Of a DNA stretch of 64,000 bases, positions 1-64,000 are shown in pieces; positions within the stretch are counted from its first letter, which is position 1, and every line of letters starts with the position of its first letter. Source of the DNA: a virus; IMG/VR virus record IMGVR_UViG_3300019889_000013, positions 1 to 64,000 of that record; one strand, given 5' to 3'. The position numbers and the translations under genes were made by a program. Under the pieces are notes generated by a model. The model searched no databases. It was given only the letters and a program-made list of their open reading frames with translations, and was not told the origin of the DNA.

Positions 1-737
1 CCGATCTTGGGTGGTGCAGGCCGACCGCTGGGTTTCGCGTTTTCTGCGACTTTCTGCGGTTGCGTTGTACCGTTTGGCGGAACATCGGAGGCGTGCCCGG
101 AGCGGGTCGGCTCCAGTTGCTTGACCGGCGCTTTCGGCGGCAGGCGCTTCGGCTCGTTCGCATCGTGTTCGATGTCGCGGATTTCCTCGACAATCGCGAG
201 GCCCTTGAGAACGTCGGAGAAACCATCGCGCAGGGCGAAGGCGCGGGCGCGCATCTTCAGCATGCGTTCCGGGTAGGTGACCCACGGTGTGTCCTCACCC
301 TTGTGCCCCTTCTTCATCCAGAGCTTGGCGGTCTTGGCGTCCTGCACCGAGAACTTGCCGATCTTGGGTTCCTCATCGCCCCGGCGCAGCACCCGGCAGA
401 AGGCGACACGGGCATCGCCCTCGCCCTCCTGCCATTCCTTGTACGTCGTCATCTTGCCGCTGCCTTGCACCAGTCCCAGCGCGCCGTCGCCGTAGATGCA
501 AGGCTTGCCGTTGATGACGGCTATCGATTGCAGCGCCACCATCGGCGACATGCCAACCTCCAGCCCGTGCAGGATGGCGACGGTGCATTTCTCCGGGGTG
601 TTCAATCCGTAGGGTGCCATGCCCGCCACGACGACGGCATTGCCGATGCGCCAAGCGTCATCGAAGGATTGCGGGATGATGCCACGGATTTGGCCGCCGG
701 TGACCAGTGCTGGTAGCTTGGGTGATTCGTCGTTCAT
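1..737 (-). CDS. recT: RecT-family single-strand annealing recombinase (3' part beyond left edge)
   Basis: The ATG is at 737 and the frame stays open to base 1, so the C-terminus is missing (245 codons visible). The first ~170 residues follow the RecT pattern: an N-terminal stretch DAWRIGNAVVVAGMAPYG, a helix with ILHGLEVGMSPMVAL, then INGKPCIYGDGALGLV and WVTYPERMLKMRARAFALRD. The tail after residue ~190 is Pro/Lys-rich and probably a linker. RecT proteins anneal complementary single strands in phage recombination, normally with a 5'-3' exonuclease. No exonuclease is seen in the window, so it may lie just off the left end. The gene overlaps its upstream neighbour by 4 bases and is the last visible gene of the leftmost minus-strand operon. 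Family call is confident; length is unknown. Confidence 0.85.
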   Translation of the reverse strand, partial: MNDESPKLPALVTGGQIRGIIPQSFDDAWRIGNAVVVAGMAPYGLNTPEKCTVAILHGLEVGMSPMVALQSIAVINGKPCIYGDGALGLVQGSGKMTTYKEWQEGEGDARVAFCRVLRRGDEEPKIGKFSVQDAKTAKLWMKKGHKGEDTPWVTYPERMLKMRARAFALRDGFSDVLKGLAIVEEIRDIEHDANEPKRLPPKAPVKQLEPTRSGHASDVPPNGTTQPQKVAENAKPSGRPAPPKI

Positions 738-1156
738 GTCACTTCCTCTGTTTTGAATTGCGGGTGCTTGGCGGTCATGTGCCGCGCCATGTTGGAAAAG
801 GTTCGGTGGCAGCAGGGACAGACACCTTGCGAGATGCGCGTCCTCACCTTGGTCAGGTGGCCCTTGGTCGCGGTCAGCGAGCGCTCGGCGCTGGTCTTCT
901 GCGCGTGCAGCAGGCTGATCTGGTCGTCCTTCTGGGCGAGGCGTTGCTTCAGGAGATCGCGTTCGCGCCGCAACTGGTCCTCTGGCGTGTCGATGTTGTA
1001 GTGCCAGCCGTGACCGTTCGGGCAGTAGATCGCCCCGTTTTTCTTCGAGCGCCGCGCCGTGTCATAGAGCGCCCGTGGGAACATGTGCGCCACACCGCAG
1101 GTGGGGCAATGGTCGAGGGCATAACTCGCTTCGTTGCATGTGAAAAAGTTGGTCAT
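734..1156 (-). CDS. Zinc-finger protein with coiled coil, function unknown
   Basis: 140 residues starting MTNFFTCNEA. Two Cys pairs near the N-terminus (CPTC at ~17-20, then a lone CPNGHGWH at ~45-52) and a C-terminal CPCCHRTFSNMARHMTAKHP are spaced like a C2H2 finger (CxxC-N11-HxxxH). Between them, residues ~55-105 are a charged helix that could form a coiled coil. A DNA- or RNA-binding role is plausible but not shown. A longer upstream frame exists, but this ATG is the first that does not run through the neighbouring gene. It overlaps recT by 4 bases, so the two are probably translationally coupled. Confidence 0.75.
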   Translation of the reverse strand: MTNFFTCNEASYALDHCPTCGVAHMFPRALYDTARRSKKNGAIYCPNGHGWHYNIDTPEDQLRRERDLLKQRLAQKDDQISLLHAQKTSAERSLTATKGHLTKVRTRISQGVCPCCHRTFSNMARHMTAKHPQFKTEEVT

Positions 1157-1184
1157 CACACTCGTCCTGTCACTTCCTCTGTTT

Positions 1185-1403
1185 TTAATTGCGGGTGCGG
1201 GCTGCACCCTTGTCGGTGATCTCCCAGTAGACGTCGTCGTCGACCGTGTCCTCCGGCCCGATCTCGCCGTCCAACGTGACCCGGCGAACCTCGCCCCGGG
1301 CATGCAGGCGCTTGAGCGTGGTCAGCGCAGCCTTGAAATACTTGTCGGCCTCCGGGATCGGGCTCGTCAGCATGCGCAGCAGATATTTGCGTTCGAGGTT
1401 CAT
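1185..1403 (-). CDS. Hypothetical 72-residue protein
   Basis: Starts MNLERKYLLR. It is mostly helical and charged, ending in DDDVYWEITDKGAARTRN, which resembles the wing of a small winged-helix protein (a strand pair closing with 'EITDKG'). No firm family is recognised. It is a member of the minus-strand operon, 28 bases upstream of the zinc-finger gene and 2 bases from the next gene upstream. Confidence 0.65.
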   Translation of the reverse strand: MNLERKYLLRMLTSPIPEADKYFKAALTTLKRLHARGEVRRVTLDGEIGPEDTVDDDVYWEITDKGAARTRN

Positions 1404-1405
1404 GA

Positions 1406-1645
1406 TCACTCGTCCTGTATGTCGGCTTGGCGCATCTTCTCCAAGACTTCGGCGTAGTCGATAATTGCCGCGCGTTCCTCCTTGGTGTGCTTGCCGTCGC
1501 ATTGGTCCATGACGCGCATCCACATCCGTTCTTCGGTCCATTCCAGCAGCCTGCCGGTGTGCAAATCCTCGACGGCGTGGGTGGTGAAGAACTTCAGCGT
1601 ATCGATCTGCTTGTCGGTCAGGGCAAGGACGGTTCGCTTGGTCAT
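1406..1645 (-). CDS. Hypothetical 79-residue protein
   Basis: Starts MTKRTVLALTDKQIDTLKFF. An acidic, helical small protein with no recognised domain. It overlaps the upstream gene by 4 bases (stop/start overlap), which supports it as a translated member of the operon. Confidence 0.65.
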   Translation of the reverse strand: MTKRTVLALTDKQIDTLKFFTTHAVEDLHTGRLLEWTEERMWMRVMDQCDGKHTKEERAAIIDYAEVLEKMRQADIQDE

Positions 1646-1878
1646 GCCTGTTTCTCCTGTTCAGCCTTCCACTGCTTGGCGATGATGGTCATGGCCTCGT
1701 CGCGTATCCAGTCGGCCCGGTCCCACTGTTCCAGCAGGCTCAAGCCCGGTTCTGACAGCCATGCCTTGTGCTTGGCGATCAGCCGCATGTATTCCTTCAT
1801 CAGCGTGGTCTTCTGTTCATCGGACAACGGCTTGTTCCTCGATTGTAAATCCGGTGACATCGACACCGTTGTCGACAT
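1642..1878 (-). CDS. Small helical protein; paralogue of a gene embedded at 56878-57072
   Basis: 78 residues. The conserved part (residues ~25-78) contains KEYMRLIAKHKAWL, then DEAMTIIAKQWKAEQEKQA. By hand alignment about 22 of 53 residues match the protein encoded out of frame inside the giant polyvalent gene at 56878-57072 (EYTKLLEKRRAWL ... EEAMSVVAKQY). The first ~20 residues overlap the end of the upstream gene by 62 bases; an ATG at 1860 would shorten the overlap. Function is unknown, but the second copy makes this a small phage protein family rather than a chance ORF. Confidence 0.75.
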   Translation of the reverse strand: MSTTVSMSPDLQSRNKPLSDEQKTTLMKEYMRLIAKHKAWLSEPGLSLLEQWDRADWIRDEAMTIIAKQWKAEQEKQA

Positions 1879-2749
1879 CCCTCTGCGCCAGCTTGATCAA
1901 CAGCGCGGTCATTTCCGCGTGCCCCGCATAGCGCATCAGCGCCGGGGTGCGGTCGTTGGCGAGGCCGGTCACCACCTTGCGCGTGCCGACGCTGGCGGCG
2001 CGACCGTAGCCGCCCCTGATCCCCTGCTTCGGCTGGATGTCTGGTTCCGGCTGGTCCGGCCCGGACATGTCCAGTTCCTTCGGGCGTTCGGCCTCGCGTT
2101 TCGCAGCCTCTTCGGCCTCTTTCTTGCGCCGATCCTGAAGCTTGACCGTCTCGAATCTTTCCATCGCCTTGCGCAGCTTGACGACCATGTCGTCGGCATT
2201 CTTGACCAGCGGCATCCACACCTTGTCGACCTTCTTGCCCGCTTCGAGGTGCGGTTTCTTTTCCGCTTCCCTGATCTTGTCGGCGCGGCCTTTCAGTTCG
2301 AGGGCGCGGCTGCGCAGGCTCTGCGCCTTGGCGGCTTGCTCGTCGCTCTCGATGGTTTCGTAGGCCTTGGCGGCTTGCTCCAGCAGATTGAGCAGCGCGC
2401 TGATCGCCTCCGCGTCTTCGGCGTCGCGGATGTTGTCGCCGAGAGTCTCGCGCACCATCTCGTCCATGTCATGCCAGACCCAGCCGTTATCGCAGGCGGT
2501 CTGCCACTGCTCCTCCGTCACCGGCCGGTTGGCGCAGCGGGTCCAGACGTCCTCGTACTGCTCCAGCGCCACCATCTTGTCGCTGCCGATCATGATGTTG
2601 CAGACCACGTCCTCGTACCAGATCGCCACCGGCTCACCCTTCTTGGTGCGGTAGTAACCCGGCTCCGGGGTGTTGGCGTCGATGGGTGGATTCTTGCCAT
2701 CAAGCGCGGCGTACCAGTAGTCGTAGGTGTGTTCAGTCGTGTCTGTCAT
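1817..2749 (-). CDS. Coiled-coil phage protein, function unknown
   Basis: 310 residues. Residues ~1-100 are a compact acidic domain rich in Trp and Tyr. Residues ~110-225 form a long Ala/Lys/Glu-rich helix, probably a coiled coil (AERPKELD near its end), followed by a Gly-rich linker and a final small domain with DRTPALMRYAGHAEMTALL. No enzymatic motif was found. Its position in the recT operon suggests a DNA-metabolism or recombination accessory role, which is inference from context only. Confidence 0.7.
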   Translation of the reverse strand: MTDTTEHTYDYWYAALDGKNPPIDANTPEPGYYRTKKGEPVAIWYEDVVCNIMIGSDKMVALEQYEDVWTRCANRPVTEEQWQTACDNGWVWHDMDEMVRETLGDNIRDAEDAEAISALLNLLEQAAKAYETIESDEQAAKAQSLRSRALELKGRADKIREAEKKPHLEAGKKVDKVWMPLVKNADDMVVKLRKAMERFETVKLQDRRKKEAEEAAKREAERPKELDMSGPDQPEPDIQPKQGIRGGYGRAASVGTRKVVTGLANDRTPALMRYAGHAEMTALLIKLAQRDVDNGVDVTGFTIEEQAVVR

Positions 2750-2864
2750 CGCGTTTCCTTTTTTCGTTGCGTTCTTTCCAGCGGACGGCTGGGTCGTATC
2801 TGGACGGCAGCACGATCAGCACCGCGCACACCGCCAATAGAATCGGGCCAAGCCATTCCGTCAT
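2733..2864 (-). CDS. 43-residue single-pass membrane protein
   Basis: Starts MTEWLGPILLAVCAVLIVL: one transmembrane segment at residues ~5-20, followed by a very basic cytoplasmic tail (KERNEKRKRDDRHD). It overlaps the zincin gene upstream by 4 bases and the coiled-coil gene downstream by 17 bases. It fits the pattern of tiny phage membrane proteins; function unknown. Confidence 0.6.
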   Translation of the reverse strand: MTEWLGPILLAVCAVLIVLPSRYDPAVRWKERNEKRKRDDRHD

Positions 2865-3274
2865 CGTGGATGCTCCGCTGGCCAGCCCAAGAGGTGACCG
2901 GCTTCGTGACGGATGAGCCGAACGGCGAGGTCGGGCCGAGTGGGGTCGTAGCTGTAGACGATGATCGGCCTGCCCATGTCCGCGTCGCGGATCAGGCAGC
3001 CGACGAGCACGTTCCAGAAGTCGTTGCCTTCCGGGTAAGGCGTCGCGTAGCGCTCGGAGTGGATGCGGTCGCACTCGGCTTTGGCTGTGCCGTAGGGCAC
3101 ACTGATCAGCGGTGCGCTGTCGTTGCCGAAGCGGTCGGAGTAGGCGACGAGGGCGTCAGCTTCTGTCACCCCTCCGATGTCATACTGCGGCGGTGGCAAG
3201 TCACTGTCGGCGGCGGCCGGGACGACCATCACTCCCAGTGATGCAGCCAGCGCCAGTGCCTGTTGCCATGTCAT
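2861..3274 (-). CDS. Exported zincin-like metalloprotease
   Basis: 137 residues. Residues 1-22 look like a signal peptide (hydrophobic ALALAASLGVMVVPAAA ending in an AxA-type site). Near the C-terminus, RHEAGHLLGWPAEHP gives HExxH followed by a Gly three residues on and a His five residues after that Gly, a metzincin-like zinc site although the third ligand is spaced wider than the usual HExxHxxGxxH. Two Cys residues lie in the mature part. It probably acts in the periplasm or outside the cell. Such an enzyme in an early-type operon, not in the lysis region, is unusual. Substrate unknown. Confidence 0.7.
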   Translation of the reverse strand: MTWQQALALAASLGVMVVPAAADSDLPPPQYDIGGVTEADALVAYSDRFGNDSAPLISVPYGTAKAECDRIHSERYATPYPEGNDFWNVLVGCLIRDADMGRPIIVYSYDPTRPDLAVRLIRHEAGHLLGWPAEHPR

Positions 3275-3678
3275 AGTGTGCCCTTGCCTTTCTCGACCAG
3301 CTTGTCCATCAGCCGCCGTGCCTTCACGCCGGGTTCGTCCATGTCCGTAACGCCGTGCTTCGCCGCTTCGGCCCCGGACTTGAACACCGGCACGTCGGTC
3401 TTGTAGTCCCACGTTTCATCAGGAACATTGTCGGCGCGCAGGCGCAGGGCCAAGAGGTTCGGCGCACCGTGGGTGGCAACCCAGCCAGCGCACAGATGAC
3501 CGTCGCGCTGGTGGCAACCGAACACCTGCGTCGCGCCATTGATCACCTGATCGATGATGTCGCCGTCGTATGCGATCAGCTTGGCATATTCGTGCTCGGC
3601 CCATACCCCGCTCGGCACGTCCTGCCGGTAAGGGCAGGAGGCACAGGGGCGGGCGGCACAGGTTAGTTTGTCAGGCAT
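3271..3678 (-). CDS. DUF6283-like cysteine-rich protein
   Basis: 135 residues starting MPDKLTCAARPCASCPYRQDVPSGVW. The pattern CxxCPyRxDvPSGvW, then YDGD, then a late C-x7-C with GW..THG matches the DUF6283 family of phage/actinobacterial proteins as I recall it. The Cys/His set suggests a bound metal. It overlaps the zincin gene by 4 bases. Function of the family is unknown. Confidence 0.75.
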   Translation of the reverse strand: MPDKLTCAARPCASCPYRQDVPSGVWAEHEYAKLIAYDGDIIDQVINGATQVFGCHQRDGHLCAGWVATHGAPNLLALRLRADNVPDETWDYKTDVPVFKSGAEAAKHGVTDMDEPGVKARRLMDKLVEKGKGTL

Positions 3679-3688
3679 GTTTTCTCCT

Positions 3689-4555
3689 TCATCCGAAAAA
3701 CTTGTTGGCGCAGACCGGGCCGATCCCGGCGGCGACACTGGCGGCGTCCGTCAGTTCGCGGGCGCAGATGCAGCATGTGCCGGTCGACCGGCCGTACTTG
3801 ATCGCGGCTTCCATCGGGTCGGCGGCGATCTCGCAGAGCAGCTTCAGCGTGTCGGGCTTGGCTTCGCGCCGCGCCTCGAACTTGCCGTTGACGATCTTGC
3901 CGACATACTCGCCGCCCAGATCGCGGTCCATGACATAGAGCGCGCCAGCGTTTCGGCCGCCTGCCGGTGCCCGCTTGATCGTCAGGCGTTCCGTCCTAAA
4001 AATCGGCTTCATCAAGCCGTTGCCCGTGGCCGTGGCGAACAGGGCGTCAATCGCCTCGACCCCCACGCTGCCGGACTTGGCTGCGTTCTCGGCGTTTTTC
4101 TCGGCCTTCTTGGCTGCGAAGAACTCGGCGTCCTTGGCCATGTCCTTGCGGATGATTTCGATTGTCGTATCGAAGAGCGATCCGTGGGCATCGAGCCGGA
4201 CCTTGAAGCCGTAGTAGTAGTTGCTGCCGCTCTCGACCCGCTTGTTGACGTAGGCGATCTCGGCGGCGTGATCCGCTTCCCACTTGGCCCGGTTGGCTTG
4301 CTTGGTGGCCTTGCCTTTAACGGCGGCGACCTGTCCCTTGGAGATGTTGCCCTTGCCGTTGCACTTGAAGCATTTGCCCCAGCGCGTCTGTCCAGAGCCA
4401 CTGCACTTCGGGCACTTGAACACAGCGTCACCGCCGTTGACCATGTGGGCATTGCGGCGGATGTCTTCATTGGTGGAGGTGTTGACCGGGGCGTCGAAGC
4501 TGTCGTCGTGCAGGTCTTCGAAGCTGACTGGTTCCTTGGAGGCTGAATGGTTCAT
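3689..4555 (-). CDS. DnaJ-type zinc finger plus DUF6011-like C-terminal domain
   Basis: 288 residues. Residues ~47-70 hold KCPKCSGSGQTRWGKCFKCNGKG, two CxxC(x)GxG units like half of the DnaJ zinc-finger domain. The middle (~75-230) has a Lys/Ala-rich helix and a small beta domain. The C-terminus reads GTCCICARELTDAASVAAGIGPVC, the signature of DUF6011-type zinc domains. First gene after the promoter at 4594-4633, whose TTGACA/TACATT boxes lie 40-70 bases upstream of its ATG. Likely a nucleic-acid or protein binding factor; role unknown. Confidence 0.8.
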   Translation of the reverse strand: MNHSASKEPVSFEDLHDDSFDAPVNTSTNEDIRRNAHMVNGGDAVFKCPKCSGSGQTRWGKCFKCNGKGNISKGQVAAVKGKATKQANRAKWEADHAAEIAYVNKRVESGSNYYYGFKVRLDAHGSLFDTTIEIIRKDMAKDAEFFAAKKAEKNAENAAKSGSVGVEAIDALFATATGNGLMKPIFRTERLTIKRAPAGGRNAGALYVMDRDLGGEYVGKIVNGKFEARREAKPDTLKLLCEIAADPMEAAIKYGRSTGTCCICARELTDAASVAAGIGPVCANKFFG

Positions 4556-4593
4556 CGGGCTATCCCTTCCGTGAACGAAACACTTACGATCTG

Positions 4594-4633
4594 AATGTAA
4601 ACTCCGGTTACAGGGGTGTCAACTCTGTACTAC
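4594..4633 (-). promoter_or_regulatory. Sigma70-type promoter with two operators (P4.6)
   Basis: On the minus strand: TTGACA (4617-4622), 17-base spacer, TACATT (4594-4599). A 17-bp dyad TGTAACCGGAGTTTACA (4596-4612) overlaps the -10 box. The element ATTTCGTAGTAC (GTAC core at 4627-4633) lies just upstream of the -35 box, and the TAG stop codon of the upstream gene sits inside it. It drives the gene starting at 4555. Confidence 0.75.
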
Positions 4634-5445
4634 GAAATAATTTTGCGTGGCCATACCGTCTTGAGGGTCGGCGATGGCGATGGCGACGGCGGTGTCGGCG
4701 AGAATGCCGCCTGCACCTGCTGGACCCCCCTCCCCTGCACCGACTGCTGTTCAAGTTCGGGGATTGGGGCTGGTGTGGCCGGGGAATTACGATCAGACCC
4801 GGCTGGCGGCATCTGGTAACCGGCCCGTTCCTTTTCCTCGTAGGCGATCATCGAATCGGCGGCGGTGAAAGCATAGGCAGCCACCTTACCGGCCAGTTGC
4901 GCGGCGCTCACGTTGGATGCGGAGATGAATCCCATCATCGCCTGCGCGGCGTAGTATTGCCGGATGGTCAGGCCGGGAGTGGTGTACTTGGTGCCGGTGT
5001 GCGGGTAGGCGAAGTCGAAGCTGACCAACTGCCCTTCGATGTCCACCTCGTTCGTCTTGATGCCCAGCCGGAAGCCGGTGACCGGGATCACGGTATGCGC
5101 GGTCAGGACGTCGAGGTTGATGCGCTGCGTCGCCAGATTGGTGCCGCCTGCCTGCCAAGTGACCGGATATTCGACGTAGACACCCCGGTCAATCGGGACG
5201 CCGGTGATGAGAAAGCTTTGCCACTTGGCCGCGTCATCCTTGTCGCGCAGGCGCACCAGATGATCCTGCGTGATCGACGTCAGGAACGCGACCGCGTCCA
5301 TGCTGTTGGCGGTGGCTTCGCTGACGAACATCAGGGTGGCGTTCTTCTGCGTGGCATTGTTCAACCGTATCTGCCCGGTTGCGGGCGGGGCGGTGATCGT
5401 GTTCTGGAAATTCCACTCGCCCAAGAATGCGGGAACATCAGCCAT
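4630..5445 (-). CDS. Hypothetical 271-residue protein with beta-rich N-domain
   Basis: Residues 1-~130 are beta-rich (starts MADVPAFLGEWNFQNTITAP) and look more like a virion or surface protein than an enzyme. Residues ~160-205 carry a helical YYAAQAMMGFISAS ... AADSMIAYEEKER unit of a type common in phage hypotheticals. The last ~60 residues are Pro/Ser/Gln-rich and disordered. Its TAG stop lies inside the operator of the next promoter (4627-4633). No firm family is recognised; a structural-looking protein in this arm is odd. Confidence 0.65.
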   Translation of the reverse strand: MADVPAFLGEWNFQNTITAPPATGQIRLNNATQKNATLMFVSEATANSMDAVAFLTSITQDHLVRLRDKDDAAKWQSFLITGVPIDRGVYVEYPVTWQAGGTNLATQRINLDVLTAHTVIPVTGFRLGIKTNEVDIEGQLVSFDFAYPHTGTKYTTPGLTIRQYYAAQAMMGFISASNVSAAQLAGKVAAYAFTAADSMIAYEEKERAGYQMPPAGSDRNSPATPAPIPELEQQSVQGRGVQQVQAAFSPTPPSPSPSPTLKTVWPRKIIS

Positions 5446-5623
5446 GTTCTGGCTCCTTCACATCGAGATAGACCGCCTCGACCCGGTTGAGGATCAGTCT
5501 CATCAGGTTCGCCAGATCGCGACGGTCGCCATCCTTGAGCGCGACAGCATCATACAGCCTCCCGTTGATATTGCGCAGGGTGGTCAGGTCGGCATCATCG
5601 ATGTGGTTAAAGCGCCGTGGCAT
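5438..5623 (-). CDS. Hypothetical 61-residue protein
   Basis: Starts MPRRFNHIDDADLTTLRNIN. Charged and helical. It overlaps the downstream gene by 8 bases. The start is chosen because the region further upstream belongs to the next gene. No domain recognised. Confidence 0.65.
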   Translation of the reverse strand: MPRRFNHIDDADLTTLRNINGRLYDAVALKDGDRRDLANLMRLILNRVEAVYLDVKEPEHG

Positions 5624-5630
5624 GCTTCGG

Positions 5631-5777
5631 TCAGTTTCCTGTGCAGGTGGTGTAGCAATGGGTGATGCCGTCGCCGAGATGGTAACAGGTGGTGGTGCAA
5701 TACGCGGCGTGGGCGACACTGGCAATGATGGCCGCCAGCACAAGGATGATCAGCAGGGCGAAGTACGGGTCTTTCAT
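5631..5777 (-). CDS. Small secreted cysteine-rich peptide
   Basis: 48 residues. Residues 1-25 form a signal peptide or membrane anchor (LLIILVLAAIIASVAHA, with an AHA cleavage-like site). The remaining ~23 residues hold four Cys in two CxxxC-type pairs (YCTTTCYHLGDG, HCYTTCTG), an apparent internal repeat that could form two disulfides. It probably acts in the periplasm. Function unknown. Confidence 0.6.
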   Translation of the reverse strand: MKDPYFALLIILVLAAIIASVAHAAYCTTTCYHLGDGITHCYTTCTGN

Positions 5778-5778
5778 A

Positions 5779-6033
5779 TCAGTGCCCGCGCTTGTCGAAG
5801 TCAGCGACCGCGTCGGCACCCTCGTCGGCCTTGAAGTAGTGGCCCCAGTATGTGCTCCCGTCCGTGACGTTCATCTGCCACGTCACCAGCGGCGTGACCG
5901 GGTTGTGCGGCAGGTAGCAGAGCACGACCTCCGCCGCCATCAGTCCGGGGCGGTCCTTCAGCGTGCGGCGCAGCTTGACCTCGCCGCCGCTCGCCGTCTT
6001 GCCCAGCGTGGGCATGTTCATCAGGTTGTCCAT
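5779..6033 (-). CDS. Hypothetical 84-residue protein
   Basis: Starts MDNLMNMPTLGKTASGGEVK. A mixed alpha/beta small protein with no recognised family. It is the first gene downstream of promoter P6.1 and has a Shine-Dalgarno sequence (AAGGGAGA) upstream of its ATG. Confidence 0.65.
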   Translation of the reverse strand: MDNLMNMPTLGKTASGGEVKLRRTLKDRPGLMAAEVVLCYLPHNPVTPLVTWQMNVTDGSTYWGHYFKADEGADAVADFDKRGH

Positions 6034-6056
6034 GTGATTTGTCTCCCTTCGTTTCT

Positions 6057-6085
6057 AATGTAATTACTGTACTACGAAATTGCAA
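6057..6085 (-). promoter_or_regulatory. Sigma70-type promoter with operator in the spacer (P6.1)
   Basis: On the minus strand: TTGCAA (6080-6085), 17 bases, TACATT (6057-6062). The spacer begins with TTTCGTAGTACAG, so the operator (core 6069-6075) lies between the two boxes, where a bound protein would block RNA polymerase. It drives the gene starting at 6033. Confidence 0.7.
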
Positions 6086-6104
6086 TAGGGTGTGCCACGA
6101 ATTA

Positions 6105-6419
6105 TCAGTCCATCCGCGCGACTTCGAACGCGCCGTCCGGTTGCACAATCGCAACGAGGCTGTGCTGGTAGAAGTACAAGCGCTCGTCGCGCAGGGTGGT
6201 CATGGCGAACGGAATGAGCGTCGGGTCGCCGGGGAACTTGATCGTGCCGGTCGCCGGGTTCAGCTTGAACTTTGCAATCGGATGCCAGCCGCCGCCGTGG
6301 ACGTAGTGGCTGTCCAGTTGCTCGCGGGCGGATCGCGGGTCGGTGTCGTTGAGGAAGCCGGGAAGGTAGCCCAAGTGCTCGAAGCTGAAGCGCGAGTCGA
6401 GGCCGATGTAGACCATCAT
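6105..6419 (-). CDS. Hypothetical 104-residue protein
   Basis: Starts MMVYIGLDSRFSFEHLGYLP. Compact alpha/beta, rich in Tyr and Pro; no family recognised. It overlaps the upstream papain-like gene by 4 bases (ATGA). It is the last gene before promoter P6.1. Confidence 0.65.
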   Translation of the reverse strand: MMVYIGLDSRFSFEHLGYLPGFLNDTDPRSAREQLDSHYVHGGGWHPIAKFKLNPATGTIKFPGDPTLIPFAMTTLRDERLYFYQHSLVAIVQPDGAFEVARMD

Positions 6420-6865
6420 GATGTTTCCTCCAGTGTCCAGTAGCCGTAGACGCAGCGGGTGCCGTCGCGGGATGGGTCGTGCGTGTCGTGGACGATGCCG
6501 TCGATCATCGCGGTGTAGTGCCTGCTGACCACGACGACGAGGCGGCCTGACGGCAGTTCGGCAGCGTTGAGATGCACGGTGGTGCCAGCGCCGATCTGCA
6601 TCGTGGGCACCCAGCGGAAGCCGATTGATGCCATGTAGTCCTTGAACCATTTGCGCTTGGTGTGGACGCCGTCGCGGGCCGACGAGGCCTTGACCCGGCT
6701 GCGCTTGGTGGCGCGCTTGTTGCGCTCGCCTTCGGACAGGGCGTCGTAGACTTCCCTGTAGGGTCGCCGGGTGGCTATCGCTATCGACCGGGTGACACAG
6801 TCACCGGCGTGGCCCTTGTAGCCAGCTTCGGTGCGACCGCCGTCGTCGTGAACCAGAACAATCAT
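6416..6865 (-). CDS. Papain-like (cysteine-peptidase fold) protein, unconfirmed
   Basis: 149 residues. The order of a papain-type active site is visible: KGHAGDCVTRSIAIAT with the Cys at residue ~23 at the start of a helix, then VVVVSRHYTAMIDG with a His at ~117, then IVHDTHDPSRDG with Asp residues at ~127-130 on the next strands. A basic loop (residues 48-75) separates the helix from the sheet. This suggests a cysteine peptidase or amidase that acts on host or phage protein. The fold call rests on motif order only; it could equally be an inactive relative. Confidence 0.55.
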   Translation of the reverse strand: MIVLVHDDGGRTEAGYKGHAGDCVTRSIAIATRRPYREVYDALSEGERNKRATKRSRVKASSARDGVHTKRKWFKDYMASIGFRWVPTMQIGAGTTVHLNAAELPSGRLVVVVSRHYTAMIDGIVHDTHDPSRDGTRCVYGYWTLEETS

Positions 6866-7101
6866 AGCTTTGCCTCGATCACCAGAACGTAGTTGCACTT
6901 GTCGATGACGGTGTAGTGGTTGCACTCCTCGCACTTCCCGGCGCGGTGGAAGGAGTTCTTCTCCTCCATCGTCTGGCGCGTGTGGCAGTGGCGGCATGTC
7001 CATTTCTGGTGGACGTAGCCTTGGCCGTTGATCGACGCGAGCCGTTCGTTAACCTGCTTGACCACGTCCTCCAGCGGGTAGTCGCGGTGGGTGTCCTTCA
7101 T
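6862..7101 (-). CDS. Zinc-ribbon protein
   Basis: 79 residues. WTCRHCHTRQT at ~35-45 and GKCEECNHYT at ~56-65 make a CxxC...CxxC zinc ribbon. Residues 1-30 are helical. It overlaps the papain-like gene and the next gene by 4 bases each. Role unknown. Confidence 0.7.
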   Translation of the reverse strand: MKDTHRDYPLEDVVKQVNERLASINGQGYVHQKWTCRHCHTRQTMEEKNSFHRAGKCEECNHYTVIDKCNYVLVIEAKL

Positions 7102-7292
7102 CGCACTCCCTCCAGCGCCTTGATGCCATCGGTTGTCATCCTCCAGTCGTCGCCCGTCTTCTCGATCAGGCCCTTGGCCATGAGGTTGCGGACGGTGGCG
7201 GCACGCGGGCGAACCCACGTCTTGAATAGCAGTCCCTGCCGGGTGCATTCCAGCAGCGAGCGCTCGTAGTTGCTGAGTGGTTTGGCCTTCAT
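7098..7292 (-). CDS. Small winged-helix-like protein
   Basis: 64 residues: MKAKPLSNYERSLLECTRQG, then RPRAATVRNLMAKGLIEKTGDDWRMTTDGIKAL. The order helix, helix (RAATVRNLMAKGLI), then a beta wing ending in 'MTTDGIKAL' is that of a minimal winged helix. It may bind DNA; no target can be seen. Confidence 0.6.
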   Translation of the reverse strand: MKAKPLSNYERSLLECTRQGLLFKTWVRPRAATVRNLMAKGLIEKTGDDWRMTTDGIKALEGVR

Positions 7293-7483
7293 GCTATCTT
7301 CTCCTTGCGGCTCTCGATCACGGCGCGTGCCAAGCCATCGACGGCGCGCTCGATGCGGTCGTCATTGGCCAGTCGAAGCTCCAGCCGGTCAGCCAGTTCG
7401 TACATGTGCTTGCCGTCAAACACGGTGTCGACAAACTCGCGCTCCTTGTCCGTCAACTGGTCGTAGTGGTGGTGGATTTTCAT
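7289..7483 (-). CDS. Hypothetical 64-residue protein
   Basis: Starts MKIHHHYDQLTDKEREFVDTVFD. Entirely helical and charged. It overlaps both neighbours by 4 bases. No domain recognised. Confidence 0.6.
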   Translation of the reverse strand: MKIHHHYDQLTDKEREFVDTVFDGKHMYELADRLELRLANDDRIERAVDGLARAVIESRKEKIA

Positions 7484-7635
7484 GGCTTCTCCTTGAAGTG
7501 TTCCGCGACGCGCTCTGCGCTTTCGGCAAGCTTCAGCCATTCGCGGCGCGTCTTGCTGTTCCACGGTGCCAGACGGGCGTAGCGCCGATAGAGACCGGCG
7601 CTGTTCAGTTGGGCTTGGGTGATCGTGAGGATCAT
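7480..7635 (-). CDS. Hypothetical 51-residue protein
   Basis: Read directly from the sequence: starts MILTITQAQLNSAGLYRRYA and ends AEHFKEKP. Both ends overlap their neighbours by 4 bases (ATGA), which is good support for such a short gene. A basic, helical protein with no known family. Confidence 0.6.
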   Translation of the reverse strand: MILTITQAQLNSAGLYRRYARLAPWNSKTRREWLKLAESAERVAEHFKEKP

Positions 7636-7859
7636 GCGGGCACCGTGAAGGAGACGACACCGTTCTCGTCGTTGACGACGTGTGGCACCTTGCCGGACAG
7701 GAGCGCGTCGGCGTGGTCGTCGGGCAGGTTGTAGCCCTCAACGAACACCTTGCGGATGGCCTTGCGATCCTTGGGGAAGCGGTAGCCGTTGACACCCCAG
7801 CGGACCATGCCGGGTGTGAACACCAGCGGGCTGGACGTGAGGTTGTAGGTCTTGCTCAT
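7632..7859 (-). CDS. Hypothetical 75-residue protein
   Basis: Starts MSKTYNLTSSPLVFTPGMVR. A small alpha/beta protein with no recognised family. The upstream gap of 18 bases holds a Shine-Dalgarno sequence (GAAAGGA). Confidence 0.6.
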   Translation of the reverse strand: MSKTYNLTSSPLVFTPGMVRWGVNGYRFPKDRKAIRKVFVEGYNLPDDHADALLSGKVPHVVNDENGVVSFTVPA

Positions 7860-7877
7860 GGATGTTTCCTTTCGAGG

Positions 7878-8162
7878 TTAAGGCAGGCAGACTTCGAACA
7901 TGCCCAGCTTCTCGGGCATGCCGTACTTCTCATCGATCTGGACAATGGAACCGGGGCCGCAGTAGCCAAAGTCGTAGCCGCGCGCCAACTGGATTTGGGC
8001 GTTGTGCTTGGCGGCGGCGGCGCAGGCTTCGGCCGCTTCGCGGTCCTTGTAGTAGTTCCAGCTTACCTTCATGCCGCTGCGACGGTCGTCGGGCTCCGGG
8101 TACTGGTGCCAGATTTCCCAAGGCTGCTTGGCTGGTTCTGGTTTCTTTGTTCTCTTGGCCAT
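7878..8162 (-). CDS. Hypothetical 94-residue protein
   Basis: Starts MAKRTKKPEPAKQPWEIWHQ. A basic N-terminal tail is followed by a compact domain with two Cys (GYDFGYCGPGSIV, FEVCLP). No family recognised. The start is chosen at the ATG right after the upstream stop. Confidence 0.6.
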   Translation of the reverse strand: MAKRTKKPEPAKQPWEIWHQYPEPDDRRSGMKVSWNYYKDREAAEACAAAAKHNAQIQLARGYDFGYCGPGSIVQIDEKYGMPEKLGMFEVCLP

Positions 8163-8163
8163 T

Positions 8164-8286
8164 TCAGTGGGCTCCCGTGAGGGTGATGACGAAGGTGTCG
8201 GCATCGGCGTTGAAGCCAAGGCCACGCTCGACCAGCGTGGTGATGGCGATCATGAAGCTTTGGTAACTGTGGCATGTGATTGTCAT
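8164..8286 (-). CDS. Hypothetical 40-residue protein
   Basis: Read from the sequence: starts MTITCHSYQSFMIAITTLVE and ends VITLTGAH. It is the first gene downstream of promoter P8.3, with a GGAGA Shine-Dalgarno sequence upstream. The short length makes it tentative. Confidence 0.5.
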   Translation of the reverse strand: MTITCHSYQSFMIAITTLVERGLGFNADADTFVITLTGAH

Positions 8287-8309
8287 GGGTGATTCTCCTT
8301 ACAACTAGG

Positions 8310-8352
8310 AGTGTACTACGAAACTAAAATAGCTGTCAAGCGGTCGTACTAC
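8310..8352 (-). promoter_or_regulatory. Sigma70-type promoter flanked by two operators (P8.3)
   Basis: On the minus strand: TTGACA (8334-8339), 18 bases, TACACT (8310-8315). One operator copy (TTTTGTAGTAC, core 8346-8352) lies upstream of the -35 box and a second (TTTCGTAGTAC, core 8313-8319) overlaps the -10 box. Paired sites suggest cooperative repression. Confidence 0.75.
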
Positions 8353-8356
8353 AAAA

Positions 8357-8545
8357 TTATTCAGGCGGCATTGTCTCCTTGGACATCTGGTCGAGGCGGA
8401 TCGCGGTGATCAGGCAGAGAACGTTCTCGATCTTGCGGCTGTTGGCCGGGGCCTTGTCCAGTTCCTCGACAAGCCGGGTGGCGATCTTGAGATCGCCCTC
8501 CTTCTGGATCATCTCGAACCATTCCGGGATTTGACGGACGGTCAT
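8357..8545 (-). CDS. Hypothetical 62-residue protein
   Basis: Starts MTVRQIPEWFEMIQKEGDLK. All-helical and acidic. It ends 5 bases from the P8.3 upstream operator. No family recognised. Confidence 0.6.
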   Translation of the reverse strand: MTVRQIPEWFEMIQKEGDLKIATRLVEELDKAPANSRKIENVLCLITAIRLDQMSKETMPPE

Positions 8546-8727
8546 GCGCGTTCCTTTCGGCGGATCAGGGCGAGCGTGTCGGCGTTGCGCTTGTCGATCA
8601 CGCATTGCGGGTGGGCGGTGAACATGGCGCGGTAGTCTTCCGGCTTGCCGCCGTACCGCTTCGCCCGTGATTCGGCGGATGGGACGAGGACGATCTCCTC
8701 GCCGCAGATTTTGCACTTGCGGTTCAT
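8542..8727 (-). CDS. Small zinc-finger protein
   Basis: 61 residues. KCKICGEE at the start and HPQCVIDKR at ~39-47 give CxxC...HxxC, a probable single zinc site. Four-base overlaps on both sides. Role unknown. Confidence 0.65.
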   Translation of the reverse strand: MNRKCKICGEEIVLVPSAESRAKRYGGKPEDYRAMFTAHPQCVIDKRNADTLALIRRKERA

Positions 8728-9035
8728 GCCCGTGTTCTCCGCTCCACCAGTTCGCTTTCCCAGCGGCGCTGCTTGGCGTCCTGCTCTTCGGCCAGCGTGT
8801 TCAGCTTGACCTTGTCCTCGTCGCTGAAGCGCGCCCAGAACTGCTTGACGGAGTTGATGCCGACGACGTCGTGCGGGCCGATGTCTTCGATGTTCTCCAT
8901 GTAGGCCTTGTCGTAGGCCGGGACGCAGTCCCAGAGCGGGTCGTAGAGTCCGGCGGCGGTCACCCCGTCCCAGCACTCCGCCACCTCGTCGGGGCGGATG
9001 TAGGTCAATGCGGCGTGGGGCTTGATCTTGGTCAT
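8724..9035 (-). CDS. Hypothetical 103-residue protein
   Basis: Starts MTKIKPHAALTYIRPDEVAE. An acidic N-terminal domain is followed by a charged C-terminal helix. No family recognised. First gene of a short operon, with a GGAGAA Shine-Dalgarno sequence. Confidence 0.6.
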   Translation of the reverse strand: MTKIKPHAALTYIRPDEVAECWDGVTAAGLYDPLWDCVPAYDKAYMENIEDIGPHDVVGINSVKQFWARFSDEDKVKLNTLAEEQDAKQRRWESELVERRTRA

Positions 9036-9079
9036 TGATGGTTCTCCTTCGGGTATCATTTTTAATTCAGGGGATTTTT

Positions 9080-9466
9080 TCAGACAGGCGTGTTGTCCAT
9101 CAGCACGCAGACGATGCCGGGTTTGAAGGCTGCCTTGCGGGTGTCGTGCTGGATGGGCACGCTCTTGTGCGGCGTCTCGCCGAACAGGACCGCGTCGAAG
9201 GTTGGCAGCGTCTGGCGGTTGAACTCGCGGCTGTTGCCGCTGTCGTGGTAGCAGACGTCGACACACTGGGGCGGGCCGCCGTGGTTGTAGGGCTGGAAGG
9301 CGAATGTGATCCGCTTGTCCTCGCTGGTCTTGACGGTGATGGTGAAGCCGCCGTTCGGGATGTCGATGCAGAGGTGCGGATTCTTGTTGAACTGCGCGTA
9401 GCCTGCCGCTTCGGCGTCGTCGGCGGTGACCGGCGGGAATGGGACCACGTTGTGGATGTCAGTCAT
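9080..9466 (-). CDS. Hypothetical 128-residue protein
   Basis: Starts MTDIHNVVPFPPVTADDAEA. Beta-rich; strands such as GGFTITVKTSEDKRITFAF are visible. It is coupled to the DUF3560 gene upstream by a 4-base overlap. No family recognised. Confidence 0.6.
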   Translation of the reverse strand: MTDIHNVVPFPPVTADDAEAAGYAQFNKNPHLCIDIPNGGFTITVKTSEDKRITFAFQPYNHGGPPQCVDVCYHDSGNSREFNRQTLPTFDAVLFGETPHKSVPIQHDTRKAAFKPGIVCVLMDNTPV

Positions 9467-10263
9467 ATTGCCTCCTTGGGGGTGAGTTGCTGGATGACGT
9501 AGCGGGCGGCGTAGATGCCCGCGTTGTTGAGGTGCCGCTGCCATGCTCCCTCGCTCGGAGCCCAGCGGAACCCGTGCCGCTTGAGCAGCGCGCGGGTGGC
9601 ATCGTCCGGCTTGCCGGGGAAGATGATCTGGACGCGGTTGGCGTCGGTGTTTTCGTGGATTTTGAAACCAAGGTTCGTCTCGGTCACCTTGTCGACGCGC
9701 GTGGCGGCTCGCTCCAGTTGCTCGATGCGTGCCTTTGTCTGGCGGATCACCGCGCTTGCGTTCGACAGGGCGTAGCTCGGGATGCCCTTGCGACCGGCAA
9801 AGTCCGGCGTCAGCACCGCGCCGATTGTGCTTTCCTTGAAGCCCAGTGCGGCGAGCGCGGCGACCGGGTCTTTGCTGCGCACCGCCTTGTTGGTGGCGAC
9901 CATCGTCGCCTGATCGGCCTCCAGCTTGGCAAGCTTGGCCTTGAGCAGGTCAATCGCGTCCGGGTTGTCGCTCGATATCCCGGCGTAATCCATCCCGGCG
10001 ACGCGGCTCTCGATCTTGTCGGCCTCGCGGTTGAGCATGACCGACTTGTCGATGTTGCCGATTGCCTTGGCGCGGTAGTTGCGGTCGCGGCTTTCGCTGT
10101 GGTGACCGACGAGGATCGGCTGGCCGAACGGGATGGCGTGTAGGTCATCCCAGCCGCGCTTCGAGCGGGCGTTGGCTTCGTTGCGCAGGCGCTCGGCTCG
10201 GGCTTCGAGGCGTTCGCGCTTGGCTTCCTGCTTGGCGTGGTAGTCACTGACTGGCATTTTCAT
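9463..10263 (-). CDS. DUF3560-domain protein
   Basis: 266 residues. Residues ~5-90 are a long basic helix followed by GQPILVGHHSESRDRNYRAKA, the HSExRDR hallmark of DUF3560. A coiled-coil centre follows, then a C-terminal domain (~190-266) with FPGKPDDATRALLKRHGFRWAP, seen in phage/plasmid DUF3560 relatives. The family is common on mobile elements and of unknown function. The start at 10263 follows an AAGGGG Shine-Dalgarno sequence. Confidence 0.8.
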   Translation of the reverse strand: MKMPVSDYHAKQEAKRERLEARAERLRNEANARSKRGWDDLHAIPFGQPILVGHHSESRDRNYRAKAIGNIDKSVMLNREADKIESRVAGMDYAGISSDNPDAIDLLKAKLAKLEADQATMVATNKAVRSKDPVAALAALGFKESTIGAVLTPDFAGRKGIPSYALSNASAVIRQTKARIEQLERAATRVDKVTETNLGFKIHENTDANRVQIIFPGKPDDATRALLKRHGFRWAPSEGAWQRHLNNAGIYAARYVIQQLTPKEAI

Positions 10264-10310
10264 TCCCCTTGCTGCTGGTTGGGCAACCGGCCCGTGGGCC
10301 GGAAACCGAA

Positions 10311-10565
10311 CTAGCTCGACAGGACTTTGTAACTTTCCCAGTCCTCGTAGCGGATCACCGGCGTTCCATCCGGGTCTGTGCCGCCCCACATCGGGCCGGT
10401 CAATCCGGCGAACTGGGGCTGTCCCTGCAACTCCTTGCGAAGGTGCGTGGCATTCTGGGTGCCGATGTGCTGGAAGCCGCGTGCCGCGAAGGCGGCGACC
10501 GGGTCGAAGGTGTCGAACCGTTCGCTCTGGCTGGCGCTGTTGGTGACGATCTGGAACTTGGTCAT
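10311..10565 (-). CDS. Hypothetical 84-residue protein
   Basis: Starts MTKFQIVTNSASQSERFDTF. It lies directly downstream of promoter P10.6 with a GGGAGAA Shine-Dalgarno sequence, so it is probably well expressed. No family recognised. Confidence 0.6.
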   Translation of the reverse strand: MTKFQIVTNSASQSERFDTFDPVAAFAARGFQHIGTQNATHLRKELQGQPQFAGLTGPMWGGTDPDGTPVIRYEDWESYKVLSS

Positions 10566-10589
10566 TTGGTTTCTCCCGTTTCTATCCGT

Positions 10590-10632
10590 ACCGTACTACG
10601 ATATTCAAATGGGTGTCAATGGTGTGTACTAC
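10590..10632 (-). promoter_or_regulatory. Sigma70-type promoter flanked by two operators (P10.6)
   Basis: On the minus strand: TTGACA (10614-10619), 18 bases, TACGGT (10590-10595). The operator variant ATATCGTAGTAC occurs twice: upstream of the -35 box (core 10626-10632) and overlapping the -10 box (core 10593-10599). The TGA stop of the upstream gene (10616-10618) lies within TTGACA. Same two-site design as P8.3. Confidence 0.75.
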
Positions 10633-11059
10633 GATATTTTGCAATGTGGCTGAACATGAACTCGGGCGTGGTCGTGCTGCGATCTGTCATTGAGCACCAG
10701 TAGTCGTTGCCGATCTTCTGGAACGTCGAGGCGATGCTGCCGGTCAGGTGCTCGCAGATACGGAACCCGGCGGCGCAGTAGACCGGCGGCAGCATGCCGA
10801 GAAACTCGTCGTAGATGTCTTCATCGATCTGCCAGAACTTGCCCAGCATCTGGTGCGCCGGGTAGCCGTTGCGGCTGTAGTCGTTGAGGTTGGCGTAGTG
10901 CTGGGTGCGGTCGCCCCGTGCGGATTTCAGTTGGATCATTTCAAAATTCCTTTGCTGTTGAAGCTCATTTGTTCTGCTGCTCAATTCGAGGAGCGCTATG
11001 ACGAGGAGGAAAGCGGCGATTCCGCAGATGATGATCGCGCCAACTTCTCCATCCTTCAC
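10616..11059 (-). CDS. Membrane-anchored DUF1419-like protein, possible gene fusion
   Basis: 147 residues from a GTG at 11059 (GTGA overlap with the upstream gene). Residues ~7-27 form one transmembrane segment. Residues ~41-147 look like a separate soluble domain with FWQIDEDIYDEFLGMLPPVY, resembling DUF1419. An ATG at 10939 (start of MIQLKSARGD) has its own AAGGA Shine-Dalgarno sequence, so the soluble domain may also be made alone. Function unknown. Confidence 0.55.
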   Translation of the reverse strand: MKDGEVGAIIICGIAAFLLVIALLELSSRTNELQQQRNFEMIQLKSARGDRTQHYANLNDYSRNGYPAHQMLGKFWQIDEDIYDEFLGMLPPVYCAAGFRICEHLTGSIASTFQKIGNDYWCSMTDRSTTTPEFMFSHIAKYRSTHH

Positions 11060-11298
11060 TTGTCGTCATCCTTTTTTCCCCACCAAAATCCAGCGTCGCG
11101 CTCCTTCTTGGCTGCCTCCACGTCTTCATCCGTGACCCCCCAGCCCGCCAGCGCCATCAGGACGAAGGCGACCCCGTACCAGAGCGCCAAGCCGCCAAGG
11201 TTCTGGAAGAAGGCGATGGGCATCGTTTCAACAGCGATGGGCGTGGCGATCATGGAAAGGGCGACGTAACCGCCTAGCTCAAGCAATTTCTTCATCAT
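11056..11298 (-). CDS. Two-span membrane protein
   Basis: 80 residues. Hydrophobic segments at ~8-25 and ~34-53, then a charged tail (EAAKKERDAGFWWGKKDDDK). Small membrane proteins of this kind in phages can be holins or superinfection-exclusion factors; nothing here decides. Coupled by 4-base overlaps. Confidence 0.6.
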   Translation of the reverse strand: MMKKLLELGGYVALSMIATPIAVETMPIAFFQNLGGLALWYGVAFVLMALAGWGVTDEDVEAAKKERDAGFWWGKKDDDK

Positions 11299-11486
11299 AA
11301 TTCCGCTCCATCGTGGAGCACGGGCTTGCCTTCCTTCTCGGCGAGCATCACCGCTATCTCGTAGGCCTTGACCTTGGCGCGGCGACCCTTCTGCAATTCC
11401 TGCCTTGCCAGTTCCTGCGCATCGAACGTCCGCAGCGCGCGAACCTCGACCCGCTCGCCCTTCCAGAAACACACATATCCAAACAT
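11295..11486 (-). CDS. Hypothetical 63-residue protein
   Basis: Starts MFGYVCFWKGERVEVRALRT. The ATG at 11486 is preferred over one at 11492, because the GGGAGA Shine-Dalgarno sequence is 6-8 bases upstream of it and almost touches the other. A basic protein, first gene after promoter P11.5. Function unknown. Confidence 0.6.
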   Translation of the reverse strand: MFGYVCFWKGERVEVRALRTFDAQELARQELQKGRRAKVKAYEIAVMLAEKEGKPVLHDGAEL

Positions 11487-11509
11487 GATCATTCTCCCTT
11501 TCGACTCGG

Positions 11510-11554
11510 AGTGTAAACGATGGTTACAAGAGCGTCAACAGGAAATCGTACTAC
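11510..11554 (-). promoter_or_regulatory. Sigma70-type promoter with two operators (P11.5)
   Basis: On the minus strand: TTGACG (11533-11538), 17 bases, TACACT (11510-11515). The 17-bp dyad TGTAACCATCGTTTACA (11512-11528) overlaps the -10 box, and TTTCGTAGTACGA (core 11548-11554) lies upstream. Same architecture as P4.6. Confidence 0.75.
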
Positions 11555-11562
11555 GAAACTAT

Positions 11563-11781
11563 TTATTTGAATGTCACTCCCTTGCCGTACTGCCACTCGA
11601 AGCAGCAGGCGTCGCCTTCGTCGGTGACGATCACCCGGCGGGTCATGCCGATCTGCGCGCCGACACAGTGGCAGTAGTGGTGGGCGGCCTTGACCGCCTC
11701 CTCTGCCGTGACGCCGCGCCGGACATATTCGTGGCTGTCGTCCTCGAAGAACTGCACCACGTTGAATGTCTCTTCGGTCAT
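11563..11781 (-). CDS. Hypothetical 72-residue protein
   Basis: Starts MTEETFNVVQFFEDDSHEYV. Contains HHYCHCVGA and DACCFEW; the Cys/His cluster could bind metal. It overlaps the upstream gene by 4 bases. No family recognised. Confidence 0.6.
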   Translation of the reverse strand: MTEETFNVVQFFEDDSHEYVRRGVTAEEAVKAAHHYCHCVGAQIGMTRRVIVTDEGDACCFEWQYGKGVTFK

Positions 11782-12170
11782 TTGCCTGCCTCCATCTTGT
11801 CGGCGAGCGGCGAGATCACCTCGTTCCAGATCGCGTCGGTTGCTTCGGTGATGCCGTAGTCGGCGACCAGATCGTAGCCGTCGTTGCCGTAGACGAGGAA
11901 GAACCAGCCCCGGCGCTTGCCTTCGGCGTCGAAGATCACAACGTGCTCCTCGTCGGTCTGCCACATCTCGTTCATGATCGCCCGGTAGTTGCGGCTCTTC
12001 TTGATCGGCTTGTCCTCGCCGTTGTCGATGGTGACCGAGAAGCCCCGGCGCAGGCAGGCCTTGACCAAGGCGCTCGCCATGCGGCGTTCGAGTTCCATGC
12101 GGCGGGCACCGGCGGTCCAGCCCTTTTCGAGCGCGCGCTTGATCCCGTGGTTGAAAGAGTTCTCTGTCAT
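11778..12170 (-). CDS. Hypothetical 130-residue protein
   Basis: Starts MTENSFNHGIKRALEKGWTA. A basic helical N-terminus and an alpha/beta C-terminus (HVVIFDAEGKRRGWFFLVYG). The ATG at 12170 sits 5 bases after AGGAGG; the one at 12173 would be too close. No family recognised. Confidence 0.6.
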   Translation of the reverse strand: MTENSFNHGIKRALEKGWTAGARRMELERRMASALVKACLRRGFSVTIDNGEDKPIKKSRNYRAIMNEMWQTDEEHVVIFDAEGKRRGWFFLVYGNDGYDLVADYGITEATDAIWNEVISPLADKMEAGK

Positions 12171-12310
12171 CATTTCCTCCTGTTGAGCCATTCTACGGCA
12201 GCTTCCTTGCTGTCGAACCTGCCGGACAGCGGCGTCTGGTGCGGACCCCGCACGACGTACCAGCCACCCAGCAGCTTGTTGAAGATGATCTTCACGGTGA
12301 CCTTGGCCAT
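12170..12310 (-). CDS. Hypothetical 46-residue protein
   Basis: Read from the sequence: starts MAKVTVKIIFNKLLGGWYVV and ends AAVEWLNRRK. The strand-strand-helix layout (GGWYVVRGP ... FDSKEAAVEWL) is like single-domain DUF2188-type proteins, though that is a loose match. First gene after promoter P12.3. Confidence 0.55.
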   Translation of the reverse strand: MAKVTVKIIFNKLLGGWYVVRGPHQTPLSGRFDSKEAAVEWLNRRK

Positions 12311-12342
12311 CTTTTCTCCTTGTTTTTACGCTCTCTGTGTAC

Positions 12343-12385
12343 TATGTAATTGCAAAACCGTAACACGTCAAGAGTTTCGTAGTAC
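12343..12385. promoter_or_regulatory. Divergent promoter/operator region (P12.3)
   Basis: The 104 bases between diverging genes at 12310 (minus) and 12415 (plus). Minus strand: TTGACG (12366-12371), 17 bases, TACATA (12343-12348). Plus strand: the best operator copy in the window, TTTCGTAGTACGATTTTTGAAA (core 12379-12385; TCGTAGTACGA is a perfect 11-bp palindrome), lies 30 bases before the RHH gene. A degenerate copy is at 12339-12345, and an AAAACCGTAA half-site at 12353-12362. Confidence 0.65.
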
Positions 12386-12414
12386 GATTTTTGAAATAAA
12401 AGAGGAGTCCGCTA

Positions 12415-12600
12415 ATGGATATGAATGTTGAAAAGAAAAAGGTCGGGCGGCCACCGTCGAGAAAGCGTCTTTTGACCCTGCGTCTCGAACCCGAAGTCGT
12501 TGACTACTTCCGTGCCACCGGCCCCGGCTGGTTGCAGCGGGTCAACGATACCCTGAAGAAGTCGATGAAGGCGCAGATCGCCCGCCAGCGTCATGAATGA
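12415..12600 (+). CDS. Ribbon-helix-helix (BrnA/CopG-like) DNA-binding protein
   Basis: 61 residues. LLTLRLEPEVVDYFRATGPGW fits the RHH pattern (a short strand, then two helices) with the BrnA-like 'LRLEPEVVDYFRATGPGWLQRVNDTL'-type layout and a basic N-terminal tail (KKKVGRPPSRKR) that would contact DNA. RHH dimers insert the strand into the major groove of palindromic sites. It is transcribed opposite to all its neighbours, and the best copy of the TTTCGTAGTACGA operator is just upstream, so it is the leading candidate for the regulator that binds this element. That link is inference. A GAGGAG Shine-Dalgarno sequence precedes the ATG. No BrnT-like toxin gene is next to it. Confidence 0.75.
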   Translation: MDMNVEKKKVGRPPSRKRLLTLRLEPEVVDYFRATGPGWLQRVNDTLKKSMKAQIARQRHE

Positions 12601-12781
12601 GCCGGACATCATCATCAATGGCCGTCAGTTGACGGTCGGGCAGGCGATGACCGTGCGCGTCGCCATCTCGGCTTTCAGCATGCAGCTTGGTGCGATAGGT
12701 GATGATGTGCATGGCCGCCGCATGGCCGCCGCCTATATGGAACGGCTCCGGGAAATCTCTCTTCTGATGCACCCGGACTAA
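12593..12781 (+). CDS. Hypothetical 62-residue protein paired with the RHH gene
   Basis: Starts MNEPDIIINGRQLTVGQAMT. Helical, with a short N-terminal beta hairpin. It overlaps the RHH gene by 8 bases and is clearly co-transcribed. It resembles small phage proteins of unknown role and does not look like a known toxin. Confidence 0.65.
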   Translation: MNEPDIIINGRQLTVGQAMTVRVAISAFSMQLGAIGDDVHGRRMAAAYMERLREISLLMHPD

Positions 12782-12789
12782 AAGAATTT

Positions 12790-12831
12790 CGGTGGAGGCG
12801 GTCGTGAACGGTCGCTACCAACCCTCCACCG
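12790..12831. terminator. Hairpin between convergent genes
   Basis: CGGTGGAGG (12790-12798) pairs with CCTCCACCG (12823-12831), a 9-bp stem with a 24-base loop. It sits between the end of the plus-strand pair and the end of the minus-strand gene at 12841. There is no T-run, so termination is a guess from position. Confidence 0.4.
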
Positions 12832-12840
12832 GAACGGGCG

Positions 12841-13080
12841 TCACCGACCTCCTTTCTCCCCCGTTTGTTGGTCGGTGGCGCTCACTTTGTACTGCTCACT
12901 CTGGACGGCCCACTCGTAATCCAACTGCACCATTTCAGACGGGCGGCCCTCCTGCTCAGCGATCAGATCGCGCAGGAAGCACATGTAGCGCTGGTTATAA
13001 TGCCGCTCCAGCCCGCCAATCGGCAGGCGCAGCAGGCGGAAATATTCCGCGCGGGCGTAGGGGAGTATGTCGGTTTTCAA
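12841..13080 (-). CDS. Hypothetical 79-residue protein
   Basis: Uses a TTG start that overlaps the stop of the methyltransferase gene (TTGA). Helical and basic: LPYARAEYFRLLRLPIGGLE, then RDLIAEQEGRPSEMVQLDYE. No family recognised. The start is uncertain because the only in-frame ATG is far downstream. Confidence 0.5.
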   Translation of the reverse strand: MKTDILPYARAEYFRLLRLPIGGLERHYNQRYMCFLRDLIAEQEGRPSEMVQLDYEWAVQSEQYKVSATDQQTGEKGGR

Positions 13081-13742
13081 AAGAGTTCTCCCTGTCTTGG
13101 CTTGCGGTCGAGGCGCTTGAAAAGCGTGTCGCCCCGGTGGCCCTTATCCCAGATGAACCACGCATTGTTCTGCGGCGGTGCTCCCTGCCCGGTGAAATCG
13201 ATCTTCCATGTCAAGAGATAGACGACCGCCGGTGGGTGCTTGTCCCAGACCCGGCCCAGACCGCCAGCGCTTGGCCATGTGAACGGCAGCAGCAGCGCCA
13301 TGTAGTCGATGTCGAGCGTGCCCAGCGCATGGGTGATCCACCTGCCCTTGCCGTCGCGGACGTTGACGAGGCTGAACGGCGGATTGGTGACCAGCGCCGG
13401 GGCGGGCGGCTTGTCATAATCGAAGAAGGATTTTATCTCGGCACCGATGCCCCGGTCGATGATATCGGAGGTGACGATCTTGGCGGGCAGCGCCTTGGCG
13501 AGTTCCTTTGCCATTGCGGCCTCGCCTGCGGCAGGCTCCCAAATCTTCTTGAATCCACTGAGGCGCTTGCCCTCGACCCGGAGCAATGCCCGCGTGACGT
13601 CGGCCGGGGTACTGTAAAAATCATGCGAAATGCGGTCGATTGGCTTGGAAACCTTGCCGGTGGCGGCGAAAAGCCCGCGTGCCGAACGCAGTACAGTTTT
13701 GCCGGATGTACCATTCCCTACTTTGTCGTCGGCCTTGGCCAT
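13077..13742 (-). CDS. DNA N6-adenine methyltransferase-like protein
   Basis: 221 residues from the ATG at 13742 (a TTG at 13766 is possible). SHDFYSTPADVTRALL near residue 40 matches the substrate-binding start of phage adenine methyltransferases, WEPAAGEAAMAKEL (~68-81) is the SAM-binding motif I, and VTNPPFSL (~118-125) is the catalytic NPPF motif IV. It would methylate adenine in phage DNA, protecting it from host restriction or altering regulation. No cognate nuclease is near, so an orphan enzyme. It lies downstream of a ~290-base regulatory gap with several operator-like sequences. Confidence 0.8.
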   Translation of the reverse strand: MAKADDKVGNGTSGKTVLRSARGLFAATGKVSKPIDRISHDFYSTPADVTRALLRVEGKRLSGFKKIWEPAAGEAAMAKELAKALPAKIVTSDIIDRGIGAEIKSFFDYDKPPAPALVTNPPFSLVNVRDGKGRWITHALGTLDIDYMALLLPFTWPSAGGLGRVWDKHPPAVVYLLTWKIDFTGQGAPPQNNAWFIWDKGHRGDTLFKRLDRKPRQGELF

Positions 13743-14036
13743 GCCTGCGGTGGCTCCCAGCGCCAAAATCGCGCCCTGAATATTTGACTTTGTCTTAGCA
13801 GGTTACTTTGCTTTGCTTCAAAAGTTACGTAGTACAGGAAAAACAGTGTTTTCGATTAGAACCGTATTTTACGGTTTCCTGCCCCGTGGAGGCATCGTGG
13901 AACGCGACGAAGATTTTAGATCAGATCGTCCATGACATCCTCGCCGCGCTTCTGTAACCCCTGTCTACGTCGATTTACACTTTTTTACGGTTGTACCATA
14001 AAACAGGGGTATTTCAACTCACGGTTGTACTACGAA
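13743..14036. promoter_or_regulatory. Intergenic regulatory region with several dyads
   Basis: No convincing gene in ~290 bases. It holds a perfect dyad AACCGTA-TTT-TACGGTT (13860-13876), another TTACGGTTGTAC half-site (13985-13996), an operator copy GTACTACGAATTA (core 14027-14033) and a weaker ACGTAGTAC (13829-13835). A possible minus-strand promoter is TTGAAA (14012-14017), 16 bases, TACAAC (13990-13995). AACCGTA also recurs in P12.3. Probably the control region for the methyltransferase operon. Confidence 0.5.
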
Positions 14037-14456
14037 TTATGCGGCTGCGGGCGGCTCGTCGTCAGGCTCGTCCGCGTCGTCGGGATAAGGCTTCAACACC
14101 TCCTCGACATATTTGTCCCAGCCGTGCTCGGAGATGAACATCAGCCGCATCATCACATGGTGCATCTGCGCCCCGGTGCATTCGAGGTGGGTTTTGCCGG
14201 TCGCGTCCGGTTCGCCCCGGCTGGACTCGGCCACCACCTTCTCCAGTTCCTCGCCTGCGGGCGTGCCCATCTGAAAAATGCCGGTAACGTTGCGGATGCC
14301 CGACATTTTCAGTTCGGCGTCGGGATGCTCCATGATCCACTTCACCCCGGCCTCCAGCATGTCGTTGCACACCTTCTCGTAGAGTGCGCCCCCCATGCTG
14401 CCATCGGCGGCAAAGCCCGATATCTCGCCCATCTCCGCTGTATGCCTATAATTCAT
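14037..14456 (-). CDS. Hypothetical 139-residue protein
   Basis: Starts MNYRHTAEMGEISGFAADGS. Helical middle (KVCNDMLEAGVKWIMEHPDAEL) and a disordered acidic Pro-rich tail. No family recognised. It ends 4 bases from the operator at 14027-14033 and overlaps the upstream gene by 4 bases. Confidence 0.6.
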   Translation of the reverse strand: MNYRHTAEMGEISGFAADGSMGGALYEKVCNDMLEAGVKWIMEHPDAELKMSGIRNVTGIFQMGTPAGEELEKVVAESSRGEPDATGKTHLECTGAQMHHVMMRLMFISEHGWDKYVEEVLKPYPDDADEPDDEPPAAA

Positions 14457-14620
14457 CTCGGCCTCTCCTTAGCCAGCTTGCCAACGATAAAGATCAGCCC
14501 GACCATGATCAGGTCGAAAAAGAAGTCCAGCCAAGCCGGACTGATCAGTGAAAGGAAGGTGATCGTGGCAGCGGCAGACAACGCCGCCGCCATGATGCGC
14601 TGCTTCAGCCAGTCGATCAT
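14453..14620 (-). CDS. 55-residue membrane protein (holin-like size)
   Basis: Starts MIDWLKQRIMAAALSAAATI. Two hydrophobic stretches (~8-28 and ~32-47), then a basic end (KLAKERPR). Size and layout would fit a class II holin, but the endolysin is 46 kb away on the other strand, so this is only a possibility. Confidence 0.55.
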   Translation of the reverse strand: MIDWLKQRIMAAALSAAATITFLSLISPAWLDFFFDLIMVGLIFIVGKLAKERPR

Positions 14621-15411
14621 CCCGCGATCTTGTCGTAGTTGACGCCGCACACGTCGGCGATCTTGCGCATGACCGCCGTCTCGGCATCGCTGATGCCGCC
14701 GGTGTCGGCAACGTCGAGCGCCACCAGCACGATGGCCTGACCCATCTTGCCGCTCTTGTCGCGTTCAACCACCTGCCGGATTTCCTCCATCAATTCGGCC
14801 TTGCCCATGCGGGTGCCGGTCTTCTTAGTCATCTTGCCCAGCACCTGCTCGACCTCGCTGCCCGAAAAAGAGGCAGCGATGGCGCTGTTTGACATCATCA
14901 CTTCGAGCGCCTTGTCGAACTCCTCGTCGTCAATGCCACCTTCGGCCGCTGCCGTCATGGCGCAGGCGGCGCACAGGCCTTCGAGAAAATCCTTGTTGCC
15001 AGAGAACTGGTTGACTGCGTCTTTGGCTTTTGATCCCAACAGATTCGATAATAGTCCCATTGTCGTAACTCCCATTTGGTTAAAATAGGCGATGGCCTTC
15101 GTGACCATTGCCGCATGCCCCGCGACAGCCTCGTCCCACGTCGCATAACGGTCGATGTCGTGGTCGATGCCGTCCTCGCGGTCCTTCGTAAACACCATCG
15201 TTTCGAACAGGCTCGGCGGCCCGACGCCGCTCCAGTTGTAGTCGATGCCGCTGAACACCGTCGAGATTTCGAACTGCTCGGTGATGGTCAGGGCGACGCT
15301 GCGGGCCTCCGGGTAATCCTCGAACCAAACCGCCCACGTCATCAGGTCGCAGGAGGTGATCGAGTGGTCGGGGTTGAGGATGTACTTGGTGTGCCAATGG
15401 TCGTCGGTCAT
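14617..15411 (-). CDS. Fusion of an unknown N-domain to a TerB-domain protein
   Basis: 264 residues in one frame. Residues 1-117 form a domain rich in Trp/Asp (start MTDDHWHTKYILNPDHSITS) that resembles free-standing phage proteins. Residues 118-264 are a complete TerB-type helical domain beginning MGLLSNLLGS, with ALEVMMSNSAIA and VLVALDVADTGGISDAETAVM. An ATG at 15060 with GGGAG eight bases upstream would start TerB alone, so the stop between two former genes seems to have been lost. TerB proteins are linked to tellurite and stress or phage-related functions; the role here is unknown. Confidence 0.7.
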   Translation of the reverse strand: MTDDHWHTKYILNPDHSITSCDLMTWAVWFEDYPEARSVALTITEQFEISTVFSGIDYNWSGVGPPSLFETMVFTKDREDGIDHDIDRYATWDEAVAGHAAMVTKAIAYFNQMGVTTMGLLSNLLGSKAKDAVNQFSGNKDFLEGLCAACAMTAAAEGGIDDEEFDKALEVMMSNSAIAASFSGSEVEQVLGKMTKKTGTRMGKAELMEEIRQVVERDKSGKMGQAIVLVALDVADTGGISDAETAVMRKIADVCGVNYDKIAG

Positions 15412-15412
15412 G

Positions 15413-15865
15413 TCACTTCAGCATTTTTTCGACCAGATCGATCATGTCCATCGCCGGTCGCGCCTTGGCGTTGGTCTGCTCGGCCAGCACCTTGTGCGCC
15501 TCGTCGTGCTCGCGCGCCGCCTCTGTCAGCCGCTGCTGGTACTGGTTGTCGATCTCGAACGCCTTCAGCGTGTGGTCGCGCTTGATCTCCTGAAGCTGGT
15601 CGCGGGCGAATTGCAGCCGGGACCGCGCCAGTTCGATCAGGCGGCTGGCGTCGAGGCCCTGCTGCGGGGCGACGCGGATATGGGTTGATTCCCGGACCAC
15701 CGAATTGACGGTGGCGTTCTCCACCTGCGGCGCTTCCGCCGCTATGTTCAGTTCGTTGATGGCTGATTCCATCTTCTTCATTGCGTCGTGTTCGGTCATT
15801 GCGTCTTCTCCTTTGAGTTTTGTGATGACGTTGCGCCAGAATTTGTTCGAGTGGATGTCGGTCAC
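15413..15865 (-). CDS. Coiled-coil protein with two possible starts
   Basis: 150 residues from a GTG at 15865 (GTGA overlap). An internal ATG at 15799 has a strong AAAGGAG Shine-Dalgarno sequence 8-9 bases upstream and would give 128 residues. Most of the protein is a charged helix (ARSRLQFARDQLQEIKRDH and similar), a likely coiled coil. Function unknown. Confidence 0.6.
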   Translation of the reverse strand: MTDIHSNKFWRNVITKLKGEDAMTEHDAMKKMESAINELNIAAEAPQVENATVNSVVRESTHIRVAPQQGLDASRLIELARSRLQFARDQLQEIKRDHTLKAFEIDNQYQQRLTEAAREHDEAHKVLAEQTNAKARPAMDMIDLVEKMLK

Positions 15866-16413
15866 GGTTCCACCTCCATGACCATGCCGTACCCGGCCTT
15901 GAAGATATCGGCCGGGGAGTGTTCTTCAGTCAGTTGGCCATCCGTGCGGATGACCCAGTCGCCGCCGGTGACGGCGGGTGGAAAGACGCTGATCACCCGG
16001 TCGTTGCCGAAGCGGATCAGTGTGCCCATGTTGTCCGTCTCGCCGCGACGGGCGATGTAGGCCATCAGGTGCGGATCGCGCCATGCGTCCGGGTGGCCCG
16101 GATCGACCCAGACCTGTAGCACCGGGATCGAGGCGGCAAAGCCGGTGATCTCGTCGCGCACGGTGACGAAGTCCGGCATGATGTCGATGACGTAGTGGCT
16201 GCGGTCTGGGCGCTTCAGGTCGTCGGCGTCGTCGTTGACCAGCCAGCGGCAGTTCCACACCTTGCACGAAAACGGCATGCGCATCGTGTTGTAGACCATA
16301 CAGCCCTTGCCGGTGCGCTGGTGGGCGCAGCGGGTGTTGGCGAGCTTGCCGATCTCCTTGACCGGCAAAAGCTTGCAGCAGAGTTGGCAGTCGCCGCAGG
16401 TTCTCATGACCAC
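15862..16413 (-). CDS. YkgJ-family-like cysteine cluster protein
   Basis: 183 residues. TCGDCQLCCKLLPVKE at the start, then CAHQRTGKGCMVYNTMRMPFSC, matches the Cys cluster (CxxCxxCC...C...GCxxY..RPxxC) of the YkgJ/zinc-iron chelating family, although the usual 'RP' is RM here. The C-terminal half is a separate beta-rich part. These proteins bind metal; in phages their task is unknown. Confidence 0.7.
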   Translation of the reverse strand: MVMRTCGDCQLCCKLLPVKEIGKLANTRCAHQRTGKGCMVYNTMRMPFSCKVWNCRWLVNDDADDLKRPDRSHYVIDIMPDFVTVRDEITGFAASIPVLQVWVDPGHPDAWRDPHLMAYIARRGETDNMGTLIRFGNDRVISVFPPAVTGGDWVIRTDGQLTEEHSPADIFKAGYGMVMEVEP

Positions 16414-16913
16414 CCCTTCAAAATGCTTGTCATCGTCCCTGACGTGTTGGTGAAATCCTCGGCGTCGACCCGTGGCCCGAGAAAATTCATGCCCCGGCGC
16501 GGCTGTGTCACCAGCCAGCGGCTATGCGCCTGCTCGTTGCGGTCGACGGAGAGCACGTAGAGGATGTCGTCACGCTCGCTCTTGGGCAGATCACCCGGCG
16601 GCGTATAGTTCGGCCCCGGCATCTCCTTGTAGACGGCAAGCCATGCCTCCGAGATGAAGGCGTAGCAGTCGGCCTTGAGCGCATAGGCGGTCTTGCGCAG
16701 GAAATAGACCGCCGCCATCTTCTCGTTTTCATTCTCCCACGGCGTCTCGATCCAGACGATGCGCGGGCCGCTGCCAATGAGCCACATGAACGGCGCTTTG
16801 CCCTTCAGGCTGAACTCGTTCTCGGCGAAGCTGGCCGCCATCTCATGCAGCAGCGCCCGCGTGGCGCGTACCGGGGAGAGGTTGTCGGTAGTGAAAAGCT
16901 GCGGTGCGCTCAT
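16404..16913 (-). CDS. Hypothetical 169-residue protein
   Basis: Starts MSAPQLFTTDNLSPVRATRA. An alpha/beta protein with APFMWLIGSGPRIVWIETPW and YAFISEAWLAVY. No family recognised; conserved-looking rather than random. It overlaps both neighbours. Confidence 0.65.
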   Translation of the reverse strand: MSAPQLFTTDNLSPVRATRALLHEMAASFAENEFSLKGKAPFMWLIGSGPRIVWIETPWENENEKMAAVYFLRKTAYALKADCYAFISEAWLAVYKEMPGPNYTPPGDLPKSERDDILYVLSVDRNEQAHSRWLVTQPRRGMNFLGPRVDAEDFTNTSGTMTSILKGWS

Positions 16914-17083
16914 GGTAATTCCCCTGATATCGTTTTATTGCCGCGCTTGGTCAGCACCCGCACCGCGATGTCGACAACCAGTCCGGCGTCGTCGGCGAGG
17001 CGGAACAGTTCCTGCATGGCGGCGATGAAGGCCGGGGCCTTCTCCGCTGGCAGCATGGTGGCGATCATCTCTTCGGTGTTCAT
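16910..17083 (-). CDS. Hypothetical 57-residue protein
   Basis: Read from the sequence: starts MNTEEMIATMLPAEKAPAFI and ends KTISGELP. Helical. Coupled to both neighbours by 4-base overlaps, which supports it. Confidence 0.55.
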   Translation of the reverse strand: MNTEEMIATMLPAEKAPAFIAAMQELFRLADDAGLVVDIAVRVLTKRGNKTISGELP

Positions 17084-17394
17084 GACTTGCCCTCCAACAG
17101 CTTGGCGAAGGTGGCTTGTCCTTCCGGGCTATTGGCCCATGCCTCGCTCTCTTCGCTGTCGGCGTCGAAGTCGCCGTCGATCACCCGCTGGCGCAGGGCG
17201 ATGATCGCGCGCATGCGCCTGCCATCGGGGCAGCCTTGGGCAGCGCCGGACAGCATGTCGACCAGTCCCATCGTCGGCGTCGCCTGCGGTGACAGGTAGT
17301 CGTGGAACATGTCCTGCCGCGCCAGCTTGGCCATCGTGGTCAGGCCGACCTCGTCCAGTGCCTTTGCCAGTAGTTCGGAGGTGCGGGCGGTCAT
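17080..17394 (-). CDS. Hypothetical 104-residue protein
   Basis: Starts MTARTSELLAKALDEVGLTT. Helical with an acidic C-terminal third. No family recognised. Four-base overlaps on both sides. Confidence 0.6.
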   Translation of the reverse strand: MTARTSELLAKALDEVGLTTMAKLARQDMFHDYLSPQATPTMGLVDMLSGAAQGCPDGRRMRAIIALRQRVIDGDFDADSEESEAWANSPEGQATFAKLLEGKS

Positions 17395-17693
17395 TGGTCT
17401 TTCTCCTTCGATATCGCACGGATCACATCAGCACGAGCTTTCTCGACTTTATTCGACACTTCATTCCACCCGTAGCTTGACTCAAGCGAGCCCAACTGTT
17501 CGGCAGCAGAGATCAGCTTTGACAGAGCGTTGTTGATCTTGGTCCGTTCTGCCTTAGTCATCCTGTCTGGCCGCATTTCCACAAGCGCGGCGGTGATCAC
17601 GGCGATGGCGCAGGTCCGGTAGTCGGATTTGTTCTCGGCTTCGATGATCAGCGCCTTGGTCCCGGCGGCAACGACCTGCTCGGTCAGGCTCAT
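17391..17693 (-). CDS. Hypothetical 100-residue protein
   Basis: Starts MSLTEQVVAAGTKALIIEAE. All-helical, with a probable helical bundle. No family recognised. Confidence 0.6.
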   Translation of the reverse strand: MSLTEQVVAAGTKALIIEAENKSDYRTCAIAVITAALVEMRPDRMTKAERTKINNALSKLISAAEQLGSLESSYGWNEVSNKVEKARADVIRAISKEKDQ

Positions 17694-18082
17694 GCCGGTA
17701 TCTCCGCCTTGTAGCGGTCAAAGCCGGTGAAGCGACCGTGGTCGTGGACGAGTTCATCCCACTCACCCATCGTGTCGCGGTAGACGATGCGGCGGTCGCC
17801 GTAAGCCTCGTAGGCGTCCTTGACCACCGCTTCGGCGGCGTTGGTGATGCTCATGCCACCATTGTCGTCATCGACAATGAAGATGATGTCTTCGGTCTGT
17901 TTGTGCAGCGTCCATGAAACAGGTTTCATTCGGGCTCCCTTTCGTTTGCGGTACTCGTTGAGTTGACGGCGCTCGTCGCGCATGCGGTCCAGTTGCGAAT
18001 GCAGCTTGCCGACTTCGTGACGCCAGTGGTTCAAATCGGTCTGCTGCTGCCGCAAGCGGTTGTTGATGATGACGAAGCTCAC
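17690..18082 (-). CDS. Possible fusion: coiled-coil segment plus 79-residue domain
   Basis: 130 residues from a GTG at 18082 (GTGA overlap with the upstream gene). Residues 1-51 are a short hydrophobic start (MSFVIINNRL) and a basic coiled coil. From residue 52 an ATG at 17929, preceded by AAGGGAG, starts MKPVSWTLHKQTEDIIFIVD, which looks like a complete small protein. As with the TerB fusion, two genes seem joined without a stop between them. Function unknown. Confidence 0.55.
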   Translation of the reverse strand: MSFVIINNRLRQQQTDLNHWRHEVGKLHSQLDRMRDERRQLNEYRKRKGARMKPVSWTLHKQTEDIIFIVDDDNGGMSITNAAEAVVKDAYEAYGDRRIVYRDTMGEWDELVHDHGRFTGFDRYKAEIPA

Positions 18083-18309
18083 AGCCACACCTCGACAATG
18101 GTGGCGTAGTCGTCCTCCTGCCGGTCGATGCAGACGAGGCCGCGCAGGCGCATTTCGTGCCGGACATCCTTCAGCTTGGGCGAGGTGACGATGTCGCCGG
18201 TGGTAACCAGCACGCCGCCGCCGTGAACCTCCGACCGGCGGGCGATGAACACATCCGGGAAGTCGCTCGGATGGTCGTAGACCGTCCACATGGAAATATG
18301 TCCGGGCAT
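18079..18309 (-). CDS. Hypothetical 76-residue protein
   Basis: Starts MPGHISMWTVYDHPSDFPDV. Beta-rich (HGGGVLVTTGDIV). It is similar in feel to small phage proteins of unknown function. The start is at the ATG next to the upstream stop. Confidence 0.55.
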   Translation of the reverse strand: MPGHISMWTVYDHPSDFPDVFIARRSEVHGGGVLVTTGDIVTSPKLKDVRHEMRLRGLVCIDRQEDDYATIVEVWL

Positions 18310-18314
18310 GTCGG

Positions 18315-18797
18315 TCACCACTGCTGGATCGCGATGGTGGCGACGGCGACGACGAGGCCAAGAACGACACCCGACCTGACCATCACCCGGTCGCGGCCAT
18401 GCAGCAGCGCGTAGCTGAAATCGAGGGCGTTGACCTGCATCACGGCGGCGATGATGGCGATATAGCGCCCCAGCGCCCCGGCCGTGTAGTTCGGGCCGGT
18501 GAAGAGTTCCGTCGTCCGGGCTTGGATCGACACGCCGATCAGGACGAACAGGGCGACCCACGGCAGGAACAGGCCGAGAGAATAGCTGCGGATACGGTCA
18601 TATTCGCCGCCGCGCCAGATCGCTTCCCAGATCAGCCGGTAATAGGCGGCGACGATGCCGACGGTCATCCCGGCGAACAAGCCGTTGAGGACACTCATCA
18701 ACAGGTTGGGCTCGATGAAGACCTTCATGGCGACAAAAACGACAATGAGCCCCGCTGCGGTCAGCAACACCCGGTTAAGTGCTAGGCTTCTGTACAT
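18315..18797 (-). CDS. Polytopic membrane protein
   Basis: 160 residues with about four hydrophobic spans: ~10-27, ~35-52, ~78-94 and ~138-156 (for example VVLGLVVAVATIAI). A basic N-terminus suggests it faces the cytoplasm. No family recognised. Membrane remodelling or exclusion are open options. Confidence 0.65.
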   Translation of the reverse strand: MYRSLALNRVLLTAAGLIVVFVAMKVFIEPNLLMSVLNGLFAGMTVGIVAAYYRLIWEAIWRGGEYDRIRSYSLGLFLPWVALFVLIGVSIQARTTELFTGPNYTAGALGRYIAIIAAVMQVNALDFSYALLHGRDRVMVRSGVVLGLVVAVATIAIQQW

Positions 18798-18969
18798 TGC
18801 GTCGTTCCCTCCGTGCCAGCCGGTCATTCTCCTGAATGAGGCGGCGGATGACATATTCCAGTCGGCTGCCTGCATTTTCCATGTCCAGCCTTGCCTGTAC
18901 GACACTTTCGAGCATTTCCGCCCGCGTGCCGTCGTGCGGCTTGAACAGCATCCTTAAAAATTGCTTCAC
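18775..18969 (-). CDS. Hypothetical 64-residue helical protein
   Basis: GTG start. MKQFLRMLFKPHDGTRAEML, then a coiled-coil stretch (RRLIQENDRLARRERR). It overlaps the membrane protein gene by 23 bases. Function unknown. Confidence 0.55.
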   Translation of the reverse strand: MKQFLRMLFKPHDGTRAEMLESVVQARLDMENAGSRLEYVIRRLIQENDRLARRERRNVQKPST

Positions 18970-18972
18970 GGC

Positions 18973-19215
18973 TTACTTCTCCGATAATTCCCGTCGTGAG
19001 CGCAAGAGGTCGGTCAGCCGGTTGATGGCGTCGGTTGCCGCCTCCTGCGATTTGACGTTTTCTCGTGTCATGGCGATCAGCGTGTCGGTCAGTTCCTGCG
19101 AGCGGTTGTAGAAACGATAGGAGGCAAACCCCAGTCCGATGATCACTAGGCCGGGAAGGCCGAGAGCCAGCAACTGCTGGAACATGGGTTCGACAAAGCC
19201 GCTCGATTCGTTCAT
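18973..19215 (-). CDS. Single-span membrane protein with coiled-coil tail
   Basis: 80 residues. One hydrophobic segment (LLALGLPGLVIIGLGFASYRF, ~14-34), then a charged helix with heptad character (QELTDTLIAMTRENVKSQEA). The layout resembles some phage holin or holin-associated proteins. Unproven. Confidence 0.6.
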   Translation of the reverse strand: MNESSGFVEPMFQQLLALGLPGLVIIGLGFASYRFYNRSQELTDTLIAMTRENVKSQEAATDAINRLTDLLRSRRELSEK

Positions 19216-19216
19216 C

Positions 19217-19534
19217 TCAATGCTTGTGCCTCCCGGCGATCATCTGCTCCCGCAAGGCGGCGATCTGCTGGAAACTCTCGTTGGCGATGCGGGCGATCAC
19301 CCCCATCGAGGTCATGACGTCCTCGGGCTCCTGCAACAGGTTGGCGACCACCCCGGCGTTGATCGCGCCCAGCGTGCCGAGAATGATGTTGCCGCGCTGG
19401 TGATCGTCCGGGTCCGGCAGGTCTTCGGGGTTGGGGCATTCCATGAGGATTTTCATCATCATGTCGTTGACGAACTTCGAGTGGGGCGTGCCATCCGGGT
19501 CTATCCCCGCCTTCAAGTGCATGTGCTTTTCCAT
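19217..19534 (-). CDS. Hypothetical 105-residue protein
   Basis: Starts MEKHMHLKAGIDPDGTPHSK. Met-rich and helical (GTLGAINAGVVANLLQEPED). It begins with a His/Met cluster. No family recognised. Confidence 0.6.
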   Translation of the reverse strand: MEKHMHLKAGIDPDGTPHSKFVNDMMMKILMECPNPEDLPDPDDHQRGNIILGTLGAINAGVVANLLQEPEDVMTSMGVIARIANESFQQIAALREQMIAGRHKH

Positions 19535-19552
19535 TTCACCTCTCCACTTCGG

Positions 19553-19912
19553 TCATCGCCTGCTGATCCTCGTCATCTTGTCGCAATACTCGCACTTGGT
19601 TCTCGACCGTTCGGCGAGGCGTTTCATCTCGTCATCGTAGCGCTGGCGCGTCTCATGCCATTTCGTCTCCTCATGGGCGAGCCGCCGCAGGACAAACATC
19701 GGGTCGAGGCGGGTGCCGCATGCGCCGCATTCCACCTCAGTCTCGCCCTCGTTGGAGATCACATATGTGACGCAGCGCATGGTGCCGTCCTTCCACGTCC
19801 AGCGGTGGTCGCAGCCAGTGCCGCCGCCACGATGCACCACCTTGAGCAACTGCTCTTCCGGCTGCGGCGACTTGAACTTGATCGGCAGGGTGGTGACCTT
19901 GTCGTCGCTCAT
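19553..19912 (-). CDS. Zinc-binding hypothetical protein
   Basis: 119 residues from the ATG at 19912. ECGACGTRLDP (~67-77) and a late KCEYCDKMTR give two CxxC pairs, and CDHRWTWKDGTMRC an extra Cys/His group, so one or two zinc sites are likely. A charged helix links them. Translation is probably coupled to the 15-codon frame upstream. Confidence 0.65.
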   Translation of the reverse strand: MSDDKVTTLPIKFKSPQPEEQLLKVVHRGGGTGCDHRWTWKDGTMRCVTYVISNEGETEVECGACGTRLDPMFVLRRLAHEETKWHETRQRYDDEMKRLAERSRTKCEYCDKMTRISRR

Positions 19913-19956
19913 GCCGTCATCCTCCCCGGCTTCCATGTCATGTCTTCCATTGTCAT
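19909..19956 (-). CDS. Possible 15-residue microprotein
   Basis: Frame MTMEDMTWKPGRMTA. Its ATG overlaps the stop of the Cro-like gene (ATGA), and its stop overlaps the next gene's ATG (ATGA). Both junctions are of the coupled type used all through this operon. It may act mainly as a translational bridge; at this length chance cannot be excluded. Confidence 0.35.
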   Translation of the reverse strand: MTMEDMTWKPGRMTA

Positions 19957-20159
19957 TCCTCGCGCGGATAAAGGTCGGGGCGAAGGTCGTGGCGGGAAAC
20001 GCCGGTGATCTTCTCGATTTTCAACACCCGTGTCGGCGGCACCAGTGTCCAGCGGTAGAAGGCGGTGTGCTTGATGCCCAGCCTGCGCGCCAGTTCGGAA
20101 AGGCCGCCGATACGCAAGGCGGCTTCATGCACGATGGCAGGTGGTCTTTGGTCGGACAT
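19953..20159 (-). CDS. Cro/YdaS-like helix-turn-helix regulator
   Basis: 68 residues. RIGGLSELARRLGIKHTAFYRWT (~16-38) is a clear helix-turn-helix: LSELARRLG as the first helix and HTAFYRW as the recognition helix, followed by PPTRVLKIEKITGVSRHDLRPDLYP, the typical C-terminus of YdaS/Cro-type proteins. Its own promoter carries the 17-bp dyad TGTAGCCGCAGGTTACA over the -10 box, and the same dyad occurs in P4.6 and P11.5, so autoregulation plus control of two left-arm promoters is a natural inference. This is probably part of the phage's transcription switch. Confidence 0.8.
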   Translation of the reverse strand: MSDQRPPAIVHEAALRIGGLSELARRLGIKHTAFYRWTLVPPTRVLKIEKITGVSRHDLRPDLYPREE

Positions 20160-20173
20160 TCCCAGTACCTCTC

Positions 20174-20221
20174 GTAGTACACGGTTCCTACACCTGTAAC
20201 CTGCGGCTACATAGATATCAA
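20174..20221 (-). promoter_or_regulatory. Promoter of the Cro-like gene with dyad operator (P20.2)
   Basis: On the minus strand: TTGATA (20216-20221), 17 bases, TACAGG (20193-20198). The dyad TGTAGCCGCAGGTTACA (20195-20211) overlaps the -10 box exactly as in P4.6 and P11.5. A GTAGTAC core (20174-20180) lies just downstream of the -10 box. Confidence 0.7.
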
Positions 20222-20298
20222 GAGCGGTACTTCAGATATTTGCCGACAACGATGGTGACGACGGCGGCGGCGACGACCCAGATCGCGAGGGTGCTCAC
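20218..20298 (-). CDS. 26-residue single-span membrane peptide
   Basis: GTG start overlapping the upstream stop (GTGA). MSTLAIWVVAAAVVTIVVGK followed by YLKYRS: one transmembrane helix and a basic end. The coupled start supports translation; function unknown. It overlaps the -35 box of P20.2. Confidence 0.45.
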   Translation of the reverse strand: MSTLAIWVVAAAVVTIVVGKYLKYRS

Positions 20299-20561
20299 CG
20301 CAGCACCGTGCCAAGGCCGCGCGGGCGTGCCGCGCCTGCCAGCGGCTTGCCCAGCGACACCGCCGATTGTGCCTGCATGGCGGCGGCGCGATTGATCTGT
20401 CCGGCCAAGGCTTGGCTCGCGGCAGGCGATGCGTTGGTGGGAAGGCCTGCCGCCTTCAGTTGCGGGCCTGCCGGGGCACGTAATGGAGCGCCGGGAGCGG
20501 GAACTGTGCCGCTTTGCACCGGGACGGAGCCCGGTATGATGTTTCCGAGTGCATCACGCAT
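20295..20561 (-). CDS. Hypothetical Ala/Pro-rich protein
   Basis: 88 residues, starts MRDALGNIIPGSVPVQSGTV. Low complexity, mostly Ala, Pro and Gly, with a short helical stretch (SQALAGQINRAAAMQAQ). Probably disordered. Function unknown. Confidence 0.55.
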   Translation of the reverse strand: MRDALGNIIPGSVPVQSGTVPAPGAPLRAPAGPQLKAAGLPTNASPAASQALAGQINRAAAMQAQSAVSLGKPLAGAARPRGLGTVLR

Positions 20562-20562
20562 G

Positions 20563-20721
20563 TCACTTGCCCTTCTTCATCGCCTTGCCAAAGCCCTTGT
20601 GCTGGTCGGCGGCCACGTATTCCCGCGCCACTTCGCGCGGGATGTCCATCTTCTTGGCGAACTTCGGGTTGTGCGCGGCAGCGCGCATCGTCCGTTTTTG
20701 TTTTTGAGATTTTGACGGCAT
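20563..20721 (-). CDS. Small basic protein
   Basis: 52 residues. MPSKSQKQKRTMRAAAHNPK, ending KGFGKAMKKGK: very basic with a central helix (IPREVAREYVAADQ). It is often seen as a conserved small phage protein near DNA-metabolism genes. A strong GAAAGGAGAG Shine-Dalgarno sequence precedes the ATG; upstream in-frame codons run into the divergent gene. Confidence 0.65.
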   Translation of the reverse strand: MPSKSQKQKRTMRAAAHNPKFAKKMDIPREVAREYVAADQHKGFGKAMKKGK

Positions 20722-20761
20722 GGGGTTCTCTCCTTTCGCCTCTTGTACTATAAAAATTAGC
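20722..20761. promoter_or_regulatory. Short divergent spacer with degenerate operator
   Basis: Forty bases between the basic-protein gene (minus) and the VRR-NUC gene (plus). It contains GTACTATAAAAATT (core 20745-20751), a degenerate copy of the GTACTACGAAATT element, which read on the minus strand gives TATAGT, a fair -10 box. No good -35 box is seen. Confidence 0.4.
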
Positions 20762-21223
20762 ATGGGTGAAGCACGGCAACTCGACATCTTCAAAACCAAG
20801 CGGCAGCGCGGGATAAAACCGCGTGGCCCGAGTGAATTTGAAATCCACTGCTGCGTCACCGATTATCTGCGCGCGGGCCTCGCTCCGGGATGGACGTGGT
20901 TCCATGTGCCAAATGGCGGCGAGCGTCCGGCCTTCATCAACAGTAAAGGCAGGCGGGTGTCGCCGGAAGGCGGCAGGCTGAAGCGCATGGGCGTCAAGGA
21001 TGGTGTTTCCGACATCCTCTTGGTAAAGGCCCCGGCGGCGCAGTTGCATGCGCTCGAACTGAAACGTGGCGGCGAGGAGCCGACCGACGAGCAATATAAT
21101 TTCATGAATGAGGTCATCGCGCTCGGCGGCGTTGCAACATGGGCCGACAGCGTCGAGGCGGCGTTCCGGATTTTGACCGACTGGGGAGCTATTTCGACTC
21201 GCATTCACTTGCAAGGCGGCTAA
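20762..21223 (+). CDS. VRR-NUC domain nuclease
   Basis: 153 residues from the ATG at 20762. FEIHCCVTDYLRAGLAPG, HVPNGGERP, RLKRMGVKDGVSDILLV and ALELKRGGEEPTDEQ are the successive motifs of the VRR-NUC (PD-(D/E)xK superfamily) nucleases. The Asp of GVSDILLV and the Glu and Lys of ELK would bind the catalytic metal. Phage members are single-domain and are thought to cut branched or structured DNA, perhaps as a Holliday-junction resolvase. First gene of the rightward block. Confidence 0.85.
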   Translation: MGEARQLDIFKTKRQRGIKPRGPSEFEIHCCVTDYLRAGLAPGWTWFHVPNGGERPAFINSKGRRVSPEGGRLKRMGVKDGVSDILLVKAPAAQLHALELKRGGEEPTDEQYNFMNEVIALGGVATWADSVEAAFRILTDWGAISTRIHLQGG

Positions 21224-21231
21224 AGATAAGA

Positions 21232-21255
21232 CCCGAAGCGCGGGAACGCTTCGGG
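21232..21255 (+). terminator. Strong hairpin after the VRR-NUC gene
   Basis: CCCGAAGCG (21232-21240), loop CGGGAA, CGCTTCGGG (21247-21255): a perfect 9-bp stem, with no T-run. It lies in a 153-base gap (21224-21376) that otherwise holds a degenerate ATACTACAAAG (21355-21365), possibly an operator-like site before the next gene. Confidence 0.45.
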
Positions 21256-21376
21256 CCAATCCATCCCTCGAACCTGTGCCCAGTCATAACCCGCAAAGAT
21301 CATAGAAAGCAGCCCAGATGCCCAGTCAACATATCGTATTTCCCCCGAGATTCAATACTACAAAGGGTGGTGCGGT

Positions 21377-21607
21377 GTGACTGATGGCCCCAAAATGGCT
21401 GATCCTGCCAAGGTGGCGCGAGCGTTGGCCATCGCCCGGATCATGCTGATCGCCCATGAAAATGCCATCACCGTCGAATGGGCCGAAGACGTCGAGGATG
21501 ACGAGGTGGTGGCGTGGCTGGCGACCGCCCCCAGAGAGTATGAATGGCCTGAATATTTCTTGCGCGCGACCGTCGAGTTCCGCAAAGAGCGCGGGGATTT
21601 GTCATGA
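21377..21607 (+). CDS. Hypothetical 76-residue protein
   Basis: Starts MTDGPKMADPAKVARALAIA. Helical N-terminus and acidic centre (EWAEDVEDDEVVAWL). It overlaps the helicase gene by 4 bases. No family recognised. Confidence 0.6.
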   Translation: MTDGPKMADPAKVARALAIARIMLIAHENAITVEWAEDVEDDEVVAWLATAPREYEWPEYFLRATVEFRKERGDLS

Positions 21608-22938
21608 GCGACATTCCCAAGGACGACGACGCGCTCATCGAGGAGTTCTTTAGCGAGCACAAGATCAACGAGCGCATACGCAAGGATGCCGGGTTTGAAG
21701 AGGAACAGTCGTTTTTTGCCCATGACGGGCCGAATGGTTACCATTGGACAGCGCAAGAGGCGGCGACATTCGACATACGCTGGCCCGAACCGGAGATGCC
21801 GGAATGGGAGTTTGATCCCAAGCCCAACGGCCACGCAAATTTGCATGGTAATGGGCAGGAAGCTCCGCCGTTGGAGCCTTTGCCTACAGTGTTGGTGTCA
21901 TCTTGGCATGGTTTAGCGCGTCCGGTGCGCGAATGGCTGGATGGCCGCAACCTGTTCCGCGTCGGTTATGTCTCCATTCTCACCGGCCCCGGCGCAGTCG
22001 GCAAGACACTGGTGGCGTTGCAGGCATCGGTTGCCTGTGCCGCTTCCATGCCGTGGCTGTCGGCACCGATCAGGGCTGGCCCGGTGATCTTCTATTCGGC
22101 GGAAGAACCACTGGAGGAAATGCACATCCGCTGCGACGAGATATGTGAGGCTGAAGGCATGCATCTCGACCGGCTGGACAATTTCCACATCATCGATCTC
22201 AACAAGATAATCAATGCCGCCTTGATCACTCAGAGTGACGACAAGAAGGCCGTGGTGGCGCTGACCGACCTGTTCCACCGCCTCGACATGACCATCGGGT
22301 TAATCAAGCCGATCTGTGTCTGGCTCGACAACCGCTCGCTGCTGGTCACCGGCGACGAAAACAACCGCAATCTTGCTGCCTTCTCGATGCGCCATTTGCA
22401 ATTGCTGGCGGAAAAACACAACTGCGCCATCATCATGCTTGCCCACCCATCCAATGCCGGGGTGAACGAAGGCACCGGCGCTTCAGGCTCGACGGCGTGG
22501 TTCAATATGGCGCGCTCGGTGGTCTACATGACCAAGCCAAGAGCGGAAAAGGATAGTGATCCGGTCGATCCCGATGCCCGCATTCTGACCAACAACAAGC
22601 CTAACTACTCCAAGCCGGACAAGCAGGTGAACATCAAATGGCAGTTCTACCGCTTCATCTGCACCGATGCGCCGATCCGGGCCGACGACGGCATCGGCAG
22701 GCAGGACAAGGTGGAAGGCGTCGTGCTGCGCCTGCTCAAATGGCACGCGGATCGCAACATGAAGGTGACGCGGGCGAGCGCCGCCAAAACCTTCGACAAG
22801 ATGCCCAAGGACCAGCGCGAGGGGTTTAATATGCCGTGGTTCGAGAAGGGGATTCTGGGGCTCCTTGACCGGCAAAAAATCCGGGTGGTGAGTGGGCGGA
22901 AAAGCGGCCATATGGTCGAGATTTTAGAGATGGTTTAG
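21604..22938 (+). CDS. RepA/AAA_25-type hexameric helicase ATPase
   Basis: 444 residues. A disordered N-terminus (~1-95) is followed by an ATPase core with Walker A LTGPGAVGKT (~127-136), FYSAEEPLEEMHIR, IKPICVWLDNRSLL as a Walker B region, and AIIMLAHPSNAG ... GASGSTAWFNMARSVVYM, the H-containing motif of RepA/RSF1010-like and DnaB-like helicases. The C-terminus (~370-444) looks like a winged helix. It probably unwinds DNA at the phage origin. A primase or polymerase was not found, so other replication genes may be outside the window or supplied by the host. Confidence 0.8.
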   Translation: MSDIPKDDDALIEEFFSEHKINERIRKDAGFEEEQSFFAHDGPNGYHWTAQEAATFDIRWPEPEMPEWEFDPKPNGHANLHGNGQEAPPLEPLPTVLVSSWHGLARPVREWLDGRNLFRVGYVSILTGPGAVGKTLVALQASVACAASMPWLSAPIRAGPVIFYSAEEPLEEMHIRCDEICEAEGMHLDRLDNFHIIDLNKIINAALITQSDDKKAVVALTDLFHRLDMTIGLIKPICVWLDNRSLLVTGDENNRNLAAFSMRHLQLLAEKHNCAIIMLAHPSNAGVNEGTGASGSTAWFNMARSVVYMTKPRAEKDSDPVDPDARILTNNKPNYSKPDKQVNIKWQFYRFICTDAPIRADDGIGRQDKVEGVVLRLLKWHADRNMKVTRASAAKTFDKMPKDQREGFNMPWFEKGILGLLDRQKIRVVSGRKSGHMVEILEMV

Positions 22939-23044
22939 GTGTAGCGCGCGCACACGTTTTGGGGTGTAGCGCATGAATGGCAAATGTTAAAGAATTACAG
23001 TATGTTAGAAGCTGCGCGCGCGCATGGCATATCCTAACGGATAT

Positions 23045-23062
23045 AAACCCCACCGGGGTTTT
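23045..23062 (+). terminator. Possible terminator after the helicase gene
   Basis: AAACCCC-ACC-GGGGTTT (23045-23061) followed by T, a compact 7-bp stem with T residues on its 3' side. The 188-base gap around it (22939-23126) also has repeated GTGTAGCGC and two GCGCGCGC patches but no gene. A role near replication initiation cannot be excluded. Confidence 0.45.
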
Positions 23063-23126
23063 GATGTCCCGATGGGGTTTCCGGGGGTGGTCGTGGGCGC
23101 ATAACCGGAAAGGGAGTTTAAACACC

Positions 23127-23369
23127 ATGAACCTGATCAAGATCGCCACCACCAAAGCAGGGGAAATTATCATCAATCTCGATCACGTCAGATGTATCGA
23201 GCCTGTGGAATGGGACGATGAGTGGAAATGGTTCCAGTTCACCTTCACAGATGGTTCGACCCGGCGGTTTGATTTCGAACTGTATTTCGAAGCTTTCTCG
23301 ATACTCCCCGGCTTGTCGCTCAGTTATGATCGCGACATCTGGCATGAACGTGAGGCTGCGAAGGAGTGA
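23127..23369 (+). CDS. Hypothetical 80-residue protein
   Basis: Starts MNLIKIATTKAGEIIINLDH. Beta-rich with HVRCIEPVEWDDEWKWFQFT, the look of a small PH-like or SH3-like fold. A GGGAG Shine-Dalgarno sequence precedes this ATG; codons further upstream cross the terminator. No family recognised. Confidence 0.6.
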   Translation: MNLIKIATTKAGEIIINLDHVRCIEPVEWDDEWKWFQFTFTDGSTRRFDFELYFEAFSILPGLSLSYDRDIWHEREAAKE

Positions 23370-23469
23370 AGTTATCCGCTCTCCCACCCCTTGGTCTTCC
23401 CAAGAAATTTGTGGTACGCATCACGTCGCAAGGATTTTACCAACCAACCGGGAGAAACGGGGGAACGAT

Positions 23470-23799
23470 ATGCCAGATGAACGCTGGTCCAGTAGACGAT
23501 CTCACCACCAACTGCACGAAGCACTTGAGCATCAGCACGAACTGCTTCATCAAATCAAAGAAGGAATTTTGATCATGACCGCTGCCCTAGATCGCATTAA
23601 GCAGGAAGTTTTCGAAACCAAGACGGCTGTTGCTTCCATCCTCACACTCGTTGCCGGTCTTGCAACGCAGATTCGCGAAAACGCCGAAGACCCTGTTGCC
23701 CTTAACGCCTTGGCTGACTCCCTTGATGCAGACCAGCAGGAGATTGCCGCTGCCATCACGGCCAACACACCTGCACCGCCGGTCGAATCCGGGCAGTAA
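23470..23799 (+). CDS. Coiled-coil protein before the terminase genes
   Basis: 109 residues from the ATG at 23470 (GGGGGAA Shine-Dalgarno); a second ATG at 23575 is possible. The His-rich start (HHQLHEALEHQHELLHQI) is followed by a helix typical of small phage coiled-coil proteins (LDRIKQEVFETKTAVASILT) and a Pro-rich end. It overlaps the small terminase start by 1 base. Function unknown. Confidence 0.65.
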   Translation: MPDERWSSRRSHHQLHEALEHQHELLHQIKEGILIMTAALDRIKQEVFETKTAVASILTLVAGLATQIRENAEDPVALNALADSLDADQQEIAAAITANTPAPPVESGQ

Positions 23800-24230
23800 T
23801 GGGCGTTCTCAAAAACCCCAAGCATGAAGCGTTCTGTCAGGCCCGTGCGCTTGGCAGGACGCTGGAGGAGGCCTACGCCGATGCAGGCTACAAGCCGTCA
23901 AGGCAGCATGCGCAGCGTCTGGCGACAAAGGGCTACATCAAGGATCGGCTGAAAGAATTGCAAAACCATGTGGTCGAAAAGTTCGAGATCACGGTCGAAC
24001 TGATCACCAAGATGCTCAAGGAGGATCGTGCCTTCGCCCGCAAGTGCAAGGTGCCATCCGCTGCGGTGCAGGCGACGATGGGCCTCGCCAAGGTCGCAGG
24101 ATTGCTGGTCGAGCATGCCACCCTGCAAGTTAGCCATAGCTATTCTTCGATGACCCTTGATGAAATCCGATTCGAGCTTGCGGCCCTCAATGCCGAAGCG
24201 CGGTCACTCAAGCCGGGAGTGCAGCATTGA
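23799..24230 (+). CDS. terS: Terminase small subunit
   Basis: 143 residues. LKNPKHEAFCQARALGRTLE ... AYADAGYKPSRQHAQRL (~3-45) is the N-terminal helix-turn-helix region of small terminases (NxKQ.xF.....G.s..eAy..AGY). The middle is a helical oligomerisation region (FEITVELITKMLKEDRAFAR) and the C-terminus is a short helix. It recognises phage DNA and presents it to the large subunit. Its place just ahead of the large subunit gene fits. Confidence 0.85.
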   Translation: MGVLKNPKHEAFCQARALGRTLEEAYADAGYKPSRQHAQRLATKGYIKDRLKELQNHVVEKFEITVELITKMLKEDRAFARKCKVPSAAVQATMGLAKVAGLLVEHATLQVSHSYSSMTLDEIRFELAALNAEARSLKPGVQH

Positions 24231-24496
24231 TCCCCGCCGGACCCATCTCGCAGGTTGACGACTTCGAGCCCCAGCCCAGTGACATGGTGCTGTACATCCG
24301 CGACGGCCATCCGATCATCCATGCCCCGGAGAACGACGGCGGCGTGGTGCCGGACGATTTTCTCATCCTGCTCGGCGTTGCCGCAAGCTGGCACAATCCC
24401 GACTTCAGGGCCAAGATACTGGGGCTGATCAACAAGCTGGCCGAAGAGGGCAACTTGCGCGACCTGATGGGCCGCTCCGATGAACGACCCCACTAA
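24227..24496 (+). CDS. Hypothetical 89-residue protein
   Basis: Starts MIPAGPISQVDDFEPQPSDM. An acidic N-terminus and a helical C-terminus (FRAKILGLINKLAEEGNLRD). It lies between the terminase genes with a 4-base overlap. No family recognised. Confidence 0.6.
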   Translation: MIPAGPISQVDDFEPQPSDMVLYIRDGHPIIHAPENDGGVVPDDFLILLGVAASWHNPDFRAKILGLINKLAEEGNLRDLMGRSDERPH

Positions 24497-24701
24497 AGCC
24501 ACATGTGCGGCTTGCGGCGGTGACCAGTACCTGCGCTATTCGATGTGGCATGGCGATGATCCGATCTGCAAACCGTGTTTCCTGATCTGGTACGATTGCC
24601 CGATAGACCTCGACGTTACCGACCCGGAAGCAGTCGGAGCCGAATCCAGACGGCGCAAGGAGGCTGGTGAGTGGCCTTGGAACGATGAACGCTTTACTTG
24701 A
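24480..24701 (+). CDS. Small zinc-finger protein
   Basis: 73 residues. CAACGGDQYL and ICKPCFLIWYDC give CxxC...CxxC, a zinc ribbon near the N-terminus, followed by an acidic tail. It overlaps the terminase gene by 17 bases. Role unknown. Confidence 0.6.
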   Translation: MNDPTKATCAACGGDQYLRYSMWHGDDPICKPCFLIWYDCPIDLDVTDPEAVGAESRRRKEAGEWPWNDERFT

Positions 24702-25485
24702 TGACATCCTGCCGCCCGAGATCATCGCGCGGCTGCCACTCCAGAGCCAGCAGCACTACGCAGCACTGACCGCCACCCTGATCGAGCGGCTGAAGCAGCG
24801 TATGTTCTTCGACCTGTTCCCGGACAAGGACACGCTCGACCGCGACGGCAGCGTGCTGATCTACCGGCGCGAACTCTATCCACGGCATCTGGAGTTCTTC
24901 GAGGCGGGCTTGACCTACCGCGAGCGCTGCTTCCTCGCCGCCAACCGCGTCGGCAAGACCACCTGCGGCGCGTATGAAACCACCTGCCACCTGACCGGGC
25001 TCTATCCGAACTGGTGGACCGGCAAGCGTTTCACCATGCCAATCCGGGCATGGGCCTGCGGCAAGCGCAACGAAACCACCCGTGACATCGTGCAGGCGGC
25101 GCTGCTCGGCCCCATTGCTTACGATGGCGTGCGCAAAATACTTCAGGGAACTGGCATGGTGCCCGGAAATCTACTTGGCCGGGTCACATGGAAACGCGGC
25201 GTTGAAGACTTGGTCGACACCGTCAAAGTACAACATTCGTCTGGCGGCTGGTCGACACTCAGCATGAAGTCATACGAGCAGGGGCGCGGCTCGTTCGAAG
25301 GTACATCGCAGCATGTGATCTGGCTCGATGAAGAATGTCCGATGGACGTCTACGGCGAGTGCCTGATCCGGCTGATGACGACGCAGGGCATCCTATTGAT
25401 TACGTTCACGCCGCTTGAAGGCATGAGCGAAACTGTACTACAATTCCAGCTTCTGACCGACAAGGCGATACTGGGACACATGTGA
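24685..25485 (+). CDS. terL: Terminase large subunit, ATPase half only
   Basis: 266 residues from the ATG at 24685 (a GTG at 24667 is possible). Walker A FLAANRVGKTT (~83-93), Walker B HVIWLDEE (~210-217) and the coupling motif LLITFTPLEG (~237-246) are all present, so the packaging motor domain is complete. The protein stops at residue 266, just after GMSETVLQFQ, where an intact large terminase would run on into a linker and the RNase H-like nuclease. That nuclease is encoded separately at 32980-33729. The two products would have to assemble to package DNA. The last codons also carry a promoter-like sequence (25415-25444). Confidence 0.88.
   Translation: MNALLDDILPPEIIARLPLQSQQHYAALTATLIERLKQRMFFDLFPDKDTLDRDGSVLIYRRELYPRHLEFFEAGLTYRERCFLAANRVGKTTCGAYETTCHLTGLYPNWWTGKRFTMPIRAWACGKRNETTRDIVQAALLGPIAYDGVRKILQGTGMVPGNLLGRVTWKRGVEDLVDTVKVQHSSGGWSTLSMKSYEQGRGSFEGTSQHVIWLDEECPMDVYGECLIRLMTTQGILLITFTPLEGMSETVLQFQLLTDKAILGHM
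25415..25444 (+). promoter_or_regulatory. Possible promoter/operator at the end of the terL ATPase gene
   Basis: TTGAAG (25415-25420), 18 bases, TACAAT (25439-25444), with GTACTACAATT (core 25435-25441) over the -10 box, the same arrangement as P8.3. It would drive the genes that separate the terminase halves. It lies inside coding sequence, so chance is possible. Confidence 0.35.
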
Positions 25486-25486
25486 T

Positions 25487-25705
25487 ATGCGACACCACAA
25501 CTGGGACGAGTTCCGTTCGCTGCTGATGCGCGAGGCCACCAGCCACGACATCGCCTCGCGCACGGTCCTCGCCGACCGGCTCGGCGTCGGCTACCGGCGG
25601 CTGTTCGAATGGCTGTACCGGGGCGTGTTGCCCAACCGCAAGAACCTGACGATGCTGGCAGAAAAGACCGGCAACGAGCGCTATCTCAAGCTGCGCGATT
25701 TTTAA
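25487..25705 (+). CDS. Small helix-turn-helix-like protein
   Basis: 72 residues. TVLADRLGVGYRRLFEWLYRG (~27-47) reads as a helix-turn-helix, followed by NLTMLAEKTGNERYLKLRDF, as in short XRE-like or YdaS-like proteins. First gene of the block that separates the two terminase halves. It may regulate late genes; unproven. Confidence 0.6.
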   Translation: MRHHNWDEFRSLLMREATSHDIASRTVLADRLGVGYRRLFEWLYRGVLPNRKNLTMLAEKTGNERYLKLRDF

Positions 25706-25717
25706 GGGGAGAACAGC

Positions 25718-26014
25718 ATGACCGAAGAGTATTACGAGTTCCTGCTCGCCAACGGCTACGCGCTGGTGCGCCAGATCGGCGTCACCCACTGGGCGGCGAT
25801 CTACCGCTTCGGCTTCACTCACGCCATCATCCTTGGCGAGATCGGCGACCGCGCAGGCTATGCCGACCGCTGGTGCTACCACACGGTGAACGATGCGGCG
25901 CGGGCGCTGTTGGCATGGGACGGCAAGGGCGAGCCCGAAGGCTGGCACCGGCATCCGCCATCCGGCAGGCGTCGGCCCGAAGGCCTCGCGGAACTGGAGT
26001 ACATCCTGCCGTGA
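25718..26014 (+). CDS. Hypothetical 98-residue protein
   Basis: Starts MTEEYYEFLLANGYALVRQI. Aromatic-rich alpha/beta protein with a basic Pro-rich end. A GGGGAG Shine-Dalgarno sequence precedes it. No family recognised. Confidence 0.6.
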   Translation: MTEEYYEFLLANGYALVRQIGVTHWAAIYRFGFTHAIILGEIGDRAGYADRWCYHTVNDAARALLAWDGKGEPEGWHRHPPSGRRRPEGLAELEYILP

Positions 26015-26229
26015 CCGACGAGCCCTCAAACCGGGTTCCGCCGATGAAACACACCAACATCAACGTCCCGTCGTGGCAGATGACCGCGCTGATCGAGGCG
26101 ACCGCCGACATGCAGCGCCACATCCATGCGGTGGAAAACCACGTCTGGTATCTGACCCTGTACGCGAAGGCCTCGACCGTCGCGGTGGTGCTTTTGGCTG
26201 TCATGGTGGCGGTGGCGGTTCTGGTGTAG
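26011..26229 (+). CDS. Tail-anchored small membrane protein
   Basis: 72 residues from a GTG (GTGA overlap); an ATG at 26044 gives 61. The C-terminal ~20 residues (VAVVLLAVMVAVAVLV) form one transmembrane helix, and the cytoplasmic part is helical. It could be a holin or spanin component, but nothing decides. Confidence 0.55.
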   Translation: MTDEPSNRVPPMKHTNINVPSWQMTALIEATADMQRHIHAVENHVWYLTLYAKASTVAVVLLAVMVAVAVLV

Positions 26230-26266
26230 ATTGCCCGCACCCCTAACCCGAGAGGAAGCTTCGAAG

Positions 26267-26620
26267 ATGTCCGACGAAACCGACCAGCAGCGCTACGAGC
26301 GCACCAACCTGTCCTCCGTCAGAATGACCGACGACGAGTCGAAGGCGGTGCAGAAGACGCCGAACCGCATCGACCTCGATGACATCCTCGCCAAGATCGA
26401 GTTCGAGGACTACATCGCCCCGGAGCGCCACCCGCACATGACCCTTTGTGTCGTCACGCTGGACAACGGCTACATCATCATCGGCAAGTCGACACCGGCC
26501 GACCCGCTCAACTTCGATGAGCAACTCGGGCGCAAGTTCGCCAAGGAGGATGCCATCCGCCAGATATGGCCGCTCGAAGCCTACCTGTTGCGCGAGCGCA
26601 TGAGCGGCATGGGCGAGTGA
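26267..26620 (+). CDS. Gp49-like (N4 Gp49 / Sf6 gp66 family) protein
   Basis: 117 residues. The conserved part has RIDLDDILAKIEFEDYIAPE, TLCVVTLDNGYIIIGKST, then NFDEQLGRKFAKEDAIRQIWPLEAYLL, which matches the Gp49-like family pattern (CVLTLkNGf...G.S....eNFDaeiGrkiA.e.A...iWplegY.L). Very common in phages, function not established. The start at 26267 follows a GAGAGGAAG Shine-Dalgarno sequence. Confidence 0.85.
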   Translation: MSDETDQQRYERTNLSSVRMTDDESKAVQKTPNRIDLDDILAKIEFEDYIAPERHPHMTLCVVTLDNGYIIIGKSTPADPLNFDEQLGRKFAKEDAIRQIWPLEAYLLRERMSGMGE

Positions 26621-26661
26621 ACGAATCAGGACCGAATCAGCAACGCACAAGGGAACAGACC

Positions 26662-26886
26662 ATGACCGAATCAGCACCCGAGAAGACCACCGATGAACTC
26701 AAGGCTGAACTGGCGAAACTCTTGGAGAGGGCCTCGAAGCAAACGGCCACCCCGGAGGGCGCATCCGGCGCATTCGGCATGCCCAACCTGTGGGGGCTCG
26801 TCGCCGCCCACCTGATCACGGCCATCGAGCAGATCGTGCGGGAAGCGTTCCAGCGCTATCAGGCGGAGCAGAAGCAGCAGAAGTGA
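26662..26886 (+). CDS. Hypothetical 74-residue protein
   Basis: Starts MTESAPEKTTDELKAELAKL. Helical, with an amphipathic C-terminal helix ending in Gln/Lys. AAGGGAAC precedes the ATG. No family recognised. Confidence 0.6.
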   Translation: MTESAPEKTTDELKAELAKLLERASKQTATPEGASGAFGMPNLWGLVAAHLITAIEQIVREAFQRYQAEQKQQK

Positions 26887-26893
26887 CAAAAAA

Positions 26894-26930
26894 CCCCACG
26901 GCGCAGGGGTGGTGCGTTTTATCCGTGGGG
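26894..26930 (+). terminator. Hairpin in a 117-base gap
   Basis: CCCCACGG (26894-26901) pairs with CCGTGGGG (26923-26930), an 8-bp stem around a 21-base loop. The gap 26887-27003 holds no gene. No T-run follows; it may be a terminator or an mRNA structure. Confidence 0.4.
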
Positions 26931-27003
26931 GAGGAGAAGCGTCAACATTCGGACCACCAAGCTACTGGAGGACCGCGCTGACCATAGCGCAGAGGAGACA
27001 GCC

Positions 27004-27501
27004 ATGCCAACGAAATACAATCCCGACACCGGCGTGCCCTATTTCATCCCGGACTTTGGCGAGGAGATCGAGGAAGGCGTCACCCCGAAGCCGACCGTGC
27101 TTTCCTCCAAAGCCGATGTGTTCAAGGGCGACAAGAAGCCGACCAAGCGGGAATACGAGAAGCTGCGCGACGGCCCCAAGGTCGAGCCCGTCGATCCCGC
27201 CCCGTACATCCACCCGGATGACAAGGGCAAGCTGTGGTCGAGCGAACAGGTCTACCGGATGATCGAGGCGGTCACCACCAAGGCAGGCCAACTGGTGACG
27301 CCGGACCAGTACGAGAGGCTGAAGGCCGAGATCGAGAGCATCGGCGGCGAACTCAACGCCGAACCGGCCAAGCTCGACAAGGATTGCGCCACCGACGAGG
27401 AGATCGACGCGGTCGAGCGGATGGCCGAAGGGCGCGAGGTTCCGTACTGGCCGATGCTGCTGCGCCTGCTCAATCGCCTGCGCAAGGCTGAAGGCACATG
27501 A
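27004..27501 (+). CDS. Hypothetical 165-residue protein
   Basis: Starts MPTKYNPDTGVPYFIPDFGE. Lys/Pro-rich first half, then helical (EQVYRMIEAVTTKAGQLVTP, LLRLLNRLRKAEGT). It lies in the block between the terminase halves; a virion-related role is possible but no family is recognised. Confidence 0.6.
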   Translation: MPTKYNPDTGVPYFIPDFGEEIEEGVTPKPTVLSSKADVFKGDKKPTKREYEKLRDGPKVEPVDPAPYIHPDDKGKLWSSEQVYRMIEAVTTKAGQLVTPDQYERLKAEIESIGGELNAEPAKLDKDCATDEEIDAVERMAEGREVPYWPMLLRLLNRLRKAEGT

Positions 27502-27686
27502 CCTCCGACTTCTGGTATCTCATCGGCCACAACTACGAAGTCCGGGTGTTCAAGACCAAGCGGCAGGCACAGGCGATCTTGAACATGCTCGATGACGACA
27601 GCGACTATTACCAGTTGCACAGTGGCCGCTATGGCGAGGAGTTCTCGGGCTGGATCGGCGAGGCGCGGCCCCATTCATCCGGGTGA
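27498..27686 (+). CDS. Hypothetical 62-residue protein
   Basis: Starts MTSDFWYLIGHNYEVRVFKT. Aromatic-rich alpha/beta. Four-base overlap with the upstream gene. No family recognised. Confidence 0.55.
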   Translation: MTSDFWYLIGHNYEVRVFKTKRQAQAILNMLDDDSDYYQLHSGRYGEEFSGWIGEARPHSSG

Positions 27687-27750
27687 TTGCGTTTCGCGCC
27701 GGTTTGGATGATAGTCTCGCGGTCAGAGAACTGGCTTCGAGGGGTCGACC

Positions 27751-28056
27751 ATGCCGCTATTCCTGACAGAGTACCGAGACAGCGCGAGAGATACCGGCTC
27801 GAACTTCATCGCCGCAGGCATGGAGCCAGCCGTCGCCGAACAGCAGATCGTCGCGTCCGGAACCTCCGCCCAATCCGCCCTCTTCAACAACCAGACATCC
27901 TTCGTCATGGTCCACGCGCAGGAAGCGGTGTGCCTGAAGTGGGGCGCTAACCCGGTTGCGGTCACCACCGCGCAGCGCATGGCGGCGGGCGAAACCCGCT
28001 ATGTCGGCATCCCGGCAGGGCGCGGCTTCCGCGTCGCTGTCATCGCAGGAGTGTGA
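27751..28056 (+). CDS. Small beta-rich phage protein (virion-like)
   Basis: 101 residues, starts MPLFLTEYRDSARDTGSNFI. Beta strands with CLKWGANPVAVTTAQRMAAG and a hydrophobic end. The pattern resembles small capsid- or fibre-associated phage proteins seen near tail genes; I cannot name the family. Confidence 0.6.
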   Translation: MPLFLTEYRDSARDTGSNFIAAGMEPAVAEQQIVASGTSAQSALFNNQTSFVMVHAQEAVCLKWGANPVAVTTAQRMAAGETRYVGIPAGRGFRVAVIAGV

Positions 28057-28060
28057 AATC

Positions 28061-28609
28061 ATGATGTCAGGTTCCAGAGGCGAAACGTCCGACGCCTTCA
28101 CCAGCCTTCTCGGCATCGTCGGCGACCCGGCGGCCACCAAGAAACGCATCGAGCAGTTGCAGGCGGCGACCAAGGCCAACGAGGATTCACTGGTGGAACT
28201 CCAGACCAAGCGGGCCGAACTCGACACGCAGGCACTGGAACAAGGCAGGACCGACGACAAGCACTCGAAGGAACTCATCGACATCCAAGCCAAGCACGCC
28301 GAACTCGACCGGCGCGAACGCAAGGTCATCGCCAAGGAACAGGCGCTCAAGGACGATATCGCCAAGCACGACGCCGAGAACACCACCGACCGGCAGGCCA
28401 TCCTCGACCATCAGGCCGTGATCGAAGGCTTGGCCAAGGTGACCGACGTCCGAACCGCCGAACTCGACCAGCGCGAGGCCGATCTCGATGAGCGCACCAC
28501 GCAGGTGACGGCCGACCGCGACAAGCTCGCCGCCTTCGAGGAACAGTTGCACGAACGGCAGGCCGACATCGACAAGCGCTTCGAATCATTGAAGGCGCTG
28601 GTCGGATGA
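28061..28609 (+). CDS. Long coiled-coil protein
   Basis: 182 residues, nearly all one charged coiled coil from residue ~25 to ~175, with repeated 'AELD' heptads (KRAELDTQ, HAELDRRE, TAELDQREADLDE). ATG at 28061 or 28064. In phages such proteins often link fibres or act as scaffolds; not proven here. Confidence 0.65.
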   Translation: MMSGSRGETSDAFTSLLGIVGDPAATKKRIEQLQAATKANEDSLVELQTKRAELDTQALEQGRTDDKHSKELIDIQAKHAELDRRERKVIAKEQALKDDIAKHDAENTTDRQAILDHQAVIEGLAKVTDVRTAELDQREADLDERTTQVTADRDKLAAFEEQLHERQADIDKRFESLKALVG

Positions 28610-28842
28610 AGGGCGAGCAAGTCGGCATGGGCATGGGCAATGTGACCGTGGTCACAACGTCCGGCGGCGGCAGGCCGCCCGAGTATTTCGCCCAGCGCAT
28701 CATGGACAAGCTGATGTACGTCGGCGACAACGCCCCGGACCCGATCAAGGAGCAGGCACTGGTCTACCAGCAGAAGATGCACGCGATCATCCTCGCCGGG
28801 ATCAAGGCGGCCATCGAGAGTGATCGCATCTACCGCAAATAG
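28606..28842 (+). CDS. Hypothetical 78-residue protein
   Basis: Starts MKGEQVGMGMGNVTVVTTSG. A flexible Gly-rich start, then PPEYFAQRIMDKLMYVGDNA and a helical end. It overlaps the coiled-coil gene by 4 bases. No family recognised. Confidence 0.6.
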   Translation: MKGEQVGMGMGNVTVVTTSGGGRPPEYFAQRIMDKLMYVGDNAPDPIKEQALVYQQKMHAIILAGIKAAIESDRIYRK

Positions 28843-28857
28843 GAAGGACGTCCGACT

Positions 28858-29301
28858 ATGGCCCCCACCCAAGCCATCTGCACCACATTCAAGCAGGAGC
28901 TTATGACCGCCCTGCACAACTTCACCACCGCCGCGCACGCCTTCAAGATGGCACTGGTCACGTCGGCCTCGACCATCTCCGGGGCGACCGACCACTATTC
29001 CGGCGGCACCAACAACATCTCCAGCGAGGTCGCATCCGGCGGCAACTACACCACCGGCGGCGCGGCGCTGACCAATGTCACGCCGACCGTGTCCTCGACC
29101 ACGGCGCTGACCGACTTTGCCGACGCGACATGGGCGACATCGACCATCACCGCCAGAGGCGCGCTGATCTACAACACCACCTCGTCCAACCGCTCGGTGC
29201 TGGTCTTGGACTTCGGTTCGGACAAGTCGAGTTCCGCCGGGGATTTCACCGTGGTGTTTCCGGCAGCGGACGCATCCAACGCCATCATCCGCATCGCTTG
29301 A
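28858..29301 (+). CDS. Beta-rich structural protein, probably virion
   Basis: 147 residues. Thr/Ser/Gly-rich with FTTAAHAFKMALVTSASTIS and ALTDFADATWATSTITARGA, typical of phage minor structural proteins that decorate tails or capsids. It lies directly before the long fibre gene. Confidence 0.65.
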   Translation: MAPTQAICTTFKQELMTALHNFTTAAHAFKMALVTSASTISGATDHYSGGTNNISSEVASGGNYTTGGAALTNVTPTVSSTTALTDFADATWATSTITARGALIYNTTSSNRSVLVLDFGSDKSSSAGDFTVVFPAADASNAIIRIA

Positions 29302-29312
29302 TCCGATGACAG

Positions 29313-32300
29313 ATGGCATGGTCCTTCGTCGGCGTTAGCACAACAGTCACCGCGACAGCATCGCCGATAGTCCTGACCATGCCTGCGGGTACGCAGGAAG
29401 GCGATCTATTAATCGCCCACATCGCCTACCGCATCGCCTCGACCACGGCGATCACCAAGCCAGCCGACTGGATACTGGCGGCGACCGACCGGCTCAACAA
29501 CGACGTCACCACCACCACCTCGTCGCTGTCCTCCGCCATGATGGCCTACTGCGTCAAGGGTCCGACCGATCCCGGCCTGTCGTTCGCCTTCCCGACCACC
29601 CCCAGCATCGCGCTCGGCACCATCGTCGCCTATCGCGGCAACGCCCCGACCAATGTGCTGAATGTCGCCATCGCGGCCAACGCGGCGGCCAACACCACGG
29701 CGCTCAATGCCACCGGCGTGACGACGACCACGACCGATGCCCTGCTCGTCGCCGCGATGGCGGGTGGCTCGGCCGGGACGTGGAGCGTCTACAAGACCAC
29801 CACGCCGGGAACCGCCGCCAGCGGTGGCAGCGTCACCACCGCGCCATCCGATACGACATGGAAGCAGCGGGCAGGCAACACCACGACGACCGGCGCGGAC
29901 ACGGCCCAGTACATCTACGACGCGCTCAAGGTCGTGGCGGGTGCGACCGGCAACCAGACCGCGACGATCTCGTCCGGGGCGCGGCCCTCCAGTGCGCTGG
30001 CTTCGTTCAAGCAGCCGGTGCTGAATATCGAGAACGGCTGGAGCCAAGGCGACAAGATCGCCACCGTCGTCCTTTCCGGCCACGACAAGATCGCCGCAGG
30101 CCTGACCACCACCGGCGTGCGCTCGACCAAGGCGTACCTGCCCGGAACGGCGGGCAAGTATTATGGCGAAGTCTGCGTCACCGGCACGACGCCCAGTGCC
30201 TGCCGCATCGGCATCGCGCCGATCACCAATGCGCTGACCGCCACCACCGCCAACATGAACGTCAACGGGACAAACGGCTCGATCTTCGTCAATGCCGTCG
30301 ACACCACGCTGACGGTCGGGGCGACCGCCCTCGTCGCCAACGACGTCATCTGCATCGCATGGGATGCGGGCGCGGAACTGATCTGGTTCCGCAAGAACGG
30401 CGGCAACTGGAACAACAACGCCACGCATGACCCGGCCACCGGCGTCGGCGGCATCTCCTGCTCGTTCGCCCCGAACACGGTCTATCACGCGCTGTCGGCG
30501 ACCTTCACCGGCACCCTGACCGCGACCATCCGCACGCAAGTCGGCGAGTTCACCCAGAGCGTCCCGTCCGGCTTTGCCGCGTGGGCACCAACCCACGTCG
30601 ATGCCCCGATACGCGGCGTCGACTACCTCAAGAACCCGGCGTGGACGGCAGGCGCGACCACCACGATGTCGATTGCTGGCGGCAAGGCGAGGGCGACGGC
30701 CACCGACAGCGTCGCCAACAACCCGCGCCTTGCCAAGACCATGACCGGCCTGACCATCGGCCGCGTCTACGAGGTTTCCGGCGGCAACGTCTACATGGGC
30801 ACGACGCCTACGCCGCAAGTCTATGTCCGCGTCAGCGATACGGTGCTGCTCGATGCGGCCTCGTCGCGCTACAACGTCGGCGAGACGGCCGACGCCGACC
30901 CGCAGAGCTTCACCTTCACCGCGACGCAGACCACCCACTATTTCGGCTTCATCCCGGTCTGTAACGCCAATGGCCAGTACGGTGAACTCACCGACACGAT
31001 CCAGTGCTTCGAGGACACGCCGGTCGGTAACGACGTCGGCATGGCCATCACCTGCGGCAGCGTCACCGTCTCGACCCCGGCGGGCGGCCCCGATGTGTCT
31101 GTCAACGTCACCAGCCCCGGCGCGCTGACGGTTACGCTCGGCAACGAATCTGTCGTCGGCAAGGCCAATGCCGTCATTGCCAGTGTTCCCGGCCTGACCT
31201 CTGCGGTCGGCACGGTCTATATCCCGACCGCCTATACGACGCTCAACCCGCTCGACAAGAAGAATGTCAACGTCGTCCTGTCCAACGGCAACCTCACCGT
31301 CAGCGGCAGCGACGTAAGCAACAACTGGGTGCGCTCGACCACGGCCAAGACCGGCAAGCGCTACGTCGAGTTCACCACCACCACCGTCGCCAATTCCATC
31401 AACGGCATCTCCGACCTGTCGGCGCTGACCTACCCCGGTGCCGACGCCCATTCCTTCGGCCAGTTCGCCAACGGCGCGGGCTCGATCAACGGCACCTTCC
31501 CGGCATGGGGGCCGACCTACGCTTCCGGCGACGTCTTGGGCATGGCCGTCGATTTGACCGCCAAGCTGGTGTGGTATCGCGTCGGCGCGGGATCATGGAA
31601 CGCGGGCGGCACCGCCAATCCTGCGACAGGCGTCGGTGGCTGGGACATCTCGCTCTATACCGGCACGCCGCACCACCTCGTCGTCAGCGGCGATACCGGC
31701 ATGGTCACCACCGTCAACTTCGGTGGTACCGCCTTCGCCAACACCGCCCCGGCCGCCTTCATTGCTTGGGACGCGGTGCCCGCCGTCGATGTCAGCGTCA
31801 ACGTCACCGGCAACGCCTTGACCATCAGCCAAGGTGACGAGACGGTCGTCGGCAAGGCCAATGCCACCATCTCGATGCTGGCCAACGGCATGACCGCCAC
31901 GCTCGGCGACGAGAGCGTCACCGCCAACCAGAGCGTGTCGACCACGATCTCGGCGGTGCCGGGGATGACCATCACGGCGGGCACGGCCACGGCGTCGGCG
32001 GTGATCCACGTTTCGACCAACGTCACCGGCAATGCACTGGCGATCAGCCTTGGCGACGAGACGGTGGTGATCGAGGCCGATGTCGCCGTCACCATGTCAT
32101 CCCTCAACATATCACTCGGCAATGAGAGCGTGACCGGCATTGCCAATGTCGCCGCGACCAGCCCGCCGCTGGTGATCACACTCGGCGACGCCTTCGCTTC
32201 GGTGCCGGAAATTGCCGAGGTCAGCGGCTTCGAACTCGACATCGACATCGGCGACGCAAGCGTGTCACTGCCCAAGACCGTCAACGTCAGCGGCAACTTC

Positions 32301-32747
32301 ATGCTGGCTTCACTCGGTTCGGTTGCGGTTGCGGGCGGTGCCGGGGCGGTGGTCACGGCGATGCCAGCGCTGACATCGAGCCTTGGCAACGAGAACGTGA
32401 TCGGCACGGCCAACGTCGACATCACCGGCATTCCGCTTGCCATCACACTCGGCGACGAGGTGGCCAGCGGCAACGCCATCGTCGCCGTCACCAGCCCCGC
32501 ATTGCTCACCGTGGGGCTCGGAGACGAGGTGGTCAGGCTCAACACCGCGATCCCTGTCAGCGGCTTTGGGCTCACCGCATCGACCGCCAATCCGGGCGGT
32601 ATTTCGGTTAATTTCTCAATCAGCGTTATAGTCACGGGATTCCGACTGACGGTCTTGATCGGCAGTCAGGTCTACGTTCCCCAAGCGTCGTCACCCATCC
32701 AGCGCGAGGGCATCATGAAAACGATGGCCAACATGATGGGCAATTAG
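29313..32747 (+). CDS. Large fibre-like protein with SPRY-like domains and a repeat tail
   Basis: 1144 residues. The N-terminal domain (~1-240) is beta-rich. Two SPRY/lectin-like domains follow, ~250-430 (KYYGEVCVTG ... LIWFRKNGGNW) and ~640-830 (RYVEFTTTTV ... LVWYRVGAGSW). From ~830 to ~1120 a unit of about 20-25 residues recurs about a dozen times around the core LGDETVVGKA / LGNESV (for example ALTISQGDETVVGKANATIS, ALAISLGDETVV). Such repeats form extended beta structures in adhesins. It probably binds the host surface. It sits between the terminase halves. Confidence 0.75.
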   Translation: MAWSFVGVSTTVTATASPIVLTMPAGTQEGDLLIAHIAYRIASTTAITKPADWILAATDRLNNDVTTTTSSLSSAMMAYCVKGPTDPGLSFAFPTTPSIALGTIVAYRGNAPTNVLNVAIAANAAANTTALNATGVTTTTTDALLVAAMAGGSAGTWSVYKTTTPGTAASGGSVTTAPSDTTWKQRAGNTTTTGADTAQYIYDALKVVAGATGNQTATISSGARPSSALASFKQPVLNIENGWSQGDKIATVVLSGHDKIAAGLTTTGVRSTKAYLPGTAGKYYGEVCVTGTTPSACRIGIAPITNALTATTANMNVNGTNGSIFVNAVDTTLTVGATALVANDVICIAWDAGAELIWFRKNGGNWNNNATHDPATGVGGISCSFAPNTVYHALSATFTGTLTATIRTQVGEFTQSVPSGFAAWAPTHVDAPIRGVDYLKNPAWTAGATTTMSIAGGKARATATDSVANNPRLAKTMTGLTIGRVYEVSGGNVYMGTTPTPQVYVRVSDTVLLDAASSRYNVGETADADPQSFTFTATQTTHYFGFIPVCNANGQYGELTDTIQCFEDTPVGNDVGMAITCGSVTVSTPAGGPDVSVNVTSPGALTVTLGNESVVGKANAVIASVPGLTSAVGTVYIPTAYTTLNPLDKKNVNVVLSNGNLTVSGSDVSNNWVRSTTAKTGKRYVEFTTTTVANSINGISDLSALTYPGADAHSFGQFANGAGSINGTFPAWGPTYASGDVLGMAVDLTAKLVWYRVGAGSWNAGGTANPATGVGGWDISLYTGTPHHLVVSGDTGMVTTVNFGGTAFANTAPAAFIAWDAVPAVDVSVNVTGNALTISQGDETVVGKANATISMLANGMTATLGDESVTANQSVSTTISAVPGMTITAGTATASAVIHVSTNVTGNALAISLGDETVVIEADVAVTMSSLNISLGNESVTGIANVAATSPPLVITLGDAFASVPEIAEVSGFELDIDIGDASVSLPKTVNVSGNFMLASLGSVAVAGGAGAVVTAMPALTSSLGNENVIGTANVDITGIPLAITLGDEVASGNAIVAVTSPALLTVGLGDEVVRLNTAIPVSGFGLTASTANPGGISVNFSISVIVTGFRLTVLIGSQVYVPQASSPIQREGIMKTMANMMGN

Positions 32748-32758
32748 GAGGGGTTCCT

Positions 32759-32980
32759 ATGATCAGCGCATTGATAACACTCATCATTTACCTGATGGTT
32801 CTCGGGCTGTTGTACTGGCTGGTGATCTACGTCATCGACACCATCCCGATCCCCGACCCGCCCGCCCGCATCATCAAGATTTGCCTGATGGTGCTGATGG
32901 TGCTGATCATCGTCGTGCTCCTGCTCAACATCTTGGGCGGCGGAACCAATCTCAACATCCCCAAGATCAGTGTGCAGTGA
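32759..32980 (+). CDS. Small two-span membrane protein (Thivi_2564-like)
   Basis: 73 residues. Hydrophobic spans ~3-27 and ~42-60 flank a Pro-rich loop (DTIPIPDPPARIIK). It resembles the Thivi_2564 family of small phage/proteobacterial membrane proteins. It may be a holin. The stop overlaps the start of the terminase nuclease gene (TGATG). Confidence 0.6.
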   Translation: MISALITLIIYLMVLGLLYWLVIYVIDTIPIPDPPARIIKICLMVLMVLIIVVLLLNILGGGTNLNIPKISVQ

Positions 32981-33729
32981 TGGGAGAAGTTTCCTCTTCG
33001 CGCTACATCGTGCAGGCCGGATGGGACTCAGTTCCTCATCTGGATGAAGCCACCAAGCGGGAACTGCTCGAATCGACACCGGAATACCTGCGCGACGCCC
33101 GCTCGAAGGGCGAACCGACAATGGGCTCGGGGGTGATCTACCCGATCCCGATCTCCGACATCGAGGTCAAGCCGTTCGCCATCCCCTTCGGCTGGAAGAA
33201 AGCCTATGCGCTCGATGTCGGCTGGAACCGCACCGCCGCCTTGTGGGGTGCGCAGAACCCGGTCGACGGTACGATCTATCTCTACTCGGAACACTACAAG
33301 GGCCAGCAACTCCCGGTCGTGCATGCCACCGCCATCAAGGCGCGCGGCGAGTGGATCAGGGGGTGCATCGATCCGGCGGCGAAGGGCTCATCCCAGAAGG
33401 ACGGCAAGCAACTCAAGGCCGAATACCAGTCGCTCGGCCTCATCCTCACCGACGCCAACAACGAACTGGAGGCCGGTCTGGTCGCGGTCTGGCAGGCGCT
33501 GTCGCTGGGGCAACTCAAGATTTTCTCGACATTGCAGTCGTTAAAGGCCGAATACCGGGTCTACCAGCGCGACGAGCACGGCAAGATCAAGGATGGTCAG
33601 GCCGACCACCTGATGGATGACATGCGCTATCTGTGGCGCACATGGTCGAAGATCGCCACACTGCCGCCGCTGAAGATCAGCCGGGGCGGATCAGGCATGG
33701 AAAACGCGGATCAAAGGGCAGGGTACTAA
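32980..33729 (+). CDS. terL: Terminase large subunit, nuclease half only
   Basis: 249 residues starting MGEVSSSRYIVQAGWDSVPH. It begins in what is normally the linker (YIVQAGWDSVPHLDEATK, then RSKGEPTMGSGVIYPIP) and contains the whole RNase H-like nuclease: ALDVGWNRTAALWG with Asp79, CIDPAAKGSSQKDG with Asp131, and DHLMDDMRY with Asp209/214, the expected metal ligands. It completes the ATPase piece at 24685-25485. The start codon overlaps the stop of the membrane protein gene, so it is expressed as its own gene by coupling rather than by splicing. It is followed by the portal gene, as an intact terL would be. Confidence 0.88.
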   Translation: MGEVSSSRYIVQAGWDSVPHLDEATKRELLESTPEYLRDARSKGEPTMGSGVIYPIPISDIEVKPFAIPFGWKKAYALDVGWNRTAALWGAQNPVDGTIYLYSEHYKGQQLPVVHATAIKARGEWIRGCIDPAAKGSSQKDGKQLKAEYQSLGLILTDANNELEAGLVAVWQALSLGQLKIFSTLQSLKAEYRVYQRDEHGKIKDGQADHLMDDMRYLWRTWSKIATLPPLKISRGGSGMENADQRAGY

Positions 33730-33730
33730 G

Positions 33731-36163
33731 ATGGCCGACATGATGACGATGAACCCACCGGCGCAAAATATGCAACTGCCGGAAAGCCTCGCCCCGGAAC
33801 AGCAGCTAAGGCCGCCATCCCGCGACAAGCTCAAGGAGATCGTCGGCCGCATGGAGGCGGAAGTCACCGCCCGCATCGGCAAGCGCACCAATCTGGAGGA
33901 GCGCTGGATTGCCGATCTGGAGCAGTACCACGGGCGCTATGACCCGCCGACCGCCAAGGTCTTGTTCGAGGAGCAGCGCTCGGGCCTGTTCATCAATGCC
34001 ACCCGGCCAAAGACCGACGCGCTCGGGGCGCGGCTCAAAGACCTGTTGTTTCCGACCGACGAGAAGAACTGGGGTATCTCGCCGACGCCGGTGCCGACAC
34101 TGGCCGAGAGTGCCGAGAAGGCCGCCGCCGATTTCCGCGCCAAGCAGGAGCAGGCCAAGGCGGCGCAGGAGCAACAGGCAACGGCGGCCGAAGCGGGCGC
34201 ACCGCCGGACCAGCAGGCGCAGTTGACTCAACAGGCGACGCAGCAACAGGCGCAGGCCGACGAGGCCAAGGAAGCAGCATCGGTGCTGGCAGCGCGGCTG
34301 GAGGAAGGCCGCAAGCGCTCCGACCTGATGGAGAAGGAGATCGATGACCAGTTGAAGGAATGCCTGTACCAGTCGGTCAAGCGCGACCAGATCGACTGCG
34401 CGGTCAAGCTCGGCACCGGCGTGACCAAGGGGCCGGTGACGGGCGACAAGGTGCGGCGCGGCTGGAAGGCCGACCCGCAGACAGGCGAGCACAAGCTTGA
34501 CGTCTCGACCGGGCAGCAACCGGCCTACCGCTATGTCGACCTGTGGGGATTCTTCCCGGACATGGACGCCACCAAGATCGAGGACGGCAACGGCACCTTC
34601 GAGCGCCATTTGATGAACCGGCGCATGCTCAGACAGCTTGCCGTGCTCGAAGGCTTCGACAAGGATTCAATCCGCCGCCTGCTCCAGCTTGCGCCGTCAA
34701 CGTCGGCCCCGGCTTACCTTGCGCAACTCCGCAACATCCGCGCCGCAACCCAGCAGGTGACCGGCGATCTCTACCATGTGTTCGAATATTACGGGCCGCT
34801 CGAACCGCAGGACATGCAGGACATCGCGCTGTGGATGATGCAAAGCCAAGACGAGACGGTCAACGGCATCGCCAAGGAAGGCTTGAGCCAAGTGGCGGAA
34901 GTCGACCCGCTGGCGTCGGTCAACGCCTGCATCTGGTTCTGTCAGGGCGAGATATTGAAGTTCGCGCTCTACCCCTACGACAGCGGCGAGTGCATCTATT
35001 CGGTGTTCAACCTTGTCAAGGACGAGGCCTCGATCTTCGGCTATGGCATGCCGTCGATCATCCGCGATCCGCAGTCGGCGTTGAACGGCGCGTTCCGGGC
35101 GATGATGGACAATGCCGGGGTTTCCTCCGGGCCGCAGGTGATCATCGACACGCAGAACATCGAACCGGAGGACGGCGACTACCGGCTCAAGGCACGCAAG
35201 GTGTGGAAGGCCAAGAACGGCATCCAGAAGGAAAACCCGCCATTCCAGTTGTTCCACATCGAAACCCGGCAGAACGAACTCGCCAACATCATCGTCCTGT
35301 GCGAACGCTTCATCGACAACATGTCGGCGATGCCGCAGGTGATACAGGGGCAGCAGGGCGAGGTCGGCACCAACAACGCGCAGAACACCGCGACCGGCAT
35401 GGCGCTGATGCACAACTCCGCCAACACGGTGTTCCGCTCCATCGTCAAGAACTTCGATGACGACGTGACCACGCCGGACATCCGCCGCGCCTACGACTGG
35501 AACATGCAGTTCAACGAGAAGCCCGAGATCAAGGGCGACTTCGAGGTCGACGCACGCGGCAGTAGCGTCTTGCTGATGCGCGAATTGCAGGCGCAGAACC
35601 TGATGGTGATCGCCATCCAACTCGGCGGCCACCCGATCTTCGGGCCGATGCTGCGCAACCGCGAACTCCTCAAAAAGATATTCCAAGCCTACATGATCCC
35701 GGCCGACGAGGTGATGCTCTCCGACGACGAGATCGATGCGATTCTGGCGGCGGCAGCGCAGAACAACGAGGCGGCAGCGGCGGCCAAGGCGCAGGCCGAA
35801 GCCGACGAGAAGAAGCTCGCACTGGAGAACCACAAGCTCGAAATGCAGGTGGCGCTGGCCAACCAGTCGAACGCCTCGAAGGAGCGCATCGCCAAGATGA
35901 ACTACGATGCGCAGATGAACATGACCGCCGCCAAGCTCAACATGTCGGTGCAGGAACTCGAAGCCATGCTGGCGGGCAAGGAGATGGACGTCGCCTCGAA
36001 GGAGCGCATCTTCGCCTCCGAAGTCGGGGTCGAGCAGAAGAACGCCGAAGCCGCCCGCGCCAGAGGCGAGGAGCCGCAGGGATCAGGCGGTTATGTCGCC
36101 GGTGGCGGGTCGGCCGCGCCAGCAAAACCGGCCAAGCCGGTGGAACAGAGAGCGCCGTATTGA
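33731..36163 (+). CDS. Portal protein
   Basis: 810 residues. The N-terminus has AEVTARIGKRTNLEERWIAD and FINATRPKTDALGARLKDLLF, the usual podovirus portal start. The centre has YRYVDLWGFFPDMDATKIED and the wing/stem region IYSVFNLVKDEASIFGYGMP. Residues ~400-640 match the crown/stem half (IVLCERFIDNMSAMPQVIQG). The C-terminal ~200 residues form a long Gln/Ala/Lys coiled coil, as in P22-like portals with a barrel. It is the channel for DNA packaging and ejection. It follows the nuclease half of terL by one base. Confidence 0.85.
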   Translation: MADMMTMNPPAQNMQLPESLAPEQQLRPPSRDKLKEIVGRMEAEVTARIGKRTNLEERWIADLEQYHGRYDPPTAKVLFEEQRSGLFINATRPKTDALGARLKDLLFPTDEKNWGISPTPVPTLAESAEKAAADFRAKQEQAKAAQEQQATAAEAGAPPDQQAQLTQQATQQQAQADEAKEAASVLAARLEEGRKRSDLMEKEIDDQLKECLYQSVKRDQIDCAVKLGTGVTKGPVTGDKVRRGWKADPQTGEHKLDVSTGQQPAYRYVDLWGFFPDMDATKIEDGNGTFERHLMNRRMLRQLAVLEGFDKDSIRRLLQLAPSTSAPAYLAQLRNIRAATQQVTGDLYHVFEYYGPLEPQDMQDIALWMMQSQDETVNGIAKEGLSQVAEVDPLASVNACIWFCQGEILKFALYPYDSGECIYSVFNLVKDEASIFGYGMPSIIRDPQSALNGAFRAMMDNAGVSSGPQVIIDTQNIEPEDGDYRLKARKVWKAKNGIQKENPPFQLFHIETRQNELANIIVLCERFIDNMSAMPQVIQGQQGEVGTNNAQNTATGMALMHNSANTVFRSIVKNFDDDVTTPDIRRAYDWNMQFNEKPEIKGDFEVDARGSSVLLMRELQAQNLMVIAIQLGGHPIFGPMLRNRELLKKIFQAYMIPADEVMLSDDEIDAILAAAAQNNEAAAAAKAQAEADEKKLALENHKLEMQVALANQSNASKERIAKMNYDAQMNMTAAKLNMSVQELEAMLAGKEMDVASKERIFASEVGVEQKNAEAARARGEEPQGSGGYVAGGGSAAPAKPAKPVEQRAPY

Positions 36164-36267
36164 TGCGCCGGTTGCTCAGATGGTTCGGATGGATCGACCG
36201 CAAGCCGGGAGACATGTGGCCGTTTCCGTTCGCCGGTCTTGAACCGGGACCAAAGGGGAAAAAATGA
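36163..36267 (+). CDS. Hypothetical 34-residue basic peptide
   Basis: Read from the sequence: MRRLLRWFGWIDRKPGDMWP ... GPKGKK. The ATG overlaps the portal stop (TGATG) and the stop overlaps the next ATG, so it fits the coupled gene chain. Tiny, aromatic and basic. Function unknown. Confidence 0.45.
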   Translation: MRRLLRWFGWIDRKPGDMWPFPFAGLEPGPKGKK

Positions 36268-36410
36268 AGGAGGGACCAGACGAAGATGACGAACTGTTCC
36301 GCCCGAAAAAACGACCAGACCGGACGGTATTCTGGACCATCGTCTGCGTCATCTACACCTTCATCATGCTTGCCGGGATCATCTGGTATGGAAGGGATTT
36401 GAGCCAATGA
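36264..36410 (+). CDS. 48-residue single-span membrane protein
   Basis: Acidic/basic N-terminus (MKEGPDEDDELFRPKKRPDR), one transmembrane helix (VFWTIVCVIYTFIMLAGIIWY), short tail. Coupled on both sides by 4-base overlaps. Could be lysis-related; unknown. Confidence 0.55.
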   Translation: MKEGPDEDDELFRPKKRPDRTVFWTIVCVIYTFIMLAGIIWYGRDLSQ

Positions 36411-36613
36411 CCAAGAAGCTGTTCGAGAAAAAAGGTAAAGCCATCATCATGGACCGCCGCGAAGCGTGGGACGGTATCTGCGAACTGTGCGGCAAAGCGG
36501 ACGATCTCAGGCCATACGGCCCCAACAACGAGATGATCTGCTACGACTGCGGCATGAAGGACGAGGCGACGACCGCCCGCAAGTTTGAAGAGTTCATGCG
36601 GGGGCAGGCATGA
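36407..36613 (+). CDS. Zinc-ribbon protein
   Basis: 68 residues. GICELCGKADDLRPYGPNNE then MICYDCGMKDE: CxxC-N17-CxxC zinc ribbon. It is an unexpected DNA- or RNA-binding type of protein inside the head-gene cluster. Function unknown. Confidence 0.6.
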   Translation: MTKKLFEKKGKAIIMDRREAWDGICELCGKADDLRPYGPNNEMICYDCGMKDEATTARKFEEFMRGQA

Positions 36614-36828
36614 GCAAGACGGAAGCCGACCCGGACTATGCCGCCGCCATCGAGGCGATGAAATCGCAGTTGCTCATCGTGCTGGTGCGCCGCCTCAAGG
36701 GCAAGGTGACCATTCCGGTCAAGGAGATCGATGACACCGGCAGGTTCGTCATGATGATGCGGATGGACGCGGCCACCGGCTCGTTCCACTTCGAGGTCAT
36801 CGAGAAAGGACAGGGAGGCACAGCATGA
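36610..36828 (+). CDS. Hypothetical 72-residue protein
   Basis: Starts MSKTEADPDYAAAIEAMKSQ. An alpha-helix followed by beta strands (GRFVMMMRMDAATGSFHFEV). Four-base overlaps on both sides. No family recognised. Confidence 0.6.
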   Translation: MSKTEADPDYAAAIEAMKSQLLIVLVRRLKGKVTIPVKEIDDTGRFVMMMRMDAATGSFHFEVIEKGQGGTA

Positions 36829-37058
36829 GCGTCGATGTCTATACCGACACATGGCGCGAGGTGATCGCCAAGACCACCGCGATCATCGATCAGGCGCGCG
36901 GGCGGCTGGAGCAGAACGACCAGAGCCATGCCGACAGCCAGTTCCAGCGCGGGCGCATCGCCGCCTGCCGCGAGATACTGGCGCTGGTCGAGCCAGAGGT
37001 CAGACCGGCCAGCAAGACACCAGAGGAATTAAGGCCCCGCGACCGTAGCGGGATTTGA
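36825..37058 (+). CDS. Hypothetical 77-residue protein
   Basis: Starts MSVDVYTDTWREVIAKTTAI. Helical hairpin (IIDQARGRLEQNDQSHAD, GRIAACREILALVEPE). It is typical of small helical proteins in head clusters; no family recognised. Confidence 0.6.
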   Translation: MSVDVYTDTWREVIAKTTAIIDQARGRLEQNDQSHADSQFQRGRIAACREILALVEPEVRPASKTPEELRPRDRSGI

Positions 37059-37074
37059 GACGAGGGATGGAACC

Positions 37075-38058
37075 ATGACCGACACACCGACGACACCGGC
37101 CGCCCCGGCGGCAACCGTACCGCAGGAAAAGACCGAAGCCGAGATTTGGGCCGAACTCGACGCCGCCGAAAAGGCAGGCGAGAAGCCCGACGAAAAACTC
37201 CCGGACGACTCTGAATTTGCGGAAAATCCTGAAAGTGGTAATGATACGCCAGTTGACGGAGCCGCTCCTGCGCAGAAGCCCGCACCGCAACAGCAAGACC
37301 CCGATGTCTGGGCAGACGCGCCGCCGGAACTGAAGGCCGCACACGATGCACAGGTAAAGGCACTCGAAACCGCGACGACGGATCACGCCCGCCGATCTAT
37401 AGAGGGCCGGATTGCTTCGTACAGCCGCAGGTTAAGGGAACGGAATGAGGCTGCTGCGCGGCAGCCTTCTCCCGCCCAACAAGAGGCCGCCGACCCGCTC
37501 GCGGAGTTAGCCGCCGAATATCCAGAGATCGCGACGCCGCTTCAGAAGAAGCTCGCGCCGATTGCGGAAAAACTTTCACAGTTCGACACCCATCTGAAGA
37601 GCCGCCAAGAGGCCGCCGATCAGGAGATGGACACAGAACTCAAGGCCAACGAGGACATGCTTGAAGCCAAGCATCCGGGTTGGGATGCGTACTTGAAGGA
37701 ACATGGAGCCGCGTTCGGGGCATGGATTGTCGACCAGCCGCTTTATCTTCGCCAAGCCTTCGTCACCAATCAGGAAGCGATCATCGATCCGTACAGCGCG
37801 ATTGAGACTCTGGCTGCATTCAAGGATTTCGTTGCGTCGAACCAAGAACCGGCGCAGCAGGAGGAGAAGCCCCCTGTCGTGCCACAAACGCAAAGGCTCA
37901 ACCCGCGACGCGCGGCACAACTGGCAGGCTCGGCATCTCCGCACTCGGCAGGCACCCGGCCCACCGTGAGCGGCATCCCGCAGGATGGTGACCCGGAGCA
38001 AATCTGGAAAGCCTTCGCGGAAACTGACCCGGACGAAAAGAAGTATCGCAGCGCATGA
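37075..38058 (+). CDS. Scaffolding protein (probable)
   Basis: 327 residues, acidic and low complexity, directly between the portal block and the major capsid gene, the usual place for the scaffold. The N-terminal ~100 residues are Pro/Ala/Glu-rich and disordered; ~105-260 are helical (ARRSIEGRIASYSRRLRERN, HLKSRQEAADQEMDTELKAN). The C-terminus ends GDPEQIWKAFAETDPDEKKYRSA, an acidic/basic helix that could bind capsid protein. No sequence family is certain; the call rests on position, charge and helical content. Confidence 0.7.
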   Translation: MTDTPTTPAAPAATVPQEKTEAEIWAELDAAEKAGEKPDEKLPDDSEFAENPESGNDTPVDGAAPAQKPAPQQQDPDVWADAPPELKAAHDAQVKALETATTDHARRSIEGRIASYSRRLRERNEAAARQPSPAQQEAADPLAELAAEYPEIATPLQKKLAPIAEKLSQFDTHLKSRQEAADQEMDTELKANEDMLEAKHPGWDAYLKEHGAAFGAWIVDQPLYLRQAFVTNQEAIIDPYSAIETLAAFKDFVASNQEPAQQEEKPPVVPQTQRLNPRRAAQLAGSASPHSAGTRPTVSGIPQDGDPEQIWKAFAETDPDEKKYRSA

Positions 38059-38089
38059 GGGGTTGAGCGGTCGATGAAGGACCGCTCCA

Positions 38090-39088
38090 ATGACCATCAC
38101 AGCTTATGCCGATGGCGGTGTATCACCCCGCACAAATGTCTACGCGGAACGGCAGATGCTCAAGCATGCCAAGCCAGTCATGGTCTTGGAAAAGCTTGGC
38201 CTCACCAAGCCGATGCCGAAGAACAAGACGGACACCATCAAGTTCCGGCGTCCGCGTGTCTTCACCGCAGCCACCACGCCGCTGGTCGAAGGCGTCACCC
38301 CGACCGAAACGCAGTTCTCCTACGAGGACGTCTCGGCGACCCTGCGCCAGTATGGTCAGGTCGTCATCGTCACCGACAAGATCGAAGACCTGCATGAAGA
38401 CCCGGTGCTCAACGACGCATCGGTGCAGGCCGGTGAAAACATCGGGCGCACCATCGAGGCGCTGAACTACGGAATTGTCAGGGCGGGCACCAGCGTGTAC
38501 TACGCCAACGGCACCCAGCGCACCGACGTCAACACCCCGATCACCCTTGGCAAGCAGCGCGCCGTGCTGCGTTCGCTCAAGGCTCTGAAGGCGCAGAAGA
38601 TCACCCGTTCGCTGTCACCGTCTTCGGACTATGGCACGCGGGCGGTGGAAGCCGCCTATGTCGCCGTCGCCCACACCGACGTCGAATCCGACATCCGCAA
38701 TCTCCCCGGCTTCAAGACGGTGGCCGAATACGGCACCCGTTCGCCGATCTCCGACTACGAGATCGGTTCGGTCGAGGATGTGCGCTATGTCCTGTCGCCG
38801 GACCTTAACCCGTTCCTCAATGCCGGTGGGACACCCGGCACGATGGTATCGACGGGTGGCACCAATGCCGACGTCTACCCGATCATCTACTTCGGTCAGG
38901 ATAGCTGGGGCATGGTGGCGCTGCGCGGCCAAGGTGCGGTTTCTCCCACGATTATTCCGGTTGGACAAAAGACCAAGGATGATCCGCTCGGCCAGCGCGG
39001 CTATGTCGGCTGGAAGACGTGGCACGCCGCCCTGATCCTCAATCAGGCGTGGATGTCACGGCTGGAAGTTGCAGTCTCGGCACTCTGA
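38090..39088 (+). CDS. Major capsid protein, N4-gp56 family
   Basis: 332 residues. VYAERQMLKHAKPVMVLEKLG, TIKFRRPRVFTAATTPLVEG and FSYEDVSATLRQYGQVVIVTDKIEDL are the N-terminal arm and P-domain pattern of the N4-gp56 family of HK97-fold capsid proteins; the C-terminal part has PIIYFGQDSWGMVALRGQGA. It builds the icosahedral shell. A strong terminator follows the gene, which may help keep its mRNA abundant. Its length is about normal for the family. Confidence 0.85.
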   Translation: MTITAYADGGVSPRTNVYAERQMLKHAKPVMVLEKLGLTKPMPKNKTDTIKFRRPRVFTAATTPLVEGVTPTETQFSYEDVSATLRQYGQVVIVTDKIEDLHEDPVLNDASVQAGENIGRTIEALNYGIVRAGTSVYYANGTQRTDVNTPITLGKQRAVLRSLKALKAQKITRSLSPSSDYGTRAVEAAYVAVAHTDVESDIRNLPGFKTVAEYGTRSPISDYEIGSVEDVRYVLSPDLNPFLNAGGTPGTMVSTGGTNADVYPIIYFGQDSWGMVALRGQGAVSPTIIPVGQKTKDDPLGQRGYVGWKTWHAALILNQAWMSRLEVAVSAL

Positions 39089-39095
39089 GCGGACT

Positions 39096-39123
39096 GGCGG
39101 CGGGCCATCTGCCGCCCTTTTTT
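39096..39123 (+). terminator. Rho-independent terminator after the capsid gene
   Basis: GGCGGC (39096-39101), loop GGGCCATCT, GCCGCC (39111-39116), then C and six T (39118-39123). A textbook hairpin plus T-run right after the major capsid stop codon. It is probably leaky, because structural genes continue downstream. Confidence 0.75.
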
Positions 39124-39147
39124 CAACCGAATAAAGGAGCCTTCACA

Positions 39148-39711
39148 ATGGCGAAGGGCAATATCAGGACAGGCATCACCGTAGGAAACGGCGCTGCCAT
39201 CAACGTCGAACTGGGCTGGATTCCAACTCACGTTCAAGTCTTCAACGCAACGGACGGCACGCTGATCACCGCTGCCTTCCTAAGCTGGGTACTTCCGTTC
39301 TCGGGCGGCGGCACGGCAGTGATTGCACCGGGCTCGGCCGTCCGGGGGGTAACCTCACGCGCCACGGCCACGGTCAGGGATGTGCTGCTCTATTCCGGCA
39401 GCTTCGCTGGCGGTGACGCGGCAGGCTTCCTCGTCCTCGATGAGGGGTCGCTGGTCGGCACCTTCGCGGGCGAGAACATCGTCGTCACCAACCTCGCATC
39501 CGGCATGCTTGGCACCGACGACGCCACCGTGACCGCCAACATCACCCACAACATCGCCGTCGCGGCGGCAGCGGCACCGGCAACCGGCACATCGGCGATC
39601 TCCCGCTACGAAGGGGTGGCAGCGAGCGCTTCGCAAGGCTTCACCATCGGCTCGGTGCTCGCCGTCGAGGCCAAGGTGTTGCGCTATCTCGCTGTCCGCG
39701 ATGACGCATAA
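39148..39711 (+). CDS. Beta-rich virion protein
   Basis: 187 residues, starts MAKGNIRTGITVGNGAAINV. Gly/Ala/Thr-rich, with repeated strand motifs (ITHNIAVAAAAAPATGTSAI). It sits directly after the major capsid gene with an AAAGGAG Shine-Dalgarno sequence, the place of capsid decoration or minor head proteins. No family is certain. Confidence 0.65.
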   Translation: MAKGNIRTGITVGNGAAINVELGWIPTHVQVFNATDGTLITAAFLSWVLPFSGGGTAVIAPGSAVRGVTSRATATVRDVLLYSGSFAGGDAAGFLVLDEGSLVGTFAGENIVVTNLASGMLGTDDATVTANITHNIAVAAAAAPATGTSAISRYEGVAASASQGFTIGSVLAVEAKVLRYLAVRDDA

Positions 39712-39722
39712 GGAGAACGCAC

Positions 39723-40232
39723 ATGCCCTACACCTCTGCACTTGACGCTGCTGCTACACGGCGGGCGATCTCGATGGGCGACGACACCGCCCTCGAACGC
39801 TACCTGCGCGAAGGCGGCAACAACCCGGTGGTCGCGGCGACCGGGGCAACCGGCTTCCTGTCCGGCAGCGGCACCACCATCATGAACCGGGCGGCCGGGG
39901 TGACGTTGACCCTGCCACCGGCGCGCGGCTCGCAGGAACGCTACCATGTCGTTGTCCAGACCACGTTCTCGGGCGGGTCCGGCATCATCAAGGTGGCGAA
40001 CGCCGCCGATTCGATGATCGGCAACGTGATCATGTCGACGGACACCTTGGCCGCCGGTTCGATGCAGGCCCCACCGGCAGACTCCGACACCATCACCATG
40101 AACGGCACCACCACCGGCGGCGCGGCTGGTTCCCAGCTAACGCTGATCGACGTTGCCGCCAACACATGGATGGTCGAGGGTGTCCTCGTCTGCGTCGGCT
40201 CGGCGGCGACACCGTTCTCGAATGGTGTCTGA
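39723..40232 (+). CDS. Beta-rich virion protein (head decoration-like)
   Basis: 169 residues. A helical N-terminus (MPYTSALDAAATRRAISMGD), then beta strands with AAGVTLTLPPARGSQERYHV and NAADSMIGNVIMSTDTLAAG. It resembles small capsid-stabilising or decoration proteins. A strong GGAGAA Shine-Dalgarno sequence suggests high expression. Confidence 0.65.
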   Translation: MPYTSALDAAATRRAISMGDDTALERYLREGGNNPVVAATGATGFLSGSGTTIMNRAAGVTLTLPPARGSQERYHVVVQTTFSGGSGIIKVANAADSMIGNVIMSTDTLAAGSMQAPPADSDTITMNGTTTGGAAGSQLTLIDVAANTWMVEGVLVCVGSAATPFSNGV

Positions 40233-40240
40233 TCCTTAAA

Positions 40241-40267
40241 GACCGGGCGGGTCATCCCTGCCCGGTC
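40241..40267 (+). terminator. Hairpin after the decoration-like gene
   Basis: GACCGGGC (40241-40248), 11-base loop, GCCCGGTC (40260-40267): a perfect 8-bp stem, with no T-run. It may slow transcription or protect the upstream mRNA. Confidence 0.5.
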
Positions 40268-40295
40268 CATCCCCTCGAACCAAGGACCAAACGTC

Positions 40296-40715
40296 ATGGC
40301 CGGAAAGAAACCCGAAAACATCAAGTCCACCTCGCCTGCCGACTACAAGGGCACCGACAAGGACGTCGACAACTCGACCCCTGACCCGGACAAGGGGTCG
40401 CAGCAACCATTGCCCGACCAGCCGCAGCAGCAGCAACCGGAGTTTATGAAAGCTCCTGATCCGGCACCTCCTCCTCAAACGCCTGCTCCCGAACACGTCC
40501 CTAATGACGCAGCAGCCGCCAAGGAGAAGGCAGCAGGGGAGTCAGCCAAAACTCCCGCTGGCTCCCCCAAAATCACCATCGAAGGGGAAGGCCAATGCGT
40601 CATCCACGTCGATGGAGCCGTGCAATACCTTGAGCGCGGAAAGTCAATCAAGGTAGACGACGCGACACTGGCCGCTCTCGATGCCGCTGCTGTCCCGTAC
40701 AAGAAGGGTAAGTGA
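40296..40715 (+). CDS. Proline-rich protein with small C-terminal domain
   Basis: 139 residues. The first ~95 are disordered (Pro/Gln/Asp, for example DQPQQQQPEFMKAPDPAPPP). Residues ~95-135 form a beta hairpin domain (PKITIEGEGQCVIHVDGAVQ). Probably a virion-associated protein; no family recognised. Confidence 0.6.
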   Translation: MAGKKPENIKSTSPADYKGTDKDVDNSTPDPDKGSQQPLPDQPQQQQPEFMKAPDPAPPPQTPAPEHVPNDAAAAKEKAAGESAKTPAGSPKITIEGEGQCVIHVDGAVQYLERGKSIKVDDATLAALDAAAVPYKKGK

Positions 40716-40717
40716 GC

Positions 40718-41287
40718 ATGGCCAAGAAACAGATACCAATCGATCTGATGAGCGCGACGGCGCTGTCCGATCACGTCGTCGCCAACATGGGGCTCGACGT
40801 CAATCCGCGCATGGGGGTTTCCGGGATCAGGGCGAAGATGGCGCAGGCCGGGTTCCCGACCGAGTTTGTCGAGATCGATGACGGCAGGGAGGACGAGCCG
40901 ATCAAGCGCGTCGAGCCGCCCCGGACCCGCCATATCGAGGGCAAGCGCAGCGTCCAGTTGCGCATCGAGCCGCAGGAAAAACCCGGCGGCAACGAGCCGG
41001 TGTTCACGTCGGTCAACGGCGTCAACATCCTGATCCCGCGCGCCACGACGTGCTGGGTCGACTACAAGTATTACCACGCGCTCCAGAATGCCGTGGCGCA
41101 CATCGCCGAAGTCGATCAGGACTCCAACATCACCGGCTATCGCAAGGTGCCGGAATACCCGGTGTCGGCGTTCGTGGTCGAGCCGCCGCTGACCAAGGAG
41201 GAGAAGAAGCGCGGCGAGGAAATCGAGGCGGAGAAGATCAGGCTGGCGGCTGAACGGGCAGAAGAAGAACGGGAAGATGCGGCATGA
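40718..41287 (+). CDS. Hypothetical head-cluster protein
   Basis: 189 residues from the ATG at 40718 (a GTG at 40712 is possible). An alpha/beta core (VDVNPRMGVS-like start, then VNGVNILIPRATTCWVDYKY) and a highly charged C-terminal helix (EEKKRGEEIEAEKIRLAAER). It lies between decoration-like and adaptor genes and overlaps the adaptor by 4 bases. No family recognised. Confidence 0.6.
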   Translation: MAKKQIPIDLMSATALSDHVVANMGLDVNPRMGVSGIRAKMAQAGFPTEFVEIDDGREDEPIKRVEPPRTRHIEGKRSVQLRIEPQEKPGGNEPVFTSVNGVNILIPRATTCWVDYKYYHALQNAVAHIAEVDQDSNITGYRKVPEYPVSAFVVEPPLTKEEKKRGEEIEAEKIRLAAERAEEEREDAA

Positions 41288-41994
41288 ATTTCCTCCAACT
41301 GGTGCAGATGACAGTCCAGCAATCCGGCACCATCCACGGCCTCAAGCCGACGACGGTGCTGAATCAGGTCGACCGTCTGAAACAGTTCGTGGATTTTGTC
41401 CGGGAAGCCTACGTCGACATCCAGAACGCGCACCGGATGTGGCGCTGGCTCAACAGCCGTTTCATCGGCCAGACCATAATCGGCGAGCGCTCCTATTCCG
41501 GCACCAGCTTTCTCGATGAACGCGACAACAGCGCGATCACCCGGTTTTCGCAGTGGGGGTTCAAGGGCGACATGTCCGACGCGGGGCTGTCGTCCTTCCT
41601 CACCTCGACCGGCGCAGCGCAAGAGGGGCCGCTGCGCTTCCTCGATACCGACACCTTCTACCAGACGCAGACGCGCGGCGTGCAGACACCCGGCAAGCCG
41701 CAATTCTACAGCATCGACCAGCAGGACCGGCTGGTGCTGTCGCCGATCCCGGACGCGGTCTACACGGTGCGCGGCAAGTACCGCAAAAGCGCGCAGTTCC
41801 TGACCGCCGACGCCGACATTCCCGAAATGCCGGTCGACTTCCACACCATCATCAAGGATGCGGCGCTGTCCTATATCGAGGGCTTTGACGAGGGGCCGCG
41901 CATTCCGGTCTACCGGCTGCGCATGCTGCCCAACTGGTCGATGCTCGAAGGGCACCAGCTTCCGCATATAACATGGGGAGCCCCGTTGGCCTGA
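41284..41994 (+). CDS. Head-to-tail adaptor protein
   Basis: 236 residues. The helical N-terminus has FLQLVQMTVQQSGTIHGLKP and QFVDFVREAYVDIQNAHRMWRW, the pattern of P22 gp4/T7 gp11-like adaptor proteins in this phage group (MTFLELVQ....ESGI...........v..v..A...I......W.W). The beta-rich remainder would contact the portal. It follows the head genes and precedes the neck protein, as expected. Confidence 0.75.
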   Translation: MNFLQLVQMTVQQSGTIHGLKPTTVLNQVDRLKQFVDFVREAYVDIQNAHRMWRWLNSRFIGQTIIGERSYSGTSFLDERDNSAITRFSQWGFKGDMSDAGLSSFLTSTGAAQEGPLRFLDTDTFYQTQTRGVQTPGKPQFYSIDQQDRLVLSPIPDAVYTVRGKYRKSAQFLTADADIPEMPVDFHTIIKDAALSYIEGFDEGPRIPVYRLRMLPNWSMLEGHQLPHITWGAPLA

Positions 41995-43865
41995 TGGCGC
42001 AGGAAATCAAAACCACGATGATGGCAGGCGGCCTCGATCTGGTCACGCCGCCGATCTCGATGCCTGCCGGAAAAGCCATCTCCGCCAGCAACTACGAGCC
42101 CGACGTCGCGGGCTACACGTCGTTCGGCGGCTATGAGCGCTTCGACGGTTCGCCCCGGCCCTCCGATGCGTCCGACGCGGTCAATGCCGAATCACGGCGC
42201 GGTAACATTCACCCGGTGCCCGGCAGCGGCCCGGTACGCGGCGTCTGGGTCTATGACAGCGACATCTATGCCTTTCGCGACCAGACCGAAGGGCTCAACT
42301 CGGCCGCTGGCATGTTCAAGGCCACCGGCGGCGGCTGGCTGGCGCAGGCGTTCGGCTATCTCATTCCCTTCGTTGCCGGGACCGACGACTTCGTCACCGG
42401 CGAATACGTGGTCGGCGGAACCTCGCTGGCGACCGCCTTCATCGACCGGGTCATCCTGCGCGCTGGCAACTGGAGCGGCACCGCCGAAGGCTACCTGATC
42501 GTCTCCAAGCTCACCGGCACTTTCACCACCGAAACCATCAGCGGCACGTCCGGCGGCTCGGCGACCGGCCTCGCCGCGACACCGATGATCATCCAGCCGG
42601 GGGGGCACTACGATTTCACCAACCACAATTTCTACGGCGCGTCCGACCGCGTGCGCATGTACTTCGCCAACGGCGTCGACACCGCCTATGAGTGGAACGG
42701 GTCCGTGCTGGCACCGATCCGCACCGGGCAGTCATCCGGTACCCTCGTCAATTACGTCGTGGCCGCCAATGGCGATTTCCTCCTCGCCTACAATGGCGAT
42801 TCGATCACGACGACGACGACCAGCGATGCGCCGACCTTCATCAGCCATTACAAGAACCACCTGTTCCTTGGCTATTCGGCGGGCTCCCTGATCAATTCCT
42901 CGCTGGGCGAACCGCTCGAATACATCACCACGACCGGCGCGGGCGAGATTGCCTTCGGTGAGCAGATCACCGGGCTCCTGACGGCGGCGGCCACCTCGCT
43001 GGTGATCTTCGGCCAGAACCGGCTCGAATATCTCACCGGCGATGATTCGACCACCTTCGTCATGAACCCGATCTCGGATGCCTCCGGGGCGCAGCCCTAC
43101 ACCGCGCAGATGATGGACGTGCCGGTGTTTCTCGATGACGCTGGCGTGAGATCGCTACCAACGACGGCGGCATTCGGCGATTGGCGCATGGGCTCGCTGA
43201 CGCAGGCCATCGAGACGCTGATCCTGCAAAAGCGTGACAACGGCGTGACGCCGGTCGCCTCGATGCGGGTCAAGGGCAAGGACCAGTACAAGCTGTTCTG
43301 GAGCGACGGCAGCGGCATCACCGTCTATATCGGCCGCAAGAACCCGGAAGTGCTGCCGTTCAAGATACCCGTGCAGGTGTTCTGCACCTGTCAGGGCGAA
43401 GTCACCAGCGGGCAGGGCGACCGGCTGTTCATGGGCTGCGAGGATGGTTTTGTCTACGAGATGAACCGGGGCACCTCCTTCGACGGTGCCGAAATTCCCA
43501 GCTATATCCGGTTGCCGTTCACCCCGGCCGCGTCGCCGATGCAGCATACCCGCTGGATGAAGGCGAGCTACGAACTCTCGACACCCGACGCCATCACCAT
43601 CGGTTTTGCCTTCGATGTCGACTACGCACGCGGCGACGGCGGCCTCAAGACGGATATCCCGGTCGATGCGGGCACTGCCATCGTCACCACCGACAACTGG
43701 CCGGACATCGACTGGACGCAGGCGGTCGAGGGGCGGCTGGAGCATCACCTGTCCGGGATCGGTCCCAACATCGCGGCGACACTGGTCCACAACTCGGCGG
43801 TCGCCCGCCCGCATACGATCTCCTCGCAGACCTATAATTACTCCCGGCGCGGGCTGAAGAGGTAA
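41994..43865 (+). CDS. Neck/tail-nozzle structural protein
   Basis: 623 residues from the ATG that overlaps the adaptor stop. LDLVTPPISMPAGKAISASN and YEPDVAGYTSFGGYERFDGS are typical of large neck proteins in P22/T7-like order (compare the P22 gp10 stabiliser or the T7 gp12 nozzle). The rest is all beta, with repeated strands that could form a propeller (for example DSTTFVMNPISDASGAQPYT, DQYKLFWSDGSGITVYIGRK). The position after the adaptor supports a tail-tube or stopper role. Confidence 0.7.
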   Translation: MAQEIKTTMMAGGLDLVTPPISMPAGKAISASNYEPDVAGYTSFGGYERFDGSPRPSDASDAVNAESRRGNIHPVPGSGPVRGVWVYDSDIYAFRDQTEGLNSAAGMFKATGGGWLAQAFGYLIPFVAGTDDFVTGEYVVGGTSLATAFIDRVILRAGNWSGTAEGYLIVSKLTGTFTTETISGTSGGSATGLAATPMIIQPGGHYDFTNHNFYGASDRVRMYFANGVDTAYEWNGSVLAPIRTGQSSGTLVNYVVAANGDFLLAYNGDSITTTTTSDAPTFISHYKNHLFLGYSAGSLINSSLGEPLEYITTTGAGEIAFGEQITGLLTAAATSLVIFGQNRLEYLTGDDSTTFVMNPISDASGAQPYTAQMMDVPVFLDDAGVRSLPTTAAFGDWRMGSLTQAIETLILQKRDNGVTPVASMRVKGKDQYKLFWSDGSGITVYIGRKNPEVLPFKIPVQVFCTCQGEVTSGQGDRLFMGCEDGFVYEMNRGTSFDGAEIPSYIRLPFTPAASPMQHTRWMKASYELSTPDAITIGFAFDVDYARGDGGLKTDIPVDAGTAIVTTDNWPDIDWTQAVEGRLEHHLSGIGPNIAATLVHNSAVARPHTISSQTYNYSRRGLKR

Positions 43866-43869
43866 AGAC

Positions 43870-45393
43870 ATGGCCAATATGAACATCAACGACATGACCG
43901 ACCTGTGGAACACGGGGGGCACGGTCTATTCGGCGATCAAGATGAACGTCACCAACGCCGCGTCGGCGGCGGCGTCGAAGCTCTTGCAATTGCAGGTGGG
44001 CGGCGTCGACAGGTTCACCGTCGACAAGAACGGCAACATCGTGGCGGCTGGCACCATCGCCACCATCGGCATCGTTACCAGCGGCGCATCGGTGCCATCG
44101 GCCGACGATTCGGCCTCGCTCGGCACATCCGGCACCGGATGGTCTGACCTCTTCCTCTCCACCGGCGGCGTCGTCAACTTCGGTGCAGGCGACGTCACCA
44201 TCACCCACTCCGCCAACGCCTTGGCCTTCGCTGGCGCGTCCGGCGGGTATTCGTTCGATGCCGGGATCAGGCCAGCCGCCAATGACGGCGCGCAACTGGG
44301 CACGTCCGGCACGGCGTGGGGCGACCTGTTTCTCGCCACGGGCGGTGTCATCGATTTCGGCGCGGCGGACGTCACCATCAGCCATGCCGCCAATGCCTTG
44401 CTCTTCGGCGGGGCATCGAACGGCTACTCCTTCGATGCCACGATCAAGCCTGCTGCCAATGACGGTGCGGCGCTCGGGGTGTCGGGCACGGCGTGGTCCG
44501 ATGCCTTCTTTGCCACCGGCGCAACCTTCAATTTCGCCAGTGCCGACGTCGTCATCACCCATTCGACCGGCTTCCTGACAGTTGCTCCCGGCGATCTCCG
44601 GGTGACGGCGGCAGGCACGAATGCCGCATCGGTGGTGACAGTCGGCGGCACCCAGACCCTGACCGCCAAGACATTGACCAACCCGGTGATCAACGGCGCG
44701 ACGATCAATTCATCGACTCTGGCTTCGCCGACGATCAGCGGCACCATAGGAGGCGGCATCAGTGTCGGCGGCGGCGTCGCCATGACCGGCAGCCTGACCT
44801 CCGCCGCTGGCAACGTCCAAGTCAACGATCTCTATTCCGTGCGCAACGCCGCGCCCTCCACCGGCGTGGTCTTCTTGGGCAACACCGGCCACTACCTGTT
44901 TTTCGACGGGACGAACTATGCGCTGCCCGCCGGTTCCCTGTCCGTGGGAGGCAACATTACGGCGACAGGCGGCACGATCACCGTCTCGGGCACAGCCAAC
45001 TACCTCAGCATGACCGACACTGACGCCGGGGCCACGCGCTACATCCACCACAACAGCGGTCTGATCGGCTTTCTTGGCTCGGGCGGCGGCTGGGCTTTGC
45101 GTACCGAGGATAGCGGCACCCTGTGGTCTGCCCAGTTCGGCGACTTCAACACCTACTGGGAAGGCCGCTGCACCGCGCACCAGAACGCGGCGGTCAATCG
45201 CTGCGTCACCTCCACGCAGATGGCGGGCGAGACAGCGTTCAACCGATCCGGCAACACCGGCAAGTGGCAGAACAGCGGCTATGTCTTTACCGGCGTTCAA
45301 GGTACATCATCCGGCGGCGACGCCACCTACTACGCGCGCCAGCCGCAGCGGTATATAGCCAACGCCGGATGGGCAGCAGCATTCCCGTTCTAG
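43870..45393 (+). CDS. Tail fibre with triplicated beta repeat
   Basis: 507 residues. The N-terminus (MANMNINDMTDLWNTGGTVY, then LQLQVGGVDRFTVDKNGNI) is a fibre head-binding type. Residues ~78-240 hold three ~55-residue repeats: 'SASLGTSGTGWSDLFLSTGG', then 'AQLGTSGTAWGDLFLATGGV', then 'AALGVSGTAWSDAFFATGAT'. Residues ~265-310 (TVGGTQTLTAKTLTNPVING) are a repeat common in phage fibres. The C-terminal ~190 residues would be the receptor-binding end. It probably attaches to the host surface. Confidence 0.8.
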   Translation: MANMNINDMTDLWNTGGTVYSAIKMNVTNAASAAASKLLQLQVGGVDRFTVDKNGNIVAAGTIATIGIVTSGASVPSADDSASLGTSGTGWSDLFLSTGGVVNFGAGDVTITHSANALAFAGASGGYSFDAGIRPAANDGAQLGTSGTAWGDLFLATGGVIDFGAADVTISHAANALLFGGASNGYSFDATIKPAANDGAALGVSGTAWSDAFFATGATFNFASADVVITHSTGFLTVAPGDLRVTAAGTNAASVVTVGGTQTLTAKTLTNPVINGATINSSTLASPTISGTIGGGISVGGGVAMTGSLTSAAGNVQVNDLYSVRNAAPSTGVVFLGNTGHYLFFDGTNYALPAGSLSVGGNITATGGTITVSGTANYLSMTDTDAGATRYIHHNSGLIGFLGSGGGWALRTEDSGTLWSAQFGDFNTYWEGRCTAHQNAAVNRCVTSTQMAGETAFNRSGNTGKWQNSGYVFTGVQGTSSGGDATYYARQPQRYIANAGWAAAFPF

Positions 45394-45402
45394 GAGAGAG
45401 AC

Positions 45403-45843
45403 ATGAAGGTCATCAGGAACTGGGGCAAGATGGTACCGATAGAAGTGATCGTGCCGCCGGTCGTGATGTCGAGCCCTCTTGGCCTTCCCGACGTGGTGAT
45501 GGAACCCGGTTACAGATCGTTCATGCAGGGCAACGCCGATGGCGTCACTTGGTACAACCTGACCAAGGACATCCCGCTCAAGGACGACCAGTGGTTCATC
45601 GCGGTGCAGGACGGGGATGGATTCATCGCCTGCTGCGAGCGTGACCCGTCGATGGTGTCGCTGACCGGCTACGACATCATCCAGATCGAAACCGACCTGA
45701 CCCGCGACGAGATTTTTTGCCAGAAGTGGGCGGATGATGACGTGGTGCCGCCGCCAAAGGACGAACAGGTGATGGCGACGCCTTCGCCTGAAGACAAGAT
45801 CGCACAACTGGAGGCGCGGTTGGCCGCGTTGGAGAAAAAATGA
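45403..45843 (+). CDS. Fibre-associated or chaperone-like protein
   Basis: 146 residues. A beta-rich start (MKVIRNWGKMVPIEVIVPPV), a compact centre with VTWYNLTKDIPLKDDQWFIA, and a C-terminal coiled coil (EDKIAQLEARLAALEKK). Its position right after a fibre gene suggests fibre assembly. No family is certain. Confidence 0.55.
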   Translation: MKVIRNWGKMVPIEVIVPPVVMSSPLGLPDVVMEPGYRSFMQGNADGVTWYNLTKDIPLKDDQWFIAVQDGDGFIACCERDPSMVSLTGYDIIQIETDLTRDEIFCQKWADDDVVPPPKDEQVMATPSPEDKIAQLEARLAALEKK

Positions 45844-46040
45844 CCCAGCAGGAACACATCGACCAGCTTATCCGCATCCATCTTGGCGACCTGATCGTCC
45901 AGATCGTCATGCTCAAGGCGCGGATCACCGAACTGGAGCATGAGGCGCAGGCTGCGCGGGACGCGCAAAACCTGACGCCAGAGATCATTCCAGAGAACAA
46001 GCCGAACGGTCGGCATGAGAAGCGAGTCCAAGATGGCTGA
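45840..46040 (+). CDS. Small coiled-coil protein
   Basis: 66 residues. Helical throughout (MTQQEHIDQLIRIHLGDLIV, then MLKARITELEHEAQAARDAQ). It overlaps both neighbours. It may assemble with the internal virion proteins that follow. Function unknown. Confidence 0.55.
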   Translation: MTQQEHIDQLIRIHLGDLIVQIVMLKARITELEHEAQAARDAQNLTPEIIPENKPNGRHEKRVQDG

Positions 46041-47007
46041 AAATCCCAATCCCTATCTCGATCCGGCCACGGGATTGCCGAAGACCGGCACCAGTGCGGC
46101 ATGGCTCGGCACGCAGGCGCAAGTCGATGATTCGGTGGCCACCAAGGTCAACGACATCGCCTCGAAGGACAGTGCGCTCAACCAGATGGCGCGCACCGAA
46201 GGGTTGAAGGCGGCCAACCGGCGCGGCCTTCTTAACTCTTCGATGGCCATTGGCGAGAGCCAAGATGCTGTCTTGAAGAATGCGCTGCCGATTGCCAGTC
46301 AGGACGCGGCGCAGGCCTTTGCCAAGAATCAGTCGGCCAAGGCTTTCGAATACGGCATGACCGCGCAGGAGGGGCAACAGCAGTTCCAGAGCGGTGAACG
46401 GCTGGGTGGCGAGGCCTTCCAGACCGGCGAGAGGCTCGGCTCGGAAGTCTTCCAGCGCGGCGAGAACGTCGAGGCACGCGGCTGGCAGACGGCGGAAAAC
46501 ATTGCGCAGCGCGGCTTTGTCGGTTCGCAGGCCGACCTTGACCGCGACCTCCAGCAGACCTTGCAGACGGAGCAGATCGATGCCACGCAACAGGGGCAGA
46601 TCAGGCAGATCGCTTCGGTCGAGGGCATCGAGGCGGCCAACCGGGCGCTGCAATCGGCCTTGCAGGAAAACGACATCAACTACCGCATGCGCGAGGGCGG
46701 GCTCGACCGGGCCGCTGCCTTGCAGGCGCAGCAGAACGACATCTCCTTCCAGACCTCGCAGAATACGGCGACGCGCGATCTGCAACTGAAGATCGCCAAC
46801 ATGAACCTTGGCTCGACCGAACGGGCGGCGGCGTCGCAATTCGTGACCAACATGGAATCGATGTACCAGTCGAGCGTCCAGTCGATCATGGCCAACACGG
46901 CGCTCGACGCCAAGACGCGGACAAGCCTCCTGACATCTTCGAAGAATCTCAGAGACACGCAACTCAATCTGGTAGAGCAGATGTACAACATCGACCTGAA
47001 GTGGTGA
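46033..47007 (+). CDS. Internal virion (ejection-type) protein
   Basis: 324 residues from the ATG at 46033 (46015 is possible). Gln/Ala-rich, almost entirely helical, with short near-repeats 'FQSGERLGGEAFQTGERLGSEVFQ'-like, written here as ERLGGEAFQTGERLGSEVFQ. NPNPYLDPATGLPKTGTSAA begins the protein. First of four internal-type proteins; these often form the trans-envelope channel of podoviruses. No sequence family recognised. Confidence 0.65.
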   Translation: MAENPNPYLDPATGLPKTGTSAAWLGTQAQVDDSVATKVNDIASKDSALNQMARTEGLKAANRRGLLNSSMAIGESQDAVLKNALPIASQDAAQAFAKNQSAKAFEYGMTAQEGQQQFQSGERLGGEAFQTGERLGSEVFQRGENVEARGWQTAENIAQRGFVGSQADLDRDLQQTLQTEQIDATQQGQIRQIASVEGIEAANRALQSALQENDINYRMREGGLDRAAALQAQQNDISFQTSQNTATRDLQLKIANMNLGSTERAAASQFVTNMESMYQSSVQSIMANTALDAKTRTSLLTSSKNLRDTQLNLVEQMYNIDLKW

Positions 47008-47009
47008 CC

Positions 47010-47525
47010 ATGATCCGGGACATGAAATTCGCCGACATCCACGCCGTGACCCGCTTTCTCGAAGCCTGCCACGCCCGCACGCATTACGGCAAGGATGGCA
47101 CGGCGAACCTCGACATCGGCGAAACCAAGCGGCTCTTGGGCGCAGGACTCGGCCGTCATGGCCACAAGGGCATCGGCGCGTGCTGGGTGCAGGTGGTCGA
47201 CAATGACGGCCACATCGACGGGCTGATGTATGCGACACTGGCGCGGGTCTATTCGATCTACGACAAGCTCTATGCCACCGACCTGTTCTGGATCACCAGC
47301 AGCCATGCCCATCCGGGCGACGGGCTGGAACTGATGAAGAACATGCTGGACTGGGCGCGCGCCTGTCCGTTGGTGATCGAGGTACATATCGGCGCGACAT
47401 CTGTCGTCATCGAACGGCCGGAAGTCACCAGCCGGTTGCTCAAGAAACTGGGATTGAAGAGCTACGGAATTATTCACCGGCTTGAATTTGGAGAAGAGAA
47501 ATGTCTGGCCTCGTCAGCGGCATAA
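47010..47525 (+). CDS. GNAT-fold acyltransferase-like protein in the virion cluster
   Basis: 171 residues from the ATG at 47010 (GTG starts at 47001/47004 possible). MKFADIHAVTRFLEACHART and the layout strand-helix-helix-strand are of the GNAT type, with LYATDLFWITSSHAHPGDGLELMKNMLDWA in the acyl-CoA binding part and SYGIIHRLEFG at the end. The pyrophosphate loop (usually RGxGxG/A) is replaced by HPGDG, so catalysis is uncertain. Acetyltransferase-like proteins occur in several podovirus virion clusters. Substrate unknown. Confidence 0.6.
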   Translation: MIRDMKFADIHAVTRFLEACHARTHYGKDGTANLDIGETKRLLGAGLGRHGHKGIGACWVQVVDNDGHIDGLMYATLARVYSIYDKLYATDLFWITSSHAHPGDGLELMKNMLDWARACPLVIEVHIGATSVVIERPEVTSRLLKKLGLKSYGIIHRLEFGEEKCLASSAA

Positions 47526-48394
47526 CCAAGGTTTTCAGCAGTTTAGGCACAGGCGTCGCCAAGCTGGGGTCGGCGGTGCGCGCAGCCGGGGCCACCCTGT
47601 TCACGGCAGGGGCGGCGACCGGAACCGGCTTGGCTGGCGCGGCCAAGGGCGGCGGCGCTCTCAGCAGTCTCTTGGGCGGCGGAGGTGTGCTCGGCAATGT
47701 TTTGGGCGGGGCGATCAAGCAGGGGCTGAGTTCCGGGCTGCTCGGCGGCATTGTCGGCACTGTCACCGGACAGGGGTTTGCGGCGGGCGCGAAGCAGGGC
47801 GCGCTTGTCGGTGGGCTTGGCGGGGCGCTTGGCGGCCTGTTTTCCCCGGCGGCAGTCGCAGGTGAACCCGGCGTCGACCCGACAGTGACCGGCTCGACCT
47901 CACCGCTTGTCACGGCGGAATCGCCGACAGGCGCGGTTCCAACCACCGGCGGCGTCGGACGATTCGGCGGCGGCACGACCGGGTCGACAGGCAAGGGTTT
48001 CGGCGGTGCTGTTTCCAGTCTCTACGGTGGCGGCCCCGGCGGCGCGACCACCGTTCCGACCGTTGCGGTGACCGGCACGACAGCCGCAGCGACGGAAGGC
48101 GGCGGCTGGAAAGGGTTAGGAAATTTCCTCAACACCAATGCCGGGGCTTCGATGATCAGCGGTATCGGCGAGGCGCTCGGGACGGAGCGGCAGGCGGAAC
48201 TTATCGCGGAAATGAAAGAGGCCGACCGAAAGTTCCTGCGCGACAAGGAACAGCGGCTCACCGACAGCTACGCGGGCGCTGGCGAAGCGGTGGCAGGTTC
48301 CACACCATCGGCCCCGGATACGACGGCGCGGCCGACACCCGCTGCCAAGTGGGCCTACAACCCGAACACCGGGATGATCGACATGACGGCGTGA
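47501..48394 (+). CDS. Glycine-rich internal virion protein
   Basis: 297 residues. Residues ~20-125 are Gly/Ala/Leu-rich with membrane-like stretches (GLLGGIVGTVTGQGFAAGAK, LVGGLGGALGGLFSPAAVAG), suited to insert into the host envelope during ejection. Residues ~125-200 are disordered, and ~200-297 helical (GEALGTERQAELIAEMKEAD). It overlaps the GNAT-like gene by 25 bases. Ejection role inferred. Confidence 0.65.
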   Translation: MSGLVSGITKVFSSLGTGVAKLGSAVRAAGATLFTAGAATGTGLAGAAKGGGALSSLLGGGGVLGNVLGGAIKQGLSSGLLGGIVGTVTGQGFAAGAKQGALVGGLGGALGGLFSPAAVAGEPGVDPTVTGSTSPLVTAESPTGAVPTTGGVGRFGGGTTGSTGKGFGGAVSSLYGGGPGGATTVPTVAVTGTTAAATEGGGWKGLGNFLNTNAGASMISGIGEALGTERQAELIAEMKEADRKFLRDKEQRLTDSYAGAGEAVAGSTPSAPDTTARPTPAAKWAYNPNTGMIDMTA

Positions 48395-48404
48395 AGGAAA
48401 GACC

Positions 48405-50453
48405 ATGCCTTTTGGCTTCGGCGGTACGAGCAGCAGCAAGAGCAGCAGTAGCAGCAGCCCCGGCTTCGGCGCGGGCAGCATGGCGAGCGCGCGTTCGGCT
48501 GACCGGAGTTCAGTTGCTGGCTATTCAGGCGGCAACGCCTCTTCCTCCAAAAGCAGCACATCCTCTTCCAAGGGCAGCACTGCCACCGCTGCGGGCAGGG
48601 GCAGCAATGCCGCGTCGAGCAGCAGCAGCAAGAGCGGCAGCACGGCCACCGGCAGCAAGAGCAGCAATTCCGGCGGCGGCGATGTCGGCCGCTTCGGCGG
48701 CGGGTCGACCGGCACGACCGGAAAAGGCTTTGGCGGCGCGGTCGGCAGTTCTGTCAGCAACTCTATCGGCGGCTCGATGGCGGCGGCGCGATCCGCAGAC
48801 CGGGCTTCCGTGGCGGGTTATGCCGGTCGTTCGGCAAGCCCGACCGGCGACACCGGCACCACCACCCGTTCGACACAGACGACTTCGCGGCTGGGCAGTG
48901 CAGGCTCGATGGCAGCAGCGCGTGCGGCTGATCGTGCTTCCGTCACCGGCTATGCGGGGCCGCGTGGCCCCTCCAGCATAGCGGACGCGCGGGCACTCGA
49001 CCGGGCCTCTGTTCCCGGCTACAGCGCCACCTCTCCGGGCACGGAGACAACCGGCAGCGTCACGCGCGGGCTGGGAACGGGACTGACCGCGCCGACAGCA
49101 GATCGGTTTGGAGCGCTTCCCTCGCCGACAGCAGATCGGTTTGGAGCCCCCACCGCCACCGGGCTTTCGGCGACGGAACCCGGCGTGGCAGTCGGACCAG
49201 CCACCCCGACAGGCGTTGCGCTCGGCCAGATCACCGCCGCGCCGGTTGGCAGCCTTCCCGATCTGGCGACGGCTCCCAAGGCATTCGTCAGTTGGCCTGC
49301 GGGCAAGGCCAAGCCAACCACCGACGTTCAAGATCGCATTGCCGCAGCATGGGCCGATGTGCTCGGCGCGGAAAATGTCCACATCACCGGCGTCTCCGGT
49401 TTGCGCAAGGGGGCGGGCTCGCGTTCGCATCGGCATGGGCCGGATGTCGGCACGGCGATGGACTATGGGGTTTCGGTCAAAGACCCCAAGACTGGAGCAT
49501 TCCGTTCGCTGGATTTTGGCAAGGTCGCCGACAAGGCTCTCGCCGCCAGAGTTTCGGAAGTAGGCATGGCCAAGTTCGGTCTTCAAGGTGCCGGGTTTGG
49601 TCTGGGTTACATGGGCGACAAGTCCATCCATCACGACGTCTTCACCGATCTTTCCCCGCAGCAGACGAAACAATGGGCGGGAGCCAAGGTGAACGCCGCT
49701 GCGTTCAACGCCGCGCGTGCCACCTATGCCGAAGCGAGCAAGTCACCAGCACCAAAGGCATCGCCGCAACCCGTGTCCTCAATGATCGCATCGGCCGCCG
49801 AGATGACGCCGCAGATGGCGGCGCTGAACAAGGCGTCCGGCGTGACGTCGCCGACACAAACGGCGTCGGTTAGCCGGGTAACATCCCAGCCAGCGTCAGC
49901 GGCATCGGCAACGGCCCCGGCGCGGACAGCGGCACAGCCAGCGAGCGTGGCCACACCAGCCGCGCGGCCAGCGACGACGCCGACCGGCCAATTGGCGATG
50001 CAGACGCCGACCAAGGAACAACCATACAAGCGCTCGCTGACCGGCGAAGTCGCCGCCACCGGCATCGATCTGGTGTCGATGAGCAATCCGGTCGGTCTGG
50101 CCGCCAACGTTCTCTCCGGGCTGTTCCTTGGCACCACGGTGGGCGGTGCCGCATGGGACGCCGCGCACGGGCGCTGGGGTGAAAACCAGTACAGTCCCGG
50201 CAGCGAAAATCAGCGGGAGGGCGGCGGAGCCAACACGGCGCAAGCGCAAGCCGCCAAGGAAGCCGCGTCGGACTCGACAACGCCGTCGACCCCGGCCGAA
50301 GAGTTCATCACGAAATATATCGAGTTCAAAGACCCGACGTGGCAGTCACCGGCCATCCGGTTTACGAGCAGCGTCGAGCCAATGGTGCTGACGCCGCCGA
50401 AATACAACTTCGAGCCGCCGACAGCGCCGCCGCTTTCGTATAGGAGAGTCTGA
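48405..50453 (+). CDS. Virion protein with M15-like peptidase domain
   Basis: 682 residues. The first ~230 are Ser/Gly-rich with four repeats of SMAAARSADRASVAGY type. Residues ~305-440 contain VSGLRKGAGSRSHRHGPDVG followed by TAMDYGV, then KSIHHDVFTD, the SxHxxGxAxD-like and HxD-like zinc motifs of M15 peptidases, in slightly unusual spacing (SHRHGPDVGTAMD). It would cut peptide cross-links in peptidoglycan for genome entry. The C-terminal ~240 residues are Ala/Thr/Pro-rich linkers with one hydrophobic patch. The enzymatic call is by motif only. Confidence 0.65.
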   Translation: MPFGFGGTSSSKSSSSSSPGFGAGSMASARSADRSSVAGYSGGNASSSKSSTSSSKGSTATAAGRGSNAASSSSSKSGSTATGSKSSNSGGGDVGRFGGGSTGTTGKGFGGAVGSSVSNSIGGSMAAARSADRASVAGYAGRSASPTGDTGTTTRSTQTTSRLGSAGSMAAARAADRASVTGYAGPRGPSSIADARALDRASVPGYSATSPGTETTGSVTRGLGTGLTAPTADRFGALPSPTADRFGAPTATGLSATEPGVAVGPATPTGVALGQITAAPVGSLPDLATAPKAFVSWPAGKAKPTTDVQDRIAAAWADVLGAENVHITGVSGLRKGAGSRSHRHGPDVGTAMDYGVSVKDPKTGAFRSLDFGKVADKALAARVSEVGMAKFGLQGAGFGLGYMGDKSIHHDVFTDLSPQQTKQWAGAKVNAAAFNAARATYAEASKSPAPKASPQPVSSMIASAAEMTPQMAALNKASGVTSPTQTASVSRVTSQPASAASATAPARTAAQPASVATPAARPATTPTGQLAMQTPTKEQPYKRSLTGEVAATGIDLVSMSNPVGLAANVLSGLFLGTTVGGAAWDAAHGRWGENQYSPGSENQREGGGANTAQAQAAKEAASDSTTPSTPAEEFITKYIEFKDPTWQSPAIRFTSSVEPMVLTPPKYNFEPPTAPPLSYRRV

Positions 50454-51388
50454 TGCCCCTTGATCCCAACATGCCTCCAGACGAGATGCCGCCGACCGAC
50501 GAGATGCCGCCAGAGGTGCCACCCGAACAGGGCGGCGCGCAACTGCCAGCCGACAACATGAACGCGCCGATGGCCGAAGGCCTGCAAGATGCGACGCCGG
50601 AAGAGCAGGAGATGGCCGACCAGTTCGTCGGGCGGGCTTGGCAACTGATTTATGATGACCGGACATTCCCGCACATTGTCGAAATGCTGCGCGGTGGCGA
50701 AGGCCCCGCTACGCCTGAAGCTGCCCCACCGGAAGGCGGGCCTGCTCCCGGTGCGCCTCCACCTGAAGCAGGAGGCGTCCCACCCGGCGCTCCTCCGCCT
50801 GCACCGGGTGCTCCTCCACCGGGTGCGCCACCGCCTGAAGGCATGCCGCCTGAAGGTATGCCACCTGAAGCGGGCGGGGCTCCACCTGAAGTTCCACCTG
50901 AAGTGCCTCCACCAGAGGGTGCGCCAGAAGGTGCTGCGCCAGAGGGTGCTCCCGGCGATCCTGTCTCGGGTCTTGCCAGCGCGACCGACATGGTGGTGGC
51001 GAAAGTGGGCGAGGCCGCAGAACAGGCGGGGCAGGAACTCCAGCCCGATGTCGTGTTCCATGCCGCCGGTGATATCTTCGAGGAACTGGCGGAGATTTCC
51101 CGACGCGCCAAGATCAAGGATTATGCGAAAGACCCGGATGCGCTGGAATCGGCATGGTTCCAAGCGCTAGACCTCTATCGCGAGCGGCTGCAAGCGGCCG
51201 GTGCCATCGATCAGGGGCATGCGCAGGCCGACCTCGACAAGCTGGTCAAGGCAGATGCGGACGGCACATTCGAGCGGATCATGCGCTCGCTGGCCGATAG
51301 TGATAATTCTGGTCCAGCCGGTGGCCCGGAACCGCCACCGCAAAAAGAGAAAAAGCCGAAAGGCTTCAACGCGGCTATGGGGATTTGA
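50453..51388 (+). CDS. Proline-rich virion-associated protein
   Basis: 311 residues. Three parts: acidic Pro-rich N-terminus (~1-45), a short helical piece (EEQEMADQFVGRAWQLIYDD, ~50-80), then ~90-165 almost pure Pro/Gly/Glu (GAPPPEGMPPEGMPPEAGG) and a C-terminal helical domain (~175-290, AAGDIFEELAEISRRAKIKD). Overlaps the M15 gene by 1 base. Probably a linker protein in the ejection complex; no family recognised. Confidence 0.6.
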   Translation: MPLDPNMPPDEMPPTDEMPPEVPPEQGGAQLPADNMNAPMAEGLQDATPEEQEMADQFVGRAWQLIYDDRTFPHIVEMLRGGEGPATPEAAPPEGGPAPGAPPPEAGGVPPGAPPPAPGAPPPGAPPPEGMPPEGMPPEAGGAPPEVPPEVPPPEGAPEGAAPEGAPGDPVSGLASATDMVVAKVGEAAEQAGQELQPDVVFHAAGDIFEELAEISRRAKIKDYAKDPDALESAWFQALDLYRERLQAAGAIDQGHAQADLDKLVKADADGTFERIMRSLADSDNSGPAGGPEPPPQKEKKPKGFNAAMGI

Positions 51389-51389
51389 G

Positions 51390-52346
51390 ATGGTTGGATT
51401 TCTTGGAGCGATTGCTGGTGGAGCAATGAAGGGATGGGGCGCTGGCACGCTTCAGGAGATCAAGGACAAGCGCGAGGAAAAGCTCAAGCTCCTCGATCAG
51501 GCATACCAGTCGAGCGAGAACGAACTCACCCGGCAGGTGCAGCGTGACGATCTTGCCTCCCGCGAGAAGATGAACGCCGCGCAACTCGCCAGCCAAGAGA
51601 AGCTGACGGGCGCACAGCTTGGCGTGCAGGAGCGGCTTGGCCAACTGTCGGCCGAAACCTCGAAGAGCAATGCCCAGCTTGCGGCCACGGTCAATCGCGA
51701 GGAACTCGGGGTCAGGCGGGAACTCACCCAAGCGCAGCTTGAGAACAGCAAGGAACTGGCGACACTGGCGGCCGATTCGGCGCAGCAACTCAACATCAAG
51801 CCGGTCCAGTACACCACCAAGGCTGGCAAGTCGCTCATCCGCATGGAGCGGCCGGACGGGACGGCGCTGCCGCAGCCGAAGGACGAGCAAGGCAATGAAC
51901 TCACCTACCTGTCCACCGATACCGACACGCCGGACATCAAGAACATGAAGTCGCTGATGGCGCTCGGCGTGCCGCAGGAGAAGGCGATCAGCACGATCTT
52001 CGAGGCCAAGAACGCCAACCGCGAACTGGCGGAAGCAGGCATCTTCAAGTCGATCACCGATGGCATGAGCACCATGAAGAATCTCGGCGAGAGCGATATC
52101 GATTTCGCCAAGAAGAAGGCACGCGAAGTGACCGAAGGCATCTATGGTGCGGAGGGAACCCCGGCGCCAACAGGAACAAAGCCGGACGTCTCGTCGGCAA
52201 CCGAAAAACAACCCACGCTGACGCCTGCCGAGAAACAGGCGACCATCGCCAAGGCCCGAGAACTGGTCGCGTCGGGAAAGAGCAAGGCGGATATCCGCAA
52301 GAAGCTGGTCGATCTCGGCCTCAATCCGTCAGAAGCGGGGCTATGA
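51390..52346 (+). CDS. Coiled-coil internal virion protein
   Basis: 318 residues. It starts with a hydrophobic Gly-rich anchor (MVGFLGAIAGGAMKGWGAGT) and runs into a long Gln/Glu/Lys coiled coil (~20-145) with repeats such as AQLASQEKLTGAQLGVQERL. The C-terminal ~60 residues carry a charged helical unit (EKQATIAKARELVASGKSKA). Like its neighbours it is probably ejected. No family recognised. Confidence 0.65.
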   Translation: MVGFLGAIAGGAMKGWGAGTLQEIKDKREEKLKLLDQAYQSSENELTRQVQRDDLASREKMNAAQLASQEKLTGAQLGVQERLGQLSAETSKSNAQLAATVNREELGVRRELTQAQLENSKELATLAADSAQQLNIKPVQYTTKAGKSLIRMERPDGTALPQPKDEQGNELTYLSTDTDTPDIKNMKSLMALGVPQEKAISTIFEAKNANRELAEAGIFKSITDGMSTMKNLGESDIDFAKKKAREVTEGIYGAEGTPAPTGTKPDVSSATEKQPTLTPAEKQATIAKARELVASGKSKADIRKKLVDLGLNPSEAGL

Positions 52347-52349
52347 CCA

Positions 52350-55300
52350 ATGGTCGATATCGATGCCTTGTTCGCGGATGTTCCCACCGAAGCCGAACGG
52401 GTGGCAATGGACAAGGCCAGCCTGCTCTTCGCGGACATTCCTGACGAGAAGCCAGCGGACGAGACGGGCTGGGTCGAGGGGGCTGTAACCGGAACGCTCA
52501 ACACCGGGGCGCGTGCCGGGGCGCGGCTCCAGCAGGGCGGTTCCCAGTTGATGCTGGAACAGACGGCCGGTCGCGCCGCTGACCGCAAGCGGAGCTTCAG
52601 CGAGATTCTGGAAGACGAGCAGTTGTCGAGCGGCCTGACCGACATGCAGGGCAAGCCGATGAAAACCAACACCGGCGGCGAATATGTCTCGGCAGCGGCC
52701 CGCTGGATTGATGCCAAGTATGCCGACATGATCGGCACGGACGACGAGGCGGCGGCACAGTCCTATGCCGAAAGCATGCAAAAACACATGGACGAAGTCG
52801 CGTCGATACCGAAGTCGCAGATCGCGCAGGCGTTCGAAAAGAAGGCGATGGTCAAGGACGCAACGCTGGGCCAGACGCTGGCCAACTTCGGCAGCGCGAT
52901 TCTCGACAATCCGGTCGGCGGCTTCTCATGGATGCTGGAGACGGCAGGAGAAAGCGCGCCGCAGATCGGCGCGGCGGTCATTGGCGGTGCGCTCACCAAA
53001 AACCCGGCGGTCGGCATCGGCCTGATGGGCGGCGGCAGCTATGCGACGGAACGCTACACGTCGCCCGGTGAGTTCTTTCAGGAGAAGGGGTTGGACCTCA
53101 AGAAGCCGGAAGACCGGGAAAAACTGCTCAATGATCCGAAGATGATGGCGGAAGCGGCAGATCGCGGCATGATCCGTGGCCTGATCATCGGTGGCTTCGA
53201 CGCTCTCTCCGGTGGCATCGCAGGCAAGGCGCTGATCAAGAATCCGTTCGCCGAAGCGCTGGCGCAAACCATGACGCAGGGCCTGCTCGGCGCAGGCGGC
53301 GAATATGGCGCGCGCAAGGCGGCCGGTCAGAAGATCGACTGGGGCGAAGTCGTCGCCGAAGGCTTTGCCGAATTGGTCACCACGCCATTCGATATGGTCG
53401 CCGCCGCAAGGGGCGAACGTCCCGGCACCGCCGACGAGGCGCTCCCGGCCGGGGATGTCCTGCCAGCGGAGCCGCCGGTCGTGCCTCCCGGAGCAGCACC
53501 CGCAGCACCGCCGGAAGCAGCACCGGCAGCACCGGCCGTGCTGGAAGCGGCAGGCTTGCCGAAGACACCCGAGAATATTGCGGTCGCCGAAAGCGTGCCG
53601 GAACAGGTCGCGCGCCAGACCGAATTGCCCGACAGCCCACGGCTGACACCGGCCGACCGCGCCTCGCCCATCCCCAACGAGATCATCGACGCAGGCAGGG
53701 CAACGGTCGAGGCGGCAACCGGGCAGGAATCAAGCTTCACCACGACGAAGGTGGTCGACGGCCACCGGCAGGTGGTCAACGCCAAGGTGTCCGATTTGGT
53801 CGCCGCCAACCGGGTCGAGACGCAGGCGGTGGTATCGGAGATCATGCAGGGGGTTGATACCCCGGAAATCCTTGCACAGCCCCAGCCAGCCGCCGCGCCT
53901 GCAAGCACGGGCGAGATGCCGGGTACACTCGGGCCTGTTGAGGCTTCCGCCTCTGTAGCGCCTTCTATGGCCGAAACCGCGCCGGTCGCCCCGACCATAG
54001 AACGCGCCAACCAGCCGCCGCCTGCCGAAGGCTCGCCGCTCGCCGAACAGATCAAGAAGTTCAAGGCGCGCTCGGCCGCCCGCGATGTCGAGGTATCGGA
54101 CCTCACCGCAAGCGGCAAGTCGATCAAGCTGGTGTCGAACCGAGATCCGACCCGCAAGGCGATGGTCGGGCCTGACATGAGCGAGCCGGGGAAATTCCGC
54201 GTCACCTATATCGATGAGCAGGGGCCATCCGGGCACACGGTCTACGACACGATGGAGGAAGCCGCGCGCAGTGTCGTCGGCTCCTATCATCCCGTTGGCA
54301 ATATCGCCAAGCAGGTGGTCAAGAAGGATGTGGCCATCACCCCGGCCGGACGCGAGGTGCCGGTGGTCTATGCCGTTGTCGAGGCCGACGATCTGGTTTC
54401 CTCGCAGCGCGACGAGGGCGGGGCCAACCCGGCCTATCCGCAGGAATTGCAGCCGCGCGACCGCAGCCGTGGCACGTCGGACGTGCAGATCAACCAGATT
54501 GCGCAGAACCTCAACCCGGCACTTCTCGACAACGTTGCCAGCGCCACCGATGGCGCTCCCATCGTTTCCGCCGATGGCGTGGTCGAGAGCGGCAATGGCC
54601 GCGTGCTCGGCATCCGCAAGGCCTACAAGGAGAACCTGCCCGGAGGACAGACCTACCGGCAGTATCTGGTCGACCAAGGTTATATCGACACCGTCGCGGC
54701 CAAGGAGATGAAGAACCCTGTGCTGGTGCGCATCCGGCAGGGGCAAATGGAGCCCGGTGAGCGGACGGCATTTACCCGCGAGGCCAACGAACGCACGACG
54801 ATGACATTGTCGGCGACGGAAAAGGCGATGGCCGATGCGGAGGCGCTGTCGCCGGATACGGTCGGGCTCTACAGGGGCGGCGAGGTTGCGGAGGCAGGCA
54901 ACCGTGACTTCGTCCGCTCCTTCATGCAGTCGGTGGTCAGTCCCAACGAACAGGGCGCGATGGTCACCCCGGACGGGGAACTGTCGCAGGAGGCCATCCG
55001 CCGGGTACAGGCGGCGCTCCTCGCCCGTGCCTATGGTGACGCCGATCTCGTCGGGGCTCTGGTCGAATCGACCGACAACAACATCAAGGCCATCGGCGGC
55101 GCGATGATGGATGTCGCAGGCGCGTGGTCGCAGATGCGTTCCGAATCCAAGGAAGGCACGATCAGCCCAGACGTCGATGTCACCCCCTTCCTACTCGAAG
55201 CCATCCGGCTGGTGCAGCGGGCGCGCAACGAGGGCAAGCCGCTGTCGGCGCTGGTGTCGCAGACCGACATTTTCTCCGGGACGACCATCGTGCCGGAAGC

Positions 55301-58300
55301 CGAGATGCTGCTGCGGCTGATGTTCCGAAACAACGTCAGTTGGACACAACCGGCCGGACGTGAGAAGCTGGCGGAAGCACTACGATATTATGTGACGGAA
55401 GCCCGCAAGACCGCACCCGGCATCGACCTGCTTGGCGAGACTGCACCACCGGCGAACAAGATTCTCGAACAGGCGAAGAAGCGGCAATATGGAACAGAAG
55501 AAACCCAAGAAAAGCTCACCCTTGGTGGTGGAACTGCTGGCAAGAACGATGGAGCACCAGCAGGAGGACGAGCCGTCGAAGCTCAACCGCGACCGAAACC
55601 TGAAAATCGCCCAGCAGTTCCGGGAAAAACACGGGAAGAAGCCAAACTCAGCGTCCCAGAAGCCGGAACAAGAGTAACGCTTCCCGGCGGCCAGACCGCC
55701 ACCATCGAGCATCCCGACGAGGAAACATTCCGCATTACTGTCGACGGCAAGCGCGTCGGCGAGATGCACCTCACCCTGAAGCGCGCCGCGCCCTATGCCA
55801 CCAGCGTTTCGGTGATCGGAGAGCGGCGGCTGGGTGTGGCGACGGCGCTGTACGATGCGGCTGAAAAGGTACTCGGGCGGCGGCTGATTCCAAGTCCGCT
55901 TGGCCTGTCGCCGGAAGCGATCGCATTCTGGAAGAACCGGCTAGGTAAGATGGAGCCGGGAGAAAAGCAGGCGCTCCTCGCCGAAGCTCTGAAGATCGGA
56001 CAGGACGCAGGCGTCGGCAGAACGGCGCGTGACCGGGTCGATTCTCTGGGCTACCGCGAAGAAGCCAAGTTCAAGAAGTCCAGTCTTCCCGGCCCGCTGG
56101 GTGCGGCTGTCGACCGGATGAACAAGCTGCGCCTTGAGAAGCGGCTCAATTCACCGGAGATCGCGGAGGCCATCAAGGCGATGGCGGATATCCCGGTAAC
56201 CTTCGATCCCAAGGGACCGCCGGTTGCCCAAGGCTTTTGGGACAGCAGGGCGCGAACATACAATTTCGCAGAAAAGGGCGAGCGGCCTCACCGTGTTCCA
56301 AGCAATGACGCAGCAGTCGAGGTTCTGGTCGAGCGCGCCCGCTCTCTGGCGGTTGACGAACTCAATGGTGACCGAAAGAAGGCAGGCCAGCCGCCGCTAG
56401 AACCGTACATCCCGTCGCGGGATCGCAAGGCAACCATCATCATCGGGCCACCGGCGGCAGGCAAGTCGACCATCGCCAATGCCATCGCGCTGCGCATGCG
56501 GGCGGCCATCGCCGACGTCGATGATGCCAAGAAAGTCATCCCGGAATATGGCGGTGGCATCGGCGCGAATGCGGTCCACGAAGAAAGCTCGGTCTTGGGG
56601 GAGGAAGTGCTGGAGCGCCTGATGAACGCTGGCGACAATATCATCATCCCCAAGGTCGGCCACAAGCTCGCCAGCATCGAGAAGCTGCGCGAGAACTTGA
56701 AGCTATTTAACTATGACGTCGAACTCGTCCTGATGGACGTGGACCCCCGCACTGCCGTTGGCCGCATGCTCGGCCGGTTCAAGAGTAGCGGGCGGCTGAT
56801 CAACCCAACGTATTTCTTGGACGTCGTCGGCGAACCGCCGGTCACCTACGATCAGGCAAAGAAGGAAGGAAAATTCGATGGCTACTCAAGAGTCAAATCG
56901 GAAAACAACGTTCCTACAAGAGTACACGAAGCTATTGGAAAAGCGGCGAGCGTGGCTCGGGGAGAAATCTTTGAGCGAAGCGGAGAGATTGGAACGGGGC
57001 GACCTTCTGAGGGAAGAGGCGATGAGCGTGGTGGCAAAACAGTACGAGAAAGACCACAAGAAGCAAAGCTGAAGACAGCCGAACCGGCCCCCCAGCGAGG
57101 CAAGAATGTCGACGTCCAAGGCGGCGTCATCCACTACGCGACGTCACCCGGCTTTGAGGAAAAGGCCGATGCGGTTCTCGCAGATCTGCGCAAGGCGCTC
57201 GACAAGCTCGGCCTGACCGGCGTCGACCTTGGGGTGTGGCAGCAAATCTTCGCCGATCTGGAGTCCGGCCCGGTCGGCCCGGACGGTGTCTATCTCAGGA
57301 ACGTGATCGACATCTCCCTGCAATCCGCCGACCCGGACATGGTGCTGCACCATGAGGCGGTGCATGCGATGGTCGGTCTTGGCCTCCTCACCGATTCGGA
57401 GATGAACATCCTCAATCGCAAGTCGAAGAAGGAATGGATCACCGACGCGATCAAGGAGCGCTACCCGGAATCACAATGGGTCGAGGAGGGCATCGCCCAC
57501 GCCTACACCGACTGGATCAACGGCACGCGCATGGACGGCATGATTGCCCGCTCCTTCAAGAAGATAAAGACCTTCTTGAAAGCGCTGTACCAGACGCTGA
57601 CCAACCACGACATCCGCACGGCCGACGACGTCTTCCGGCAGATGACATCCGGCGAAGTCGGCAAGCGTTCGGCCGGTGCCGACACCCGCAAAGAGCCATC
57701 GTTTGCCGTGACCGAAACCGTCGACATGTTCGAGGGCAAGCGCGAACAGTATGTCCTTCCCGGCGCGGAGAAACTCACCGACGCGCAGATGGCGCAGCGC
57801 AAGGCCGAAGAGAGGATGACGGCGAAAACGGCGCAGAAGTCGGTCGAGGCGCTGCCGCTTTTTGGCGACCAGAAAGACCAGTTGGCGCTGTTCTCGAAGC
57901 CGCCATCCGGCCCGAATGATCCGCGCTTCAATCTCAATGTGCCGCCGCACACCACGACGCAGGCGGCGGCGGTAACGCAAGGGTTCCTCAATCGCGGCCA
58001 GTTTGTCGACCGTGCTATCCGGGTGCCGTTCCAGTTGTTCGGCGGGCTCGACAGCCAGAACCGCTGGCGGGCCACCAAGCGGCTGACCGACATGATGGGA
58101 CCGCAAAGAATACAGGCAGGAAGTCTCAGCGCCGTCATTGGCGGTGCGGTTGGCGGGGCGATAGCCGGTCCCATTGGCGGCGTGGCTGGCTTTTTCGCAG
58201 CAGGGACGGCGGGCGCGTACATCCTTGGTTCGGCACCGGCACCGGCGAACGGCAAGTTCGGCTGGTTCAAGAGTATCGCGGAGAACGGCAAGCGCGGCCT

Positions 58301-60713
58301 GATCGACGGCTACGGGCTCGACCCGGCCTATATCGAGGCCTACCAGAAAAGCGATCTCGGCAAGGCCGCGATCATGCGCAAGGCACAGGACGTCCTCAAG
58401 GTGCTGTCCAATGCGGGTGTCAGCGCGCCGGAAGCCAAGGTGTTGCAGGCGGTCCTGACCGGCGAGAACGTGACCGACGCCGACATGATCAAGCTGGCGG
58501 TGCCGATCCGCAAGGCAATCGATGACATGGGAGCCGAAGCCGTTTCCCTTGGATTGATCTCGGCCGAAAGTTTCGAGAGAAACCGCGCCTCCTACCTGCA
58601 CCGCGTCTACACCAAGAACGAGATCGACCAGTCGACGCTGGCAGGCTGGGTGTCGGCCAAGATGACCGGACGCCGCAAGAAGATCATCGGCGACCAGTTG
58701 AAGGGTCGCGGCATGTTCATGGACATCGAGACTGACCGGCTGATGCAGGACGTCGATTCGTTCAAGAGCGGCAAGCGCGGCGGGCCGCAGCTTAACGAGA
58801 AGTTCCGGGTGATCGATGAGGTGAGTTCAACGCCGAATCTCAATCCAACTGCCCCTGCCAGCGACAAGGTGTTGCGCCGCATCTACCTGCCGACAAACGA
58901 GGCGGTGCCTGCCAAGTATCAGGGGCCAAACTGGGTGGATCGCGGGACGTGGGAGGTGCGCAAGTCCGGCGCAAAGCAGACGCTATGGCGCGACTACACC
59001 AAGGAAGAGCGCGGCAAGATGGGCGAGCTTGTCGATGCCCGCTACACCATCGCCAAGACCTTCATGCTGATGGCCAACGATCTGTCGACCGGGCGATTCT
59101 TCAAGGAAGTCTCCGAGAAGGACGAGTGGACCCGTTCGATGCAGCCGCCGGATGGCCAGTGGAAAGAGGCGTCCGAGTACAACCAGTATTGGAACGACCC
59201 GGAGATTCAATGGGTCAAGGTGCCCGATACCAACATCGCCGACACCGGCGGCAAGAAGCGCTGGGGTGCGCTGGCGAACAAGTTTGTCCGGGCGGAAATC
59301 TGGCGCGATCTCAACGAGGTCAACATCGCCAACAACCCCGGCACATGGCGCATTCTTTTGACGCAATGGAAGAAGAACAAGACCGCGCGTAACCCGGTCG
59401 TTCACATGAACAACGTCGTCTCGAACCTGATGTTCATGGACCTTGCCGATGTCCGCGCCCAAGACCTCGTCGCTGGCATCAAGGCTTTTGCCAAGGGCGA
59501 CGTCCACTATCAGGAAGCGCTCGACAACGGTGCGTTCGGCGGCGACATGGTTGCCCAAGAGATCAGGGACGAAGTGTTCAAGCCACTGCTCGATGCGATC
59601 ACCAAGCAATCGACCGGCGCTGGCAATCCCTTCCTTGCCAAGGCTGGCATGGTGGGCGTCGTCGCTGACAAGTTGTGGACGTGGGCCAAGGCCGCCGACA
59701 ACGGCATGCTCCGGGCCTATCAGGCAGAGGATCAGATATTCCGCATGGCCACCTACATGCGCCGCCGCAGTCAAGGCGAGAGTCCGAAGGTGGCAGCGGC
59801 CAATGCCCGCGACCAGTTCCTCAACTACGACATCCGCGCGCCGTGGATACGGGCCATGCGCAATTCATTCTTCCCGTTCATTTCCTACACCTACCGGGCG
59901 GTGCCGATGCTGGCGGAAAACTTCATGCACCGGCCGTGGAAGGTGGCGAAGTACGTGGCCATCGCCTTCGCGGTCAATGCGCTGTCCTACATGTTCGATG
60001 ACGGCGACGACGGCGAGGAGCGCGAACGTGCGGCGCTGCGCGACGAGGAGCAGGGTTACTCATGGCTGGGCACGCCGCGCATGGTGCGCATGCCGTGGCG
60101 CGATGCGCATGGCCTGCCGGTGTTCCTCGACGTGCGCAGGTGGGTGCCAGCAGGCGACATCTTCGACACCACGCAAGGCTCGTCGGCGCTGCCGATCCCG
60201 GCTCCGCTGATGTTCGGTGGGCCGATGATGTTGGCTGTCGAGTTGATGCTGAACAAATCGGCATTCACCGGCGAGGAGATCATCAACGAACTGACCGACA
60301 CCTCAACGGACAAGGCTGCGAAGATCGCCGATTATCTCTGGAAGGCGTGGATGCCGAACTCGTTCTGGACGCCAAACTCATGGTACTGGACCAAGATCAG
60401 CAACGCGCTGCATGGCGCGACCGACAGCGCCGGTCGCCCCTATTCGATACCGCAGGCGGTCGCCTCCTCCTTCGGCATCAAAATAAAGCCGCTCGATGTC
60501 GAGGACGGAATCAAGTGGCACTTCTACGATTTCCAGAAGGTGCAGAAGGAACTGAAGTCACAGTTGCGCTCGGCGTCCGGGCGGCTTGATCGCGGCTTGA
60601 TCAGCCAGTCGGCTTTCGATGCCGAAGCCGCTGCGATCATGGCGAAGTTCGAAACGCTCGGCGGGAAGATTGATACATTCTCGCGACAAACCGAGAAGAA
60701 GCCAAAGCCATGA
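52350..60713 (+). CDS. Giant multidomain polyvalent protein
   Basis: 2787 residues. Visible parts: hydrophobic patches (~190-360); Pro/Ala linker (~365-400); a DdrB/ParB-like domain (~660-790, NPALLDNVASATDGAPIVSA then VVESGNGRVLGIRKAY); a GNAT-like piece (~1110-1195); a zeta-toxin-like P-loop kinase (IIIGPPAAGKSTIANA, ~1362-1377); a zincin motif MVLHHEAVHAMVG (His1668, His1672); a Gly-rich membrane stretch (~1925-1960); and a C-terminal large polyvalent-type domain (~2330-2700) with a transmembrane helix near 2531. It is the last virion gene and probably ejected. Two linkers overlap small genes in another frame (55489-55677 and 56878-57072). Confidence 0.75.
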   Translation: MVDIDALFADVPTEAERVAMDKASLLFADIPDEKPADETGWVEGAVTGTLNTGARAGARLQQGGSQLMLEQTAGRAADRKRSFSEILEDEQLSSGLTDMQGKPMKTNTGGEYVSAAARWIDAKYADMIGTDDEAAAQSYAESMQKHMDEVASIPKSQIAQAFEKKAMVKDATLGQTLANFGSAILDNPVGGFSWMLETAGESAPQIGAAVIGGALTKNPAVGIGLMGGGSYATERYTSPGEFFQEKGLDLKKPEDREKLLNDPKMMAEAADRGMIRGLIIGGFDALSGGIAGKALIKNPFAEALAQTMTQGLLGAGGEYGARKAAGQKIDWGEVVAEGFAELVTTPFDMVAAARGERPGTADEALPAGDVLPAEPPVVPPGAAPAAPPEAAPAAPAVLEAAGLPKTPENIAVAESVPEQVARQTELPDSPRLTPADRASPIPNEIIDAGRATVEAATGQESSFTTTKVVDGHRQVVNAKVSDLVAANRVETQAVVSEIMQGVDTPEILAQPQPAAAPASTGEMPGTLGPVEASASVAPSMAETAPVAPTIERANQPPPAEGSPLAEQIKKFKARSAARDVEVSDLTASGKSIKLVSNRDPTRKAMVGPDMSEPGKFRVTYIDEQGPSGHTVYDTMEEAARSVVGSYHPVGNIAKQVVKKDVAITPAGREVPVVYAVVEADDLVSSQRDEGGANPAYPQELQPRDRSRGTSDVQINQIAQNLNPALLDNVASATDGAPIVSADGVVESGNGRVLGIRKAYKENLPGGQTYRQYLVDQGYIDTVAAKEMKNPVLVRIRQGQMEPGERTAFTREANERTTMTLSATEKAMADAEALSPDTVGLYRGGEVAEAGNRDFVRSFMQSVVSPNEQGAMVTPDGELSQEAIRRVQAALLARAYGDADLVGALVESTDNNIKAIGGAMMDVAGAWSQMRSESKEGTISPDVDVTPFLLEAIRLVQRARNEGKPLSALVSQTDIFSGTTIVPEAEMLLRLMFRNNVSWTQPAGREKLAEALRYYVTEARKTAPGIDLLGETAPPANKILEQAKKRQYGTEETQEKLTLGGGTAGKNDGAPAGGRAVEAQPRPKPENRPAVPGKTREEAKLSVPEAGTRVTLPGGQTATIEHPDEETFRITVDGKRVGEMHLTLKRAAPYATSVSVIGERRLGVATALYDAAEKVLGRRLIPSPLGLSPEAIAFWKNRLGKMEPGEKQALLAEALKIGQDAGVGRTARDRVDSLGYREEAKFKKSSLPGPLGAAVDRMNKLRLEKRLNSPEIAEAIKAMADIPVTFDPKGPPVAQGFWDSRARTYNFAEKGERPHRVPSNDAAVEVLVERARSLAVDELNGDRKKAGQPPLEPYIPSRDRKATIIIGPPAAGKSTIANAIALRMRAAIADVDDAKKVIPEYGGGIGANAVHEESSVLGEEVLERLMNAGDNIIIPKVGHKLASIEKLRENLKLFNYDVELVLMDVDPRTAVGRMLGRFKSSGRLINPTYFLDVVGEPPVTYDQAKKEGKFDGYSRVKSENNVPTRVHEAIGKAASVARGEIFERSGEIGTGRPSEGRGDERGGKTVRERPQEAKLKTAEPAPQRGKNVDVQGGVIHYATSPGFEEKADAVLADLRKALDKLGLTGVDLGVWQQIFADLESGPVGPDGVYLRNVIDISLQSADPDMVLHHEAVHAMVGLGLLTDSEMNILNRKSKKEWITDAIKERYPESQWVEEGIAHAYTDWINGTRMDGMIARSFKKIKTFLKALYQTLTNHDIRTADDVFRQMTSGEVGKRSAGADTRKEPSFAVTETVDMFEGKREQYVLPGAEKLTDAQMAQRKAEERMTAKTAQKSVEALPLFGDQKDQLALFSKPPSGPNDPRFNLNVPPHTTTQAAAVTQGFLNRGQFVDRAIRVPFQLFGGLDSQNRWRATKRLTDMMGPQRIQAGSLSAVIGGAVGGAIAGPIGGVAGFFAAGTAGAYILGSAPAPANGKFGWFKSIAENGKRGLIDGYGLDPAYIEAYQKSDLGKAAIMRKAQDVLKVLSNAGVSAPEAKVLQAVLTGENVTDADMIKLAVPIRKAIDDMGAEAVSLGLISAESFERNRASYLHRVYTKNEIDQSTLAGWVSAKMTGRRKKIIGDQLKGRGMFMDIETDRLMQDVDSFKSGKRGGPQLNEKFRVIDEVSSTPNLNPTAPASDKVLRRIYLPTNEAVPAKYQGPNWVDRGTWEVRKSGAKQTLWRDYTKEERGKMGELVDARYTIAKTFMLMANDLSTGRFFKEVSEKDEWTRSMQPPDGQWKEASEYNQYWNDPEIQWVKVPDTNIADTGGKKRWGALANKFVRAEIWRDLNEVNIANNPGTWRILLTQWKKNKTARNPVVHMNNVVSNLMFMDLADVRAQDLVAGIKAFAKGDVHYQEALDNGAFGGDMVAQEIRDEVFKPLLDAITKQSTGAGNPFLAKAGMVGVVADKLWTWAKAADNGMLRAYQAEDQIFRMATYMRRRSQGESPKVAAANARDQFLNYDIRAPWIRAMRNSFFPFISYTYRAVPMLAENFMHRPWKVAKYVAIAFAVNALSYMFDDGDDGEERERAALRDEEQGYSWLGTPRMVRMPWRDAHGLPVFLDVRRWVPAGDIFDTTQGSSALPIPAPLMFGGPMMLAVELMLNKSAFTGEEIINELTDTSTDKAAKIADYLWKAWMPNSFWTPNSWYWTKISNALHGATDSAGRPYSIPQAVASSFGIKIKPLDVEDGIKWHFYDFQKVQKELKSQLRSASGRLDRGLISQSAFDAEAAAIMAKFETLGGKIDTFSRQTEKKPKP
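55489..55677 (+). CDS. Small gene embedded out of frame in the giant gene
   Basis: 62 residues, starts MEQKKPKKSSPLVVELLART and ends SASQKPEQE. The frame has strong G/C at third codon positions, like real genes here, whereas the giant protein reads as a low-complexity Gly/Pro/Lys linker through the same bases. The helical core (RDRNLKIAQQFREKHGKKP) looks like a real small protein. The Shine-Dalgarno sequence is weak (GAAGAAGCGG). No relative recognised in the window. Confidence 0.5.
   Translation: MEQKKPKKSSPLVVELLARTMEHQQEDEPSKLNRDRNLKIAQQFREKHGKKPNSASQKPEQE
56878..57072 (+). CDS. Embedded gene, paralogue of the gene at 1642-1878
   Basis: 64 residues, starts MATQESNRKTTFLQEYTKLL. Residues ~12-64 align with the small protein at 1642-1878: about 22 of 53 identical, including AWL, REEAM versus RDEAM, and VAKQ versus IAKQ. 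A strong Shine-Dalgarno sequence (AAGGAAGGA) lies 8 bases before the ATG. The giant protein passes through the same DNA in another frame as a charged Gly/Arg/Glu linker after its kinase-like domain. The local sequence is richer in A/T than its surroundings, which suggests a more recent insertion. Similarity to a second copy makes chance very unlikely. Confidence 0.75.
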   Translation: MATQESNRKTTFLQEYTKLLEKRRAWLGEKSLSEAERLERGDLLREEAMSVVAKQYEKDHKKQS

Positions 60714-61426
60714 TCCAGTTCGACCGCAAGACCTACTTCGACATGGTCCGTGACAGCCTGTTCATGGGCAAGATCACACAGCAGCAGGTAGACGGGCAAG
60801 ATTTTATCCTCGACACATGGGAGGACACGCGGCCGGGGCATGACATCCGCTGGCTGTCCTATGAACTGGCGACCACCATCCACGAAACCGCCTCGACCAT
60901 GTGGCCGATAGAGGAGTACGGCAAGGGCAAGGGCCAGCCCTACGGCGTTCCTGATCCAAAAACCGGCGAGGCCTATTACGGGCGCGGCTTCGTGCAACTG
61001 ACGTGGATAGACAACTACCGGAAGATGACGCCGATCATCGTTCCATTCTTTTCGGCGACGGCCATCGATCTGGTGCAGAATCCAAGCCAAGCGCTGATCC
61101 CGGAGATTGCCGCAGCCATCATGTTCGAGGGCATGGAGCGCGGCTCGTTCCGCAAGGGGCAGACGCTGGCGCGTTACTTCGATGAGGATACGGACGATCC
61201 GTTCGGGGCGCGGGAGATCATCAACGGCGACAAGAAGAGCGTGCCGTCATGGTCGAACGGGGTGAGTATCGGCAATCTGATCAAGGGCTATCATGAAAAA
61301 TTCCTGTCGGCGCTCAAGGCATCGCAGACAGCGGTCGTGCCGCCACCAGTATCGGAGCCAACAAGGGGCGTGGTCACGCTGGTCGGCGATCTCGAAGTCT
61401 GGCTCAATGGGGTAAAACTTGCGTGA
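60710..61426 (+). CDS. Endolysin, GH19 chitinase/lysozyme-like
   Basis: 238 residues. ELATTIHETASTMWPIEEYG (Glu59 in HET is the likely acid), then KTGEAYYGRGFVQLTWIDNY, the GH19 signature around the second half of the cleft. Residues ~1-45 are an N-terminal helix that lacks a signal peptide, so release depends on a holin. The last ~45 residues may be a small wall-binding strand region (GVVTLVGDLEVWLNGVKLA). It cleaves peptidoglycan glycan strands at lysis. Overlaps the giant gene by 4 bases. Confidence 0.85.
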   Translation: MIQFDRKTYFDMVRDSLFMGKITQQQVDGQDFILDTWEDTRPGHDIRWLSYELATTIHETASTMWPIEEYGKGKGQPYGVPDPKTGEAYYGRGFVQLTWIDNYRKMTPIIVPFFSATAIDLVQNPSQALIPEIAAAIMFEGMERGSFRKGQTLARYFDEDTDDPFGAREIINGDKKSVPSWSNGVSIGNLIKGYHEKFLSALKASQTAVVPPPVSEPTRGVVTLVGDLEVWLNGVKLA

Positions 61427-61576
61427 GTAACCCCTCCAAAAGAGCGCCTTGATTTTAGCATTGGCTATCATAATGTTAGCGGGCGCGGAGCCGACGCCAA
61501 AATTCACCCCCTGACCAAGCATTTGCCCCACAGCAAAACCCCAAAACCCGCCTAAAAAGCGAACGAGGATGAAGCA

Positions 61577-62185
61577 ATGAAAACAGTTGTCCTCATGATC
61601 CCGCTGTTCGTCATCGCCGGATACCAGATGGCGAATGCAGTGGAGTTCAATGATCAGCAGTGCCGGTATCTCAACAAGCACAACATCAACACCGCGAACC
61701 TGTGTAAACGGCCACCCGCCAATGCCAGCGAAAACCCCGGAGGAAATGGTGGATCGATTGGTGGCAGTTCTGTTGGCAATGGCTCTGGTAGCGGTGGTTC
61801 TGATAGCGGGAGTGGCTCTGGTGGTGGAGGTTCTCCTCCCGGCAGCGGCGGTAATCCCCCCGGTGGAAATCCACCCGGTGGAGGCGGTGGCAATCCCCCC
61901 GGTGGCGGTGGCAATCCTCCCGGCGGTAACCCACCCGGCGGTAATCCTCCCGGCGGCGGTCATCATGGTGGAGGTCACCACGGTGGCGACCACGGTGGCA
62001 AAGGCGATCACGGCAAAGGCGATCACGGCAAAGGCGATCACGGCAAAGGTCATGGCAACAATGGTCATGGCAACGGCGATCAGGACGCGCCCGGTAATTC
62101 GGGCGGCCACAACAACGGCGAGAACGGCAGCCATTCAGGACAAGGTAATTCCGGTGGCGGAAAAGGCGGCCACGACAGGCGTTAG
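61577..62185 (+). CDS. Exported Gly/Pro/His-rich repeat protein
   Basis: 202 residues. Residues 1-21 are a signal peptide (VVLMIPLFVIAGYQMANA with an ANA site). Then a short domain with two Cys (FNDQQCRYLNKHNINTANLC), followed by low-complexity tracts: GSGSGG, GGNPPGG repeats and a His/Lys/Gly tract (GDHGKGDHGKGDHGKGHGNN). The His-rich tail could bind metal ions. It is the last late gene, after the endolysin, and its stop overlaps that of the facing minus-strand gene (TTAG). Role unknown; possibly acts on the envelope or is released at lysis. Confidence 0.65.
   Translation: MKTVVLMIPLFVIAGYQMANAVEFNDQQCRYLNKHNINTANLCKRPPANASENPGGNGGSIGGSSVGNGSGSGGSDSGSGSGGGGSPPGSGGNPPGGNPPGGGGGNPPGGGGNPPGGNPPGGNPPGGGHHGGGHHGGDHGGKGDHGKGDHGKGDHGKGHGNNGHGNGDQDAPGNSGGHNNGENGSHSGQGNSGGGKGGHDRR
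61997..62053 (+). repeat. Tandem 15-bp repeats in the His-rich gene
   Basis: The unit GGCAAAGGCGATCAC occurs three times in perfect tandem (61997-62011, 62012-62026, 62027-62041), followed by a partial copy to 62053. It encodes GKGDH units. The perfect identity suggests recent slippage and possible length variation among relatives. Confidence 0.8.
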
Positions 62186-62535
62186 TCGAATAACTTCCTT
62201 GGAGGCAGGCTCTTGGATGACGTCGGCTTGCCTCCGGGCTTTCTGCCAGTGCCGACCGTGATCATGTCGTTATCGAACCAGAATTTCTGGGTGCGCCGCA
62301 GGGCATCGAGGCAGTGGCTATCCATTGCCCAGACTCTTTGATCGAGCGCGGCGTGGCAGGAAGAACAGGCGAACACCGCGTGCCAGTCATCGCCCTTGTT
62401 GCCCATGCCCTTCACCGGGTTTGGCAGGTGCGCCAGCACGGTGGTTGCCGGGTCGTGATTGCAGATGCCGGTGAGCCGCAAGGTACACTTCTGCCCCTTG
62501 GCGCTGTCGCGCAACGCCTGCGAGACGAAGCCCAT
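62182..62535 (-). CDS. DUF1364 / HNH-like nuclease-domain protein
   Basis: 117 residues from the ATG at 62535. SQALRDSAKGQKCTLRLTGICNHD, cut here as KGQKCTLRLTGICNHDPATT, then VLAHLPN and GDDWHAVFACSSCHAALDQR is the DUF1364 pattern: Cys and His residues that form an HNH-like metal site (C..C...H...C..CH). These proteins are common in phages and probably nucleases. It faces the last late gene. Confidence 0.8.
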   Translation of the reverse strand: MGFVSQALRDSAKGQKCTLRLTGICNHDPATTVLAHLPNPVKGMGNKGDDWHAVFACSSCHAALDQRVWAMDSHCLDALRRTQKFWFDNDMITVGTGRKPGGKPTSSKSLPPRKLFD

Positions 62536-62882
62536 CAAACACCCACCATCCACCCCGGCGGCAGCGGGATTGCCCCGGTATGGGGCCGCCAGATGTGCAG
62601 GCAGTAGGGATGCAGATTGATGTGGTCACTGGGTGGGACGTGCAACTGCATGGCCACCTCGTCGTCCTTGAAGAACAGTCGCTTGACGTATTCCATCTCG
62701 TCCCAGTTCGGGACGCGGTCGCGGCGGCTGATCGAGATGTGATCCCAGCCCATCCCGGCCGATGCAATGATGCGCAGCACCCGCTTGTCGACCGGCGACT
62801 TGGTCAGGAACGAACCGCCATCATCGCCGAGTTCATGGACGATCACACCGGGCAAGGTCGGGAGACTCCAGAGTGGCTTCAT
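62535..62882 (-). CDS. DUF7694-like protein
   Basis: 115 residues from the ATG at 62882. MGWDHISISRRDRVPNWDEM, FFKDDEVAMQLHVPPSDHIN and HPYCLHIWRP match a phage family whose signature is WDHvSvs.r.r.PtWeEM...k..FF.dde.v.Qlhpp..dyin.H.ycLHlWRP (DUF7694 as I recall). Function unknown. Overlaps both neighbours by 1-4 bases. Confidence 0.75.
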   Translation of the reverse strand: MKPLWSLPTLPGVIVHELGDDGGSFLTKSPVDKRVLRIIASAGMGWDHISISRRDRVPNWDEMEYVKRLFFKDDEVAMQLHVPPSDHINLHPYCLHIWRPHTGAIPLPPGWMVGV

Positions 62883-63052
62883 TTCAGTTTCACCCTTGCC
62901 TCGACGGCGACCATCGGCATGCCGCACTTGTCGCAGCACGGCTGGTCGTGCAGTGCCCGCGCCTCCTCGAACGTCAGAAGCTTCTTTGCCTTGCACGACA
63001 CACACTGGATGGTGATGCCACCATCGGGCTTGATCCTATACGCGCGGCTCAT
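62879..63052 (-). CDS. Zinc-ribbon protein
   Basis: 57 residues. TIQCVSCKAKKLLTFEEARA then QPCCDKCGMPMVA: CxxC...CxxC. Coupled on both sides. Same small zinc-ribbon type as several genes in the left arm. Confidence 0.65.
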   Translation of the reverse strand: MSRAYRIKPDGGITIQCVSCKAKKLLTFEEARALHDQPCCDKCGMPMVAVEARVKLK

Positions 63053-63252
63053 ATCAACCTCTCTGCTGCCTCTGCCTTGTCGGCCCAACGTTCGTAGTCT
63101 TCGGCGATCTGGGTCATGATCGCAATCTTCCGCCTCGCTTCGACGTCCGTCATCTTGCCGTCCGTCACCCGTTTCGAATAGACGAATTGTCGGTAGGTGA
63201 CTTCCCGTCTTGCCTCCTTGGCCTTCTCCCTGTCCGTGAACTGGATTGCCAT
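63049..63252 (-). CDS. Hypothetical 67-residue helical protein
   Basis: Starts MAIQFTDREKAKEARREVTY. Charged and helical, with EDYERWADKAEAAERLI at the end. Overlaps the upstream gene by 1 base. Common small phage protein; function unknown. Confidence 0.65.
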   Translation of the reverse strand: MAIQFTDREKAKEARREVTYRQFVYSKRVTDGKMTDVEARRKIAIMTQIAEDYERWADKAEAAERLI

Positions 63253-63992
63253 CAGCGTGCCCCCGGTCGGAGATCGGCAAGCGCGCAGCCTGCCGTCTCG
63301 GCCACCCATTCCTTGTCGAGTTCCTGCTCGCCCTTGGTGACGGCGCGGCAATGCCGGTAGATCAACTGCGCCACGTCCTTGGCTTCTGCCGAGATGCCAG
63401 CCGGGGTGAAGCGGGCCTTGATCGTCTTCACTTGCAAGTCCACTATGTCGACGTCGCCGTCACGCAATGTCGCGGAGACGAGCATCCTTGCCGACATCCT
63501 CAACCAGTCAAGCTCGACGTCGGTAAAGGGGTCGTCAGCCGATGGCGCGTCGCGAGGGTTGGATTCGAGCGCGTCACCGGCCTCCGATCCAGAGGGAAGT
63601 GCCTCCTCTGAATCTTCTGAATAAGGTTCCCCAGCGCCGACCGGGATAGGGTCAGCGCCGGGGCCATCATCGGTCGCGGAGGGGGCTCCTGCGCCGGATG
63701 ATTCTGATGCTTCCTTCTGAAGTGTCGCCGGGTCTATCCCAAACCGCTGCTCAACGATACCGCAGAAAATCTCGAAATATTCCGCCAGTTCCCTGTCGGT
63801 AAATGTGGATATCGAACGCGGATGGCTACCCCACTTTCCGTTTCTTCTCTTGTAGGGCTCGACAAATCCGGCCGCCAGCTTCAAGGCTTCGTGCGCGGTG
63901 AGCGTGTTTGACCACGGCGTGTCGGCCTCCTTGAGCAGCTTCGACAACATGGCGAAGTATTGTTTCTCCTTCGACCGGACCTTGACCCGCAC
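63252..63992 (-). CDS. Hypothetical 246-residue protein, start may lie beyond right edge
   Basis: The GTG at 63992 is the first start in the window, but the frame is open to the edge. Residues ~1-95 look like one domain (EALKLAAGFVEPYKRRNGKW, then SHPRSISTFTDRELAEYFEI). The centre (~95-150) is an acidic Ser/Gly-rich linker, and a C-terminal helical domain (~150-246, ISAEAKDVAQLIYRHCRAVT) follows. No family recognised. First visible gene of this minus-strand group. Confidence 0.6.
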   Translation of the reverse strand: MRVKVRSKEKQYFAMLSKLLKEADTPWSNTLTAHEALKLAAGFVEPYKRRNGKWGSHPRSISTFTDRELAEYFEIFCGIVEQRFGIDPATLQKEASESSGAGAPSATDDGPGADPIPVGAGEPYSEDSEEALPSGSEAGDALESNPRDAPSADDPFTDVELDWLRMSARMLVSATLRDGDVDIVDLQVKTIKARFTPAGISAEAKDVAQLIYRHCRAVTKGEQELDKEWVAETAGCALADLRPGAR

Positions 63993-64000
63993 CGCGTTGA

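What the first reader, a model, noticed from the sequence alone, without database searches (positions are those of the whole stretch)
56878..57072. Gene nested out of frame inside the giant gene is a paralogue of a left-arm gene
The 64-residue product shares about 22 of 53 residues with the protein at 1642-1878 on the other strand and at the far end of the window. It has a strong Shine-Dalgarno sequence. The giant protein reads the same DNA as a low-complexity linker. This is a dual-coding stretch whose second frame is supported by homology, suggesting that a small gene was inserted into a giant gene without breaking its frame.
Basis: seen in the sequence. Interest (0 to 1): 0.85.

Follow-up and report, generated by a model that had tools for sequence, protein, structure and literature searches.

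The report
Antitoxin-like gene nested in phage toxin
Inside a giant phage protein, the DNA that ends a zeta-toxin domain also encodes, in another reading frame, a separate small protein that is probably the toxin's antidote, and the same hidden overlap recurs in dozens of related phage sequences.

Summary
The 64-residue ORF at 56878-57072 is 44% identical over 57 residues to the free-standing left-arm gene (pairwise E 2e-19). It is very probably a real gene, but not a small gene inserted into a giant one. The giant gene encodes a phage polyvalent protein (DdrB-ParB, zeta-toxin kinase, metallopeptidase-like core). The small ORF starts on the codons of the zeta domain's last beta-strand (D-G-Y, GATGGCTAC) and stops just before the conserved next module. 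A relative (L059) has a homologous gene nested at the same place. Of 80 related IMG/VR zeta loci, 72 (L059 included) carry a +1-frame ORF of 50 or more codons from the same start, nearly always behind an embedded Shine-Dalgarno and mostly wholly inside the toxin-bearing frame. Beyond the zeta fold, substitutions follow the small frame, not the giant one. Its fixed coupling to an intact zeta kinase, and the toxin-first AvrRxo1:Arc1 precedent, make it most likely the cognate antitoxin; the left-arm paralogue would be a second copy acting in trans. Dual coding is well supported by comparative evidence; translation and the antitoxin role are inferred. I found no report of nested zeta partners in the library held.

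The parts
52350..60713 (+). Giant gene, 2787 aa, phage polyvalent protein
   Evidence: relatives L003-L006 and L059
54345..54737 (+). DdrB-ParB domain of the giant protein (residues 666-796)
   Evidence: Pfam PF18763, E 8e-34
56415..56904 (+). Zeta-toxin kinase domain (residues 1356-1518)
   Evidence: Pfam PF06414, E 1e-15; model matches 1GVN and 3Q8X
56862..56870 (+). Shine-Dalgarno AAGGAAGGA of the nested gene, inside zeta codons
56877..56885 (+). Zeta D-G-Y codons GAT GGC TAC (D1510-G-Y); the ATG at 56878 is the nested start codon
56878..57072 (+). Nested gene P0001, 64 aa, +1 frame; probable antitoxin of the zeta domain
57087..60710 (+). Conserved C-terminal core of the giant protein (HExxH metallopeptidase-like region and beyond)
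1642..1827 (-). Free-standing paralogue P0002 (listed as 1642-1878; probable TTG start at 1827)

Best explanation
The ORF at 56878-57072 is a genuine gene that overlaps, in the +1 frame, the end of a zeta-toxin (P-loop kinase) domain inside a phage polyvalent protein. Its product is most likely the antitoxin (immunity protein or chaperone) of that zeta domain. Ribosomes would load at a Shine-Dalgarno embedded in zeta codons and start at an ATG formed by the D-G-Y codons of the domain's last beta-strand, so the partner is made from the same mRNA at the place where the toxin domain is completed. The small helical protein would bind the zeta domain while the giant protein is made and packaged, and be left behind when the giant protein enters a new host. 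The free-standing left-arm paralogue would supply the same protein in trans. Supported here by comparison: dual coding, homology, systematic linkage to zeta, selection on the small frame. Inferred: translation, neutralisation of the toxin, packaging and injection, the role of the left-arm copy.
For: Homology to a non-overlapping gene and to a gene nested at the same place in L059. The same start on the zeta D-G-Y codons in 72 of 80 related loci, 73 of 74 of those motifs written with GAT or AAT. Shine-Dalgarno match of 4 or more bases before 45 of 47 starts against 15% of control ATGs, p 1e-29. Codon-position shift and fewer small-frame amino-acid changes than expected in the linker, 56 against 78.1+-4.4, giant frame 72 against 80.0+-4.2. 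Window against L059: BLOSUM z 3.2 in the small frame, 0.5 in the giant frame. Zeta fold confirmed and its conserved residues intact. The small gene goes with zeta, not with the giant core. Toxin-first zeta pair with a small downstream antitoxin as precedent: AvrRxo1:Arc1 (PMC4938570).
Against: No toxicity or neutralisation was tested and no translation data exist. P0001 resembles no known antitoxin in sequence or fold. The window's P0001 family and the common nested family are not detectably homologous. Related zetas L124/L126/L130 and L125 lack the nested ORF, and distant phage zetas lack it too, so a nested partner is not needed by every phage zeta. The window/L059 test rests on one pair, in which identity counts alone do not separate the two frames (P 0.10 in both).
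Confidence: 0.7

Rival explanations
1. The small ORF is a real overlapping gene but not an antitoxin: for example a folding or packaging chaperone of the giant protein, or a cofactor of the zeta kinase.
For: All evidence for coding applies equally. No antitoxin family matches. Arc1 itself was first described as a chaperone (PMC4938570).
Against: It is tied to the zeta domain and absent from giants that share the core but not zeta. The zeta conserved residues are intact, which suggests a need for control.
Confidence: 0.25
2. A small gene was inserted into a giant gene without breaking its frame.
For: The small gene sits between two modules of a giant protein and has a paralogue elsewhere in the genome.
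Against: Its first codons are zeta codons, and the same start is used in dozens of zeta loci. In L098, L120 and L132 the toxin frame stops inside the small gene, as in an ordinary overlapping pair.
Confidence: 0.03
3. The +1 ORF is a by-product of the zeta codons and linker composition and is not translated.
For: The start codon and the first codons follow from conserved zeta residues; in GC-rich members the frame is often open by chance (60% for the window).
Against: Homology to a non-overlapping gene, selection on the small frame in the linker, strong Shine-Dalgarno, a mean chance openness of 17% against presence in 72 of 80 loci.
Confidence: 0.02

Closest known systems
AvrRxo1:Arc1 toxin-antitoxin pair (Xanthomonas and others)
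   Same: Zeta-like kinase gene followed by a small antitoxin/chaperone gene, toxin first (PMC4938570).
   Different: Arc1 genes are separate downstream ORFs of 81-121 residues; P0001 does not show the Arc1 motif KExFD(x25-27)(Y/L)ExxYY on inspection and is nested in the toxin-bearing frame.
Epsilon/zeta and PezA/PezT type II toxin-antitoxin systems
   Same: Same toxin fold: the zeta model matches 1GVN, 3Q8X and 2P5T.
   Different: In these systems the antitoxin gene precedes the toxin gene (own knowledge; PMC4938570 describes antitoxin-downstream as the exception). P0001 is a predicted two-helix hairpin with no detectable similarity to epsilon.
Phage polyvalent proteins (Iyer et al. 2017, PMC5512222)
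   Same: Very large multidomain phage protein with DdrB-ParB and zincin-like metallopeptidase regions.
   Different: The passages of that paper read here do not mention nested partner genes.
Rz/Rz1 spanin genes of lambda-like phages
   Same: A small functional phage gene nested out of frame in a partner gene (own knowledge).
   Different: Lysis proteins; no sequence relation was tested or is suggested.

Membership tests
Zeta toxin (PF06414) | Match to the family above the curated cut-off | tested here: met
   58.3 bits against 22.3
Zeta toxin (PF06414) | Zeta fold | tested here: met
   Model pLDDT 79; best PDB matches 1GVN and 3Q8X, TM 0.78-0.83 by query length
Zeta toxin (PF06414) | Walker A lysine and conserved acidic and arginine residues kept | tested here: met
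   K1372, D1389, D1391, E1412, R1472, R1476, R1482 invariant in 52 sequences
Zeta toxin (PF06414) | Toxicity through kinase activity | not testable with these tools
   needs an expression assay
Type II toxin-antitoxin pair | Small protein gene coupled to the toxin gene | tested here: met
   72 of 80 loci
Type II toxin-antitoxin pair | Small protein neutralises the toxin by binding | not testable with these tools
   needs a two-plasmid assay or co-purification
Epsilon/PezA antitoxin family | Sequence or fold similarity to epsilon or PezA | tested here: not met
   No Pfam or NCBIfam match for P0001/P0002, no significant PDB sequence or fold match
Arc1 antitoxin family | Motif KExFD(x25-27)(Y/L)ExxYY | tested here: not met
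   Motif as given in PMC4938570; absent from the P0001 sequence on reading
Polyvalent phage proteins | Several disparate domains in one very large phage protein, including a zincin-like metallopeptidase | tested here: met
   DdrB-ParB and zeta by Pfam; the HExxH region is read from the core alignment only, without a family match
Polyvalent phage proteins | Packaged in the virion and injected with the DNA | not testable with these tools
   inferred from the family

The most novel reading that the evidence does not exclude
A widespread class of phage toxin-antitoxin pairs in which the antitoxin gene is overprinted on the toxin: start codon and ribosome-binding site lie on the toxin's last strand and the rest in a linker under little selection in the toxin frame, so that a toxin domain and its antidote are made from one mRNA and cannot easily be separated by recombination; with a second, free-standing antidote gene in the left arm that protects newly infected cells.
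Probability: 0.5. Interest if true: 0.88.

Novelty: new variant of a known kind. Interest (0 to 1): 0.8.

Why it matters
Zeta domains in phage giant proteins look partnerless in annotation, and here the partner is hidden in another frame. If the nested protein is the antitoxin, it explains how a phage can make and package a self-poisoning kinase, gives a clear case of long-lasting dual coding with measurable selection, and shows that gene finders could miss such pairs systematically. It makes directly testable whether phage-borne zeta domains are active toxins carried to the next host, and whether a phage also carries a trans-acting antidote for them.

Tried and rejected
P0001 or P0001/P0002 searches in INPHARED phages, PLSDB plasmids, IMG/VR and the genome collection found no homologue; P0002 found none in plasmids and only chance-level hits in phages. 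Searches with the giant's zeta region alone also failed; only a two-row zeta alignment (window plus L054) opened the family. 385 alphaproteobacterial genomes gave two marginal P0001-profile hits; the one read lies in low-complexity sequence without a nearby zeta ORF. The common nested family gave one marginal hit in the same genomes. Homology between the P0001 family and the common nested family was tested and not found. The first codon-position script had a phase error and gave no data; it was corrected. A PDB fold search with the P0001 model gave nothing significant. Insertion of a small gene was considered and rejected. Searches of the held open-access library for nested or overprinted antitoxins gave no precedent; a negative there is weak, because most subscription papers are not held.

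Full report
What is there. The window is 64.0 kb of a 64.5 kb viral record. The ORF at 56878-57072 (+) encodes 64 residues and lies, in the +1 frame, wholly inside a 2787-codon ORF at 52350-60713. Its product matches that of the left-arm ORF 1642-1878 (-) with 25 of 57 identities and no gaps, E 2e-19 for the single comparison. In the left arm the alignment begins at SDEQKTT, so the gene there probably starts at TTG 1827.

The setting. The giant protein carries a DdrB-ParB domain (residues 666-796), a zeta-toxin domain (1356-1518, 58 bits against a cut-off of 22) and, from about residue 1580, a core with an HExxH motif that is shared with other phage giants. An AlphaFold model of the zeta part (pLDDT 79) matches the zeta toxins 1GVN and 3Q8X, TM 0.78-0.83 by query length. 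Its last strand is residues 158-163 of the model, at the Y-S-R-V-K-S that follows D1510-G; the residues after it have low confidence. The small gene's ATG is formed by the codons of D1510-G-Y just at that strand, and its stop lies about 5 codons before the alignable core starts. So the small gene occupies the end of the zeta module and the linker behind it.

Three related giants (L003/L006, L004, L005) share the core but have no zeta domain, and none has the small gene. A scan with a two-row zeta alignment (window and L054, a bacterial-genome relative) found 80 IMG/VR loci. One of them, L059, has the same DdrB-zeta-core giant (49-65% identity over the matched blocks) and, at the same nested place, a homologue of P0001 (49% over 49 residues) and of P0002 (48% over 54). 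Over 55 gap-free codons the window and L059 differ at 41% of bases; the small frame keeps a BLOSUM score 3.2 s.d. above random substitution, the giant frame 0.5 s.d. Identity counts alone (P 0.10 in both frames) do not separate them.

It is systematic. Of the 80 loci, 74 have a [DN]G[YF] motif at the end of zeta; 73 of these write it with GAT or AAT (69% expected from the same domains), which makes the ATG, and 72 have a +1 ORF of at least 50 codons from it. In 73 of 80 the best +1 ORF (a few short, or with another start) is fully inside the toxin-bearing ORF; in L098, L120, L132 and their near-copies the toxin frame stops inside the small gene. The 80 reduce to 46 clusters with the ORF, 47 with the window. 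Synonymous shuffling of the toxin codons leaves the +1 frame open in 17% of cases on average (range near 0 to 87%; 60% for the window itself), against 47 of 47; these 47 were chosen for having the ORF, so the unselected figure to hold against it is 72 of 80. A Shine-Dalgarno match of four or more bases precedes 45 of 47 starts but 15% of control ATGs, p 1e-29.

Selection on the small frame. I compared non-overlapping pairs of sequences in which the small gene is fully nested. Upstream in zeta, 62% of substitutions are at toxin-frame third positions. In the half of the small gene beyond the zeta fold this drops to 31%, and small-frame third positions (toxin-frame first) rise to 44%; after the small stop the toxin frame's third positions recover to 55% (p 4e-9 and 2e-4). 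Small-frame amino-acid changes are 56 against 78.1+-4.4 expected from random placement, giant-frame changes 72 against 80.0+-4.2. Choosing the most divergent pairs gives the same answer (97 against 128.3+-5.1; 126 against 131.8+-5.0). The first half of the small gene, over zeta codons, is held mainly by zeta. Thus in the linker the small frame is the one under clear constraint and the giant frame is little more than open. These pairs are of the common nested family, not of the window's own family.

What it does. The partner is tied to zeta, not to the giant protein. The zeta residues are intact: the Walker A lysine, D1389, D1391, E1412 and three arginines are invariant in 52 sequences. Toxin-first zeta pairs exist: AvrRxo1 and its downstream partner Arc1 act as toxin and antitoxin in E. 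coli (PMC4938570). I therefore take the small protein as the likely antitoxin, made by internal initiation on the giant gene's mRNA. P0001 is predicted as a two-helix hairpin (pLDDT 79, from only three sequences) with no significant PDB match. That it is left behind on injection, and that the left-arm copy protects the next host cell, follows from the polyvalent-protein model (PMC5512222) and was not tested.

Two protein families, one slot. The P0001/L059/P0002 family and the common family of the other phages (an aromatic-acidic motif such as FDYD and a C-terminal helix) are not detectably homologous. Either the small genes have diverged beyond recognition or unrelated genes have taken the same place. 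In L054 the small ORF that overlaps the zeta end at the same codons looks different again and has a second, tandem copy just downstream, outside the toxin ORF. Free-standing copies are thus seen twice, there and in the window's left arm; among the 46 phage records none had a further copy, but many are fragments.

Limits. Distant phage zetas (about 30% identity; haloviruses, Bacteroides phages, cyanophage PSS2) have no nested ORF, so the feature belongs to this zeta subfamily. L124/L126/L130 and L125 lack it although related; L124 also departs at sites conserved in nearly all the others, such as P1367 and H1410. Hosts are unknown; core relatives lie in alphaproteobacterial contigs. The literature search covers only a held open-access library.

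Verdict. If the antitoxin role holds, it is a new genetic arrangement of a known kind of system.

Noticed in passing
L054:1952-2155 and 2183-2386: In a bacterial-genome zeta relative the small ORF that overlaps the end of the toxin has a second, very similar tandem copy just downstream, outside the toxin ORF.
   Followed up: partly
L124, L126, L130 (zeta at about 3995-4483 in L124 and L126): Zeta domains without the nested ORF; the one examined (L124) also has P1367L and H1410A changes at sites conserved in nearly all others, so these zetas may be altered or inactive.
   Followed up: partly
L109, about 4450-4619: The D-G-Y motif is D-R-Y, so the usual start is lost, yet a +1 ORF with a similar C-terminal half persists with an ATG slightly further downstream.
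   Followed up: no
window 61577-62185 (+) and 61635-62261 (+): A 202-residue ORF with a signal-peptide-like start and a long glycine-rich repeat (GNPPG, GKGDHG); the second long ORF over it in another frame is probably an effect of that repeat.
   Followed up: no
window 60710-61426 (+): The gene that overlaps the giant gene's stop by 4 bases matches phage endolysins (phrog_181, E 7e-21).
   Followed up: no
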